A stretch of DNA of 46,824 bases from a virus, in the IMG/VR virus record IMGVR_UViG_3300042113_000153, positions 1-46,824 of that record; one strand, 5' to 3'. This document shows, in pieces, positions 1 through 46,824 of the stretch; positions within the stretch are counted from its first letter, which is position 1; every line of letters begins with the position of its first letter. Position numbers and translations under genes: made by a program. The notes below the pieces were generated by a model that saw only the letters and a list, made by a program, of their open reading frames with translations, was not told the DNA's origin and made no database searches.

Positions 1-1
1 G

Positions 2-1006
2 GATTGGTCTGGTAGCATGAATGGTATTTTAAAAGATATTATTAAACAAGTTTATTTAATGACAAGTTTTTGTAAAATAGCAAATATACCATTTACTGTT
101 TTAGCATTTACTAATGGTATTTCTGAAAACAACCCTGAAAAGATTAAAGTTGAAGATGAAAGAAATAAAGAACTAGGTGTAACATACCCAGAATACGATG
201 ACAACTTATCAAAAGAAGAGAATAATAAAAAAAGAGCAATGTCTTCAACTAAATTAGATATTGATTTATTTAAAGTTGTTGAAATTTTATCTCATAAAAT
301 GAGTAAAGATGAATATAATAAAATGGGTGCTTTATTGTTTTCAGAAGTGTATAAAAGTGTGACAGATTATAAATTAGCATCTACTCCTTTAAATGAATCT
401 TTATTATATATGGTTGATTTTTTACCAAAATTCAAAAAATTAAATAATGTTCAAAAACTTTCATTTATAGTATTAACCGATGGTGAAGGACACTCCTTAT
501 CACCAAGACGTCTTAATAACAGTTATCTCCCATATACTAAAAAACATTTATATATTAGAAAAGACAATAAAGAATATGAATATAAACCATTTATGCAAGT
601 TGGTTCAACGATTAAAATGATTAAAGATACTGATCCGAATATAACTTGTCTTGCGTTTTCTTTAATAGGAAATTATAAAAGATCTATATCTCAAATCTTA
701 TCACGTTTGACTAGTTATACTTTGGGTGATGAAAATTTTTATAATGATCATGAAAGTGCTGAAGTGATTAAAGTAGCAAAAGACTTTAAGGAACATGGTG
801 CTGCAGCTTTAAAACAAATGAATGAATTTGATGAATATTATTTAATTCCACTTGATAATGTTAAGGTTGATAATTCTAATGTTAATGAGTTAAATTCTAC
901 TGAAAACATGACGGCATCTAAAATAGCTAAGACCTTTACTAAGCTTTTAAAGAAAAACAGAAACAGTAGGTTCTTATTAAATTCCATAGCTAGGCAGGTA
1001 GCATAA
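2..1006 (+). CDS. VWA-domain protein, C-terminal part (5' end outside window)
   Basis: The reading frame is open from the first bases of the window. Codons before the first ATG (position 17) read DWSGS, a MIDAS metal-binding motif (DxSxS), so the ATG is internal and the N-terminus lies upstream. A second VWA signature, LTDGEG, lies near 473-490. VWA proteins of this type (CobT- or MoxR-partner-like) work with an AAA+ ATPase to remodel a target or insert metal. A CobS/MoxR-like ATPase is encoded three genes downstream, which fits such a pair. The stop overlaps the next ATG by one base (TAATG), so translation is probably coupled. The substrate is unknown. The VWA assignment rests on the two motifs. 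Confidence 0.75.
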   Translation, partial: DWSGSMNGILKDIIKQVYLMTSFCKIANIPFTVLAFTNGISENNPEKIKVEDERNKELGVTYPEYDDNLSKEENNKKRAMSSTKLDIDLFKVVEILSHKMSKDEYNKMGALLFSEVYKSVTDYKLASTPLNESLLYMVDFLPKFKKLNNVQKLSFIVLTDGEGHSLSPRRLNNSYLPYTKKHLYIRKDNKEYEYKPFMQVGSTIKMIKDTDPNITCLAFSLIGNYKRSISQILSRLTSYTLGDENFYNDHESAEVIKVAKDFKEHGAAALKQMNEFDEYYLIPLDNVKVDNSNVNELNSTENMTASKIAKTFTKLLKKNRNSRFLLNSIARQVA

Positions 1007-1323
1007 TGGCTGAAACAATATCTTTAAAAGATAAAATTATAGAGTTAAGATCTAAAATACTTATACATTCCTATATGTATTGGTATAAAGATAATCCTAT
1101 CGTGTCTAATACTTTATTTGATGCTTGGAAAAAACAATTAATTGAATACCAAGCTGAACACAAACAAAAATTTCCTAATGAGAGAATAGAGTTTTTTGAA
1201 ACTGCATTTATTAATTGGGATGGTACTAATTCAAAGGGTCTTCCTTTATTTGATGAATGGATTACTAATAGAGTTGAGATGCTTGAGAAATACAAAAATG
1301 CGACTCCATACTTTAATATTTAA
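1006..1323 (+). CDS. Small protein resembling domain Ia of NAD+-dependent DNA ligase
   Basis: This 105-residue protein has the spacing LRxxxxxHxYxY, then DxP, then FD and LxE, between about residues 14 and 50. That is the pattern of domain Ia of bacterial LigA, which binds the NMN half of NAD+. The adenylation, OB and BRCT domains are absent, so it cannot be a ligase by itself. A later WDG segment (about residues 71-73) is also seen, as I recall, in short phage proteins of this kind. It is translationally coupled to the VWA gene (TAATG). It may bind NAD(H)/NMN or act with another protein. The similarity was read by eye, so the family call is moderate and the function unknown. Confidence 0.5.
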   Translation: MAETISLKDKIIELRSKILIHSYMYWYKDNPIVSNTLFDAWKKQLIEYQAEHKQKFPNERIEFFETAFINWDGTNSKGLPLFDEWITNRVEMLEKYKNATPYFNI

Positions 1324-1480
1324 TTTTATGATATTACTATCCTTATCTGGTTGTTTTGGTTCTACACTATTTACTTTGGGTGAAATTAAAATAACTACTG
1401 GGGATGTAATAACAAAAATGGTTAAAATTATACCAAAAAACGATGAAAATCTAGAAGACTACGAAAATAAAAAATTATAA
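1298..1480 (+). CDS. Small predicted lipoprotein
   Basis: This 60-residue protein starts at ATG 1298, inside the 3' end of the preceding gene in another frame. Its N-terminus is a lipoprotein signal peptide: an early Arg, a hydrophobic stretch, then the lipobox LSGC with the acceptor Cys at residue 19. The mature part is about 42 residues and polar. A start at 1328 would also give a lipobox but would lose the basic residue, so 1298 is preferred. The product should sit in the inner or outer membrane of the infected cell. No family is recognised. Confidence 0.55.
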   Translation: MRLHTLIFNFMILLSLSGCFGSTLFTLGEIKITTGDVITKMVKIIPKNDENLEDYENKKL

Positions 1481-1527
1481 TATGGCTAAGTCATTGAAAT
1501 ATATATCTTTTTTATTTTCTGGAAGTA

Positions 1528-1556
1528 TATACTTTTTCAAAGATTTATGGTATAAT
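1528..1556 (+). promoter_or_regulatory. Early-type promoter for the CobS-like gene
   Basis: The -35 box TATACT (1528-1533) and -10 box TATAAT (1551-1556) are separated by 17 bp, with an extended TGG before the -10. The spacing and -10 match six other promoters in the window; the -35 differs by one base from their TTTACT. Predicted initiation is near 1563, leaving a 26-nt leader with a Shine-Dalgarno sequence before ATG 1589. Confidence 0.7.
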
Positions 1557-1588
1557 ATATGTATAAACTAATAAAAAAAGGAAAATAT

Positions 1589-2758
1589 ATGATGAATAAC
1601 GTGAATATAAAAAAGTTTGTAGAATCTCTACATAAATCTTATTCCAATGATGAGAATAAATTTAATTGGAAACAGATTGTTAAGGTTTTTAAAACTACTA
1701 AGTTTGATAACAAATCAGAAGTTTATAACTGGGTCAAAGCACAAAAATCTGGAAGAGGTTCTTACATTATTCCACTTTCAAGTGTTTCTTCTTCAGTGAC
1801 AAATAATGTTGTCAAAATTGATAATGTAAAATCTGAATCTTCTAATTTAGATGTTAAATCTTTAATTCCAATTAGAGATAGTAATTATGTTCCATTTGGA
1901 AATTATAAAGATTTAGAAACTATCATAACTTCTAGACAATTTTATCCAACATTTGTGACTGGACCGACTGGTAATGGTAAATCTACTTCGATTGAACAAA
2001 TTTGTGCAAAACATAAAATTTCTTTAATTAGAGTAAATTTAAACAGCTTAACAGACGAAGATCAATTAATTGGTACTAAAACATTAGTCGATGGTAATAT
2101 ACAAATCGTAGAAGGACCAGTTGTTATAGCGATGAGATTAGGAATCCCACTATTGCTTGATGAGATTGATGCTGGTGGTGCTAATACTCTATTATGTTTG
2201 CAACCTATCCTAGAGGGAAAACCATTTTATTTCAAATTAAAGAATGAGATTATCGTTCCAAAAAATGGTTTTAATATATTCGCCACAGCGAATACCAAAG
2301 GCAAAGGTTCAGAAGATGGAAGATATATTGGTACGAATGTTTTAAATGAAGCATTTCTTGAAAGATTTGCTGTGACATTCCAACAAGAATATCCAACACC
2401 ATCGATTGAATTAAAAATCGTTAAAAATCTGATGGACTCTTATAAATGTAAGAATGATAAATTCGCTCAGACTCTAGTTAAGTGGGCTGATGTGATTAGA
2501 AAAACTAATGAATCTGGTGGTGTTGATGAAACAATCACTACAAGAAGATTGGTGCATATTGTAAGAGCATATTCAGTATTTAAAGATATTGATAAATCTA
2601 TACAGTTATGTACAAATAGATTCGATGAAGCAACAAGACTTGCTTTTATTGATTTATTTGACAAAGTATCAAATAACAAAGAAACTTCGGCTCCGAAACC
2701 ATCAGAGTCCGAAGTTGCGAGTGCTGTACTTAATCAACCACAAACAGTAAGTGCTTAA
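1589..2758 (+). CDS. cobS-like: CobS/MoxR-like AAA+ ATPase
   Basis: This 389-residue AAA+ ATPase of the MoxR/CobS type is common in marine T4-like phages. Walker A GPTGNGKS lies at about residues 125-132 and Walker B LLLDEID at about 188-194; a sensor-like FATAN and an arginine-containing LERF segment follow. Residues 1-75 form a separate N-terminal domain whose NWVKAQKSGRGSY stretch resembles the two small proteins encoded next. I chose ATG 1589 because an AAAGGA ribosome site (1576-1582) precedes it and the predicted transcript starts near 1563; an in-frame ATG at 1559 would lie upstream of that start. Its likely partner is the VWA protein at the window start. A role in cobalamin synthesis is doubtful without other cob genes. 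Confidence 0.85.
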   Translation: MMNNVNIKKFVESLHKSYSNDENKFNWKQIVKVFKTTKFDNKSEVYNWVKAQKSGRGSYIIPLSSVSSSVTNNVVKIDNVKSESSNLDVKSLIPIRDSNYVPFGNYKDLETIITSRQFYPTFVTGPTGNGKSTSIEQICAKHKISLIRVNLNSLTDEDQLIGTKTLVDGNIQIVEGPVVIAMRLGIPLLLDEIDAGGANTLLCLQPILEGKPFYFKLKNEIIVPKNGFNIFATANTKGKGSEDGRYIGTNVLNEAFLERFAVTFQQEYPTPSIELKIVKNLMDSYKCKNDKFAQTLVKWADVIRKTNESGGVDETITTRRLVHIVRAYSVFKDIDKSIQLCTNRFDEATRLAFIDLFDKVSNNKETSAPKPSESEVASAVLNQPQTVSA

Positions 2759-3123
2759 TGCTGACTTGGAATTCACTTACTAAATCACAAAAACGTTGGG
2801 TAGAACATGTTTCTAAAATTCTACCCGATTGTGTAAGTAAAGGGTATATTACAGCAACACAATGCTATGATACTTTTAAAGAACTAGAAAAACAAAGAGT
2901 CTCAGGTACTCCAAAAATTGGATATCCAAATTGGTTGTTTAAACTTAATAAAATAAAAAGAGGAATCTATTTGTTTCCAGCAGAGGGAGTGACAGTGCAA
3001 AAAGCATCTCAATCTTTAAATAATAAAACTGAATCTATTGTTATTACAAGTAGAGTATCAGAAGAAGACAAGTCATTTTTTAATGATTTAAAAGCTTTTG
3101 GTATTAACATAAAAATTTCTTAA
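2758..3123 (+). CDS. Conserved hypothetical protein, first of a tandem paralogous pair
   Basis: This 121-residue soluble protein starts in the stop of the ATPase gene (TAATG). Residues 53-77 carry the block KIGYPNWLFK...GIYLFP, shared at 19 of 25 positions with the protein encoded at 3225-3572. The N-terminal half of the two also aligns (SQKRWVE versus AQRKWVE, then a Cys-Tyr pair). The NW-x-K and RG-x-Y-x-x-P positions recur in the N-terminal domain of the CobS-like ATPase. A shared partner- or nucleic-acid-binding fold, possibly winged-helix, is my inference. No enzymatic motif is visible. Confidence 0.7.
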   Translation: MLTWNSLTKSQKRWVEHVSKILPDCVSKGYITATQCYDTFKELEKQRVSGTPKIGYPNWLFKLNKIKRGIYLFPAEGVTVQKASQSLNNKTESIVITSRVSEEDKSFFNDLKAFGINIKIS

Positions 3124-3147
3124 TGGGAGTTAGTTTATCATAAAAAT

Positions 3148-3194
3148 GTAAAGTGGGAGTCCCATGTAAGAAAGTATCCTTTCTCCCACTTTAC
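3148..3194. terminator. Long hairpin overlapping the next promoter
   Basis: A perfect 12-bp inverted repeat has arms at 3148-3159 and 3183-3194 (GTAAAGTGGGAG and its complement) with a 23-nt loop. The loop holds an alternative short hairpin, GAAAG/CTTTC (3170-3183), that competes for the first base of the right arm. The right arm contains most of the -35 box of the following promoter. No U-tract follows, so classic intrinsic termination is uncertain; transcript-end processing or regulation is also possible. Confidence 0.6.
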
Positions 3195-3218
3195 TTACAA
3201 CTAATTTTATAATATAAT
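3190..3218 (+). promoter_or_regulatory. Early-type promoter, leaderless transcript expected
   Basis: The -35 box TTTACT (3190-3195, followed by TACAAC) and -10 box TATAAT (3213-3218) have a 17-bp spacer. The predicted start is near 3225, the A of the downstream ATG, so the mRNA should have essentially no leader. The -35 box lies inside the right arm of the preceding hairpin. Confidence 0.75.
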
Positions 3219-3224
3219 ATTCGC

Positions 3225-3572
3225 ATGATTACATATGATACTGCTTCTAAAGCCCAAAGAAAATGGGTTGAAGCAATAATTACTATTTTCCCAAATCTTG
3301 AAAAAACTGGAGTAATTTCATCAGCAGAATGCTATTCGGCTCATATGAATTTATTAAAAAATCGTAAAGCAGATTCAGATAAAATTGGATATCCTAATTG
3401 GTTGTTTAAAACAAACAAAATAAGTCCAGGAGTTTATTTTTTTCCTGCAAAAGGATTAAACCCTGACGATATAGTCAAAACTATTCCAGTGGGAGATTCT
3501 AATATAAGAGCAGAAGTATCAAAAACAGAAGAAGATAAAGAATTTTTTAAAAACATACTAAGTAATACTTAA
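3225..3572 (+). CDS. Conserved hypothetical protein, second tandem paralogue
   Basis: This 115-residue protein is paralogous to the product of 2758-3123: both have the QRKWVE-like N-terminus, a Cys-Tyr motif near residues 36-37 and the KIGYPNWLFK block (53-77). The C-terminal tails diverge apart from a shared SxxEEDKxFF motif. Unlike its sister, it has its own promoter and an apparently leaderless ATG, so the two copies may be expressed at different levels or times. The stop overlaps the next ATG (TAATG). Function unknown. Confidence 0.75.
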   Translation: MITYDTASKAQRKWVEAIITIFPNLEKTGVISSAECYSAHMNLLKNRKADSDKIGYPNWLFKTNKISPGVYFFPAKGLNPDDIVKTIPVGDSNIRAEVSKTEEDKEFFKNILSNT

Positions 3573-3853
3573 TGTACAAATTTAACGAAGACAAACTATT
3601 AAAAGAATTTAAACAATATATTGACCAAACATATAAAGGTCATTATTCTAAAAAGAAATTTCAATCAACAGAGTTCATCGTTGATTGTGGTCATGGTCTA
3701 GGATTTACACTAGGCAATGTTTTAAAATATGCTCAAAGGTATGGGCATAAAGATGGACAAAATCGTAAAGATCTTTTAAAGATTTTACACTATGCTCTTC
3801 TTGCTTTATATATACACGATCAAGGAGAAAAACTTAATAATGAAAAGGAGTGA
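3572..3853 (+). CDS. DUF3310-like small phage protein
   Basis: This 93-residue protein has a central GFTLGNVLKYAQRYGHKDG followed by DLLKILHYALLAL. This fits the short phage family usually annotated DUF3310 (SaV-like), whose core is lGNaiKYxxRxgxKdG...DLxKAxxYl. The biochemical role of that family is not settled. It is translationally coupled to the paralogue upstream and its 3' end carries the ribosome binding site of the sliding clamp gene, so it belongs to the clamp operon. Confidence 0.6.
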   Translation: MYKFNEDKLLKEFKQYIDQTYKGHYSKKKFQSTEFIVDCGHGLGFTLGNVLKYAQRYGHKDGQNRKDLLKILHYALLALYIHDQGEKLNNEKE

Positions 3854-3855
3854 AA

Positions 3856-4554
3856 ATGAAACTAAGTAAAGAAACACTTGCGATTATGAAAAACTTCGCA
3901 GGAATTAATGCCAATCTGATGTTAAAGAATGGTAATAAAATATCAACAATATCGCCAGCAAAAAGTGTAATGGCTGTGGCACAAATTTCAGAAAATTTGC
4001 CAATTAATGGTTCTGGAAATTTTGGTATATATGAATTAAACGATTTTCTATCAGCTTACACATTAATGGAAGATGCAGATTTAACATTTGCTGATAAATT
4101 TTGCATAATTTCTAAAGGTCATCAAAAAATTAAATTTTATGCAGCATCGAGTGAAGCATTACTTGTTCCATCAAAAGAAAGTTTGCCTGTTTCTGATGAT
4201 GTATCTTTTAATTTAAAAGCTTCAGATTTAGATATGATTTCAAAGTCAGCAGCAATTTTAAAAGTGAGTGATATATCAATCGTATCAAAAGATGGTAAAG
4301 TAAGTGTTGAAGTTGCTGACAAGAAAGCTAAACAAGTGGGGCAACTTCCATCTTCGACTAATGCTTTTAATATTGATATCGGTACTTCAGATAAAGAATT
4401 TAAAGTAAATATGAAAGTTGAAAATTTACAAAAAATTGTACTTACAGATTATGTAGTGACAGTTGATAGCAAAAAACTATCTAAGTTTTCAGCAACTAAA
4501 GGTTCGCTAGTATATTACATCGCAATCGAATCTGATTCTGTAATCGGCAAATAA
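3856..4554 (+). CDS. gp45: Sliding clamp (DNA polymerase processivity factor)
   Basis: This 232-residue protein compares with 228 in T4 gp45. The N-terminus MKLSKETLAIMKNFAGIN follows the T4 clamp pattern MKLSKxTxAxxKNFAxINxxxMLK closely. The trimeric ring encircles DNA and tethers the polymerase; in T4 it is also the mobile activator of late transcription. The start is ATG 3856, 5 nt after AAGGAG (3845-3850); a GTG at 3850 overlaps the ribosome site itself and is unlikely. A stable hairpin follows the stop. Likely partners here are gp43 and, by its tail, the TET-like dioxygenase. Confidence 0.95.
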   Translation: MKLSKETLAIMKNFAGINANLMLKNGNKISTISPAKSVMAVAQISENLPINGSGNFGIYELNDFLSAYTLMEDADLTFADKFCIISKGHQKIKFYAASSEALLVPSKESLPVSDDVSFNLKASDLDMISKSAAILKVSDISIVSKDGKVSVEVADKKAKQVGQLPSSTNAFNIDIGTSDKEFKVNMKVENLQKIVLTDYVVTVDSKKLSKFSATKGSLVYYIAIESDSVIGK

Positions 4555-4556
4555 TT

Positions 4557-4579
4557 TAATGGGAGGAATACTCCCATTA
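4557..4579. terminator. Hairpin after the clamp gene
   Basis: A perfect 9-bp stem TAATGGGAG/CTCCCATTA encloses the 5-nt loop GAATA, between the gp45 stop and the gp44 ATG (4597). No U-run follows, so it may attenuate, stabilise a processed 3' end, or set the clamp-to-loader ratio rather than stop all transcription. The same GGGAG/CTCCC arms occur in the hairpin at 3148-3194. Confidence 0.55.
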
Positions 4580-4596
4580 TACATCTATATTATATT

Positions 4597-5550
4597 ATGA
4601 TAAACACATCTGACAATCAATTCGTTTGGGTCGAGAAGTATCGTCCTCGTACAATCAACGAATGTATCTTACCTAAAAATTTTAAACTTACATTAAAGTC
4701 TTTCATTAAAGGAGGACAGATACCACATTTTCTATTTTATGGTACAGCAGGTGTTGGTAAAACTACTGTCGCTCGTGCATTATGTGATGAAATTGGTGCT
4801 GAGTATATAATTATAAATGGTTCAGAAGAGGGTCGTATGATTGACACTCTAAGAGTAAAGATTAAAGGATTCGCTTCAACTGTATCTTTGACTGCAGCAA
4901 AAAAAGTAATTATTCTAGATGAAGCTGATTATATGACTCCAAATATAATGCAACCAGCTTTAAGAGCATTTATAGAAGAGTTTTCTTCTAATTGTAGATT
5001 TATACTTACTTGTAATTTTAAAAATAAAATCATTGATCCAATTAAATCAAGATGTTCTGTAATTGATTTTAAAATACCATCAGACGAGAGAGTAATTATT
5101 GCAGGTGATTTTTTCAATAGAGTTATTGAGATTCTTGATAAAGAAAATATAAAATACGATAAGAAAGTAGTCGCTACTCTTATACAAAAGTTTTTTCCTG
5201 ATTTTAGAAAAACATTAAACGAACTACAAAGATATTCTGTAGGTGGTACTATCGATACAGGAGTTCTTGTAGGTGTATCAGACGAGTCTTATACAAAACT
5301 ATTTAAATACTTAAAGAATAAAGAGTGGGATAAAATGCGTGAATGGGTTGATCTTAATTCAGATATTGATACTACAAATTTATTCTCAGAGATATTTGAA
5401 AAGTGCCAACCAACAATGGATAAAAATTCAATACCAGAGTTGGTTTTAATATTAGCAGATTATCAATACAAGTCAGCTTTCGTAGCAGATGCAAATATTA
5501 ATAAGATTGCTGCAATGACAGAGATAATGAAAAAATGTCAGTGGAAGTAA
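4597..5550 (+). CDS. gp44: Clamp loader large subunit (AAA+ ATPase)
   Basis: This 317-residue protein (T4 gp44: 319) is of the RFC small-subunit type. It opens with WVEKYRPRT, has Walker A GTAGVGKT (49-56), Walker B VIILDEAD (104-111), a sensor-1 LTCN and the SRC box with its arginine finger (151-153). Four copies with one gp62 load the gp45 ring in an ATP-dependent way. The gene lies between the clamp hairpin and gp62, whose start is inside its 3' end. No TTTAC-type promoter is visible in front of it, so read-through from the gp45 transcript is likely. Confidence 0.95.
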   Translation: MINTSDNQFVWVEKYRPRTINECILPKNFKLTLKSFIKGGQIPHFLFYGTAGVGKTTVARALCDEIGAEYIIINGSEEGRMIDTLRVKIKGFASTVSLTAAKKVIILDEADYMTPNIMQPALRAFIEEFSSNCRFILTCNFKNKIIDPIKSRCSVIDFKIPSDERVIIAGDFFNRVIEILDKENIKYDKKVVATLIQKFFPDFRKTLNELQRYSVGGTIDTGVLVGVSDESYTKLFKYLKNKEWDKMREWVDLNSDIDTTNLFSEIFEKCQPTMDKNSIPELVLILADYQYKSAFVADANINKIAAMTEIMKKCQWK

Positions 5551-5945
5551 AAAAGTATAAAACGAATCCATTTAAGTTCGTCACAGCTATCAATTACAGT
5601 AAAGAAAACCTACACGAAACAGAGACTTTCGAAGACGATTATTTGCCTTATATTATCAATAAATCTCTCTCTATGTTTCCAGATACAGTCCAAATAGCTA
5701 ATGAAATCAACATTTTGCACTATATTCCAAAGAAATGGCAATTTCTATTTTACCTAAATATAGTCGCTAAGAAGAAAAGATATTCGAATAAAAAGTGGGC
5801 GAAAAAATCTAAAGATTCTAATGAACCCTTTATTATGGAATATTATAACGTGTCTGCTCAAAAAGCAAAAGAGATATTATCCCTTTTAAAACCAGAGCAG
5901 ATTGAAACTATTAAATCAAAATTTTATAAAGGTGGCATACAATGA
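5535..5945 (+). CDS. gp62: Clamp loader small subunit
   Basis: This 136-residue protein, shorter than T4 gp62 (187), begins with NPFKFVTAIN, the typical opening of the family. It has no ATPase motif, as expected, and organises the gp44 tetramer. The gene overlaps gp44 by 16 nt in another frame and its stop overlaps the regA start (ATGA), so all three are probably translationally coupled, as in T4. The missing length is at the C-terminal side. Assignment rests on the N-terminal motif and on position. Confidence 0.85.
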   Translation: MSVEVKKYKTNPFKFVTAINYSKENLHETETFEDDYLPYIINKSLSMFPDTVQIANEINILHYIPKKWQFLFYLNIVAKKKRYSNKKWAKKSKDSNEPFIMEYYNVSAQKAKEILSLLKPEQIETIKSKFYKGGIQ

Positions 5946-6409
5946 GTGAAGTTGAAAATAAACAAGAATCATTAGAGACTGTGAAAGAAGATTCAAGTAA
6001 ATCTGTTCCATATGCATGGAGTCCAGATAAAATGTTAGAAGTTTTTCTGATCGAACCAGATAACTTTTTAAAAATTAGAGAAACATTAACACGTATCGGT
6101 ATCGCAAGTCGTACTGATAAAAAATTATATCAATCTTGTCATATATTACATAAACAAGGAAGATATTTTATTGTTCATTTTAAAGAATTATTTTCTTTAG
6201 ATGGAAAAGAATCTAATATTACTACAAACGATATTGAAAGAAGAAATACAATAGCTGTATTATTGGCTGATTGGGGATTATTAAAAATTAAAGATCTCGC
6301 TCAAATTTCATCCAAAGCTTCTTTAAGTCAAATCAAAGTTTTAGCACATAAAGACAAAGCAGGTTGGGAATTAGTTGCTAAATATAACATTGGAAAAAGA
6401 GCAAAATAA
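5942..6409 (+). CDS. regA: RegA translational repressor
   Basis: The protein is 155 residues. From residue 31 it aligns closely with T4 RegA: EPDNFLKIRETLTRIGIA, LYQSCHILHKQG, YFIVHFKE, and a final AKYNIGK. RegA binds ribosome binding sites of early phage mRNAs and blocks their translation. The 30-residue N-terminal extension, Glu/Ser-rich, is absent from T4 RegA. Met31 (ATG 6032) matches the T4 start and has GGAG 10 nt upstream (6018-6021), so a second, shorter form is possible. The 5942 start is coupled to the gp62 stop. Confidence 0.93.
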   Translation: MSEVENKQESLETVKEDSSKSVPYAWSPDKMLEVFLIEPDNFLKIRETLTRIGIASRTDKKLYQSCHILHKQGRYFIVHFKELFSLDGKESNITTNDIERRNTIAVLLADWGLLKIKDLAQISSKASLSQIKVLAHKDKAGWELVAKYNIGKRAK

Positions 6410-6410
6410 A

Positions 6411-6566
6411 ATGTTTTATATTTGGCATACTCTATTAATAGTTGCTTTTATAGTTATGGCATTCTTTATGGGTCTTATTTTAGGTAAGAAAATGGGCTCA
6501 AAGACACAAGATTTAAGTACATTGAATAAAAAAAAAGATAATAAATTCAATGATTTAAATAAATAA
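6411..6566 (+). CDS. Small single-span membrane protein
   Basis: This 51-residue protein has a hydrophobic helix at about residues 5-26 followed by a Lys-rich tail, suggesting a membrane anchor with a cytoplasmic C-terminus. ATG 6411 follows the regA stop by one base. No family is recognised; it is the last gene before the structured hsp20-operon leader. Confidence 0.55.
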   Translation: MFYIWHTLLIVAFIVMAFFMGLILGKKMGSKTQDLSTLNKKKDNKFNDLNK

Positions 6567-6571
6567 TATTG

Positions 6572-6606
6572 TATAGGTACTAGTAATTTTAAAAATAATA
6601 CCTATA
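6572..6606. terminator. Inverted repeat at the end of the regA operon
   Basis: TATAGGTA (6572-6579) and TACCTATA (6599-6606) form an 8-bp perfect repeat around a 19-nt loop. The right arm overlaps a TATAAT (6605-6610) that could be the -10 of the next operon, so the element may be either a 3'-end hairpin or an operator. Confidence 0.4.
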
Positions 6607-6709
6607 TAATAGTGTATATTCGATCGTTGTATCGAATATAACACACCTGATTGTTCCAATAGTGGAAAGTCAGTAGTAAATAATAACCTTGCTTTCATAG
6701 GAGGATATA
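6605..6709 (+). promoter_or_regulatory. Structured 5' leader of the phasin-like/hsp20 operon, candidate RNA thermometer
   Basis: TATAAT at 6605-6610 would start transcription near 6617, but no TTTAC -35 box is present. The region can fold into a perfect 10-bp hairpin (6615-6624 with 6631-6640) and a second bipartite hairpin (CTGA/TCAG with TTCC/GGAA, 6647-6673). The ribosome site AGGAGG (6699-6704) can be partly masked by pairing 6683-6689 (ATAACCT) with 6702-6708 (AGGATAT), six pairs with one A-A mismatch. Weak pairing over a ribosome site upstream of a heat-shock gene is the layout of an RNA thermometer. This is an inference from sequence only. Confidence 0.4.
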
Positions 6710-6913
6710 ATGATAGCACACATAAACCAAGCGATTGACACTCTGTCAAACGCACAAAAGTCTGTTGTTGAAACATTCATCAAAGACTCAAAAGTAGCAG
6801 AACCAGTAAATTCAATTATTGATGCTACTCAAACTTTTAGCAAAACATTAGCAAAATCATTCGTGAATTTAGGCGAAACATTTGTTGCGAATATTAGCAA
6901 AGGAGGAAAGTAA
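6710..6913 (+). CDS. Phasin-like small amphipathic protein
   Basis: This 67-residue protein is predicted to be largely helical, with amphipathic repeats and the pattern AIDTLSNAQKSVVETF resembling short phasin-type proteins. It has no signal peptide or transmembrane span. A strong AGGAGG sits 5 nt before the ATG. Its stop overlaps the ATG of hsp20 (TAATG), so the two are one operon; a helical partner of the small heat-shock protein, or a coat for aggregates or membranes, is plausible. The family call is tentative. Confidence 0.45.
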   Translation: MIAHINQAIDTLSNAQKSVVETFIKDSKVAEPVNSIIDATQTFSKTLAKSFVNLGETFVANISKGGK

Positions 6914-7365
6914 TGACTAGACTTCCTACTTTTTTTAATGATGCATTCAAAGACTTCGATAAGTTCTTCGTAGGATTCGATGATCAATTAGCACGATTCC
7001 ACGATATACACGAGTCGTTTGGAAAAATGATACCAAACTACCCACCATACAACTTAAAAAAAGTTGATGATAACAAATATGTTATCGAAGTGGCTGTTGC
7101 TGGGTTTGCAAAATCAGACATTGAAATCACACTAGAAGATGACAAATTAATCATCAAAGGTGAATCAAAATCTGACGAAACAAAATCAGATTCAAAAGAT
7201 ATTGAACTATACAAAGGTATAGCAAATCGTGCATTCGAAAGATCGTTTGCATTATCTGAGAACATCGAAGTAAAAGATGCTCAATATCTAAATGGTATGT
7301 TAAAAGTTATTCTTGAAAGAATAATCCCAGAACATAAAAAACCAAAAAAAATAGCAGTAAAATAA
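6913..7365 (+). CDS. hsp20: Small heat-shock protein (Hsp20/alpha-crystallin)
   Basis: This 150-residue protein has an alpha-crystallin domain at about residues 45-140. It shows the beta-strand pattern YVIEVAVAGFAKSDIEI, DDKLIIKGE, an NRAFERSFALSENI segment and NGMLKVILER, the hallmark of the domain's end. Small heat-shock proteins hold unfolding proteins in an ATP-independent way, and phage copies are common among marine T4-like viruses. The N-terminal region (PTFFND...FDKFFVGFDD) is IbpA-like. The C-terminus lacks a clear IxI motif. A terminator-like hairpin follows. Confidence 0.95.
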   Translation: MTRLPTFFNDAFKDFDKFFVGFDDQLARFHDIHESFGKMIPNYPPYNLKKVDDNKYVIEVAVAGFAKSDIEITLEDDKLIIKGESKSDETKSDSKDIELYKGIANRAFERSFALSENIEVKDAQYLNGMLKVILERIIPEHKKPKKIAVK

Positions 7366-7387
7366 TACTACTATTTTAAATTTGTTG

Positions 7388-7415
7388 ATTGGTGGAGTTT
7401 AATTATTCCACCAAT
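7388..7415 (+). terminator. Probable intrinsic terminator after hsp20
   Basis: A 9-bp perfect stem ATTGGTGGA/TCCACCAAT (7388-7396, 7407-7415) with a 10-nt loop is followed by an interrupted T-rich stretch (TTTTAATTTTATTT). It is the best intrinsic-terminator candidate in the window and closes the phasin-like/hsp20 operon. Confidence 0.65.
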
Positions 7416-7446
7416 TAGCATTTTAATTTTATTTAAGAGAAAAAAA

Positions 7447-7611
7447 ATGATTCCTTATAACGTTTGTGAAAACAAATGGGTAAGTAAAACTAAAAAAACA
7501 ATAAAGAATAATTATAGAGAATATCAACCTTTATATGAAATAATATTTGGTGTATCTCTTATGATAGTTTGTATTTTAGGAATACTTACTGCATTGAGTA
7601 GTTTTCTATAA
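7447..7611 (+). CDS. Small membrane protein
   Basis: This 54-residue protein has a polar, Lys/Asn-rich N-terminal half and one hydrophobic helix at about residues 31-50 near the C-terminus (tail-anchored layout). ATG 7447 is preceded by AAGAG. The next gene begins 3 nt after the stop codon begins to clear, so they are probably cotranslated. No family is recognised. Confidence 0.45.
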   Translation: MIPYNVCENKWVSKTKKTIKNNYREYQPLYEIIFGVSLMIVCILGILTALSSFL

Positions 7612-7613
7612 AA

Positions 7614-7796
7614 ATGAGCAATCTTCCAAAAGATTGTATTTTCCATCTTGCTTGTTTAGGCATTCAGTGTTGTTTGCTTAAACAATGTAAGTGCGAGGAA
7701 TCTTTCAATCTTGAAAAAGAAACAAAAACCCCAGATAAATTTATTCCAAAAACACCATCAGAATTACTCCAGGATGAATTAGAACCAATTCTTTAA
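7614..7796 (+). CDS. Small Cys-rich protein
   Basis: This 60-residue protein has six cysteines in the first 27 residues (C8, C14, C19, C20, C25, C27) and an acidic, Pro-containing tail. The cysteines could bind a metal, but the spacing does not match a standard zinc ribbon. It lies between the hsp20 terminator and the next early promoter. Function unknown. Confidence 0.5.
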   Translation: MSNLPKDCIFHLACLGIQCCLLKQCKCEESFNLEKETKTPDKFIPKTPSELLQDELEPIL

Positions 7797-7799
7797 AAC

Positions 7800-7828
7800 T
7801 TTACATACAAGTATTTTTATAGTATAAT
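7800..7828 (+). promoter_or_regulatory. Early-type promoter, leaderless transcript expected
   Basis: TTTACA (7800-7805, then TACAAG) and TATAAT (7823-7828) have a 17-bp spacer and an extended TAG before the -10. Predicted initiation near 7835 coincides with the ATG at 7836, so no ribosome binding site can be present on the mRNA. Confidence 0.8.
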
Positions 7829-7835
7829 ATAGTCT

Positions 7836-8156
7836 ATGAATCAAAATAATCCACAAGTTAAAATAATCGTATTGTTAAATGGCCAACATATGATTGGTAA
7901 AGTAATTAGAGAAGATGAAAAAGAACTTATTATCGAAGCACCTGCTGTTATATTAACAGGCGAAGACAATAAAGAAACAAAAAGAATGTCATTAGCATTC
8001 GCACCATTTCTACCCTTTTCATCTGATAAAACATTTACTTTTAGATCAGATATGGTATTAACAACATCAATTCCAGCAGAAGCATTAACTAACGAATATA
8101 ATCGTATGTTTGGTTCTGGTTTAGATATTATAACAAAACCATCTTTAATAGTGTAA
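7836..8156 (+). CDS. Sm-like (LSm) fold protein, tentative
   Basis: This 106-residue, mostly beta-strand protein has a segment, VKIIVLLNGQHMIGKVIREDEK then LIIEAP, that follows the Sm1 pattern (LxNGxxxxGxV) seen in Hfq/LSm RNA-binding proteins. Small early proteins of this type recur in marine T4-like phages. If it is Sm-like it could bind phage or host RNA early in infection. The gene has its own promoter and an essentially leaderless ATG. The fold call is by eye from the N-terminal half; the C-terminal half is unassigned. Confidence 0.5.
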   Translation: MNQNNPQVKIIVLLNGQHMIGKVIREDEKELIIEAPAVILTGEDNKETKRMSLAFAPFLPFSSDKTFTFRSDMVLTTSIPAEALTNEYNRMFGSGLDIITKPSLIV

Positions 8157-8164
8157 TTAAAGGT

Positions 8165-8193
8165 TTTACTTCCAAGAAATTTTATAGTATAAT
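8165..8193 (+). promoter_or_regulatory. Early-type promoter upstream of the HTH gene and gp43
   Basis: TTTACT (8165-8170, then TCCAAG) and TATAAT (8188-8193) have a 17-bp spacer and an extended TAG. Predicted initiation is near 8200, giving a leader of about 48 nt with AAGGAG before ATG 8249. It is also the nearest promoter for the polymerase gene downstream. Confidence 0.8.
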
Positions 8194-8248
8194 ATAGGGA
8201 GTAAAGTAAAAAAACAAACAATATAGTATAACAAGGAGTAAATATATA

Positions 8249-8599
8249 ATGACTATACTAAAAAAAATATTTGGTTCAAGATCTTCTGCACGAAGAACTA
8301 TGAAACAAGTATCAAAAAAAGAACAAGTGCTTAACCTTTTATCAAAAGGTAAAAACGTTGCATGGCAGACAATTAGAGACAGATTTGATCTAGAGTCTCC
8401 AAGAGCAATGATTGATACTTTAAGAGCAGAGGGTCATATGATTTATGGCAATAAAATTGCTGGTAAAACATATTACAGACTTGGCAATCCAACAAGAGCA
8501 ATTATTGCTGCTGGGATTGAAGCTTTATATGGTACAAAATTCAAATATTCTAATTGGAAAAATCCAGTAAGAAAATCTGAATTATCACCAATTAACTAA
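8249..8599 (+). CDS. Winged-helix DNA-binding protein
   Basis: This 116-residue protein has a basic N-terminus, then a helix-turn-helix at about residues 24-60 (KEQVLNLLSKGKNVAWQTIRDRFDLESPRA-type spacing) and a wing ending in TYYRLG. This matches small winged-helix phage regulators. It could regulate early or middle transcription; its targets are unknown. It is driven by its own early-type promoter and precedes the folded leader of the DNA polymerase gene. Confidence 0.7.
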   Translation: MTILKKIFGSRSSARRTMKQVSKKEQVLNLLSKGKNVAWQTIRDRFDLESPRAMIDTLRAEGHMIYGNKIAGKTYYRLGNPTRAIIAAGIEALYGTKFKYSNWKNPVRKSELSPIN

Positions 8600-8606
8600 T
8601 TAAAGA

Positions 8607-8742
8607 ATTTACTGAGAGGGCTAAATCCTCGCCAGTAAATAGTGGTGTGCCTTTATCTTCTTCTTCTTAGAGCGAAGAAATTTGTTATGTGCCTTCAAAT
8701 GTGGCACACCACTCATTAATAAAAAGGTTGCGATATATTCGC
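8607..8742 (+). promoter_or_regulatory. Multi-hairpin RNA leader of the DNA polymerase gene
   Basis: The gap between the HTH gene and gp43 can fold extensively. Hairpin 1: ATTTACTG/CAGTAAAT (8607-8614, 8633-8640) with inner GAGG/CCTC. Stem 2: AGTGGTGTGCC with GGCACACCACT (8641-8651, 8703-8713), 11 perfect pairs, enclosing TTCTTC/GAAGAA and ATTTG/CAAAT. The right arm can instead pair with TGTGCC at 8688-8693, so two exclusive states exist. A small GCGA/TCGC hairpin (8730-8742) sits directly before the GAGAAAG ribosome site. T4 gp43 represses itself by binding a hairpin at this place; an analogous but larger operator or switch is inferred. Confidence 0.6.
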
Positions 8743-8754
8743 GAGAAAGACTAA

Positions 8755-11259
8755 ATGAATTCTAAAATAGGTACAAATTTTTATACTAACGTTTCCACTA
8801 CAGCCAACGATGTGCTCGTTCGAGCAGTCACTGATGTTGGTACTCGAATCCAGGAAAGAATCCCTTTTAAACCACACTGTTATATCACTAAAGGCAAAGG
8901 CGACACACCTTTCAAAACACTAGACGGAAAACCTTGTTATAGAGTTAATTTTGACTCTATGAAACATGCAAGAACTTTCTTTGATGAGTTTAAAACAATC
9001 TCTAATTTTGACGTGCATGGAATGTTATCATTTACTCATCAATATATTAATGAAGCATATCCCGAAGCAAGTTTAGATTTTGATTATTACAAAATAAGAA
9101 TTTATTCTTTAGATATAGAAACAACGACTGAAAATGGCTTTCCAGACGTAAATAATCCAGTTGAATCTATCATACTTCTTTCAGTACAAGACATTCATAC
9201 TAAAAAAATCATTACATGGGGCTTGAAAAAATATACAGGAGAACGTACAGATGTTGAATATCGTGCTTTCCCTGATGAAAATGCTATGCTTGATGACTTC
9301 ATTAAATGGTGGCATAAAAACTGTCCAGACATTATTACTGGTTGGAATGTAGGTGCATTTGATACAGTTTATCTTTATAAAAGGATTCAATTATTACTAG
9401 GTGATTATACTGCTAAAAAATTAAGTCCATGGTCTTTTATTTCATCTAAAACAGTCTCAGTAAGAAATAAACAAACAACATATATTGATTTTGAAGGAAC
9501 ATCTCTTTTAGATTATATGAGTTTGTATAAAAAATATACTTACACAAACAAAGAATCTTATAAACTTATCGATATAGCACAAGATGAATTAGGTGTGACT
9601 AAATTAGATCATAGTGAATATGCTTCATTTAAAGAATTTTATACAAAGAACTGGAATAAGTTTGTTGATTATAACATAAGAGATACTGAATTAATCACTC
9701 AACTAGAAGATAAAATGCGTCTTCTAGAATTAATTGTCACTTTTGCATATAAAGCCAAAGTTAATTTCACTGACGTTTATTCCCAAGTAAGAACTTGGGA
9801 TATGATTATTCACAATCATCTTATACAAAAAAATATTATTATTCCACCTAAAAAACCAGTGGGAAAAAGCCAACAGTTTGAAGGAGCATATGTAAAAGAC
9901 CCAATCTTAGGAATGCATAAATGGGTTGTTGGTTTTGATTTAACATCATTATATCCACATTTAATTATGCACTATAATATCTCGCCAGAAACAATTCAAA
10001 ATAAAACTTACAAATCAGGAGTAGATCATTATCTAAACAATCCAGCTGAATTTCAAAATGATGAAACTGTAGCAGCAAATGGTTCAGTTTATACAAACAA
10101 AATTGAAGGAATGCTTCCTAGTATTATGAACACTTTTTATGCTGAGAGAGATATTGCTAAAAAGAAAATGATAGAAGCTGAAAAACAATTTCAAACAACT
10201 AAAGATCCCAAACTTAAAAAAGTTATATCAAAATATAATAACGAACAAATGGCTTATAAGATCGCTCTGAATAGTGCTTATGGTGCAATAGGTAATGAAC
10301 ATTTTAGATATTTTGACATACGTATGGCTGAAGCAATCACACTTGGTGGACAACTTGCTATAAAATGGATTCATAATAAGATGAATGATTACTTAAACAA
10401 AATTTTAAAAACAGAAAATAAAGATTATATTATTGCTGTTGACACAGATTCAATTTATGTAAATTTTGAAAAAATAGTAGAAAAAGCATTTTTAGATTTA
10501 CCTGATAAGTCAAAAATTGTAGAATTTATAGATAAAATTTGTAAGGATAAAATTATACCATATATTAATACTTGTTATGACGAATTAGCAAAACGTCATA
10601 ATGCTAAGAATAAAATGATAATGAAACGAGAAAGTATTTCTGATAGAGCAATATGGACTGCTAAGAAAAGATATATTCTTTCAGTATTAGATAACGAGGG
10701 TGTTTCTTATTCTACACCTAAATTTAAAATAATGGGTTTAGAAATTGTTAAATCAAGTACACCTATGATCGTAAGGAAAAAACTTAAAGATGCTCTTCCT
10801 ATTATATTATATGGCAATCAATATGAATTATTTAATTTCATTAATAACTATAAACAAGAATTTTATAATTTAAAACCAGAACAAATTGCATTTCCTAGAT
10901 CATGTCAAGGTATAAATGAGTATGCGGATCCTGTAAAAATTTATAAACTATCAACACCAATGCATACTCGTGGTGCTTTAATGCATAATTATTTTGTGCA
11001 TAAAATGAAACTGACGAAGAAAATTGCTCTTATAAGAGAAAGCGATAAAATTAAATTTATTCACTTAAAAACACCAAACCCTTTACAATCTACAAATGTG
11101 ATTGCTTTTTTAGATACATTACCAACTGAGTTTAAAGTACATCAATATATCGACTATGATACAATGTTTCAAAAAGTATTTTTAGATGCTTTAAAGTTAA
11201 TTATTACACCATTGGGGTGGAAAACTGAAGAAACGAGTAGTTTAGAGGATTTCTTTTAA
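8755..11259 (+). CDS. gp43: Family B DNA polymerase with 3'-5' exonuclease
   Basis: This 834-residue protein (T4 gp43: 898) is the replicative polymerase. The proofreading domain has ExoI SLDIET (D120, E122), ExoII GWNVGAFD and ExoIII YNIRDTEL. The polymerase has motif A DLTSLYP (near 394), motif B KIALNSAYG (near 502) and motif C VDTDSIYV (near 563). The last residues, SSLEDFF, are in the position of the T4 clamp-binding tail. The start codon ATG 8755 follows GAGAAAG and a small hairpin, suggesting translational autocontrol as in T4. No intein or split is present. Confidence 0.97.
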   Translation: MNSKIGTNFYTNVSTTANDVLVRAVTDVGTRIQERIPFKPHCYITKGKGDTPFKTLDGKPCYRVNFDSMKHARTFFDEFKTISNFDVHGMLSFTHQYINEAYPEASLDFDYYKIRIYSLDIETTTENGFPDVNNPVESIILLSVQDIHTKKIITWGLKKYTGERTDVEYRAFPDENAMLDDFIKWWHKNCPDIITGWNVGAFDTVYLYKRIQLLLGDYTAKKLSPWSFISSKTVSVRNKQTTYIDFEGTSLLDYMSLYKKYTYTNKESYKLIDIAQDELGVTKLDHSEYASFKEFYTKNWNKFVDYNIRDTELITQLEDKMRLLELIVTFAYKAKVNFTDVYSQVRTWDMIIHNHLIQKNIIIPPKKPVGKSQQFEGAYVKDPILGMHKWVVGFDLTSLYPHLIMHYNISPETIQNKTYKSGVDHYLNNPAEFQNDETVAANGSVYTNKIEGMLPSIMNTFYAERDIAKKKMIEAEKQFQTTKDPKLKKVISKYNNEQMAYKIALNSAYGAIGNEHFRYFDIRMAEAITLGGQLAIKWIHNKMNDYLNKILKTENKDYIIAVDTDSIYVNFEKIVEKAFLDLPDKSKIVEFIDKICKDKIIPYINTCYDELAKRHNAKNKMIMKRESISDRAIWTAKKRYILSVLDNEGVSYSTPKFKIMGLEIVKSSTPMIVRKKLKDALPIILYGNQYELFNFINNYKQEFYNLKPEQIAFPRSCQGINEYADPVKIYKLSTPMHTRGALMHNYFVHKMKLTKKIALIRESDKIKFIHLKTPNPLQSTNVIAFLDTLPTEFKVHQYIDYDTMFQKVFLDALKLIITPLGWKTEETSSLEDFF

Positions 11260-11300
11260 ATAAGCTATTGATTTTATTAACTTTTTTCTTTGAAAAAAAC

Positions 11301-11329
11301 TTTACTTTTAAGAAAAAATATGGTATAAT
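11301..11329 (+). promoter_or_regulatory. Early-type promoter, near-leaderless
   Basis: TTTACT (11301-11306, then TTTAAG) and TATAAT (11324-11329) have a 17-bp spacer and an extended TGG. An A-tract (11293-11299) directly upstream could act as an UP element, as in T4 early promoters. Predicted initiation near 11336 leaves about 3 nt before ATG 11339. Confidence 0.8.
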
Positions 11330-11338
11330 ATAGGTTGT

Positions 11339-11554
11339 ATGAGTAATAAAAATATATTAAAAACTGAAGATATATTAACTTCTATTGATGTTTGTTCAAA
11401 TATATTAATAGATACATTAAAAGACGTTGAATATCTTGAAGTTAAAAAAGCAGAGGGTGATCTTACTGATAGTGAATATCAAGACTTACATTATGCTCGT
11501 GGATATTCTGATGCTATTCGTACAACGATAAAATACTTAGAAACAATAAAATAA
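11339..11554 (+). CDS. Small acidic hypothetical protein
   Basis: This 71-residue protein is predicted to be two helices (residues 8-35 and 43-70) with an acidic DLTDSEYQDL turn. There is no signal peptide, membrane span or catalytic motif. It is expressed from its own early-type promoter with almost no leader, so it is probably made very early. No family is recognised. Confidence 0.55.
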   Translation: MSNKNILKTEDILTSIDVCSNILIDTLKDVEYLEVKKAEGDLTDSEYQDLHYARGYSDAIRTTIKYLETIK

Positions 11555-11582
11555 ACTATATGATGAAAGGCACTAATAAAAT

Positions 11583-12281
11583 ATGATTATAACGAGACCA
11601 AGATACAAAAAACCAATTAAAAGTACAAGACAATGGCAAGAAGAAAGTAATGCTAATGCCATAGCATTATGGAATTCAAATAAGCAACTAGTCGAAAATT
11701 ATGGTGAAGCAGATAAAGTGACTGGTCGATATAATAAATTTGATGGCAATTCAAAAAAACGTCTTTTAAAAAATTTTATAACACATAATATTTTAGAATG
11801 TAAAGAGTATATTATTGAATTTAAAGATAGAACTTTCTCTTACTTTGATATCTATAATGGTAAAAAAGTAATAAGCAAACATGTTCGAGATGGTGTTTTT
11901 ATTGAATGTGGTTTATATAAGGGTAAAGTTCTTCATAATCAAAAATATGAAAATTTAATGGCTCTTGGCAAATTATTAAATAAAGAAGTTCTTTATGCAT
12001 CTATAACTAAAGATAATGTTATAATTGTTCATAATTTATCAAAACTTCAAACAAATGAATTAAAATATCAATTAAGATGGGTACTTGATAATTTTAATCA
12101 ATCAGATAAACATAGAAGAAGATGGGGTGATAAATTTGTTAGATTTAGTGAATCAGCATATTACAATAAAGTAGATAATTATAAAAGAGGTGATAAATTA
12201 CCAGCTTTAATGTCTGAATTACTGAAGCCAATGTATTTGTTGACTGAAGAACAAGGTGAAACATATTTTAAACATGTTTAA
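11583..12281 (+). CDS. Hypothetical protein
   Basis: This 232-residue, basic, soluble protein (RPRYKKPIK near the start, KHRRRWGDKF near residue 180) shows mixed alpha/beta pattern and no recognised catalytic motif. The basic patches suggest nucleic-acid contact, but that is only inference. It is followed by a run of short genes with overlapping ends, all probably transcribed from the 11301 promoter. Confidence 0.6.
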   Translation: MIITRPRYKKPIKSTRQWQEESNANAIALWNSNKQLVENYGEADKVTGRYNKFDGNSKKRLLKNFITHNILECKEYIIEFKDRTFSYFDIYNGKKVISKHVRDGVFIECGLYKGKVLHNQKYENLMALGKLLNKEVLYASITKDNVIIVHNLSKLQTNELKYQLRWVLDNFNQSDKHRRRWGDKFVRFSESAYYNKVDNYKRGDKLPALMSELLKPMYLLTEEQGETYFKHV

Positions 12282-12516
12282 ATTTATATTTAAAGTTTTA
12301 TTAGTATTTTGTGTTGTATTCACAATCCATAGTTTGGCTCGTAAGAATCCAACCTATGATGCAGTAGTTTTGAATTTAATTCCAAACAGCTGTGATCGTG
12401 AATGTAAGAAAAAACTATTTGAAGCTGAGATGGAAGAATCGATGCAACAAATGGCTCGTAGTATTATGAGCGAATTACTACATCAAACAAAACAATTAAC
12501 TAAGGAGAAACAATAA
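12274..12516 (+). CDS. Small membrane-anchored protein
   Basis: This 80-residue protein has an N-terminal hydrophobic segment at residues 2-21 with flanking Lys and no clear cleavage site, so it is likely a signal anchor. A charged helix follows, with two Cys in a CDREC arrangement. ATG 12274 overlaps the upstream stop; an upstream in-frame GTG (12256) would add six residues. AAGGAG near its 3' end serves the next gene. Confidence 0.55.
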   Translation: MFKFIFKVLLVFCVVFTIHSLARKNPTYDAVVLNLIPNSCDRECKKKLFEAEMEESMQQMARSIMSELLHQTKQLTKEKQ

Positions 12517-12998
12517 TGAATACCAAACGTTTTGGAAGACATTTAGAAAATCCCAAAGTAAATGAAGAATCGTTTGAGAATAGAGAAAAAATGAGCACTC
12601 ATAGAGAATGGGATTGGCAACCAAAAATTAAAATATCAAAACACTTATCTCGTAAGCAAGATTTAATCGGTGCGATTATATTTGCAATTATATTAGTATT
12701 ACTTTTAACTTTTATGCCAAAAGCTTCATACTCTTCTGAAAAACCATTTAAAGATGAAATTACTGATTGGTATGAGAACACAACAATTTCTATTACAAAT
12801 GAAATAACTTCTCTAGGAAACTTTGTAGTTAATGTTCCTGATAAAATAGGAACTGGATTATCTAATTTCTGGCAAGAAACAAAAACATATCAAATTGAAA
12901 TCTGGTCTAAAACAAGAGAAGAAAACCCACAAATATTTGATACTGTAAATAAAATTAAAGAGTATTTTGTACCAACTGTAGAAACTAAAAAAGAGTAA
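12516..12998 (+). CDS. Single-span membrane protein
   Basis: This 160-residue protein has an N-terminal charged region of about 50 residues, one transmembrane helix at about 51-67, then a domain rich in Thr, Asn and aromatic residues. The topology is probably N-in, C-periplasmic. The ATG overlaps the preceding stop (TAATG). It resembles no family I can name; an early membrane takeover or exclusion role is only a guess. Confidence 0.6.
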   Translation: MNTKRFGRHLENPKVNEESFENREKMSTHREWDWQPKIKISKHLSRKQDLIGAIIFAIILVLLLTFMPKASYSSEKPFKDEITDWYENTTISITNEITSLGNFVVNVPDKIGTGLSNFWQETKTYQIEIWSKTREENPQIFDTVNKIKEYFVPTVETKKE

Positions 12999-13210
12999 TG
13001 TATATGTTATATGATAAAATATTTATTCATAAACTAGTTGAAGATTTAGATGATGTAAGAGAATATGTTGAAAATGGTGCAGCGATTGCTGCAATACAAA
13101 GAATTAATTCAATTAAAAGAGATATATTAAAAGCATCAGATGCTATTCAGCAACAAACTAAAATTAGAGGTAAGGTGACTCCAATTAGAAGAAAAGGAAA
13201 CCATCGCTAA
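12998..13210 (+). CDS. Small helical hypothetical protein
   Basis: This 70-residue protein has an acidic first half (VEDLDDVREYVENG) and a strongly basic tail (TPIRRKGNHR). ATG 12998 overlaps the upstream stop; Met3 (13004) is an alternative. Overlapping and abutting spacing with its neighbours marks it as part of the same operon. Function unknown. Confidence 0.5.
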   Translation: MYMLYDKIFIHKLVEDLDDVREYVENGAAIAAIQRINSIKRDILKASDAIQQQTKIRGKVTPIRRKGNHR

Positions 13211-13393
13211 ATGAAAAAATTTAATTGGGATAAAGTAAATAAAACAAGATTATCAAATGATAGAGGAACTTATTCTTTTGAAAGAGAACAAGAGCATAAT
13301 GTAAATTTAGATAATTATTGGAAAAGAAAATTTAAAGATAAATATAAAAAGTTTTTTAAAATGTGGGATAAAGAAAAGAGTAATTATCAATAA
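13211..13393 (+). CDS. Small basic hypothetical protein
   Basis: This 60-residue protein is rich in Lys, Asn and aromatic residues, especially in the second half (WKRKFKDKYKKFFKMWDK). It has no signal or membrane span. It begins directly at the preceding stop and its own stop overlaps the next ATG, supporting real translation. It could bind nucleic acid or membranes; no family is recognised. Confidence 0.5.
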   Translation: MKKFNWDKVNKTRLSNDRGTYSFEREQEHNVNLDNYWKRKFKDKYKKFFKMWDKEKSNYQ

Positions 13394-13785
13394 TGAAAAG
13401 ATTTATTTTTTTAACTTTATTTTATTTTATACTTAGTTTTTTTATCGCGAAAGTAGTGAACGCACAAGCGATAGTAAGATCTTTCAATTCAGATGCATTT
13501 GTCACAGCTTATATTAATGGCAATGCGTATGGGTACGATGCTGATAGAATTAATCGACAATCTGGTCCGAGAAATTCATGCATTTATGAAAGTCAAGAAA
13601 GAACCAAAGATGGTGTAGTTATTGGCAGAGATGAAGTAAAACGATGCCACGAAGAAGTAAAAACAGGCGAAAGTGATTCTTCTTTTATAAAAGATTTGAT
13701 TACATCACCTCTTGGTGAAACATTGATAGTGCTAACAACTTCTCTTTTATTACAAAGAGTTGCTGCTGGTACATCATCTAGATAG
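13393..13785 (+). CDS. Exported periplasmic protein
   Basis: This 130-residue protein has a cleavable signal peptide (hydrophobic residues 4-20, likely cut after VNA at about residue 24). The mature domain has two cysteines (in NSCIYE and KRCHEE) that could form a disulfide, and a hydrophobic stretch near the C-terminus (about 107-125) that may re-anchor it. It precedes a lipoprotein by a few bases, and the two probably act together in the envelope of the infected cell. Confidence 0.65.
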   Translation: MKRFIFLTLFYFILSFFIAKVVNAQAIVRSFNSDAFVTAYINGNAYGYDADRINRQSGPRNSCIYESQERTKDGVVIGRDEVKRCHEEVKTGESDSSFIKDLITSPLGETLIVLTTSLLLQRVAAGTSSR

Positions 13786-13798
13786 AAAGGAGGAAACG

Positions 13799-14251
13799 AT
13801 GAAGAAAATATTATTAGTTGGTTCGTTAATGTTCTTAGGAGCATGTGCTGGTAATTTGTCTAAATTAGATGGCAAAGCATCAGTTGACGGAAACGAAGAT
13901 TTAATTAAAGTTGCAGCATTAGTATGTAATGAATTTAAATCTACTGATACAGTATTATATGGCTGTGGTTCTGGTATATCTTCTGATATGGAGTTATCAA
14001 AATCAAAAGCAATATTAAATGCTAAAATTTCAGTTGCTGACGTGTTATCAAACAGCTTAACAAAGCAAGAAACAATGGCAACGACTGAAAGTACAAAAGA
14101 CGGAGTAAGTCGTCAGTATCAGTCAACCGAGAAAAACCAAACATTTGAACAATCTTTGACAAAATATAAAGTTGTTTATGACAAACAATTTTTAGATCAA
14201 GGAAGATTCAGATCTTTTATAGTGATTGAGTATAAAGTAAAATCTCTATAA
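13799..14251 (+). CDS. LPP20-like lipoprotein
   Basis: This 150-residue lipoprotein has a signal peptide ending in the lipobox LGAC (Cys about residue 16). The mature part has a YGCGSG motif followed by SKSKAILNAKISVADVL, the pattern of the LPP20/FlgP-like lipoprotein fold. ATG 13799 follows an unusually strong AAAGGAGG (13787-13794), so expression should be high. In bacteria such proteins sit at the outer membrane; for a phage copy a role in envelope modification or blocking superinfection is inference. Confidence 0.6.
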   Translation: MKKILLVGSLMFLGACAGNLSKLDGKASVDGNEDLIKVAALVCNEFKSTDTVLYGCGSGISSDMELSKSKAILNAKISVADVLSNSLTKQETMATTESTKDGVSRQYQSTEKNQTFEQSLTKYKVVYDKQFLDQGRFRSFIVIEYKVKSL

Positions 14252-14258
14252 TCCCATC

Positions 14259-14300
14259 TTTACTTGCAATTAAAAATGGGGTATAATATATCTATACCCC
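14259..14300 (+). promoter_or_regulatory. Early-type promoter with overlapping palindrome
   Basis: TTTACT (14259-14264, then TGCAAT) and TATAAT (14282-14287) have a 17-bp spacer. A perfect 8-bp inverted repeat, GGGGTATA (14278-14285) and TATACCCC (14293-14300), spans the -10 box and predicted start (about 14294). This is a plausible operator for a repressor. Transcripts would reach uvsX and the helicase. Confidence 0.75.
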
Positions 14301-14311
14301 ATAAAAATATT

Positions 14312-14479
14312 ATGAAAACCTTAAAAGAATTAAAAATAGAATTAAAAGAACTTCAAAAAGAACACGAGTTTGAATCAACCAATTTTCTAAAAAACAATTA
14401 TAATCTTAAAAAAATAGAAGAAGATATAGTTGAATTACAAGACACAATCAATAAAAGGGAGAAATATACAAATGCCTGA
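14312..14479 (+). CDS. Small coiled-coil protein upstream of uvsX
   Basis: This 55-residue protein is almost entirely a charged heptad-like helix (LKELKIELKELQKEHE...). ATG 14312 is used because the promoter's -10 lies at 14282-14287; upstream in-frame codons would precede the transcript start. The predicted leader is about 18 nt without a clear ribosome site. Its last codons overlap the uvsX start, suggesting coupling. Role unknown. Confidence 0.5.
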   Translation: MKTLKELKIELKELQKEHEFESTNFLKNNYNLKKIEEDIVELQDTINKREKYTNA

Positions 14480-15569
14480 TTTTTTAAAAGACGTAATAAA
14501 AGATATTAATAACGAATATGCTGGTACAGCTGATGGTGATTTAGTAGGAGATTCTACATCATTTGTAGATACTGGATCTTATATATTCAATGCTTTATTA
14601 TCTGGTAATATCTATGATGGACTGCCAGCAAATAAAATTACTGCATTAGCAGGAGAACCATCGAGTGGCAAAACGTTTTTTACATTAGGAATTTGTAAAA
14701 CATTTCAACAATTAGAGAAACAAGCAGGAATTATATATTTTGAAACAGAGGGTGCTATTACTAAAGACATGCTTGCTGAAAGAGGAATAGATCCTAAGAG
14801 ATTTGTATTAATACCTGTATCAACAGTACAAGAATTTAGAAACCAAGCTACAAAAATTTGTGATAATGTTGATAGAGTTCCATTAGAAGCAAGACATCCT
14901 ATTCTGATTGTATTAGATTCACTTGGGAATCTTTCAACTGAAAAAGAAGTAAAAGATATTATTGAAGGAAATGATACTCGTGATATGACAAGAGCACAAT
15001 TAATTCGTGGTGCTTTTAGAGTTCTTGCTTTAAGATTATCTAAATTACAAATTCCAATGATTGTGACGAATCATACGTATGATGTAATTGGTGCTTATGT
15101 ACCAACAAAAGAAATGGGTGGTGGATCTGGCTTAAAATATGCTGCATCAACTATTGTATATTTGAGTAAATCAAAAGACAAAGATTCTGATAAAAATATA
15201 ATTGGCAATATTATAAGAGCAACTTTACAAAAATCTAGATTTACGAGAGAATTTTTAAAAGCTGAAATAAAACTTTCTTATGAGACAGGTCTTGATAGAT
15301 ACTATGGATTAATTGACGTCGCAGTTGATGCTGGTATTTGGAAAGACGAGGGTGGTAGGATTGACGTTGGTGGAACAAAAGTATTTGGTAAAGCCATTAA
15401 AGAAAACCCTGAGAAATATTTTACAAAAGAAGTATTAGATAAAATAAATGAATATACTCAAAAAGCATTTAAATATGGTTCTACTGTCGAACTATCAGAT
15501 AAGGTGAGTGAAATACAACCAGAAGAGAAAAAAGATGGTGGACGAAAAACAAAATCAAAATCCGAATAA
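14472..15569 (+). CDS. uvsX: UvsX RecA-like recombinase
   Basis: This 365-residue protein (T4 UvsX: 391) has Walker A GEPSSGKT at residues 61-68, the catalytic-glutamate segment YFETEGA, Walker B ILIVLDSLGNL and an NHTYD segment. It forms filaments on single-stranded DNA and drives strand exchange for recombination-dependent replication. I chose ATG 14472, which has AAGGGAG (14455-14461) upstream; a longer in-frame start would lie within the ribosome site of this one. The tail is Lys/Asp/Glu-rich. Confidence 0.95.
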   Translation: MPDFLKDVIKDINNEYAGTADGDLVGDSTSFVDTGSYIFNALLSGNIYDGLPANKITALAGEPSSGKTFFTLGICKTFQQLEKQAGIIYFETEGAITKDMLAERGIDPKRFVLIPVSTVQEFRNQATKICDNVDRVPLEARHPILIVLDSLGNLSTEKEVKDIIEGNDTRDMTRAQLIRGAFRVLALRLSKLQIPMIVTNHTYDVIGAYVPTKEMGGGSGLKYAASTIVYLSKSKDKDSDKNIIGNIIRATLQKSRFTREFLKAEIKLSYETGLDRYYGLIDVAVDAGIWKDEGGRIDVGGTKVFGKAIKENPEKYFTKEVLDKINEYTQKAFKYGSTVELSDKVSEIQPEEKKDGGRKTKSKSE

Positions 15570-16020
15570 AACGGAAATACCATCTACAAAAGAAAATTTA
15601 TTTCCTTTTATAGATCCTAATTCTTTTGAATCTAAAGAAGCATATGAAGAAGCAAGAAACGAATATCTTAAATCAAAACCAGTAAATGTACCACCATATG
15701 AAACTTTAGAAAATAAAGGTAAGTATGGATCTAATGAAATTAGATTTAAAAATGGAATACTTGAAAACGTAGTTGTATCATTTGGCAAAGTGTCATTTGA
15801 AAATCAAACAGATGGTAATATAAAATTATTCTACGAGTATGATGCTAATGTAGAAAAATCATTACATCCATTTAATATAGAAATACCAGAAAGCAAGCAA
15901 TTACTTGAAAAACATCTAGGAGACTTTCTTATGGCTTGTATAGAAGAACAAGCAAGAAATAAAACCATTTTATTCAGAGGTGGCAAAGAAGAAATGGAAG
16001 CATACACAAAAACTAAATGA
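15535..16020 (+). CDS. Hypothetical protein between uvsX and helicase
   Basis: This 161-residue acidic protein starts within the 3' end of uvsX and stops within the helicase start (ATGA). The N-terminal 35 residues are Asn/Pro/Lys-rich and probably disordered; a beta-rich part (EIRFKNGILENVVVSFGKVSFENQ) and a C-terminal helix follow. T4-type phages often have small recombination or helicase-loading factors here, but no similarity to UvsY or gp59 could be seen. A GTG at 15508 is an alternative start. Confidence 0.6.
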   Translation: MVDEKQNQNPNKTEIPSTKENLFPFIDPNSFESKEAYEEARNEYLKSKPVNVPPYETLENKGKYGSNEIRFKNGILENVVVSFGKVSFENQTDGNIKLFYEYDANVEKSLHPFNIEIPESKQLLEKHLGDFLMACIEEQARNKTILFRGGKEEMEAYTKTK

Positions 16021-17420
16021 GAATAGAAACAACAATACTAAAAAATTTACTTCACGATGAAGACTATGCTCGTAAAGTTGTTCCACATTTACGTGAAGAG
16101 TATTTTCAAGATAAAATTGAAAGAGCAATTGCTAGTCAAATACTAAAGTTTTTTATTAAATTTAATAAACCAGCTACAGTTGAGATTATTGATATCGAAC
16201 TTGGTAATGATAAAACTTTATTTGAAACTGATTATCAACAAGCACAAGCTTATACAAGAGAATTAAAGAATAAAGAAGATATAAATTCTAAATGGCTAGT
16301 TGATGCTACTGAGAAATTTTGTAAAGATAAAGCTGTCTATAATTCTATTATGGATAGTATTAAGATTATAGATGGTCGTGACAAAGTAAGAAAACAAGAT
16401 AGCATTCCTTCTTTATTATCTGAAGCACTTGCTGTTTCTTTTGACAAATCAGTTGGGCATGATTATCTTGAAAATGCTGATGATCGTTTTGATTTTTATA
16501 AACGTACTGAAGAAAAAATACCATTTGATATAGATTTATTTAATACTATTACACGTGGTGGTGTAAGTAATAAAACTTTAAATGTTGCCTTAGCAGGAAC
16601 AGGAGTTGGTAAATCTTTGTTTTTATGTCATTTTGCATCAGCAAATTTAATGAACAATCTTAATGTACTCTATATAACTTTAGAGATGTCTGAAGAAAAA
16701 ATTGCTGAACGTATTGATGCGAATTTATTAAATGTCACTATGGATGAGTTGAAAATTCTAGAGAAAATAGATTTCACCTTACGTGTTGATAGAGTAAAAG
16801 AAAAAACTAAAGGAAAACTTGTTATAAAAGAATTTCCTACAGCAACAGCCCATGTTGGTCATTTTAGAGCATTACTTGATGAACTAAAAATGAAAAAAGA
16901 TTTTAAACCAGATGTTATTTACATAGATTATTTAAATTTATGTGTTTCTGCTAGATTAAAATATGGTGGAAATAATAATTCTTATACCATCATTAAAAGT
17001 ATAGCAGAGGAATTAAGAGGATTAGCAGTACAATACGATCTACCTATAATGACTGCTACTCAAACAACAAGACAAGGATATACATCTTCTGATTTAGGAT
17101 TAGAAGATACTTCTGAGTCATTTGGTCTTCCAGCAACTGCTGACTTTATGTTTGCAATTATTGCTACTGAAGATATGATTAAAGAAGGAATAGCGAGTGT
17201 AAAACAATTAAAAAATCGTTATAACGATCCTAATTACTATAAAAGATTTGTCGTTGGTGTTGAAAGAAACAAGATGAAAGTCTATAATCTTGAAACTGAA
17301 CATATGAAAAGACATATGGCACTAGCTGACGCAGGAGATTCTACACCTGTATTTGATAAGGGAAATATAGGTGAAAGAATAAAGGCAGAAACAACATCAT
17401 CGTTTAAATTCGATGAATAA
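16017..17420 (+). CDS. gp41: Replicative DNA helicase (DnaB family)
   Basis: This 467-residue protein (T4 gp41: 475) has an N-terminal helical domain and a RecA-like motor with Walker A AGTGVGKS (193-200), the YITLEMSEEKIAERI segment, Walker B VIYIDYLNL (near 300) and a TATQTTR sensor. Hexamers unwind DNA 5'-3' at the fork with the gp61 primase, here encoded 20 kb downstream. The start overlaps the preceding gene by four bases. The C-terminus TSSFKFDE is acidic. Confidence 0.95.
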   Translation: MRIETTILKNLLHDEDYARKVVPHLREEYFQDKIERAIASQILKFFIKFNKPATVEIIDIELGNDKTLFETDYQQAQAYTRELKNKEDINSKWLVDATEKFCKDKAVYNSIMDSIKIIDGRDKVRKQDSIPSLLSEALAVSFDKSVGHDYLENADDRFDFYKRTEEKIPFDIDLFNTITRGGVSNKTLNVALAGTGVGKSLFLCHFASANLMNNLNVLYITLEMSEEKIAERIDANLLNVTMDELKILEKIDFTLRVDRVKEKTKGKLVIKEFPTATAHVGHFRALLDELKMKKDFKPDVIYIDYLNLCVSARLKYGGNNNSYTIIKSIAEELRGLAVQYDLPIMTATQTTRQGYTSSDLGLEDTSESFGLPATADFMFAIIATEDMIKEGIASVKQLKNRYNDPNYYKRFVVGVERNKMKVYNLETEHMKRHMALADAGDSTPVFDKGNIGERIKAETTSSFKFDE

Positions 17421-17435
17421 CATAAAGGAAAAAAG

Positions 17436-18734
17436 ATGACAACAAAAGTGATAACCGCAGCAACTAAAATCGATTGCGAACATTTGCTTGCGACTTTTGT
17501 GGATCATTCACACTATGACACTTTGGTGGAATATGACTGTGATTTCTATGCTCCATCTGTTGATGGGATAAACAGCGAGAAAAACATTCTGTTTAAATTT
17601 AGAAAAAATTGGTTCACGAAAGAACAACAAGACTTAGCATATAAAGGTCTTAGAGAAGCAGCAGTCGAAACACAAAATCGTGGCATAGCAGCAGGACCAA
17701 AAGGTTCAAAACTTGGTGGTCGTGATTGGGTGACTGAATATCAAGAAGAAATGCTTGAAGCATTATCTAAGTATGAAAATACACTTGATGGTTCTAATCC
17801 TATAACAACAATTACAGAAAAATATAAAAACAAAGATAAAACAGCAGCAGGATCTAGAGGATCTGTGTGGCTTAAGAATAAAGTCACTGATGAAGGATTT
17901 ATCTTTGAAGAGTGGTTAAATGAAATAAAATCATTACCTCGTGAAGAAATAGTAAAAGAAGCAATACGAGTGAAAACTAAATTGACTTCAACAACTTCAT
18001 ACGCACAAGCAGTGTGGTCTGGTATTGCTGGATATTTTGATAGATATCCTCGTATTCCTTATGGAAGAGCAACATCTTTCACTGAAAAGAATCCTGAGAA
18101 ATTTGCTATGGGATTCCCATTCTTACAAAAACTTTCAGATGGTTTTAAACAATTATTGCCTGAACGTTATGCGAAACAAAAAGAAGCATGTGATAAAATG
18201 GATCCAAAGTTTATTATTCCAGGAACTGTATTTACTACAGCGACTGTAAATAAAACTTTTAGAACAGCAGCACATAGAGATGCTGGTGATTTAAATGAAG
18301 GATTCAGTAATCTTACAGTAGTATCAAACAATGGTAAGTACAGAGGAGGTTATCTAGTACTACCAGAATACAGAGTTGCTGTAAATATACGTCCAGGAGA
18401 TTTATTATTAATTAATAATCACGAGGGTATTCATGGAAATACTGAAATGGTTGTTGAAGATCCTGAAGCAGAACGTATTTCTTTCGTATGTTATTTCAGA
18501 GAAAAGATGCTAGAACTTGGCTCTTGGAATTATGAATTAACTAGAAAAAATTATGTCGAGGACAGACGTAGAAATAAAAACCACCCATTACAAAGAGAAC
18601 TTTGGAATGGAGTTTCAGAAAATATGTGGAAAGATCAAGAATGGTATGATTATCTAACATCTAAATTAGGTAAAGAAACATTATACAAATATCATCCTGA
18701 AGCGAATAAATCTTCACTTGAAGCATTTTTTTAA
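17436..18734 (+). CDS. TET/JBP-family 2OG/Fe(II) dioxygenase (DNA base hydroxylase)
   Basis: This 432-residue protein has a double-stranded beta-helix core with the JBP/TET signature. RTAAHRDAGDL carries the Fe ligands H280 and D282, GIHGNTE carries H333, and ERISFVCYFR carries the 2OG-binding R347. A conserved upstream block PYGRATSFTE (208-217) also matches phage members as I recall them. Family members oxidise the methyl group of 5-methylcytosine (TET) or thymine (JBP) in DNA. A glycosyltransferase starts 2 nt after its stop, fitting stepwise base hypermodification. The C-terminus SSLEAFF nearly repeats the polymerase's SSLEDFF, suggesting clamp binding. The ribosome site is AAAGGAAA. The substrate base cannot be told from sequence. 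Confidence 0.85.
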   Translation: MTTKVITAATKIDCEHLLATFVDHSHYDTLVEYDCDFYAPSVDGINSEKNILFKFRKNWFTKEQQDLAYKGLREAAVETQNRGIAAGPKGSKLGGRDWVTEYQEEMLEALSKYENTLDGSNPITTITEKYKNKDKTAAGSRGSVWLKNKVTDEGFIFEEWLNEIKSLPREEIVKEAIRVKTKLTSTTSYAQAVWSGIAGYFDRYPRIPYGRATSFTEKNPEKFAMGFPFLQKLSDGFKQLLPERYAKQKEACDKMDPKFIIPGTVFTTATVNKTFRTAAHRDAGDLNEGFSNLTVVSNNGKYRGGYLVLPEYRVAVNIRPGDLLLINNHEGIHGNTEMVVEDPEAERISFVCYFREKMLELGSWNYELTRKNYVEDRRRNKNHPLQRELWNGVSENMWKDQEWYDYLTSKLGKETLYKYHPEANKSSLEAFF

Positions 18735-18736
18735 CC

Positions 18737-19741
18737 ATGTCTCTCCATGAATTTTTAGGAGAGGAACGAGCACTAGATTGGTATTATACTGCTAATTCTT
18801 CAAACAAGGGATTAAAACTTGGTTATCGGAGAGTATCTGGTAAAATAGGATTAACAAATAAAGAATCTGGTGTTCGTGGTGCATGGGTAGAGAAAAGAAT
18901 TGCACTCTTTAAGAACTTATTTGCATCTGGTTATTCAATAATTCCTTTTTCAACACCAACAGAAGCAACAGCAGCAGATGGATTTACATCTGTTGATAAA
19001 TACACAAATTGTGATATTCTTTTATTAGAATTTGGTGGAACAAATCTACAATTTTATAAAAAAGATTGGGATAAAACAGTTGAACTAATTAAATCACATT
19101 CTGGAAAAATAATATTCATTAATGACGATCCTGACTTACCATTTCTTTGGGAATTACTACCAGATGAAAAATGGGATAGATGGATAGTTGCAGCAAATGC
19201 AACTAATTCTGCAGAAGTATCAACAATCCTTAAATGCCCAATGGGTGTTAGAGTTGTAGATTTACCAATGGCGAATGGAATGACGTTTGAATCTTTTTCA
19301 AATGGTAATATAGATAAAACAGTCTATATTGGAAGACCAAATGGAAGAACAAAATACTTTAAAGAATTTTTAAAATCACCAAATATTGAAATATCAGGAA
19401 AACCAAAAGAGTGGACTGATTTTAATATAAATGTTATTGAAAACCCACAACAAAAAGATCGAAGAAAATTCTACAGAAATTATAAAGGTTGTTTAACTGT
19501 TTATGACAGTAAGCACAAAACATCTGGATGGAGAACTGGTCGTGCTTTTCATGCACTTTATGCTGGTATTCCAGTTTGTGCACCATCAGGAAATAATGGT
19601 TTAAACTGGACATATCCTGTAGAAACTGCAGAGGACTTAACTAAATTTACATCTTTATCAGATGAAAAACGTAAATTAATTTGGGAAAAACAAAAATCAA
19701 TTATTCAAAATGAAACAAATATAGATTTAATTTTATTATGA
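18737..19741 (+). CDS. GT-B glycosyltransferase, probable DNA-base glycosyltransferase
   Basis: This 334-residue protein has GT-B features: a CDILLLEFG strand (92-100), VYIGRPNGRTKYF (197-208) comparable to the T4 alpha-glucosyltransferase segment after its linker, and the donor-site element WRTGRAFHALYAGIPVCAP (265-283), the usual glycosyltransferase pattern E/AxxAxGxPV. It would transfer a sugar from a nucleotide donor. Its position between the TET/JBP-type dioxygenase and a HAD phosphatase makes hydroxymethylated DNA the likely acceptor; this is inference. Its stop overlaps the next ATG (ATGA). Confidence 0.75.
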   Translation: MSLHEFLGEERALDWYYTANSSNKGLKLGYRRVSGKIGLTNKESGVRGAWVEKRIALFKNLFASGYSIIPFSTPTEATAADGFTSVDKYTNCDILLLEFGGTNLQFYKKDWDKTVELIKSHSGKIIFINDDPDLPFLWELLPDEKWDRWIVAANATNSAEVSTILKCPMGVRVVDLPMANGMTFESFSNGNIDKTVYIGRPNGRTKYFKEFLKSPNIEISGKPKEWTDFNINVIENPQQKDRRKFYRNYKGCLTVYDSKHKTSGWRTGRAFHALYAGIPVCAPSGNNGLNWTYPVETAEDLTKFTSLSDEKRKLIWEKQKSIIQNETNIDLILL

Positions 19742-20187
19742 TAGTGTCTTACGATATGGATGGTGTTCTTGCACTAAATCCACCACCAAATATAAAAAAA
19801 TGGGGACATATGAATGGGGCTGAAAGAAGAGCAAGAAAAGAATTTCTATATGATTGGTATAATTCTGCTGAACCATTATATAAACCAACCGAAGATAAAT
19901 TTCATGTAATTTCAGCAAGGAAAAAAGACCAACGCACTTGGGAAATAACGATGAGTTGGTTAAATAAATACTTTCCTGGAAGAGTAATTTCATTATCTCT
20001 ATTAAACGTACCGAGAACTGTAAATAATGTAGTAAAGTTTAAAAATGATACTATAAATTCAATCGGTGCAGTCGAGCATACTGAAGATAATAAAAAAGTA
20101 TTAAAAGGTATTTTAAAAATTAATAAGAATATTAAATTATATTTTTGGGAAAAGAATATGGTAAATAAAGAAATATTTAATGGCTAA
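19738..20187 (+). CDS. HAD-like phosphatase
   Basis: This 149-residue protein has HAD motif I YDMDGV (nucleophile D6, acid D8) and motif II VISAR (S59). A conserved EHTEDN near residue 112 is in the place of motif IV. It is short, so it probably has no or a minimal cap domain. Such enzymes hydrolyse phosphate esters, often nucleotides or sugars. It starts inside the glycosyltransferase stop, so it may process a sugar or nucleotide in the same modification pathway, but a general nucleotidase role is as likely. Confidence 0.7.
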   Translation: MIVSYDMDGVLALNPPPNIKKWGHMNGAERRARKEFLYDWYNSAEPLYKPTEDKFHVISARKKDQRTWEITMSWLNKYFPGRVISLSLLNVPRTVNNVVKFKNDTINSIGAVEHTEDNKKVLKGILKINKNIKLYFWEKNMVNKEIFNG

Positions 20188-20770
20188 AAATTATTTTCAT
20201 TTAAAACTTCCTTTTAAAGATCCTTTGAGCGAAGAGGGTATGAAATGGTTTTTTGATTTACCACCTTGTTTTATACAAGTACCAAATAAATACTTTAATC
20301 CAGAAGCTGTTGAGTTTTTTAAAAAACATAAATTACTCTATTGGGATGCTGAAGTATTTTCATTTCCAGCGAATTATAAAATGGAAATACACGTAGATGC
20401 TGTTGAATTTTCAGAAAAATGTAAATTAAATTGGGCTTACAGTAAAGGGGATCATCATAATCTTTGGTTTAAACCAAAACCAAGTTGGGTACCAAGAGCA
20501 ACTGATGGTGAACAAGATGATGGACGTTATGATGAGTATAGCTACAGTTTTGAAGAAAATGAAGTTGAAGAAGTAGAAAGAACTACTGTAAGAACACCAA
20601 CTTGTATAGTAAGTGGTCAGCCACATAGTGTACGTACATATAGTGAACCAAGAAAAGCAATTTCTGTCACTCTATATCCATATGGAACTAATCCACCAGC
20701 TTTACCAAAAGACTGGGGAATGCCAATATCAAACATGAGAGAGGTTTTAAATGATTACATCGTTAATTAG
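20180..20770 (+). CDS. Putative 2OG/Fe(II) oxygenase-like protein
   Basis: This 196-residue protein has a pattern compatible with a double-stranded beta-helix oxygenase: EIHVD (H71, D73), a distal QPHSVRT (H149) and EPRKAISVTLYP (R158). The insert between them (about residues 100-140) is acidic and probably disordered. The gene overlaps the HAD gene by 8 nt. If active it may act on the same modified DNA or on a protein. Confidence in the fold is moderate because no further family motif is visible. Confidence 0.5.
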   Translation: MAKNYFHLKLPFKDPLSEEGMKWFFDLPPCFIQVPNKYFNPEAVEFFKKHKLLYWDAEVFSFPANYKMEIHVDAVEFSEKCKLNWAYSKGDHHNLWFKPKPSWVPRATDGEQDDGRYDEYSYSFEENEVEEVERTTVRTPTCIVSGQPHSVRTYSEPRKAISVTLYPYGTNPPALPKDWGMPISNMREVLNDYIVN

Positions 20771-20930
20771 AGCAATTCTTTGGGGATTGATTAATATTTT
20801 ATTCTGGACAGTTATAGCGATATTATTTTCTCTTATGATGTGTACACTATTCATAGGATATACACTTGAAAAAATAGGAAATTTTATAGACTGGGTATTT
20901 GAAAATGACGAAAAGAAATCCAATAGCTAA
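20751..20930 (+). CDS. Small hydrophobic membrane protein
   Basis: This 59-residue protein has one long or two short transmembrane helices (about residues 8-38) and a charged C-terminus. It begins inside the previous gene's 3' end and overlaps the next gene's start, typical of this run of compact genes. No family is recognised. Confidence 0.5.
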   Translation: MITSLIRAILWGLINILFWTVIAILFSLMMCTLFIGYTLEKIGNFIDWVFENDEKKSNS

Positions 20931-21051
20931 ATCTTTAAGAACACCAAAGTTTAAGCATAAAGTAATACAAAATAAAAAAAAATATAATCGCAAAAAAATA
21001 ATCGAAAAAGAAGAACTATTATTTATCGTACCAAAACATGAACATGAATAA
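20905..21051 (+). CDS. Short conserved basic phage protein
   Basis: This 48-residue, Lys/Arg-rich protein begins TKRNPIAKSLRTPKFKHKV, followed by KKKYNRK. Very short proteins with the pattern RNPxAKxLRTPKxxxKVxxxKxxYxRK occur in many tailed phages; their function is not known to me. The start lies in the previous gene and the stop lies past the next ATG, so the three genes are chained by overlaps. Confidence 0.65.
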   Translation: MTKRNPIAKSLRTPKFKHKVIQNKKKYNRKKIIEKEELLFIVPKHEHE

Positions 21052-21202
21052 ACAATATAATGAATATGACTCATTCGATTCTGAGTGGTCGAATGAAATA
21101 GAATCAATAAATCCATCAGGACAAAGTCAAGGAAATGAAGAAATTAACAAGTACAAAACATCATCACTTTGGGAAGTTATTAAAGATATATTTAAATGGT
21201 AA
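21038..21202 (+). CDS. Small acidic hypothetical protein
   Basis: This 54-residue polar protein (Asn, Ser, Glu rich) has a short amphipathic end SLWEVIKDIFKW. ATG 21038 or 21044 may be used. Overlaps with both neighbours support it. No function can be assigned. Confidence 0.45.
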   Translation: MNMNKQYNEYDSFDSEWSNEIESINPSGQSQGNEEINKYKTSSLWEVIKDIFKW

Positions 21203-21420
21203 AAAATCGTTTAAACAAAGCTTGGGAGTTTGAAATAATCTTTAATGATAGTAAAAATAAAATAAAATCTTGGTTTTATTCTGATACCGAAGAAGATGCG
21301 AGAGATAGGATTGAAAATTATATGAATGCTAAAATTATTTCTTTAAAAGAAATACCAAAGCCAGAAATATATTATGCTTATAATACAAAAAATAAAATTA
21401 TTAAAGAAAACAAAGTTTGA
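21196..21420 (+). CDS. Small hypothetical protein
   Basis: This 74-residue protein has an alternating beta pattern (WEFEIIFND...KSWFYS) and a DTEEDARDRIENYMNAKI helix, possibly a small alpha/beta domain of the kind that senses or binds peptides. It starts within the previous gene's last codons. No named family. Confidence 0.5.
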   Translation: MVKNRLNKAWEFEIIFNDSKNKIKSWFYSDTEEDARDRIENYMNAKIISLKEIPKPEIYYAYNTKNKIIKENKV

Positions 21421-21643
21421 TTCTTTCGCAAGATGGACTGCAGCAATTGCAGGTGTTTTAGCAGCACTTTTCACTGGAAGTGCAGTACTGTCTCTTCAAG
21501 TTTGGGGATGGATGTTCGCTTTAATATCTTCTAGTTGTTGGTTTTATGCAGCATCTGTAGATTCAGATAAACCACGTACTTTAATGAATTGTTTTTATGT
21601 ATTTTGGTCTTTAATTGCTATAATTAACTGGATTCGTTTTTAA
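21374..21643 (+). CDS. Multi-span small membrane protein
   Basis: This 89-residue protein has three hydrophobic stretches (about residues 22-43, 44-60, 70-87). The start is uncertain: ATG 21374 overlaps the previous gene by 47 nt and has no clear ribosome site. The second hydrophobic stretch ends in SSSCWFYAAS. It is probably an inner-membrane protein; no family recognised. Confidence 0.5.
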   Translation: MLIIQKIKLLKKTKFDSFARWTAAIAGVLAALFTGSAVLSLQVWGWMFALISSSCWFYAASVDSDKPRTLMNCFYVFWSLIAIINWIRF

Positions 21644-21657
21644 CCTAAATAATTGCT

Positions 21658-22146
21658 ATGGCATATATTACTTTAAGAGGGGGAACCAAAGAACAGAAAA
21701 AACTAGCTAAATCATTGGCTCAGTTTTGTCTAGAAAAATTAATTTCATTTCGTTTAAGTAATAAATTAGATATTCGTATAGTATTCAAACCAAACCTTTA
21801 TAAAAAAACAGAATCATATGGTGAAACTGCTTATTATGAAGATTCAGATTTACCACCAAAAGATTTTATTATAGAATTAGATTCAAATTTAAGATTAAGA
21901 AGTATGCTTGAAACTTTGGCTCATGAGATGGTTCATGTAAAACAATGGGCTACTGGTGAAATGAGAGAAACCAAAAATAATTTTATAACTAAATTTAAAA
22001 AAGATACAGTAAATTCAGATAAAGTAAGTTATTGGGATCAACCATGGGAAATAGAAGCGATGGGTAGAGAAGAAGGATTGTTTATTCAATGGGTTGAGAA
22101 AATGGAATTATCCGATCAAAAATGGACAAAAAGAAAGTTTTTCTAA
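21658..22146 (+). CDS. SprT-like zinc metallopeptidase
   Basis: This 162-residue protein has the zincin motif LAHEMVHVKQW (H89, E90, H93) and a downstream EIEAMGREEG whose first Glu could be the third zinc ligand, the arrangement of SprT/WSS1-like or minimal gluzincin domains. SprT-type proteases cleave proteins bound to DNA, but the phage substrate is unknown. The stop overlaps the next ATG (TAATG), and the following genes encode putative virion-associated enzymes. Confidence 0.7.
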   Translation: MAYITLRGGTKEQKKLAKSLAQFCLEKLISFRLSNKLDIRIVFKPNLYKKTESYGETAYYEDSDLPPKDFIIELDSNLRLRSMLETLAHEMVHVKQWATGEMRETKNNFITKFKKDTVNSDKVSYWDQPWEIEAMGREEGLFIQWVEKMELSDQKWTKRKFF

Positions 22147-23249
22147 TGGCTACAAATCCATCTACATTTATCGCAAACCTTTTTAACGTTAAGTCAATAG
22201 TTGACGTAATTAAAGAAACACCAGCGAAAGTAATTTTTAATAAAAATGATATAATAATTTATACAGCAGATAAAGCTACAAGAAGCAATGCTTTTGATAA
22301 TTTTAGAAAAGCTGCAGATAAAATTAAATCAAATTCTAAATCTAAGTTTAAAAATTATCATATAAAACCTTCTTCTAAATCTTCACTTGGTGTATTTCAA
22401 TTTTTTTTAGATTCAGCCAAATTACAAAAAGCATCAGGTGACATTTATTTTAAACCTATTATAACAAAAGGTTCAGGTGGTAAAGTATTTGAAAATGAGT
22501 TAGAAAAAGATTTAAATGCTTATTTTCAAGGAGAACCAGTAAAAAAATTAAAACACGCAGACACAATTGAATCTTTATTTTCAAATAAAACATTCCTTAG
22601 TTTATATAAAATATCACCAAAAAATTTAAACGCATTTGAAGCAAAAGCAGTAGGAAATAGAAATTCAAAAAGACCAGCAAGTTTTTCAAATGGACAATTA
22701 TCTCTTGGAAATAATACAGGAGAAGCTGTAAGCGATATTGATATTATTGGTCCGAATAAATCTATATATTGTTCTCTTAAGTTTTCATCATCTTATTATA
22801 TCTATAATGGAAGTATGAAAGAAATATTTGAAGTCACTCCTAGAATAAGAGATGAAGCATATAAGTTTTTTGGTTTAGATGGAGTAGGAATGGGTGGATT
22901 CGGAGAGATATTTCGTTCAAACATAGTTTCACCTAAAAATTTACAAGTAGTTAAGAAAAATTTAGCAAAAACTATTCAATTATCTCTTGGACAAGAAGTG
23001 ACATTAATTAATAAATTCGGTCCAGGAAAAAACGATATTGATGTAATTTTTAAAGGATTTACATCTGATGTTTTAATTTCTGCAGATCCAGTTTACAAAT
23101 ATCCTGAATCTGGAAAACGTAAATATGCATCTATAGAATTTCCAGCAACTATTAATAATGATAAGTATAAAGTTGGAATGCAATTTAGAGGAACAACAGA
23201 GGGTGCTCTTACACCAAGATATTTAAGAATACTATTACAAAAAATATGA
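22146..23249 (+). CDS. Putative PD-(D/E)XK-type nuclease
   Basis: This 367-residue protein has a spaced motif set: FENELEKDL (E116/E118), AVSDIDIIG (D197/D199) and CSLKFSSS (K212). This matches the E...D...xxK arrangement of the restriction-endonuclease fold. The C-terminal half contains a second ligand-like NDIDVIFKGF. ATG 22146 overlaps the preceding stop and is preceded by AAAGAAAG; an in-frame ATG at 22122 would add eight residues. It may degrade host DNA or process phage DNA. The nuclease call is by motif only. Confidence 0.4.
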   Translation: MATNPSTFIANLFNVKSIVDVIKETPAKVIFNKNDIIIYTADKATRSNAFDNFRKAADKIKSNSKSKFKNYHIKPSSKSSLGVFQFFLDSAKLQKASGDIYFKPIITKGSGGKVFENELEKDLNAYFQGEPVKKLKHADTIESLFSNKTFLSLYKISPKNLNAFEAKAVGNRNSKRPASFSNGQLSLGNNTGEAVSDIDIIGPNKSIYCSLKFSSSYYIYNGSMKEIFEVTPRIRDEAYKFFGLDGVGMGGFGEIFRSNIVSPKNLQVVKKNLAKTIQLSLGQEVTLINKFGPGKNDIDVIFKGFTSDVLISADPVYKYPESGKRKYASIEFPATINNDKYKVGMQFRGTTEGALTPRYLRILLQKI

Positions 23250-24472
23250 AACAATTTAATGAATACCTTGTAGAATCAGTTAATGCTCATATGGAGCATT
23301 TAGAAGACTTAGTCTTTAATGAAGGATTATCAGGCACTAAAAAAGCTATTAATTTTCTTTATGATTTAAGAAAAATGCTTCAAGGAAAATCTACAAGTAA
23401 ATTAAAGACCACAGTTAAATGGGATGGTGCTCCTGCTATTTTCGTAGGAATAGATCCTAAAGATAAAAAGTTTTTTGTTTCAACTAAGTCTATTTTCAAT
23501 GCAACACCAAAAGTATATAAGTCTGTAAAAGAAATACAACAAGGCGAAGAGAATAAAGATTTAAGTAATAAACTTATTATAGCATTTGAAGAATTTTCTA
23601 AAGTTGTTAAGTCAGGCATTTATCAAGGTGATATAATGTTTACAAAAGATACTTTAAAGAAAACCTCTATCGAGGGAGAAAGTTATATTACATTTCATCC
23701 AAATACAATTGTATATGCAATACCTGCGAATACAGTATTAGCAAATACTATATCAAAAGCAAATATAGGTGTAGTGTTTCATACAACTTATAAAGGATCT
23801 TTAGGTAAGCTTACAGCTGAGTTTGGACAAAGTATTGTAGATAAATTTAAAAAAATATCAACTATATGGGTAGACGACGCAACTTATAAAGATGTATCAG
23901 GATCTGCTACATTTACCAAAGCTGAATTAGCAAATCTAGACGCATTACTCGAGAGAGTAGAGAAACTTTTTTCTAAAATTAGTAATAAAGTTATAACAGA
24001 TATTCAAGCTGATAAAGAATTACTTGAATTAATTAAAATATATAATAATTCTAAAATTAAAGAGGGTGAGAAAATAACAAATGTAAAAGCACACGTTGCT
24101 GGTTTATTTCATTTTATACATGATCGTTATCAAGCAGAAATAGATAGTAAGAAAACAGATAAAGCCAAAGATAAATATAAAGCTGAAAGAGAGAAAGTTT
24201 TAAAGTATTTCTCAGCTCATAAACAAGAAGACATTATAGGAGTATTTGAACTTACAAACGCAATCGCTGATGCTAAAAAGGTTATTATAGCTAAGATGAA
24301 CGAAGCATCAGAAATAGGTACTTTCTTAAGAACAAACAAAGGGTTTATTCCAACAGGAGTAGAGGGTTTTGTAGCGATTGACAAAGTAGGAAATGCTATA
24401 AAAATCGTTGATAGACTTGAGTTTTCGCGTGCTAATTTTTCACCAGATATATTAAAAGGTTGGCAAAGATAA
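23246..24472 (+). CDS. Putative KxDG nucleotidyltransferase/ligase-like protein
   Basis: This 408-residue protein contains TVKWDGAPAIFVG (K58, D60, G61). This resembles motif I (KxDG) of covalent nucleotidyltransferases such as DNA and RNA ligases. A YQGDIMF segment (126-132) follows in the place of a motif III. I recall related large proteins in cyanophages as uncharacterised (DUF6267-like). The N-terminus MKQFNEYLVES resembles the T4 capsid-targeting peptide MKTYQEFIAE|A, so the protein may be packaged in the head and injected. It starts inside the preceding gene. Enzyme activity is inferred. Confidence 0.5.
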   Translation: MKQFNEYLVESVNAHMEHLEDLVFNEGLSGTKKAINFLYDLRKMLQGKSTSKLKTTVKWDGAPAIFVGIDPKDKKFFVSTKSIFNATPKVYKSVKEIQQGEENKDLSNKLIIAFEEFSKVVKSGIYQGDIMFTKDTLKKTSIEGESYITFHPNTIVYAIPANTVLANTISKANIGVVFHTTYKGSLGKLTAEFGQSIVDKFKKISTIWVDDATYKDVSGSATFTKAELANLDALLERVEKLFSKISNKVITDIQADKELLELIKIYNNSKIKEGEKITNVKAHVAGLFHFIHDRYQAEIDSKKTDKAKDKYKAEREKVLKYFSAHKQEDIIGVFELTNAIADAKKVIIAKMNEASEIGTFLRTNKGFIPTGVEGFVAIDKVGNAIKIVDRLEFSRANFSPDILKGWQR

Positions 24473-24522
24473 ACCTTAAAAATACTAAATATAACATATA
24501 ATACGGATGGATAAATTGAAAT

Positions 24523-26673
24523 ATGAAAACAATAAAACAACTATTATCGGAATTACCGAACAAATCTCTTATATTTGCATTCGGTCGCTTTAACCCACCA
24601 ACAAGTGGGCACGAACTTTTAATCTTAAAAGTTGAAGCACTTTCAAAGAAAACATCAATCCCATATCGTATTTACGCAACAGCAACGCAAGATAAAAAGA
24701 AAAATCCATTATCTCAAAAAGATAAAATTAAGTATATGGAAAAGTCTTTTCATAATGCTCATATCTATGCTGCGAAAGGAAATATTATACAATTATTACA
24801 AAGTTTTGAAAGAGAAGGAATTAAAGAAATTCATTTAGTTGTAGGGAGTGATAGAGTAAAAGAATTTGATTCTCTTTTAAATAAGTATAATGGAAAAGAT
24901 TATAAGTTTAATAAAATAGAAATTCATTCAGCAGGAGAAAGAGATCCTGATAGTGATGATGCTGATGGAATGTCTGCGAGTAAAATGAGAGATGCAGCAT
25001 CAAAAGGAGATTATAAATCTTTTGAGAAAGGTGTCACTAAAAAACTTACAGACGTTGATAGTAAAAAAATGTATAATGATGTTCGTAAAGGGTTGGGTTT
25101 AAAAACAGAATCTTTTGAAATTAATATATCAAACAATCAAAACGAACTAAGAGAAAAATATTTTAGAGGTGAAATATTTAAAATTGGATCAACAGTTAAG
25201 GATGACAAAGGAGTATATGAAGTTATGGACAGAGGGACAAACTACATTACAGTTATAAACGAAAATGGAGAATTAAGTAAAAAGTGGCTTGATTCAGTAA
25301 AGGAAATTATTACAGATATGAATTATAAAACAGAAACTAAAGACGAACACCAAATTTCTTATAAAGGATATACAACTTCTAATTTTGAAATTGTTCCTGA
25401 AATAAAACCAATTATTGAATCAATAATTTCATCTGAGACAGATTCGGTAGCAGTTATTAATGCACTTAAATCAATTGACGAGTCATTAAAATTTTATAAA
25501 CAAAATAAAGAAGTGTTTCAAGTTCCTTTAATAAAAGGAATAGATGCTTTAAAAAATATTGATCATGCTGTATCAGGTATGGTAGCAGATTTAATTTTAA
25601 AACTTCCAAAAGATACATTTAAAAATGGTACAATTGCTGAAGCATCTGATAATCCACTTAACTTTACATCAGCTGATAAAATTAAAGTAGCAAGAATTAT
25701 AGCTGGTGCTTTGGGAATAGATAGTCCTGAAAAAATGTCTAGTCCTGAACAATTAATTAATCTAGGGCTAAGAAAATTAAGAACAAAAAGAATTACACCT
25801 GAATTGTCTGATGTAATAAATCAAATGTTAAAGACAGCAGATATGTTAGATATTAAATATGATGCTAAATTATTACCACAAGCAATGCAAGAAGCTCTTA
25901 ATCCTGGAACAAGTTCTATTCCTGATAGAATAGCTGTTTTAAAAGATAGAATATCAGGTCTTTTAGCAAAATTAGGAAAAATTAATCCTGCTGATAAAGA
26001 TGCTAAAACGCAAATGGCAATTATTAAATCTGATATAGCAACAGCAAAATTAAGATTACAAGGATTACAAGGTAAGAAAGAAGCTGTAGATGTATTAGGA
26101 CCATTAGGTTCTATAGATATAGAAAGTGATTTAATTACACCAGCGAATATGCCATCATTTATGAAGTTTGGTGAATCTTTAGAATCTTTAAAAGAATCAA
26201 ACAGATATACAGTTAAATCGATTGTAAAAGATCCAGCTGCGATGGCTGGTGGTGAGAAGAACGAGCCTAAGGAAAAATCAAGAGTCGTTCTCGCTAAAAC
26301 ACCAGAAGAAGCAAAGAGTAAAGTAGCAGCAGATCTTAAAGAACGTGGATATACAATTGCTTCTCAAACAATAATTAAAACTGAAAAACTTTCAGAAGAT
26401 GAAAAGAAAAAAGGTTTATGGGCGAATATACATGCAAGACGTAAAAAAGGATTAAGACCAAAACGTCCAGGAGAAGAGGGATATCCTAAAACTTTAGATA
26501 TTGAATCAAAAGAAAATATAGAAGAAAAAGATAAGGACGATCCTTGTTGGGTAGGATATAAACAAGTTGGAATGAAAAAGAAAAATGGAAAAGAAGTTCC
26601 AAATTGTGTACCTGAGTCAACTAAATTAGAATCTGTTTTAAATTTAATACGAAGAATAAAGGAAAAAAAATGA
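24523..26673 (+). CDS. HIGH-type nucleotidyltransferase (NMN-adenylyltransferase-like) with long C-terminal extension
   Basis: This 716-residue protein has an N-terminal Rossmann domain: AFGRFNPPTSGHELLI (TSGH, 27-30) and SASKMR (151-156), the two signatures of nicotinamide-nucleotide and related adenylyl- or cytidylyltransferases. Residues 200-716 form other domains: a small KOW-like beta unit (GSTVKDDKGVYEVMDRGTN), helical regions, and a Lys-rich tail ending in a CWVGYKQVGMKKKNGKEVP-type segment. The start MKTIKQLLSE resembles a T4 capsid-targeting peptide with a gp21-like LxE cut. It could restore NAD in the infected cell or be an injected virion enzyme. Confidence 0.75.
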   Translation: MKTIKQLLSELPNKSLIFAFGRFNPPTSGHELLILKVEALSKKTSIPYRIYATATQDKKKNPLSQKDKIKYMEKSFHNAHIYAAKGNIIQLLQSFEREGIKEIHLVVGSDRVKEFDSLLNKYNGKDYKFNKIEIHSAGERDPDSDDADGMSASKMRDAASKGDYKSFEKGVTKKLTDVDSKKMYNDVRKGLGLKTESFEINISNNQNELREKYFRGEIFKIGSTVKDDKGVYEVMDRGTNYITVINENGELSKKWLDSVKEIITDMNYKTETKDEHQISYKGYTTSNFEIVPEIKPIIESIISSETDSVAVINALKSIDESLKFYKQNKEVFQVPLIKGIDALKNIDHAVSGMVADLILKLPKDTFKNGTIAEASDNPLNFTSADKIKVARIIAGALGIDSPEKMSSPEQLINLGLRKLRTKRITPELSDVINQMLKTADMLDIKYDAKLLPQAMQEALNPGTSSIPDRIAVLKDRISGLLAKLGKINPADKDAKTQMAIIKSDIATAKLRLQGLQGKKEAVDVLGPLGSIDIESDLITPANMPSFMKFGESLESLKESNRYTVKSIVKDPAAMAGGEKNEPKEKSRVVLAKTPEEAKSKVAADLKERGYTIASQTIIKTEKLSEDEKKKGLWANIHARRKKGLRPKRPGEEGYPKTLDIESKENIEEKDKDDPCWVGYKQVGMKKKNGKEVPNCVPESTKLESVLNLIRRIKEKK

Positions 26674-27167
26674 AAACACTTAAAGATTTTTTAAATCAAG
26701 AAGCTATTGATTTATCAAAAAGAAATATAGGTGGTGGTCTTATATCACAAGCTAAAGCAATTGCTAGAAAGTATGCTAATAACTATACAAAAGCATATGA
26801 TGAAATAGAAAAACTTGAAAAAGATTTAACAAAAAATATGGAAGTACAAAAAGCATTATTACAATATAATGAAGAAATACAATTACAAGAAGCAAAAGAA
26901 AAACAAGAATTAGGAATATTGTTTATACAACAAATAAAAAAATATACTGATGAAAATAATCATTTTAGAGCAAGAGCATATATTGCTACACTAATGGGAA
27001 ATAGAAGATTATCCAAATTATATGACGCATTAGAAGACTTACATGATGAATATTATAGTTATTTTGGAAATGATGTGATTGATCTTCGTTCAAAAATTGA
27101 AGTAAATTTAAAAAATGATATAAAAAATTATTTTTCTAATTATGAACAAATAATTAGAGCATTATAA
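26670..27167 (+). CDS. Helical hypothetical protein with capsid-targeting-like N-terminus
   Basis: This 165-residue protein is mostly helical and charged, with a coiled-coil stretch at about residues 40-80. The N-terminus MKTLKDFLNQEA resembles those of the two genes upstream, which it overlaps by four bases. If the N-terminal peptide is a head-targeting signal, this could be an internal head protein. No other function is visible. Confidence 0.5.
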   Translation: MKTLKDFLNQEAIDLSKRNIGGGLISQAKAIARKYANNYTKAYDEIEKLEKDLTKNMEVQKALLQYNEEIQLQEAKEKQELGILFIQQIKKYTDENNHFRARAYIATLMGNRRLSKLYDALEDLHDEYYSYFGNDVIDLRSKIEVNLKNDIKNYFSNYEQIIRAL

Positions 27168-27184
27168 AAAAAAAGGAAACAAAT

Positions 27185-27820
27185 ATGAAAAACACTTTGA
27201 GTGTTTTTATATTATGTTTTGTTATCGGCTTATTCGCCTTGACTCGAGTGTCTCAGGCACAAACACAAAATAATACATCTGGAAGTAATACTGCTATCAC
27301 TGGTGGTTATACTTCAAACAGTACATCGACTTTTCAATCTGGATCAAGTTCGAATACTACAACATCAACTACAAATACAACAAATGCGTATAGTGGTGAT
27401 ACAAGAGTGACTGCTCCAGCAAATGCTCCAAGTATGTCAGCATATTCACAAGATTTATGTTTAGTTGGGTATTCTGCTGGTGTGTCTACATTTGGTTTAG
27501 GAGTCACTGGTGGAAGTTATAAAGCTGATGAAAATTGCGAAAGAATTAAATTGTCTAAAGTATTAAATGATTTAGGAATGAAAGTGGCAGCAGTTTCTAT
27601 ATTGTGCCAAGATCCTAGAGTATTTTTTGCTATGGAACAATCTGGAACTCCTTGTCCATTTGAAGGAAAGATTGGTGCAGAAGCAAATGCTGCATGGTTA
27701 AAATATGACAAGTTAAGACCTGACTATAATCAATATGTTGATAAACTTGTTGTAATTGAAAATGCACGTAAAGAAGAAGAACTTAAAAAGTTAAATGGAG
27801 GAACTACTGAAAAAAAGTAG
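27185..27820 (+). CDS. Exported Ser/Thr-rich protein
   Basis: This 211-residue protein has a cleavable signal peptide ending in VSQA (about residue 25). A low-complexity Ser/Thr/Asn linker follows (28-75), then a Cys-containing domain (CLVGYSAG, ADENCERIKL, SILCQDPR, GTPCPFEG) with four Cys that may form disulfides. It is exported by the Sec system, so it acts in the envelope of the infected cell or is a secreted surface protein rather than a normal virion part. A similar exported protein follows at 28222. Confidence 0.65.
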   Translation: MKNTLSVFILCFVIGLFALTRVSQAQTQNNTSGSNTAITGGYTSNSTSTFQSGSSSNTTTSTTNTTNAYSGDTRVTAPANAPSMSAYSQDLCLVGYSAGVSTFGLGVTGGSYKADENCERIKLSKVLNDLGMKVAAVSILCQDPRVFFAMEQSGTPCPFEGKIGAEANAAWLKYDKLRPDYNQYVDKLVVIENARKEEELKKLNGGTTEKK

Positions 27821-27890
27821 TTTCTAACATTGCTGGTAATAATGTAAGTAGAATTGATAACGATGATAATTCAACAAAAGGAGAATTTTC

Positions 27891-27959
27891 ATGGCGATAC
27901 TTATTGTTATTATTATTATTTGTTGGAGTGCTTATTTAATCTATTTTAAGAAAAAATAA
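27891..27959 (+). CDS. 22-residue membrane peptide
   Basis: This is a tiny gene with a strong ribosome site AAAAGGAG (27876-27883), 7 nt before ATG. It encodes MAILIVIIIICWSAYLIYF followed by Lys residues, a single transmembrane helix with a basic end. A second 22-residue peptide of the same design lies at 30207. Both are too short for usual gene callers; the good ribosome sites argue that they are translated. Confidence 0.5.
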   Translation: MAILIVIIIICWSAYLIYFKKK

Positions 27960-27962
27960 GCT

Positions 27963-28220
27963 ATGCCGAGAAAAACAAAAAGGCAAAAGCTTTCAACCTT
28001 ACAAAAGTTAAAAAAGAAAGCACCAAAAATACCAGAATATACTTGTCCAGATATAGACCATATTATAAATTATGTTGAGGACAAAGACAAGTTAAATCGC
28101 AGACAACTTGCCTACTTTAAAAAAAGTATGGAAAAACTACGCGATTCAAATGATAAACTAAGAGATGGTGGTATCTATTGGTATGAAGAAATCAAAAAAA
28201 TATTAAAAGTAGAAGAATAA
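27963..28220 (+). CDS. Small basic helical protein
   Basis: This 85-residue protein has a Lys-rich N-terminus (PRKTKRQKL) and an ECPxID-like TCPDIDHIINYV. It continues with a helix MEKLRDSNDKLRDGGIYW whose EKLRxxNxxLRxxG pattern I have seen in short phage proteins of unknown role. It sits between two exported or membrane proteins. Confidence 0.5.
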   Translation: MPRKTKRQKLSTLQKLKKKAPKIPEYTCPDIDHIINYVEDKDKLNRRQLAYFKKSMEKLRDSNDKLRDGGIYWYEEIKKILKVEE

Positions 28221-28221
28221 T

Positions 28222-29907
28222 ATGAATAATAAATGTTGTTTTAATAACTTATCAAACGGATTAAGAATATCTTTATTCTTAATGTTGTTATCGTCAACAG
28301 CATATTCACAAACATCTACAACTACTGTGACAGTAAATGGTAATACAACCACAACTGTGATAACAACTACAACACCAATTCAATCAATCCCTGTTAATAA
28401 TTCTCCAAACTTTGGAGACATTACAACATATATTACTAATCAAGTTGATACTACAACTAATGTACAAACTGCTAATCAAAGTACTGGAAACGTATTTTCA
28501 GGAACCAATTTTTGTAATGGTGGATGGACAGGCACACAAATTAATGGTGGTACAAGTGATTTAGGTTGTAATTATTTAACAGGCAAAGGAACTTCATCTT
28601 ATGCTGAAAATAATAAAACTTTATTATCATTAGGCATTTCAAAAGTAGAACAAAATTTAGGATTCACACAATCAGCTTCAGCATACACTCATCATTATTG
28701 GCCATGGAACAGTAATCTTACTTTTTCTCATTCAGTGACAAATAATGATACTGGAGAAACAATTACACAAAATAGAATATTATCAGGCAATAATAGTATT
28801 AATGGTGGTAATCCTGGAGTAAAAAGTTTAGATAATATTATCATTGGAGCAAATAGTTCATCAGGATACACATCTAATATGAGATTTGATTTTTCACAAT
28901 CTACATCAGGAGGAACGTGGACTGGCGTTGATGTGACTTCACCTAATTTAAGTATCACATATACAGGTTTTACTTCTTCACTTGCTACCACATATGTAAA
29001 TACAACTACAGTACAAACTTGTGAGTCGTTAGGTACTTGTTATGTACCACCAGTTATAGAATTGCCTAAATTTATAAGTCCAGCAAAAGGTGCTGAACCG
29101 ATGGAAGTAATTAGTGAAGAAGAAATTAAACAAATATTTAAAGAAGAATTTGCTAAAGTTGGATTAACTGAAGCAGATATTGGTATGAGTGATTTAGATT
29201 ATAAAGAAATGACAAAAGAAATAAACAAAGAAGCTGTGGCTGATATGAAAGAAGCAAACCCATCTCTTTTTGGAAGCCCAGACCAAACTTCATCTATGAA
29301 TAAAACAAGTGACGATAAACCTACAACAAAGGAATCATCAAATGTCAGTTCAAACTCAGAGACAACTACAAAAACGTCAAGCACGACAACTGAAAAAACA
29401 GAAACTTCTGCAGCTAAGTCTACTCCAAGCGAAAATACGAAAGCAGAAGGATCGTCGTCTAAGACGTCATCATCTGAAAATGTATCGAATGAGAAGGGAA
29501 GCACTACTGCGTCAGGGAATGTTAGTGTCGGCAATTCTACTTCCAAAGATGAAAAAATCAGCGTAAATGTAAAAGCTGCAGTTGAGAAAGTTGAAAGAGA
29601 ATTAAAAAGTATAGGTGATAAAACAAAAGCAATACAAGAAATTAAACTAGATGGAATAAAAGCAGGCTCTCCAAACTTAGCAGTTTATGAGAATCGTTCT
29701 TTTTACGAACCTAAATATTATAATGGAGTACCAAATCCAGATTTTTATTTACAGGCTGATATAGCACAGAAACCAGTTTATGCAAATGTGACATTATTGC
29801 CATATACAAATAATGATCCTATTGGAAAACAACAAGCAGCAATGCAACAAATTCAAGATGAGATGAATGATATAATTATTCAACTTGAAGAACTAAAAAG
29901 GAAATAA
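28222..29907 (+). CDS. Large exported Ser/Thr-rich protein
   Basis: This 561-residue protein has a signal peptide ending in AYSQ (about residue 29), then a Thr-rich stretch (TTTVTVNGNTTTTV). A beta-rich, Gly/Asn-rich domain (about 80-270) with a few Cys follows, then an acidic helix, a long Ser/Thr/Lys linker (about 350-445) and a C-terminal coiled coil. The design resembles a secreted surface or adhesin-like protein. Being Sec-exported, it probably decorates or alters the host envelope during infection. No family name can be given. Confidence 0.6.
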   Translation: MNNKCCFNNLSNGLRISLFLMLLSSTAYSQTSTTTVTVNGNTTTTVITTTTPIQSIPVNNSPNFGDITTYITNQVDTTTNVQTANQSTGNVFSGTNFCNGGWTGTQINGGTSDLGCNYLTGKGTSSYAENNKTLLSLGISKVEQNLGFTQSASAYTHHYWPWNSNLTFSHSVTNNDTGETITQNRILSGNNSINGGNPGVKSLDNIIIGANSSSGYTSNMRFDFSQSTSGGTWTGVDVTSPNLSITYTGFTSSLATTYVNTTTVQTCESLGTCYVPPVIELPKFISPAKGAEPMEVISEEEIKQIFKEEFAKVGLTEADIGMSDLDYKEMTKEINKEAVADMKEANPSLFGSPDQTSSMNKTSDDKPTTKESSNVSSNSETTTKTSSTTTEKTETSAAKSTPSENTKAEGSSSKTSSSENVSNEKGSTTASGNVSVGNSTSKDEKISVNVKAAVEKVERELKSIGDKTKAIQEIKLDGIKAGSPNLAVYENRSFYEPKYYNGVPNPDFYLQADIAQKPVYANVTLLPYTNNDPIGKQQAAMQQIQDEMNDIIIQLEELKRK

Positions 29908-29910
29908 ACA

Positions 29911-30159
29911 ATGTTAGATAAAATAAAAAATAATTTAAAAGAGATAATCGCTACAGTAGCAATTATTGGTACAATCGGTGGTGGTTTCATTAAGTATGGT
30001 GAAATTATGGCTAAAATAAATTCACTTGATCCAAAAGCAGTGGCATCAACAGTAGGAAAAGTGTCACAAGATATGGCAATTCTACAAAAAGAAGTAGATT
30101 TACTTAAAGTACAAATTAGAGAATTAAGACAAGCAAATCAAAACCCATTAGCAAGATAA
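29911..30159 (+). CDS. Membrane-anchored coiled-coil protein
   Basis: This 82-residue protein has an N-terminal transmembrane helix (about residues 11-27, with a GGG) and a coiled coil at about 46-75 (ILQKEVDLLKVQIRELRQ). It follows the large exported protein by 3 nt and may anchor it or form a membrane complex. No family recognised. Confidence 0.55.
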   Translation: MLDKIKNNLKEIIATVAIIGTIGGGFIKYGEIMAKINSLDPKAVASTVGKVSQDMAILQKEVDLLKVQIRELRQANQNPLAR

Positions 30160-30206
30160 GGATAAAGACTTTTATATTATATAACAATCTTTAACTAAGG
30201 AGAGTT

Positions 30207-30275
30207 ATGCTAATCACAATCGGAATGGTTATATTCATTCTTATTATGGCATATATAATATGTAGTCAAGACTAA
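30207..30275 (+). CDS. 22-residue membrane peptide
   Basis: AAGGAG (30197-30202) precedes ATG 30207. The peptide MLITIGMVIFILIMAYIIC plus three residues is a single membrane helix. It parallels the tiny gene at 27891. Such peptides in phages can modulate membrane proteins, but nothing specific is visible. Confidence 0.45.
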   Translation: MLITIGMVIFILIMAYIICSQD

Positions 30276-30281
30276 AAAAAT

Positions 30282-30500
30282 ATGAAAATAATATTACAAA
30301 AAATATCAATTCAACTTAAAACACTATTTTTTATTCTAGTGTTTGCTAGTTTATTTTATGTAGGATTACTCCTTGGAGAATATCGTACATTAAAAGAATA
30401 TTGTTTAGTTGAGAATACGAAATGTGATATTAATTATTTTGTACAAAAAGGATCTCTTATTACTATAAAACATCCTAAACCAATAGCAGAAAATAAATGA
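30282..30500 (+). CDS. Small single-span membrane protein
   Basis: This 72-residue protein has one hydrophobic helix (about residues 14-31) and a short periplasmic tail with two Cys (EYCLVENTKC) that could be disulfide-bonded. Its 3' end overlaps the next gene (ATGA). Function unknown. Confidence 0.5.
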   Translation: MKIILQKISIQLKTLFFILVFASLFYVGLLLGEYRTLKEYCLVENTKCDINYFVQKGSLITIKHPKPIAENK

Positions 30501-32080
30501 ACCCAGTAGATAAAAATAAAAAAGATAATCTTGCAAGAGGAACTCTTACATACAAAGATTTTAAAAGATTGTTAGATATACAAAATTTACAAAGTAAGCA
30601 AGCATTCTCTCAAAATACTCAACACACATTTGATGAAGGAATGTTTAAAAATATGGCAATTGATTTACAAGATTTATCGGCTAATGAATTTTTTAATAAG
30701 TATAAAATAACAAAAGCAGAAGCAATGCGTAAATATGGTAAGAGCGAATCTGTTATTGATATACCACAAAAAACTTATTCTAAACTAATTTTTGATAATG
30801 CTGATACAGAAGAACCAAAATTAAAAGAATCGGTAAGGAAAATCATATTAGATCAAATAGAAGAATTTAAAAAGAAAGCACCTGTTATAAAATTTAGTTT
30901 AATTGGATCAATACTTACAAAACAATATAGAGATGATGCTGATTTAGATGTAAATGTTCTTTTTGATGTTCCAGAAAGTCAAAGAGATGAAAAAAGATTA
31001 GAGATTGCTAAATCATTAAAAGATATAAATGGTAAAACAGTTCCAGGAACTAATCATCCGATTAATTATTTTGTATTAACAGATCCTAAGTTAAAAGAAA
31101 GAAATGATAATTTAAGTGATGGTATTTTTGATATTGTAAAAAACGAGTTTATTAAAAAACCAGTAGAATTTAAATTCAATCCTGAAAAATACGCAAAAGA
31201 TTTTGAAGAAAAAGTAAAAAGATTAGATGTTGTTAAAGGTGAATTAGAGAGAGATATAATTGATTATCAAGATTTAAAACGTTTAGATCCAGACAATGTT
31301 GAAAATTTAAAAAGTATTGTTTCGAAAAAAATTGGTGAAATTATGTCAGGTATTAAAACATTAGTGGATGCTGGCGACCAAACTTTAAAAGATCGTAAAG
31401 AAGTATTTGATGCTGATTTAACACCAGATGAAATACGTGAATATGGTAAGAAAAATGCTTTACCAAAAAACGTCATTTACAAAATGTTAGAAAAGTATCA
31501 TTATTTAACTTTTTATAAAAAATTAAAAGAAATAATAAAAGATGGAGAAATTTCTGATAAAGAAATAGCTTCAATAAAAGAGTCAAACGATCCTTATGAT
31601 TCTAAATTTGATTTTGGTTTAGATGATTATGAAATGGATGCAATTATTCGTAAATATGATAATGAAGATCCACTTGAAGATGACGATTACTTGGATATTT
31701 ATGATGATGATGAATTAGATGTAGTTGATGATGAAAATACTAATTATAATATTCCTCCAATTAAAGAAGTTCTTACGAGACCAGAACGTATTAAATCACG
31801 TATTCGTTTTGCGAGAACAAAAGGAAAAAGAAATGCTAAATTACGTCTTGCTCTAAAGAGAGCATCAACTATGGATGTAGTAAATAAAAGAGCAAGAAGA
31901 CTTGCGATTAATAAAATTAAAAAATTATTATTTAAAAAATCACCAGCAAGTATGTCAGTTGCTGAAAGAGAAAGAGCTGAAAAACGTATAGCAGCATTAC
32001 CAAAATCTTATGTTGATAATTTTGCTATGAAATTAGTGCCAACGATTCGTAAAATTGAAAGAACAAGATTAACAAAATAA
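30497..32080 (+). CDS. Pol-beta-superfamily nucleotidyltransferase-like protein
   Basis: This 527-residue protein has at residues 132-157 the nucleotidyltransferase motif LIGSI (G137 S138), then DADLDVNV (D149, D151), with a further strand NYFVL. This is the minimal signature of the DNA polymerase beta fold. The central part is coiled and acidic (DDEDDYLDIYDDDELD-like near 400-415). The C-terminus (about 430-527) is very basic, a type I have seen on virion-associated proteins of marine phages. It may be an injected enzyme that modifies RNA or proteins; the substrate is unknown. Confidence 0.6.
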   Translation: MNPVDKNKKDNLARGTLTYKDFKRLLDIQNLQSKQAFSQNTQHTFDEGMFKNMAIDLQDLSANEFFNKYKITKAEAMRKYGKSESVIDIPQKTYSKLIFDNADTEEPKLKESVRKIILDQIEEFKKKAPVIKFSLIGSILTKQYRDDADLDVNVLFDVPESQRDEKRLEIAKSLKDINGKTVPGTNHPINYFVLTDPKLKERNDNLSDGIFDIVKNEFIKKPVEFKFNPEKYAKDFEEKVKRLDVVKGELERDIIDYQDLKRLDPDNVENLKSIVSKKIGEIMSGIKTLVDAGDQTLKDRKEVFDADLTPDEIREYGKKNALPKNVIYKMLEKYHYLTFYKKLKEIIKDGEISDKEIASIKESNDPYDSKFDFGLDDYEMDAIIRKYDNEDPLEDDDYLDIYDDDELDVVDDENTNYNIPPIKEVLTRPERIKSRIRFARTKGKRNAKLRLALKRASTMDVVNKRARRLAINKIKKLLFKKSPASMSVAERERAEKRIAALPKSYVDNFAMKLVPTIRKIERTRLTK

Positions 32081-32082
32081 TT

Positions 32083-32436
32083 ATGACTAAAAAATTTAAA
32101 AAATTTAGAGAAGAAACAATTGATCTAGTTTGTGAGTCTAGAACATATGAACCTGAAGTGTTAGAAGAAGCTGAATACCAAGGAAGAACTGTGACGTTAA
32201 ATTCACCATTTCGAACACCATCTGGACCGAAGAAATTTGCTGTATATGTAAAAAATGATAAAGGGAATGTAATTATAGTAAGATTTGGTGATCCTAATAT
32301 GAAAATTAAAAGAGATGATCCTGCTCGAAGAAAATCATTTAGAGCAAGACATAATTGTGATACAGCTAATGATAAAACTACAGCAAGATATTGGTCGTGT
32401 TATCAATGGCGTGCAGGATCTAAAGTGGAAGGATAA
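32083..32436 (+). CDS. Conserved small marine-phage protein
   Basis: This 117-residue protein has an N-terminus (KKFKKFREE) resembling head-targeting peptides. It continues with a GRTVTLNSPFRTPSGPKKFAVYVK beta region and a C-terminal block RKSFRARHNCDTANDKT...YWSCYQW with two Cys. I recognise this C-terminal block from head-region proteins of marine phages, but its function is not known to me. It lies next to putative injected proteins. Confidence 0.6.
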   Translation: MTKKFKKFREETIDLVCESRTYEPEVLEEAEYQGRTVTLNSPFRTPSGPKKFAVYVKNDKGNVIIVRFGDPNMKIKRDDPARRKSFRARHNCDTANDKTTARYWSCYQWRAGSKVEG

Positions 32437-32438
32437 AA

Positions 32439-33002
32439 ATGTCATTTATAGATACAATATTAAAAACTTTTACAAAAACACCTAAAGATCCAAACGCACC
32501 GAAACCAGCAGTTGGATCTAGAAGTGAACGTGAAGCAAAAATAAAAGATAAAGCAGGATTGGTTATTAACATATTTGCATTACTCTTAGCAGTCAATGCA
32601 TGGTATGGTGGTAAATTAAGTTCTATCGTATTAAATAATACTATTGCATCAAGCAATCAATGGGCATGGTATCAAGCAAAGAACGTGCGTGAATCTATCT
32701 ATGAAACTGCTGCATTACAAGCAACTAATGCAGAAAATAGAGAAAAAATGATTTTAGAAGCAAAACGCATGGAAAAAGATAAAAAAGAAATTGCTGAAAT
32801 TGCAAAGAAATTAGAAGCTGAACGTGATGATGCTAAAAAAAGAAGTCCATGGATTTCATATGCATCTACAGCATATCAACTGAGTATCGTATTACTCTCA
32901 GCGAGTATTTTAGCTGTAAGTATGCCATTATTTTATGCTAGTTATATAGTAGCATTAATTGGTATAATACTCTCATGCCAAGGACTTTGGCTTATAATAT
33001 AG
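32439..33002 (+). CDS. DUF4337-like membrane protein
   Basis: This 187-residue protein has a first membrane helix at about residues 39-56, a segment SSNQWAWYQAKNVRESIYE typical of DUF4337, then a long charged coiled coil (about 95-135). Two closely spaced helices lie at the C-terminus (about 146-187). The family is uncharacterised. It may form a membrane complex in the infected host. Confidence 0.65.
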   Translation: MSFIDTILKTFTKTPKDPNAPKPAVGSRSEREAKIKDKAGLVINIFALLLAVNAWYGGKLSSIVLNNTIASSNQWAWYQAKNVRESIYETAALQATNAENREKMILEAKRMEKDKKEIAEIAKKLEAERDDAKKRSPWISYASTAYQLSIVLLSASILAVSMPLFYASYIVALIGIILSCQGLWLII

Positions 33003-33050
33003 ACTAAATAGAATTTGAAGGCATATAATACAATAACAATAAGGATATAA

Positions 33051-33401
33051 ATGAGTAGTGAATTTAAAGTTAGTGATCAAACTAGTGTAGCTTTACCTAT
33101 TAAAAATATAGTAGCTATCATATCTGCTATTGTTGTGGCAGTATGGACTTATTTTGGTATTGTTGAAAGATTAAATAGACTTGAAACTAATGAAAAATTA
33201 ATGGCTCAAGATCTTCTTAAAAAAGCAGATCAAACTCCAAAGAATCAAGAATTATTTATGTTGATTGAATATCAAGCTAAAACAATAGAGAAACATACAA
33301 AACAATTAGAAGAAAATGTTCACACTAAAGTATTAATAGCTCAATTAGAAAAAAAAGTAGATAAACTAGAAAAACAATTAGATTCAATCAAAGTAAAATG
33401 A
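33051..33401 (+). CDS. Membrane-anchored coiled-coil protein
   Basis: This 116-residue protein has a transmembrane helix at about 19-38 and a C-terminal coiled coil (about 75-114). The topology is similar to the protein at 29911. The ribosome region AACAATAAGGATATAAA before the ATG is repeated almost exactly before the gene at 33632. Its stop overlaps the next ATG. Role unknown. Confidence 0.55.
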   Translation: MSSEFKVSDQTSVALPIKNIVAIISAIVVAVWTYFGIVERLNRLETNEKLMAQDLLKKADQTPKNQELFMLIEYQAKTIEKHTKQLEENVHTKVLIAQLEKKVDKLEKQLDSIKVK

Positions 33402-33610
33402 TAGAAGTAGTATTTGCATTATTAATGTATATGAATGGAAAATTAGAAGGATATTCTCCTAAAGCTAATATTGCAGATTGTTTAGAACAAAAAAGAAAAG
33501 TTGAAAGAGACCCAGGAAATAATGTAAACTGGAGCTGTAAAGAAGTGAAAGCCATTATAGAAGTAGATAAACATGGCGTTAAAAGAATCAAAGAAGTTAA
33601 ACAAGACTAA
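33398..33610 (+). CDS. Small hypothetical protein
   Basis: This 70-residue protein has a short hydrophobic N-terminus (about residues 2-13) too brief for a clear signal peptide. Two Cys (IADCLEQ, WSCKEV) and a Lys-rich tail follow. The start overlaps the preceding gene (ATGA). It may be periplasmic; no family recognised. Confidence 0.5.
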   Translation: MIEVVFALLMYMNGKLEGYSPKANIADCLEQKRKVERDPGNNVNWSCKEVKAIIEVDKHGVKRIKEVKQD

Positions 33611-33631
33611 TATAAACAATAAGGATATAAA

Positions 33632-33883
33632 ATGAGTGAAGTAAAAGAAACTACTGTGACAGTTCAAACAGGTCCAGCAGCAACTGTAATTGATGAAAAA
33701 AAAGTTGAAGTAAAATTAGTACAACCAACAGCAACTCCAGTAGTTGAAGCACCAAAGGTAGCAGCAACTCCTGAAGTAAATACAGCAACTAATACTATAG
33801 AAGTAAAAGTTGAAGCACCTAAAAATAGATTAATAGATGGTGCAGTAGATGCTTTAAATAAAAATTTAGATTTTAGAGTGTAA
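33632..33883 (+). CDS. Low-complexity Val/Pro/Thr-rich protein
   Basis: This 83-residue protein is rich in Val, Thr, Ala, Pro and Lys up to about residue 65 and probably disordered; a short ordered end (RLIDGAVDALNKNLDFRV) follows. It shares its ribosome-site sequence with the gene at 33051. Its stop overlaps the next ATG. Function unknown. Confidence 0.5.
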   Translation: MSEVKETTVTVQTGPAATVIDEKKVEVKLVQPTATPVVEAPKVAATPEVNTATNTIEVKVEAPKNRLIDGAVDALNKNLDFRV

Positions 33884-34218
33884 TGGAAGAAAATTTTAAA
33901 AAACAAATATTAAAAAAACTATCAAAACCTATATCGGATTATTTAAAAAAGAGACAACCTTTAAATAATGAAAACGATCCAGGAGAATATGATAGTGAAG
34001 GATCTATGGCAAAGAGCCAATTAACTTCTATTATTAATAATTCTAAAGAGATTAAAGAAATGCTTTTAGATAATGATAATCTTCCTGAATGGGTACAGAG
34101 TAAAATAACAAAAGCAGAAGATTATATATCAACATGCAAAGATTATTTAAAATCTGAAAGCACACAAAAATCTGAAAGTTTTAATGAAAGTTTTTCAGAT
34201 TATTTAAAAAAGAATTGA
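33883..34218 (+). CDS. Hypothetical helical protein
   Basis: This 111-residue protein is rich in Lys, Glu and Ser. Residues 35-85 (EYDSEGSMAKSQLTSIINNSKEIKEML... LPEWVQSKITKAEDYI-type pattern) resemble a compact helical unit seen in head-associated proteins of marine phages. The tail (SFNESFSDYLKK) is amphipathic. No enzymatic motif is visible. Confidence 0.5.
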   Translation: MEENFKKQILKKLSKPISDYLKKRQPLNNENDPGEYDSEGSMAKSQLTSIINNSKEIKEMLLDNDNLPEWVQSKITKAEDYISTCKDYLKSESTQKSESFNESFSDYLKKN

Positions 34219-34245
34219 ATATCTATATTATAGCTATAATAACAT

Positions 34246-34269
34246 AATAATTCTTCTAGAGGAATTATT
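34246..34269. terminator. Intergenic hairpin before the virion-protein genes
   Basis: A perfect 8-bp inverted repeat, AATAATTC/GAATTATT, has an 8-nt loop that itself contains TCTAGA. It lies 20 nt upstream of ATG 34290 and is A/T-rich without a U-run, so a processing or stabilising role is as likely as termination. Confidence 0.45.
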
Positions 34270-34289
34270 TAAACTAAAGGAAATACAAA

Positions 34290-34757
34290 ATGGCACTATT
34301 TGGAAACAAAGATACAAAAGCTATTACAGGAACTGCAGCTGTGACTAACGGATCAGCTACATTGACTGGAACAGGAACTGCTTTCACTACTGAATTGAAA
34401 ACAGGAAATACTGTCGTAATAGCAACTGTAGAATATAGAGTCGTAAGTATTACTTCAAACACAGTAGCAACTTTACATAAAAACTATGCAGGTTCAACTG
34501 CATCTGGTTTAACTATAAGTGCTAATGAGCAACCAGCATCTCTTAGTGATGCTGATCTTGCGAGTGTTTATGGTGTAGATGCTACAGAAGCAACTATCGC
34601 TGCAAACAGACAAAAAGGTTTGACGACTCCAGGATGGGTAAAATATTCAACCTATACTGATGCGCAAAGTAATACAAGACATAAATCTGAAGTACTCGTA
34701 GCAATGTCATCTATAACAGGTGATGCTAACGACGATGCAGTACTAGCAGATTCGTAA
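34290..34757 (+). CDS. Putative virion protein (small Ala/Thr-rich beta protein)
   Basis: This 155-residue protein has a beta-rich N-terminal part, AVTNGSATLTGTGTAFTTELKTGNTV then EYRVVSIT, the common phage surface-protein module that lists material around a sharp transition. The C-terminal half contains PGWVKYSTYTDAQSNTRHKSEVLVAM. Similar small structural proteins are widespread in marine T4-like phages. It is flanked by two hairpins and preceded by TAAAGGAAA, suggesting strong separate expression. Confidence 0.65.
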   Translation: MALFGNKDTKAITGTAAVTNGSATLTGTGTAFTTELKTGNTVVIATVEYRVVSITSNTVATLHKNYAGSTASGLTISANEQPASLSDADLASVYGVDATEATIAANRQKGLTTPGWVKYSTYTDAQSNTRHKSEVLVAMSSITGDANDDAVLADS

Positions 34758-34784
34758 AATAAATAAAAATATAATCCTAGAGTT

Positions 34785-34812
34785 GGGATGGTTAGATAAA
34801 AATAACCATCCC
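34785..34812. terminator. Strong intergenic hairpin
   Basis: GGGATGGTTA (34785-34794) and TAACCATCCC (34803-34812) form a perfect 10-bp stem with an 8-nt A-rich loop. It lies 28 nt after the upstream stop and 28 nt before the next ATG. No U-tract follows. It may terminate or protect the transcript of the small virion protein. Confidence 0.6.
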
Positions 34813-34839
34813 CTCTATAACATAGAATAGGAAAACACA

Positions 34840-35433
34840 ATGGCTGATCAAAAAATATCAGATCTAACAGCTGCAACCAGTGCTGCTGGTGCAGATCTAT
34901 TTACACTCGTACAGGGTGGTTCAAATAAAAAAATAACAATAACAAACTTTTTAGCAAACTTGAATTCTGCTGTGATAGTAAATTCAAATGGTGCTGACCA
35001 AGATACTCGTATCTCTGGAGATAATGATAACAATCTATTTTTCACAGATGCTTCTAGTGATAGAGTAGGTATCGGTACTGCTACTCCAGGACAAAAACTT
35101 GATGTTGCTGGAAACTTAGCGATATCGAATGGGTTTTTAACTTTTTCACAAACACCACAAGCTGCAACAGGTAATGCTGCTGCAAGTTTAACAACAGCAA
35201 TAACTAATTTTACTCTATCTTCTGGAGGTGATTCTCTATCTCTCGCAGCAGGTACAACAGGACAAGTTAAAATTATAAATGTTATAGCAGGTGCTGGAAG
35301 TGTATCAATTAACGTTGCAACTAGAGTTGGTTTTACAACAATTAATAGTAGTGTGGTTGGTGCTTCAATAACGTTATTAGCATTAACTAGTGGATGGATT
35401 ATTCTATCAGCTAGAAATATGACAATAGCATAA
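34840..35433 (+). CDS. Tail-fibre-like structural protein
   Basis: This 197-residue protein starts with ADQKISDLTAAT and has a RVGIGTATPGQKLDVAGN segment, the repeat that precedes fibre tips and chaperone domains in many tail-fibre proteins. It is beta-rich throughout, with a Gly/Ala/Thr composition typical of trimeric fibres. The protein is short, so it is probably a fibre subunit or decoration rather than a whole long fibre. Its last part (VSINVATRVGFTTINSS...GWIILSARN) resembles a surface domain. Confidence 0.65.
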   Translation: MADQKISDLTAATSAAGADLFTLVQGGSNKKITITNFLANLNSAVIVNSNGADQDTRISGDNDNNLFFTDASSDRVGIGTATPGQKLDVAGNLAISNGFLTFSQTPQAATGNAAASLTTAITNFTLSSGGDSLSLAAGTTGQVKIINVIAGAGSVSINVATRVGFTTINSSVVGASITLLALTSGWIILSARNMTIA

Positions 35434-35454
35434 TATATAATAAAGGTTTAAATT

Positions 35455-35676
35455 ATGACATATGATGTAAAAAGTAAAATTGAAGAATATTCTAAAATAT
35501 TAGTAGAAAAACAAAATTTTTTAGTTCAACTTCGTAATACAACAGCTCAAACTATAAAAGAGATTGATATGTTGACTGGTGCGATACAAGCATTAAATGA
35601 AATAGTTAGTTCAACTAAAGAAAAAGAAGAAACTTTAACCAAAGATAATGACAGAGCTAAAACTAGCGGAAAATAA
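35455..35676 (+). CDS. Small coiled-coil protein
   Basis: This 73-residue protein forms two helices, residues 4-27 and 30-65, probably as a helical hairpin. Such short proteins next to fibre genes sometimes act as assembly factors, but no direct evidence is present. It overlaps the next gene by 29 nt. Confidence 0.5.
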   Translation: MTYDVKSKIEEYSKILVEKQNFLVQLRNTTAQTIKEIDMLTGAIQALNEIVSSTKEKEETLTKDNDRAKTSGK

Positions 35677-36037
35677 TTTCCTAAGTTATGCTATTAAATA
35701 TTATGATAATCCTACTATTGGAAATTTATCAGAATTTGAAGATGATTTAAAAAGATTTATTCATCTTTCTAAACTGTTAAAAAGATATAAACTTTCTTTA
35801 AATATAGATGATTTAAAAGAAAGACTTATATTAAATCATATAATTATTATCTATAATCTTTGGGGAAAATCAGCAACTAAAATGTTATTCTTTAAGGTAG
35901 GTGAAGAAAATTGGGATGTATTAATTCCTTTCCTTACCTATCTTGGAAGACTGCCTGAGTTTATTCCAGATACAGCAGTTCGTACAACAAGTTTGTTGAT
36001 TGATGAAAACGTACAAAAAAAATTAAGAGAAATATAA
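35648..36037 (+). CDS. Conserved marine-phage protein
   Basis: This 129-residue helical protein has the pattern NFLSYAIKYYDNP...EFEDDLKRFIHLSKLLKRY...LKERLILNHIIIIYN. It is a family I recognise from the structural regions of marine T4-like phages. The family's role is not known to me. It overlaps the previous gene and its stop overlaps the next ATG. Confidence 0.65.
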   Translation: MTELKLAENNFLSYAIKYYDNPTIGNLSEFEDDLKRFIHLSKLLKRYKLSLNIDDLKERLILNHIIIIYNLWGKSATKMLFFKVGEENWDVLIPFLTYLGRLPEFIPDTAVRTTSLLIDENVQKKLREI

Positions 36038-36807
36038 TGGCAAATCTAGTAGTAGATAATCTTATTGCTTTAAGAATTTTATATTTGCTTGTCACACCTT
36101 TCACAAAGACAAAAGCATATGAATATGGAATTATTGATGACAAAGGCAATTATCTTAAAAAATATTCAGAATTAAAAACTTCAGCAGAACGTGAATCATT
36201 TTCGTATTTGCATCGATTAGTTTTTAAATTAAAAATGTTATTAGCAAAACTTCCTGGAGGAGATAATCGTTTAAAGTCTATTGTAGCAGCATTATATTTA
36301 ATTAAAGAATTTTATATTAAAAAAGAATCATTATACTTAGTTGAATCAAGATATAATGAATTGTTATCATCTAATGAGAGAATGAATTTAGATGAACAAG
36401 AAGTAAAAGAATTTTTAAGAGATTTATATTTAACAGAAGAAGTACAAGAAGATATAGCAAATGTCACAGGTGCTGGTGTAAGTACAGATGCCCCAGTTGT
36501 TTCAAAGAAAGCTGCAAGACGTTATGCTATGTTTAATGTTAAAGATTCTATATATGATAAATTTAAAAATGGTAAAACTAAATGGACTCGTTGGTCTGAA
36601 TATTTAAATTTAGAAGATGAAGGAGAAAATTTAATTTATAATTTTGCTCGTAAAAATCCTAAAGGAATTATAGTTTTAAAAAATGGTAATAAAATGAAAG
36701 CCATTCGTTTTAATCGTTATGGTGGTGGATCTTGGTCTTCTATTAAAAGAAATAAAGAATCAAAAGAACAAGAAATAGCAAATATAGTAGCAACAGAATT
36801 GAATTAA
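36037..36807 (+). CDS. Conserved marine-phage structural-region protein
   Basis: This 256-residue protein has an N-terminal domain with LRILYLLVTPFTKTKAYEYGIID and HRLVFKLKMLLAKLPGGDNRLKSIVAALYLIKE. These blocks are conserved in marine T4-like phages. A separate C-terminal domain (about 175-256) carries KFKNGKTKWTRWSEYLN and IVLKNGNKMKAIRFNRYGGG. It is probably virion-associated, but the location is unknown. Confidence 0.65.
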   Translation: MANLVVDNLIALRILYLLVTPFTKTKAYEYGIIDDKGNYLKKYSELKTSAERESFSYLHRLVFKLKMLLAKLPGGDNRLKSIVAALYLIKEFYIKKESLYLVESRYNELLSSNERMNLDEQEVKEFLRDLYLTEEVQEDIANVTGAGVSTDAPVVSKKAARRYAMFNVKDSIYDKFKNGKTKWTRWSEYLNLEDEGENLIYNFARKNPKGIIVLKNGNKMKAIRFNRYGGGSWSSIKRNKESKEQEIANIVATELN

Positions 36808-36810
36808 TTT

Positions 36811-37473
36811 ATGTTTGAATTTTTAAGTATAAAATCATTAAGTAGTTTTTTCACATTATCAACATTATTTACATTAATACCTGATTTTGTGTTTCATGCA
36901 ATATTTTTTACAGGTTTAGTAGGATTTATAATTACATCTATTCCTTTTATACCAATCCCACTTAAATTTTTTTATCGTATAATGTTTTTAATTGTATTAA
37001 TAGTAGGAACATGGTTAGAAGGATTAAATTATGCAAATAGTTCTTCTACAACTAAAAAAATATTAAAAGAAAGTAAAGATAAAATAAAAACATACGAAAA
37101 GCAAATAAAAGATTTATCTGAAGCTTCAGATAAAAACTTAGAAAGAATAGTTAAAAGAATAAATGAAAGAGGTGAAAATGTCCATGCAAAAGTATCAAAA
37201 ATTATCCCTGACAATCTTAATAGGCAGTGTGCTCTTCCTTATGATGTCAAATTGCTCCATAATGAAGCAATCACAGGTATCCCCGAAATACCCAATGCCA
37301 CCAGAGGTGTTGATGGAAAGTCCAAAACAAATGAAAACGATAAAGTAGAATTAAAAACGTTATTAGAAACAACTGTTGATAATTACACAGAATGTAATAT
37401 AATACGTGAGAAATTAATTGCTTTACAAAATTGGGTAAAAGAAGCAGAAAGATTACAAAAAAATGTCAGATAA
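36811..37473 (+). CDS. Rz: Rz-like inner-membrane spanin
   Basis: This 220-residue protein has an N-terminal hydrophobic region with two or three segments (about residues 10-72), then a periplasmic coiled coil (about 80-120). A C-terminal part with CALPYDVKLLHNEAITG and TVDNYTECNIIREKLIALQNWVKE follows; this motif pair marks Rz-like proteins in many marine phages. It spans to the outer-membrane lipoprotein to fuse the membranes in the last step of lysis. The gene contains an Rz1 gene in another frame (37178-37348). More than one membrane segment is unusual for an i-spanin. Confidence 0.75.
   Translation: MFEFLSIKSLSSFFTLSTLFTLIPDFVFHAIFFTGLVGFIITSIPFIPIPLKFFYRIMFLIVLIVGTWLEGLNYANSSSTTKKILKESKDKIKTYEKQIKDLSEASDKNLERIVKRINERGENVHAKVSKIIPDNLNRQCALPYDVKLLHNEAITGIPEIPNATRGVDGKSKTNENDKVELKTLLETTVDNYTECNIIREKLIALQNWVKEAERLQKNVR
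37178..37348 (+). CDS. Rz1: Rz1-like outer-membrane spanin lipoprotein, embedded in Rz
   Basis: This 56-residue protein is wholly inside the Rz gene in the +1 frame. It has a signal peptide ending in LMMSNC (Cys26, a non-standard Asn before it) and a short mature part with Pro-rich PKYPMPPEV, typical of Rz1. ATG 37178 follows AGAGGTG, a good ribosome site; an upstream in-frame ATG (37163) is less likely. It pairs with Rz through the periplasm at lysis. The lipobox residue is unusual, so lipidation is a prediction. Confidence 0.65.
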   Translation: MSMQKYQKLSLTILIGSVLFLMMSNCSIMKQSQVSPKYPMPPEVLMESPKQMKTIK

Positions 37474-37906
37474 CTATGAAAATAATAATGGTAATGGAAA
37501 TGGAAATACTAAGTCACGTTTCGTTAAATTAACATCTGATATTGAATTACTTAAAACATTATTAAATAAACTTGATAAAAATGTAGATAAATTAGCAGAT
37601 GCTTCATTAGAAGTAAGTAAATTAATTTCTCAACACGAAGTAAGACTAGAAAATAACGAACAAAAAAGTGAACATTTAAATAACGAAATACACGATTTAA
37701 ATATGCGTATAATGGATGTGCATAAAGAAATTAAAGAAGTAAGCCATCATTTATCGAATACAAGTTCGAATAATATTGAGAAATTAGCAAATAAAGTACA
37801 GAATATTGAACGTTGGAAATGGTATGCTGGTGGTGCTATTTTAGCTATTGCAATGGGTATGGAATATAAGAATATATCCCAAATATTATTAAAAATATTT
37901 AATTAA
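37463..37906 (+). CDS. Coiled-coil protein with C-terminal membrane helix (XhlA/holin-like?)
   Basis: This 147-residue protein has a disordered Asn/Gly-rich start, then a long coiled coil (about 25-115) and a single C-terminal membrane helix (about 121-136), the layout of XhlA-type holin-associated proteins. It directly overlaps the spanin gene. This suggests a role in lysis timing or as a holin, though no endolysin is seen nearby. The family call is by topology and position. Confidence 0.45.
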   Translation: MSDNYENNNGNGNGNTKSRFVKLTSDIELLKTLLNKLDKNVDKLADASLEVSKLISQHEVRLENNEQKSEHLNNEIHDLNMRIMDVHKEIKEVSHHLSNTSSNNIEKLANKVQNIERWKWYAGGAILAIAMGMEYKNISQILLKIFN

Positions 37907-37911
37907 GGCAC

Positions 37912-37940
37912 TTTACATACAAGTTAAAATATAGTATAAT
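37912..37940 (+). promoter_or_regulatory. Early-type promoter, near-leaderless
   Basis: TTTACA (37912-37917, then TACAAG) and TATAAT (37935-37940) have a 17-bp spacer and an extended TAG. Predicted initiation is near 37947, four bases before ATG 37951. It separates the lysis and virion region from the primase/RNR region. Confidence 0.8.
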
Positions 37941-37950
37941 ATACGTTATT

Positions 37951-38979
37951 ATGTTGTTTATTGACATTAAATACGTTGATTTAGTATCTCCAAAATTAAG
38001 GAATTTTAAAAAGAAAAACACTTATCTTTGGAACTTTAGTTGTCCAATATGTAAAGATTCTAAACGTAATGTATTGAAAGCAAGAGGGTTTATTTACAAG
38101 ATTAAGAATAATTTAAACTTCAAATGCCATAATTGCAGTGCTAGTATGGGGTTGAGTAATTTTTTAAAATTTATTGATCCTAAATTAGAAAGTGAATACA
38201 ATGTTGAAAAATATAAAAGTAATTCTAAAGTTGGAGTCTCTAAAGAACCGATTAAAGACTTCTTTGACCAATTTAAACCAGAAAATGAGAAACAAACTAT
38301 TTCTGTTCTTCCTAATGCTGAGTGTGTCACCACTCTACAAATTGAACATCCTGTTCGTAAGTACTTATCAAAACGTAAAATACCAACTGAATACCTTGCA
38401 TCTTTATATTGGGTTAATACATTTAAAAAATGGGTTAATGAAAATATTGCACCAAAATTTGCTTCGATTGAAGAAGATCATCCAAGGTTAATAATACCAT
38501 TTTACGATAAGAAAAAGAATTTACTTGCAATACAAGGACGTACTTTAGGAAAAGAATTACCAAAGTATTATACAATTAAGACAAACGAGAAAAACGAAAA
38601 GATATTTGGTTTAGAAAAGTTAGATGAGAATAAGACTATATATGCTGTTGAAGGACCAATTGATAGTATGTTCTTACCTAATGCTGTTGCTGTTGCAGGT
38701 ACTTCTTTTGAAAGTAAAAGACTTTTAAAAAATAAAGAACGTGTAATAGTAATAATAGATAATGAACCAAGAAATGTTGAAATTTGTAAATCTATATATA
38801 AGTGTATAAACTTAGGATATGGAGTTTGTTTGCTTCCTTCAAATATATCTGGTAAAGATATAAATGAAATAGTTTTAAAACAACCTAAAATAAATATAGT
38901 AAATTTAATTAATGAAAATACGTATCGTGGACTAGAAGCAGAACTTGCTTTTAATAAATGGGTACGTTGTAAAATATAG
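37951..38979 (+). CDS. gp61: DNA primase (DnaG/TOPRIM type)
   Basis: This 342-residue protein (T4 gp61: 342) has an N-terminal zinc-binding domain with CPIC (C31, C34) and CHNC (C59, C62). A TOPRIM domain with YAVEGPIDSMFLP (catalytic Glu near residue 234) and VIVIIDNE (near 268-275) follows. It makes RNA primers with the gp41 helicase. It is transcribed from its own early-type promoter with almost no leader. Unlike T4, it lies about 20 kb from the helicase gene and beside the ribonucleotide reductase block. Confidence 0.93.
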   Translation: MLFIDIKYVDLVSPKLRNFKKKNTYLWNFSCPICKDSKRNVLKARGFIYKIKNNLNFKCHNCSASMGLSNFLKFIDPKLESEYNVEKYKSNSKVGVSKEPIKDFFDQFKPENEKQTISVLPNAECVTTLQIEHPVRKYLSKRKIPTEYLASLYWVNTFKKWVNENIAPKFASIEEDHPRLIIPFYDKKKNLLAIQGRTLGKELPKYYTIKTNEKNEKIFGLEKLDENKTIYAVEGPIDSMFLPNAVAVAGTSFESKRLLKNKERVIVIIDNEPRNVEICKSIYKCINLGYGVCLLPSNISGKDINEIVLKQPKINIVNLINENTYRGLEAELAFNKWVRCKI

Positions 38980-38986
38980 AGGAAAT

Positions 38987-39361
38987 ATGAGCGACGATAA
39001 TAATACAATTGATATAACAAAAATACAAGAACAACAAAGACGTGTAGAACATGAACAAAATGTTCTTCTTCAACCTCTTTGGAGATCTGTTATGAATATT
39101 AAGACACCAAGACAAGCTATATCTTGTGCTTCAGCAATGATTGTTGCTGGTAAAGATTTACTTGTGTTAGAGTTAGGCAAAGATGTCGCTAGAAATTTTA
39201 TTGATAATCTAAATTATGATACACTTGACTTAGTCACAAGCAAACAAATAGAAATACAAAGAGAGTTAGATAAAATAGCACAAGAAGCTATTTCTCCAAC
39301 AGTAGTAAAAGCAGATTTTACTAAAAATAAAAACAAGGAAGAAAAAAATGACAAACAATAA
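38987..39361 (+). CDS. Hypothetical protein downstream of primase
   Basis: This 124-residue protein starts at ATG 38987, preceded by AGAGGAAAT; a longer in-frame start would lie within the primase gene. Residues 30-75 (LWRSVMNIKTPRQAISCASAMIVAGKDLLVLEL) form a helical core and the C-terminus is Lys/Asn-rich. No family is recognised. It is followed by three very short genes. Confidence 0.55.
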   Translation: MSDDNNTIDITKIQEQQRRVEHEQNVLLQPLWRSVMNIKTPRQAISCASAMIVAGKDLLVLELGKDVARNFIDNLNYDTLDLVTSKQIEIQRELDKIAQEAISPTVVKADFTKNKNKEEKNDKQ

Positions 39362-39548
39362 ATTCGATAGAACGATGGCAATATATTCTGCTAATCAAGA
39401 AATCGAGAAAAAAGAAAAAGCTTTATTGAGAGCAAGAAAAGAAGTTGAAATAAATGCGAATGGAACTTCTGGATATTCTATTAAAGAAGGAAAAAATGCT
39501 GGTAAAGTGGTTGGTCATATTAAGAAAGATAAAAATATTATTGAGTAA
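39348..39548 (+). CDS. Small hypothetical protein
   Basis: This 66-residue polar, Lys/Glu-rich protein has an N-terminal helix (about 8-34) and a Gly-rich end (SGYSIKEGKNAGKVVGHIKK). It starts within the preceding gene. No function seen. Confidence 0.45.
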   Translation: MTNNKFDRTMAIYSANQEIEKKEKALLRARKEVEINANGTSGYSIKEGKNAGKVVGHIKKDKNIIE

Positions 39549-39552
39549 TTAA

Positions 39553-39756
39553 ATGTTGAATTGGTTATTTTATACCATTCCAGCAAACAAAAGACTACAT
39601 TATGGAATTTGTTTATGGTTGGTTTTGTGGATTATACCTGAATACATACTTAAAATACAATTTACAGTATTAATGCAATTTATAAACTTTATAACATACG
39701 ATATAATGTATTTTCAAATGTTAAAGTGGGAAAATATTTTTAAGGATGATGAATAA
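39553..39756 (+). CDS. Small membrane protein
   Basis: This 67-residue protein has two hydrophobic stretches (about residues 20-37 and 37-55), likely membrane-embedded, with aromatic-rich flanks. The stop overlaps the next ATG (TAATG). No family recognised. Confidence 0.5.
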   Translation: MLNWLFYTIPANKRLHYGICLWLVLWIIPEYILKIQFTVLMQFINFITYDIMYFQMLKWENIFKDDE

Positions 39757-39941
39757 TGCCAGCAAAAGATAAACAACCTGAAGTTATAGGACATAACGAA
39801 GAAACATTTGAGTTTTTTACCAAGTTAGCGAAAGAACATAAACAAAAAGTATTACGACAAAGTGAATTGATGAAAAATGTTGATATGAATAAAATAGATA
39901 TAACAGAAATTCATAATATTATAAACAAAGCACATGAATAA
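39756..39941 (+). CDS. Small helical protein
   Basis: This 61-residue charged protein has two helices (about 13-35 and 49-60). It overlaps both neighbours, and its end lies within the oxygenase gene start. Role unknown. Confidence 0.45.
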   Translation: MPAKDKQPEVIGHNEETFEFFTKLAKEHKQKVLRQSELMKNVDMNKIDITEIHNIINKAHE

Positions 39942-40491
39942 AACTTGCTTGCATATTGAGAATAGACAATTAACTATATTTGATGACTTATATTCAGCAG
40001 CAGATAGAGAAAGACTTTATTCTTTTTGTTCAACTAGACATTTTACTACAGATGGAAGTGACACAGCAAGATTAGAATATAAAGGCGATTTTAATTTATA
40101 CTGCAATCTACTCGCAGGCAACCAATTACAACAATCAAACTTTCTTAATTTAGAAGGAACTAAAGAAATACTCTCAATGCTTGATGGGTATGAGATTATT
40201 CAAGCAAGAGTTAATCTAAGTACACTCCACGATCGTAATCGTTTTCATTGTGATGCTGCAGGTTCAAACGATGTAAGAACTATATTATATTATCCTAATA
40301 TGACATGGAATATTGAATGGGGTGGTTATACTATGTTCACAAATCAAAATATGAGTAAATTAGAATATTGTTCTTTTTATATTCCAGGAAGAGCAATACT
40401 TTTTGATGGCACTATACCACATTGTATCTCATCACCAAGTCCATCAGCTCCAACTTATAGATTCAGTTTTGTAATTCAATACTACAGATAA
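39934..40491 (+). CDS. 2OG/Fe(II) oxygenase
   Basis: This 185-residue protein has a double-stranded beta helix with RFHCDAAG (H105, D107), a distal IPHCIS (H163) and YRFSFVIQY (R176 for 2-oxoglutarate). The block RTILYYPNMTWNIEWGGYTMF is typical of the prolyl-4-hydroxylase-like family, with GRAILFDGT before the distal His. Phage members may hydroxylate proteins or nucleotides. It lies directly before nrdA, so a link to nucleotide metabolism is possible but not shown. Confidence 0.85.
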   Translation: MNKTCLHIENRQLTIFDDLYSAADRERLYSFCSTRHFTTDGSDTARLEYKGDFNLYCNLLAGNQLQQSNFLNLEGTKEILSMLDGYEIIQARVNLSTLHDRNRFHCDAAGSNDVRTILYYPNMTWNIEWGGYTMFTNQNMSKLEYCSFYIPGRAILFDGTIPHCISSPSPSAPTYRFSFVIQYYR

Positions 40492-40499
40492 AAAAAAAT

Positions 40500-42299
40500 A
40501 TGACACAAGAAATATATAACGATATACGAGTTGATTATACTCGTGACACTTTATTTGACGACGCAGGTTTAAAACGTATGAAAGAATCTTATATGAAAGA
40601 TGATGAAACATCTCCACAACAAAGATTTGCTTTCGTAAGTAAAACATTTTCTTCAAATAAAGAACATGCTCAAAGACTTTATGATTATTCATCTAAACAT
40701 TGGCTATCATATTCTACTCCTATTCTTTCATTCGGAAGAAGCAAAAAAGGTTTGCCAATTTCTTGTTTTTTAAATTATATAGAAGATACAGCAGAAGGAT
40801 TAGTTAAAAATCTTTCAGAAACTAACTGGCTATCGATGGTAGGTGGTGGAGTTGGTATAGGATTTGGTATAAGATCAGCTGACGATAAATCAACAGGTGT
40901 ATTACCACATTTAAAAATATATGACGCAGCAACATTAGCATATAGACAAGGTCGTACAAGAAGAGGTTCTTATGCTGCTTACTTAGATATATCTCATCCA
41001 GATATAATTGAATTTTTAGAAATAAGAAAACCAACAGGTGATCAAAATGTTCGTTGTTTAAATATGCATCATGGTATCAATATACCAAATGCGTTTATGG
41101 AACTTGTTGAAAAATGTATGTTAGATATAGAAGCTGACGATAAATGGGCTTTACGTGATCCACATACACAAGAAGTTAAATCTTACATAAGTGCAAGGGA
41201 ATTATGGCAACGTATATTAGAAATGCGTATGATGACAGGAGAACCATATCTTCATTTTATCGATACATCAAATGAGCATCTTCCAGCATTCTTAAAATCA
41301 AAAAATTTAAAAATTCATCAATCAAATCTTTGTTCTGAAATTATATTACCCACTAGTGTCGAAAGAACTGCTGTGTGTTGTTTATCTTCAGTTAATTTAG
41401 AATATTTTGATGAATGGAAGAAAGACGATCAGTTTTTAGCAGATATAGCAGAGATGTTAGATAATGTTCTTACATATTTTATATCTCACGCTCCGAATGC
41501 TATATCAAGAGCAAAATACTCAGCTGAAAGAGAAAGAAGTGTCGGAGTTGGTGCACTCGGTTTTCATGCTTACCTACAAAGCAAAAATATTCCATGGGAG
41601 TCTGCAATGGCAGTATCTGCTAACACTCGAATGTTTATGCATATAAGAAACCAATTAGATAAAGCAAACATTAAACTTGGAAAAGAAAGAGGTGAAGCAC
41701 CAGATGCAGTTGGTACAGGACAGAGATTTTCTCACGTAATGGCTATTGCACCAAATGCTTCATCTTCTATCATAATGGGAAATACTTCACCATCAATTGA
41801 ACCATTTAGAGCAAATGTTTACAGACAAGATACTCTTTCTGGAGCTTCTATAAATAAAAATAAACAATTAGATAAGTTGATTAAGAAATATGTTGAAAAA
41901 AATGATAAACTTAATTATAATGAAATTTGGTCTAGTATTATAATGAATGATGGTTCAGTTCAACATTTAGAATTTTTAAAAGAAAATGAAAAAGATACTT
42001 TTAAAACTGCTATGGAAATAGATCAACGTTGGGTTATAGAACATGCAGCAATACGTCAAGAGTTTATAGACCAAGCACAATCAGTTAATTTATTCTTTAG
42101 ACCAGACACGGATATTAAATATTTACATGCTTGTCACTTTATGGCTTGGAAAAAAGGTTTAAAAACTTTATACTATTGTCGTAGTGAAAAGATTGGTAAA
42201 GCTGACAAAGTTGCAAAGAAAATTGAACGAAGAATTATCGAAGAGATTAAGATAAAAGATTTAACAAAAGAGGATACATGTTTAGCTTGCGAGGGTTAA
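40500..42299 (+). CDS. nrdA: Ribonucleoside-diphosphate reductase large subunit (class Ia)
   Basis: This 599-residue protein is shorter than typical NrdA (about 750) because it lacks the N-terminal ATP-cone, the allosteric activity domain. Catalytic elements are present: SCFLNYIED (C89), NLCSEI (N276, C278, E280, radical site), CCLSSVNL, and the C-terminal pair CLAC (C595, C598) that receives reducing power. It reduces ribonucleotides to deoxyribonucleotides with NrdB. Loss of the cone should remove dATP inhibition, giving unchecked dNTP supply. A lipoprotein gene overlaps its 3' end. Confidence 0.95.
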   Translation: MTQEIYNDIRVDYTRDTLFDDAGLKRMKESYMKDDETSPQQRFAFVSKTFSSNKEHAQRLYDYSSKHWLSYSTPILSFGRSKKGLPISCFLNYIEDTAEGLVKNLSETNWLSMVGGGVGIGFGIRSADDKSTGVLPHLKIYDAATLAYRQGRTRRGSYAAYLDISHPDIIEFLEIRKPTGDQNVRCLNMHHGINIPNAFMELVEKCMLDIEADDKWALRDPHTQEVKSYISARELWQRILEMRMMTGEPYLHFIDTSNEHLPAFLKSKNLKIHQSNLCSEIILPTSVERTAVCCLSSVNLEYFDEWKKDDQFLADIAEMLDNVLTYFISHAPNAISRAKYSAERERSVGVGALGFHAYLQSKNIPWESAMAVSANTRMFMHIRNQLDKANIKLGKERGEAPDAVGTGQRFSHVMAIAPNASSSIIMGNTSPSIEPFRANVYRQDTLSGASINKNKQLDKLIKKYVEKNDKLNYNEIWSSIIMNDGSVQHLEFLKENEKDTFKTAMEIDQRWVIEHAAIRQEFIDQAQSVNLFFRPDTDIKYLHACHFMAWKKGLKTLYYCRSEKIGKADKVAKKIERRIIEEIKIKDLTKEDTCLACEG

Positions 42300-42700
42300 A
42301 AATATGGAGTACTTTAATACTCTTGATGTTATTAACATCATGTATTCCTGCAGGAATAGTTGCAGTTAAAAAACTATTACCATCTTCATATGATGATAAT
42401 GAAATGTTAATGATTTCAAATTTAAGATATGATGTAAGACAAGTGCAATGTACTGGTGATAAATCACAAGAAACTATATTAAAAATTTGGGAAGGAAAAG
42501 AAAAACTATATTATTACTCATCAGCAAAAGAAAATGAAGATGTTTTAAAAATGGTAAGACCATTATCTGAGAGTATGAGAGGTCTTTACGAATCTTCTAA
42601 ATCTGGTAATATGAAAGAACTTTATTGTATCGAGAAAGTAATTAATTTAACAAAGCAAGTGGATATTATAGCAAATGCACTTGCAGCTAGGAACAAATAA
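42278..42700 (+). CDS. Predicted lipoprotein overlapping nrdA
   Basis: This 140-residue protein has a signal peptide with basic residues, a Leu-rich helix and the lipobox LTSC (Cys22). The mature part is helical and charged with two further Cys (QCTGD, LYCIE). It starts 22 nt inside the nrdA 3' end in another frame. It is the third lipoprotein in this window that overlaps another gene. Function unknown. Confidence 0.6.
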   Translation: MFSLRGLKIWSTLILLMLLTSCIPAGIVAVKKLLPSSYDDNEMLMISNLRYDVRQVQCTGDKSQETILKIWEGKEKLYYYSSAKENEDVLKMVRPLSESMRGLYESSKSGNMKELYCIEKVINLTKQVDIIANALAARNK

Positions 42701-42951
42701 TGACTATAAATGAAGCAATACAAGAAATGCAATCACTAACAACTAGTGAAAATGCATGGATAAGAGAAAAAGCAAATAAAATATTAAGATATAATCATCA
42801 ACACGAAACAGGACAACTATCAACAGCTGAATATACAGATCTATTAAATGATTTGGCTCGTATCGAAGAAATACAAGAAGAAGCTGATATGATGAAATAT
42901 AAAGCAGCAATAGAAAAAATAATTACCACTACATTTTCATTACTTAGTTAA
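42700..42951 (+). CDS. Small helical hypothetical protein
   Basis: This 83-residue acidic protein is helical throughout, with a TINEAIQEMQSLTTSENAWIREKANKIL start. ATG 42700 overlaps the preceding stop. It may be a small regulator or structural helper, but nothing specific is seen. Confidence 0.5.
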   Translation: MTINEAIQEMQSLTTSENAWIREKANKILRYNHQHETGQLSTAEYTDLLNDLARIEEIQEEADMMKYKAAIEKIITTTFSLLS

Positions 42952-42955
42952 TATT

Positions 42956-43654
42956 ATGTTTGTATTTAAAAATATAGATAATTGGTTCACTGACGAAGAA
43001 CGTTTAAATATAAGAAATAAAGTTGAAGATTTAAAATCTGATTGGAAACATATAAAAGATTTTCCTTTAGCAAAATCTGCTAAACTTTTAGCAGCACAAG
43101 ATCCTGAACTTTATAAGTCAGCTGAAAATCAATATTTTTTAGGTGATGCTACATACGTGTTAGAAAATCTAGAACAAAGAAATAAAATTTTATCAGAAAA
43201 TTTAAATGTTTCATTTTTTGATTTGTATGGAAAAATAATTAATACAATTAAAGATATAACAGGATTGCCTACTTCTTATTTGTCTGAATATCCACGTCCT
43301 GGATTTCATATATTTCGAGGTAAGCAAACACCACATCCTTTTGAATATCATATAGATACTACAATATGCAGATATGATACTAATTATAAACCAGAACAAT
43401 GTTATTCTTTTTTATCTTTAATTGAATCACCAAGCAGTGATCCTGCTGGTTTAGAGTATAAAGATACAAATGATTTTGATGCGTTAAAAGATTATCCTGA
43501 AAAAGTAAAACTATATAAATTAAATACTTTTTATTATTGGAAAGGTGATTATTTCCATAGGATGAAAAAGTTTGGTATGAATGAAGGAGAAAGTAGAATT
43601 ACTTTACAAGGTCATTACGTACTTAAAGATAACAGAGCATATATTTACTGGTAA
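42956..43654 (+). CDS. 2OG/Fe(II) oxygenase, first of a tandem pair
   Basis: This 232-residue protein has a double-stranded beta helix: FEYHIDTT (H132, D134), a distal YFHRMKK (H201) and ESRITLQGH (R214). The preceding block PRPGFHIFRGKQT recurs in the next gene (PIPGFHIFDGKQT), and SRITLQGH/KRITLQGH also match, so the two are paralogues from duplication. The substrate is unknown; phage members near RNR genes are common in marine phages. Confidence 0.85.
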   Translation: MFVFKNIDNWFTDEERLNIRNKVEDLKSDWKHIKDFPLAKSAKLLAAQDPELYKSAENQYFLGDATYVLENLEQRNKILSENLNVSFFDLYGKIINTIKDITGLPTSYLSEYPRPGFHIFRGKQTPHPFEYHIDTTICRYDTNYKPEQCYSFLSLIESPSSDPAGLEYKDTNDFDALKDYPEKVKLYKLNTFYYWKGDYFHRMKKFGMNEGESRITLQGHYVLKDNRAYIYW

Positions 43655-43658
43655 AATT

Positions 43659-44345
43659 ATGAAACGTTTTTCTTTTGCTGAAATACAAAATTTCTTTTCA
43701 GAGGGTGAACGAAACCAAATAGCAAGAAAAGTTTTAGAATTAAAACCACATTGGAAAAAATTACACGACTATAATGTATATAAAAATAGTCTTGAAATGA
43801 AATCTGACTATTCTAAAAACCAATATTTACTTGGGGATAGTATATATCCACTTAAACCCAAAGATACGAGTGAGATAAATAAAGAACTTCAAGGAATACT
43901 TTTAAAAGAATTTAAAGATTTAATATATAAAAAATTAATTGATAATGTTGGTAAGTGGTTTGAAGTGTTCAATTATAAAGAAACTGAATTTTATCCAAAT
44001 TTACCAATTCCTGGATTTCATATATTTGATGGAAAACAAACTGCTCAGGCATTTGGATGGCATACTGATACGACGCTTTGCTTGTGGGAAGATAATATAG
44101 ATCCTAAAAGACTGTTTTCTTTTTTATCTCCTATTATGATGCCAGAAAGAGGAGCACACTTAGAGTGGTTAATGCCATCAGGAAAAGAAACTATGATACC
44201 ATATGAATATGGTACACTTCATATATGGAGTGGTTTAGAACAACATAGAATAGGTCGTCACGCATTAGCAAATTACGAAAAACGAATTACATTGCAAGGA
44301 CATATTTACATTAATCCAAACGGAAAAGTGCAATTATTTTTTTAA
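43659..44345 (+). CDS. 2OG/Fe(II) oxygenase, second of a tandem pair
   Basis: This 228-residue protein has FGWHTDTTL (H135, D137), a distal LEQHRIG (H196) and KRITLQGH (R209). It also has GTLHIWSG before the distal His. It is paralogous to the preceding protein in both halves. ATG 43659 follows the preceding stop by 4 nt; an in-frame ATG at 43581 would lie inside the first paralogue and is rejected. It is followed directly by nrdB, so the pair interrupts the nrdA-nrdB order. Confidence 0.85.
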   Translation: MKRFSFAEIQNFFSEGERNQIARKVLELKPHWKKLHDYNVYKNSLEMKSDYSKNQYLLGDSIYPLKPKDTSEINKELQGILLKEFKDLIYKKLIDNVGKWFEVFNYKETEFYPNLPIPGFHIFDGKQTAQAFGWHTDTTLCLWEDNIDPKRLFSFLSPIMMPERGAHLEWLMPSGKETMIPYEYGTLHIWSGLEQHRIGRHALANYEKRITLQGHIYINPNGKVQLFF

Positions 44346-44363
44346 CTTAACATATAGAGGAAC

Positions 44364-45365
44364 ATGAACGTGCCAAAACAATCTGAAACAATTTCTTTAA
44401 CAAAAGAAAGAAATTATTTTAAACCATTTAATTATCCGTGGGCTTATGATGCATGGCTTAAACACGAACAATCACATTGGCTACACACAGAAGTGCCAAT
44501 GCTAGAAGATGTAAAAGATTGGAAAAGTAAATTAACACCACCACAAAAACATTTTCTTACTAATATTTTTAGATTTTTTACACAAGGAGATATTGATGTA
44601 GCAGGTGGTTATGTAATGAATTATCTTCCTTACTTCCCACAACCAGAAGTGCGTATGATGATGTGTGGGTTTGCGGCACGTGAAGCTTTACACATTGCAG
44701 CATATTCTCATTTAATTGAAACATTAGGTTTGCCAGAAGCAACTTATAATGAATTCAATAACTATAAAGAGATGGCAGCAAAACACAATTACTTTGTAGA
44801 CTTAGCATCTAAGAGTACAAATAAAACTAGTATTGCTACAAGCATCGCAGCATTCTCAGCATTTACAGAGGGTATGCAATTATTCTCATCTTTTATTATG
44901 TTATTAAATTTTCCAAGACATGGACTTATGAAAGGTATGGGTCAAATAGTCACTTGGTCAATGGTAGATGAAACACAACACTGTGAAGCGATGATAAGAG
45001 TGTTTAGAACTTATGTTGAAGAAAATAATGAAATATGGAATGATTCTCTTAAAAAGAAAATATATGATATTGCTGAAAAAATGGTAGAATTAGAAGATAA
45101 CTTTATTGATCTTGCTTTCTCAATGGGCGATATGCAAAATTTAAAAAAAGAAGAAGTAAAAGAATATATTCGATATATATGTGACCGAAGACTTATTTCA
45201 ATGGGTCTGAAAGGTATTAATAAAAGAAAAACAAATCCACTTCCTTGGGTAGAGGAAATGATGAATGCTCCAATACATGGAAACTTTTTTGAAAATCGTA
45301 TTACTGATTATGCAAAAGGATCTTTAAAAGGCGATTGGGGTGATGTTTGGGGAGCCAAAAAATAA
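44364..45365 (+). CDS. nrdB: Ribonucleotide reductase small subunit (class Ia, radical-generating)
   Basis: This 333-residue protein has the diiron/tyrosyl radical site: metal ligands in TQGDIDVA, EALHIAAYSHL (E, H and the radical-site Tyr in the position of E. coli Y122), FTEGMQLF and DETQHCEAM. It is therefore the Tyr-radical class Ia type. It supplies the radical to NrdA. The start is ATG 44364 after GAGGAAC. The C-terminus WGDVWGAKK may dock on NrdA. The gene is immediately followed by a zinc-ribbon protein. Confidence 0.95.
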   Translation: MNVPKQSETISLTKERNYFKPFNYPWAYDAWLKHEQSHWLHTEVPMLEDVKDWKSKLTPPQKHFLTNIFRFFTQGDIDVAGGYVMNYLPYFPQPEVRMMMCGFAAREALHIAAYSHLIETLGLPEATYNEFNNYKEMAAKHNYFVDLASKSTNKTSIATSIAAFSAFTEGMQLFSSFIMLLNFPRHGLMKGMGQIVTWSMVDETQHCEAMIRVFRTYVEENNEIWNDSLKKKIYDIAEKMVELEDNFIDLAFSMGDMQNLKKEEVKEYIRYICDRRLISMGLKGINKRKTNPLPWVEEMMNAPIHGNFFENRITDYAKGSLKGDWGDVWGAKK

Positions 45366-45538
45366 TGAAAACACAAACAGTTAAATTTCATTGCATATCT
45401 TGCGAAACAGAGGGTAAGATTTCATTTACGACACAAGATGATACATTGACTAAGGCAGATATTGCTTATTGTCCAATGTGTGCACATGACATAACTGATG
45501 ATAATAATGAATTTGAAGAACAAGAATCAGATGAATAA
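45365..45538 (+). CDS. Zinc-ribbon protein
   Basis: This 57-residue protein has two CxxC pairs (CISC at 10-13 and CPMC at 36-39) and a strongly acidic tail (DDNNEFEEQESDE). It is a single zinc ribbon. It starts at the stop of nrdB. Such small zinc ribbons in phages often bind nucleic acid or a polymerase; the partner is unknown. Confidence 0.7.
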   Translation: MKTQTVKFHCISCETEGKISFTTQDDTLTKADIAYCPMCAHDITDDNNEFEEQESDE

Positions 45539-45546
45539 ATATAAGT

Positions 45547-45969
45547 ATGACAAAATGGTTATACGAAAACAAAGAATTCAATGATCCTGCAAAATATTTC
45601 GGATTTATATATTCAATTACAAATCTTTTAAATAATAAAATCTATATAGGACGTAAATATTTTACATCGGCTAAAACGAAACAGCCACTTAAAGGAAGAG
45701 TCAATAAAAGACGTTCAAGAGTAGAAAACGATTGGGCAGACTATTGGGGATCTTCAACTACATTTTTAAACGAAGTAGAAAAAATAGGAAAACAAAATTT
45801 CAAAAGAGAAATACTTCGACTCTGCAAAACAAGAGGTGAAGTTAATTATTGGGAAGTAAAGTATATGTTTGAATTTGATGTATTGAATGCAAAACTTCCT
45901 AATGGTGAAAACAAATATTATAATGAAAATATAATGATGAAATTTACAAGAAAAAATATTGGTAAATGA
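45547..45969 (+). CDS. GIY-YIG-type endonuclease (Seg-like)
   Basis: This 140-residue protein has GFIYSITN (first part of the GIY motif, residues 19-22) and YIGRKYF (YIG, residues 33-36, with R36 conserved), then a WADYWGSS block and a helix NYWEVKYMFEF with a candidate metal-binding E103. This is the layout of small GIY-YIG nucleases of the SegE-like type. It could be a freestanding homing endonuclease or a repair nuclease. It lies just after nrdB and a zinc ribbon. Confidence 0.75.
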   Translation: MTKWLYENKEFNDPAKYFGFIYSITNLLNNKIYIGRKYFTSAKTKQPLKGRVNKRRSRVENDWADYWGSSTTFLNEVEKIGKQNFKREILRLCKTRGEVNYWEVKYMFEFDVLNAKLPNGENKYYNENIMMKFTRKNIGK

Positions 45970-46142
45970 TACCTTTAAAAACTTTTAGATTTTTAGTAAT
46001 GATTAACAACACATCTCCAGGAATTATAGTTGAGCAACGTGCTATAAATGTGACTGACGCTACAAGAGCAGTACAAGCACAATATGGTAGAGATAGTAAA
46101 GTAGTATTTTATGGATTTGGAGATGATAACAGAAAGAAATAA
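45966..46142 (+). CDS. Small hypothetical protein
   Basis: This 58-residue protein has a beta-rich N-terminus (FRFLVMINNTSPGIIVEQ) and a basic end. It overlaps the nuclease 3' end by four bases (ATGA) and abuts the next ATG. No family recognised. Confidence 0.5.
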   Translation: MIPLKTFRFLVMINNTSPGIIVEQRAINVTDATRAVQAQYGRDSKVVFYGFGDDNRKK

Positions 46143-46637
46143 ATGAGGTCAATTATTCTATTAACGATTGCTGCAATTATCCATTGGTTCTCGCAACCAG
46201 TTATGGCAGCAGACACACGTTCTGGTGGAGGCATTGTGTATCATCGCTCGGACTGTGGATATCCCAATGTGAGATTCTATGGCAAAGGTGGGGAATGGGA
46301 TGGATCCACTTGTGATAAAATTTGGGTCAATCCAGTAAATTGGCAAACACTGAACAAATTTGATTTTGCCATCATACACTCATTTGACTTTAATTTCAAA
46401 GCAGAAGAACTGGCTTGCTTTCAAGCAGGTGGACAGGCTGAGGGAGGAATAAGTGCTCCAGGAATGCGAGAATTTCGATTTGACCGAAGTAGATTTGACA
46501 ATTGTGGCATAGGATTTGTGTATGACAGTGACTCTTATCCTTTTATGCGAAATCTTGGTCCAAATCATACTGTAGAAGATTTGAATGAAGAACGCAAACG
46601 ATGGGCGAGATGGCCACAATTCAATCTACCATATTAA
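46143..46637 (+). CDS. Exported protein with unusual base composition
   Basis: This 164-residue protein has a signal peptide ending in PVMA|A (about residue 22) and five Cys in the mature part (SDCGYPNV, GSTCDKIW, ELACFQAG, DNCGIGF). Its base composition is clearly different: two 60-base stretches (46261-46320, 46441-46500) each hold 26 G/C, against 9 in 45901-45960. It was probably acquired from another source. The function is unknown; a periplasmic or secreted role is likely from the signal peptide. Confidence 0.65.
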   Translation: MRSIILLTIAAIIHWFSQPVMAADTRSGGGIVYHRSDCGYPNVRFYGKGGEWDGSTCDKIWVNPVNWQTLNKFDFAIIHSFDFNFKAEELACFQAGGQAEGGISAPGMREFRFDRSRFDNCGIGFVYDSDSYPFMRNLGPNHTVEDLNEERKRWARWPQFNLPY

Positions 46638-46664
46638 ATACATAAAAAGCAAGAAAAAGAAAAA

Positions 46665-46824
46665 ATGAAAACCTTACTATTAATCAACGCATTATTTTTA
46701 TCAGCTATCGCAGCATTTTATGCGATTACTGGATTAATAGCAATATTTGCAACAGCTGTAATACCAATAGCAATTATGGGTACAGCTTTAGAAACAGCAA
46801 AATTAGTAATTGCATCTTGGCTAT
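46665..46824 (+). CDS. Membrane protein, N-terminal fragment (cut by window end)
   Basis: The open frame from ATG 46665 runs off the window. The visible 53 residues have a signal-like start, a long hydrophobic region and the ending MGTALETAKLVIASWL. I recognise this motif from large coiled-coil membrane or virion proteins of marine T4-like phages (xGxxLExxKLVxASWL). The ribosome site AAGAAAAAGAAAAA is weak. The rest of the gene is outside the window. Confidence 0.6.
   Translation, partial: MKTLLLINALFLSAIAAFYAITGLIAIFATAVIPIAIMGTALETAKLVIASWL

Follow-up and report, generated by a model that had tools for sequence, protein, structure and literature searches.

Organization of the locus and its four genes

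The window, that is, the whole virus record of 46,824 nt, covers the replication region of a T4-like phage and encodes a clamp loader, DNA polymerase, UvsX, the gp41 helicase and ribonucleotide reductase. Environmental DNA is the sole source of this T4-like virus, and this record as well as the nearby IMG/VR records may be fragments. On the + strand, an upstream anchor consisting of the UvsX recombinase, a 170-aa ORF and a gp41/DnaB-like helicase (14430..17420; PHROG matches at 5.5e-86 and 5.3e-116) precedes four ORFs, and this uvsX-x-gp41 order 5′ of the TET gene is common to most of the T4-like loci. The four ORFs, all on the + strand, are chained by a 2-nt gap followed by overlaps of 4 and 8 nt, exactly as the original prediction had them. 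They encode a TET/JBP Fe(II)/2OG dioxygenase (gene 1), a predicted GT-B DNA glycosyltransferase (gene 2, GT), a HAD-fold phosphatase (gene 3) and a predicted Fe(II)/2OG oxygenase-fold protein (gene 4).

Gene 1 (17436..18734, + strand; 432 aa) matched the Pfam family Tet_JBP (PF12851) with E=1e-23 and 83.8 bits, against a gathering cut-off of 34.9, and was assigned to phrog_24024 (3.9e-174). We observed that the full TET/JBP signature claimed for this protein, comprising the ligands H280, D282 and H333 and the 2OG-binding R347, is invariant across 142–143 aligned homologues; both the signature and the family assignment therefore hold. The protein also has a conserved N-terminal extension of ~180 aa. 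The closest TET from an isolate is that of DLP6 (55% identity). PDB sequence searches with the TET, HAD and gene-4 profiles gave no credible match, and the same search with the GT profile returned nothing credible, only weak matches to interleukin-2.

Gene 2 (18737..19741, + strand; 334 aa) reached the cut-off of no Pfam family (best Glyco_trans_1_2, E=0.11), did not match TAGT (PF20691) and had no significant pairwise sequence similarity to T4 beta-glucosyltransferase (BGT). Three different queries gave zero matches in 50,697 phage records, and 68 relatives were found in IMG/VR. Structure prediction gave a good model for gene 4 (pLDDT 89), whereas the AlphaFold2 model of gene 2 (mean pLDDT 52) is reliable for the N-terminal half only, to about residue 177, and plain Foldseek on it found no significant match. 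Therefore, we used only the result of the VIA structure comparison, run against 1000 PDB chains, on the confident part of the model (residues 26–177). T4 BGT ranked first, with three entries at Z 8.1 (1c3j, over 127 residues), 7.7 and 7.3, while T4 alpha-glucosyltransferase lay below it at 5.8 and unrelated folds at about 5.

The profile of gene 2 was compared by hhalign with that of the BGT family, which was built on seven BGT homologues. The match was marginal (P=0.0047) and collinear over 260 columns, and it scored above 60 of 60 column-shuffled controls and above the reversed control; a global run gave P=0.0002. In the profile–profile alignment, the invariant D131 of gene 2 falls on the BGT aspartate D100, and the regions of R200/R204 and R269 align with R191/R195 and R269 of BGT, while the correspondence of E52 to BGT E22 was matched by eye only. 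From the structural rank, the collinear profile and the paired, conserved residues, we read gene 2 as a distant BGT-like DNA glycosyltransferase. This prediction is made with moderate confidence and is based on half of a weak model and a marginal profile match. Sugar transfer by gene 2, which is inferred without any chemistry, appears to us quite likely. The original prediction had likened a segment of this protein to T4 alpha-glucosyltransferase; its glycosyltransferase-like character stands, but the alpha likeness was dropped, as BGT is the nearest structure and the profile comparison with the alpha enzyme was null. A likeness to the GT-like protein of C48C1 was dropped after a null profile comparison as well.

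Gene 3 (19738..20187, + strand; 149 aa) had no Pfam match. The motifs D6xD8G9V10L11, S59A60R61K62, K102 and E116D117N118 are invariant in 8 diverged members and are kept (DxDGVLA, SARK, K102 and EDN) even at 36% identity, so that the suggested HAD-like phosphatase is borne out by all four motifs. Gene 4 (20180..20770, + strand; 196 aa) carries the HxD...H...R/K pattern, with H71, D73 and H149 invariant, followed by R158/K159. It is predicted to form a double-stranded beta-helix (AF2 pLDDT 89.4), and the best structural matches of the model in the VIA comparison, all of them moderate, were Fe/2OG enzymes (7v4f and 1e5r, Z 9.3; PHD2, 8.5).

Exchange of tailoring modules behind a fixed TET gene

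We observed that the HAD gene lies directly 3′ of the GT gene in 45 of the 54 testable loci. A TET gene is present within the fetched stretch at 64 of the 69 GT-family loci, an association of the cassette genes far beyond chance. Siphophage-like loci show the arrangement ParB-GT-HAD-short TET, where the TET is 25–31% identical to that of the window; GT-HAD therefore adjoins TET in two different gene orders. The finding of the same partners despite another order and another phage background is strong evidence for a joint function of GT, HAD and TET. The HAD is not strictly required, since one GT locus (L177) lacks it, and at two other loci (L175 and L181) the GT is present without a TET gene nearby. 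A scan of host genomes for the GT family returned one MAG contig, with the order ParB-GT-TET and no host identified, which is probably phage.

Across about 80 loci from IMG/VR, TET is located 3′ of uvsX-x-gp41 or of another replication block, and the genes downstream of it vary. The commonest module after TET is GATase_6-Amidoligase_2-GNAT or LMW phosphatase-ADDT (PF18724)-P-loop kinase; other modules are GT-HAD, another GT-B gene, FkbM with ADDT, and TAGT (PF20691). The ADDT cluster (PF18724 in Cr30) was found in 50 neighbourhoods. The Caulobacter phage Cr30, whose laboratory host is C. crescentus CB15, carries this TET together with ADDT and a TAGT-like gene. Iyer et al. reportedly predicted phage TET, ADDT and TAGT clusters, which we took as a lead only.

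The boundaries of the exchange were located by blastn. In the window, the exchangeable slot (18741..20188, + strand) holds GT-HAD. When the window was compared with the locus L020, identity was 81% up to 18740, which lies six bases beyond the TET stop codon, absent inside the slot, and 85% from 20189, within the first codons of gene 4; the slot of L020 holds 3,645 nt of GATase-amidoligase-LMWP-ADDT-P-loop kinase. The locus L021, with a P-loop kinase alone (531 nt) in the slot, gave the same pattern with boundaries at 18734/20180. A close relative with a 90% identical TET carries amidotransferase-amidoligase-ADDT at the exact site of GT-HAD. On a tree of 75 TET sequences, we counted at least 16 changes among the GT-HAD, ADDT and GT-B states, and for GT-HAD alone 8 changes are forced by well-supported branches. 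We concluded that related viruses keep the TET gene and trade the decorating genes behind it as one block, and that the mobile unit is the GT-HAD pair.

The four genes had been proposed as one block, and this part of the proposal was not upheld, although the HxD...H...R pattern of gene 4 was confirmed and an Fe/2OG fold is predicted for it. The gene 4 family occurs beside GT-HAD modules and beside ADDT modules alike, and in two loci (L221 and L222) it is arranged in arrays, where the 12.6 kb that were fetched contain no TET gene. Because of these TET-less arrays, and because gene 4 stays put when the module changes, we list it as a conserved flank whose membership of the cassette is uncertain; that it is an obligate cassette enzyme is unproven. 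The combination of a fixed oxidase with exchangeable tailoring genes suggests that one oxidised base is the common target of the different modules.

Thymine and cytosine as candidate substrates

To our knowledge, the only phage TET studied experimentally acts on 5-methylcytosine, 5mC (Burke 2021). In the phage TET systems described in two later sources, the phage's own methyltransferase first makes 5mC (PMC11404850, PMC12730594). A cytosine route for the window, in which a methyltransferase forms 5mC, TET converts this to 5hmC and the GT adds a sugar, would follow the experimentally described role of phage TET (Burke 2021 via the same sources), and the natural substrate of BGT, which gene 2 resembles, is 5hmC.

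This route requires a methyltransferase that we could not find. The window lacks a C5-cytosine methyltransferase (PF00145), and its lack of both this enzyme and a dCMP hydroxymethylase agrees with the original prediction. Beyond the window, PF00145 was absent from 13 records, four of them complete isolate genomes, including DLP6, Cr30, C48C1, S-CBWM1 and the 144.8-kb close relative G001, and from further sets of 49, 11 and 23 records, that is, from all 96 others. Including the window, the total is 0 of 97 records, among them six isolate genomes and four complete T4-like genomes with this long TET; in the positive controls, the search detected the family in 13 of 14 genomes. This absence still leaves room for an unknown methylating enzyme or for methylation by the host. 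The methyltransferases of DLP6 and C48C1 that were tested are of FkbM/generic or N6-adenine types, and genes of the thymidylate-synthase family (dCMP/dUMP hydroxymethylases and dCMP methylases) occurred in only one of the 13 records, Cr30. Where no such enzyme is present, thymine is the one 5-methylpyrimidine that the DNA contains in plenty.

The gene context also points to uracil-derived bases. The modules that replace GT-HAD at the same slot contain ADDT, which we take to be the family of transferases that act in 5-hmdU-based hypermodification of thymine, although this link rests on other members of the family. In the loci L188 and L189, a distant GT-HAD pair (33–36%) is followed by a gene for HMUDK_hel, the helical domain of a 5-hmdU DNA kinase (9e-26), and a thymidylate-synthase-like gene (1.4e-15), and these records have no TET gene, as if 5-hmU were supplied there by the other known route. 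In the phages whose hypermodified thymine has been characterised, the route runs through 5hmdU with the help of a 5hmdU kinase and of amine transferases (PMC6449724).

Taken together, the ADDT module at the same slot and the HMUDK_hel/thymidylate-synthase-like context of the distant GT-HAD favour thymine, and the lack of a C5-methyltransferase in 97 records weakens the cytosine reading, which we consider unlikely. We infer, in the absence of chemistry, that TET probably acts on thymine. The original prediction had rightly kept thymine open, but the parity that it gave to the two bases can no longer be maintained. Two published observations also concern this inference, the first counting for it and the second against it. 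The DNA of DLP6 is listed as resistant to restriction enzymes (PMC8228603); in the original DLP6 paper, 18 enzymes were tested, and the main text as available does not name the resistant ones, so that T and C cannot be told apart from it. According to another study, T4 BGT glucosylates 5-hmU in duplex DNA only if it is mispaired with G (PMC4111573).

Oxidation of thymine to 5-hmU could also be followed by something other than glycosylation, if gene 2 transfers a group that is not a sugar, or if a phosphorylated intermediate is trimmed by the HAD. The failure of gene 2 to match any Pfam family or PDB sequence, the unreliable C-terminal half of its model and the pairing of GT-HAD with a kinase-family helical domain in L188 are compatible with this, but T4 BGT is its best structural match, well above the unrelated rows, and the collinear BGT profile match comes with candidate counterparts of the conserved active-site residues, so that we regard a non-sugar transferase as improbable. 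It is very improbable that TET serves counter-defence or host take-over by oxidising host 5mC or another methylated nucleic acid such as RNA, with unrelated genes next to it: the substrates of TET/JBP enzymes can include several kinds of nucleic acid and the GT has no TET nearby in two loci, but the genes after TET are mostly for DNA base tailoring (ADDT, TAGT, GT-HAD) and not random ones, and GT-HAD stays beside TET in two gene orders.

Proposed pathway and comparison with known systems

We propose that the locus would direct a hypermodification of thymine. The TET/JBP enzyme, encoded behind uvsX and gene 41, would convert thymine in DNA into 5-hmU by hydroxylating its 5-methyl group, as inferred from the family and context of the enzyme. 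The BGT-like glycosyltransferase might then use a nucleotide-sugar to glycosylate the hydroxyl of 5-hmU, and the inferred product would be a base-J-like, glycosylated 5-hmU. The HAD phosphatase may aid this step, for instance by removing a phosphate from the sugar donor or from the product; this is only weakly inferred and remains doubtful, and its role is otherwise unknown. The modification would be made on the phage's own DNA, after replication, and the likely benefit would be resistance to host nucleases.

The proposal rests on the intact motifs, the linkage across several phage lineages, the module exchange and the absence of an enzyme that supplies 5-methylcytosine. A DNA hypermodification cassette, as had been suggested from the sequence, remains the best explanation and is supported; its substrate and product are inferred and unproven. 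We lean towards the specific pathway from T through 5-hmU to glycosyl-5-hmU, with an exchangeable module on a fixed TET, for which there is no chemistry. The wider reading, a phage analogue of base J made by TET, an undescribed BGT-like GT and HAD, in which the modules that related phages swap at the slot add either sugars or amino acids to the same oxidised thymine, could equally prove right or wrong.

The association of phage TET with tailoring enzymes is known; the combination is new. What is new in the arrangement is that a cytosine methyltransferase is absent, that a new BGT-like GT is paired with a HAD, and that amino-acid modules use the same swap site. Glucosylated 5-hmU had not been reported in phages according to a 2019 study (PMC6449724). 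A widespread clade of phage TET without a recognisable cytosine methyltransferase, together with a single site at which sugar and amino-acid modules are interchangeable, opens thymine-directed viral TET chemistry to direct testing. A new family of DNA glycosyltransferases is indicated, with possible use as a tool, and the decoration of phage DNA would be changeable by a single cassette swap.

Among the known systems, TAGT (PF20691) is likewise found directly 3′ of TET, in S-CBWM1 and P12024L, with a HAD also in S-CBWM1, but the GT of the window is from a different family. The likeness of gene 2 to T4 BGT, which acts on 5hmC, is tentative and lies in the predicted fold of the N-terminal domain, the collinear profile match and the candidate E/D/R counterparts, whereas there is no significant pairwise similarity and the window is without a dCMP hydroxymethylase. 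The cytosine hypermodification of Burke et al. 2021 also has a TET/JBP enzyme and a glycosyltransferase in one cluster; the window differs from it in lacking a C5-methyltransferase and in having another GT, a HAD partner and a context that points to thymine.

The 5-hmU hypermodification of M6, ViI and phiW-14, by a 5-hmdU kinase and an amino-acid/amine:DNA transferase, is related to our locus through the ADDT modules that fill the same slot 3′ of an almost identical TET, and through the HMUDK_hel gene beside relatives of GT-HAD. Neither HMUDK_hel (PF18723) nor ADDT (PF18724) occurs in the window or in G001, and 5-hmU in the window would arise by the action of TET on thymine in DNA, unlike the supply from 5hmdUTP in those phages. 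Kinetoplastid base J, made by JBP1/2 and the J-glucosyltransferase, is similar in the proposed course, where a TET/JBP enzyme and a GT lead from T through 5-hmU to glycosyl-5-hmU. In contrast to base J, the system proposed here belongs to a phage, uses a BGT-like GT with a HAD partner, and its product would probably be protective and not an epigenetic mark.

Names of TET proteins and unassigned window genes

In GenBank, the TET proteins of three loci, L001 (7998-9344), L002 (7998-9326) and Synechococcus phage S-CBWM1 (L008, 3729-5165), are named 'SNF2 DNA repair protein', a name apparently transferred from JBP2. We observed a weak match of the window TET to PHROG 6059, which carries the name 'queuine tRNA-ribosyltransferase'. 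Elsewhere in the window, two large ORFs, 28222-29907 (561 aa) and 30497-32080 (527 aa), had no PHROG match.

Variation in cassette composition

In the viral loci L047, L143 and L146, the cassette includes a SulP sulfate-permease gene (L047, 4567-5679; SulP match 7.4e-49 in L047), arranged as GT-SulP-HAD in L047 and L146 and lying immediately behind the GT in L143. A 2OG-FeII_Oxy_5 oxygenase gene separates TET from GT in L158 (3408-4001), and likewise in L157 and L164. Several relatives have a second copy of gene 4, the predicted oxygenase-fold gene, ∼25% identical to the first and adjoining it (e.g. L016, 12745-14193), and arrays without TET in the fetched 12.6 kb (L221 and L222) contain as many as four. 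The cluster of L188/L189 also lacks TET and has, in order, GT, HAD, HMUDK_hel (the helical domain of the 5-hmdU DNA kinase alone, as a separate 297-aa protein) and a thymidylate-synthase-like gene.

Sugar-related genes behind TET in isolate phages

In Phage C48C1 (L003, 7908-11355), TET is followed by an unassigned 344-aa protein, GT-like by eye, and a UDP-galactopyranose mutase (GLF match 5.6e-52), an arrangement that suggests a galactofuranose-type decoration. In S-CBWM1, the order TET-TAGT-HAD-glucose-1-phosphate thymidylyltransferase-possible kinase (3729-7921) forms a complete-looking sugar-donor and transfer operon with TET in front.
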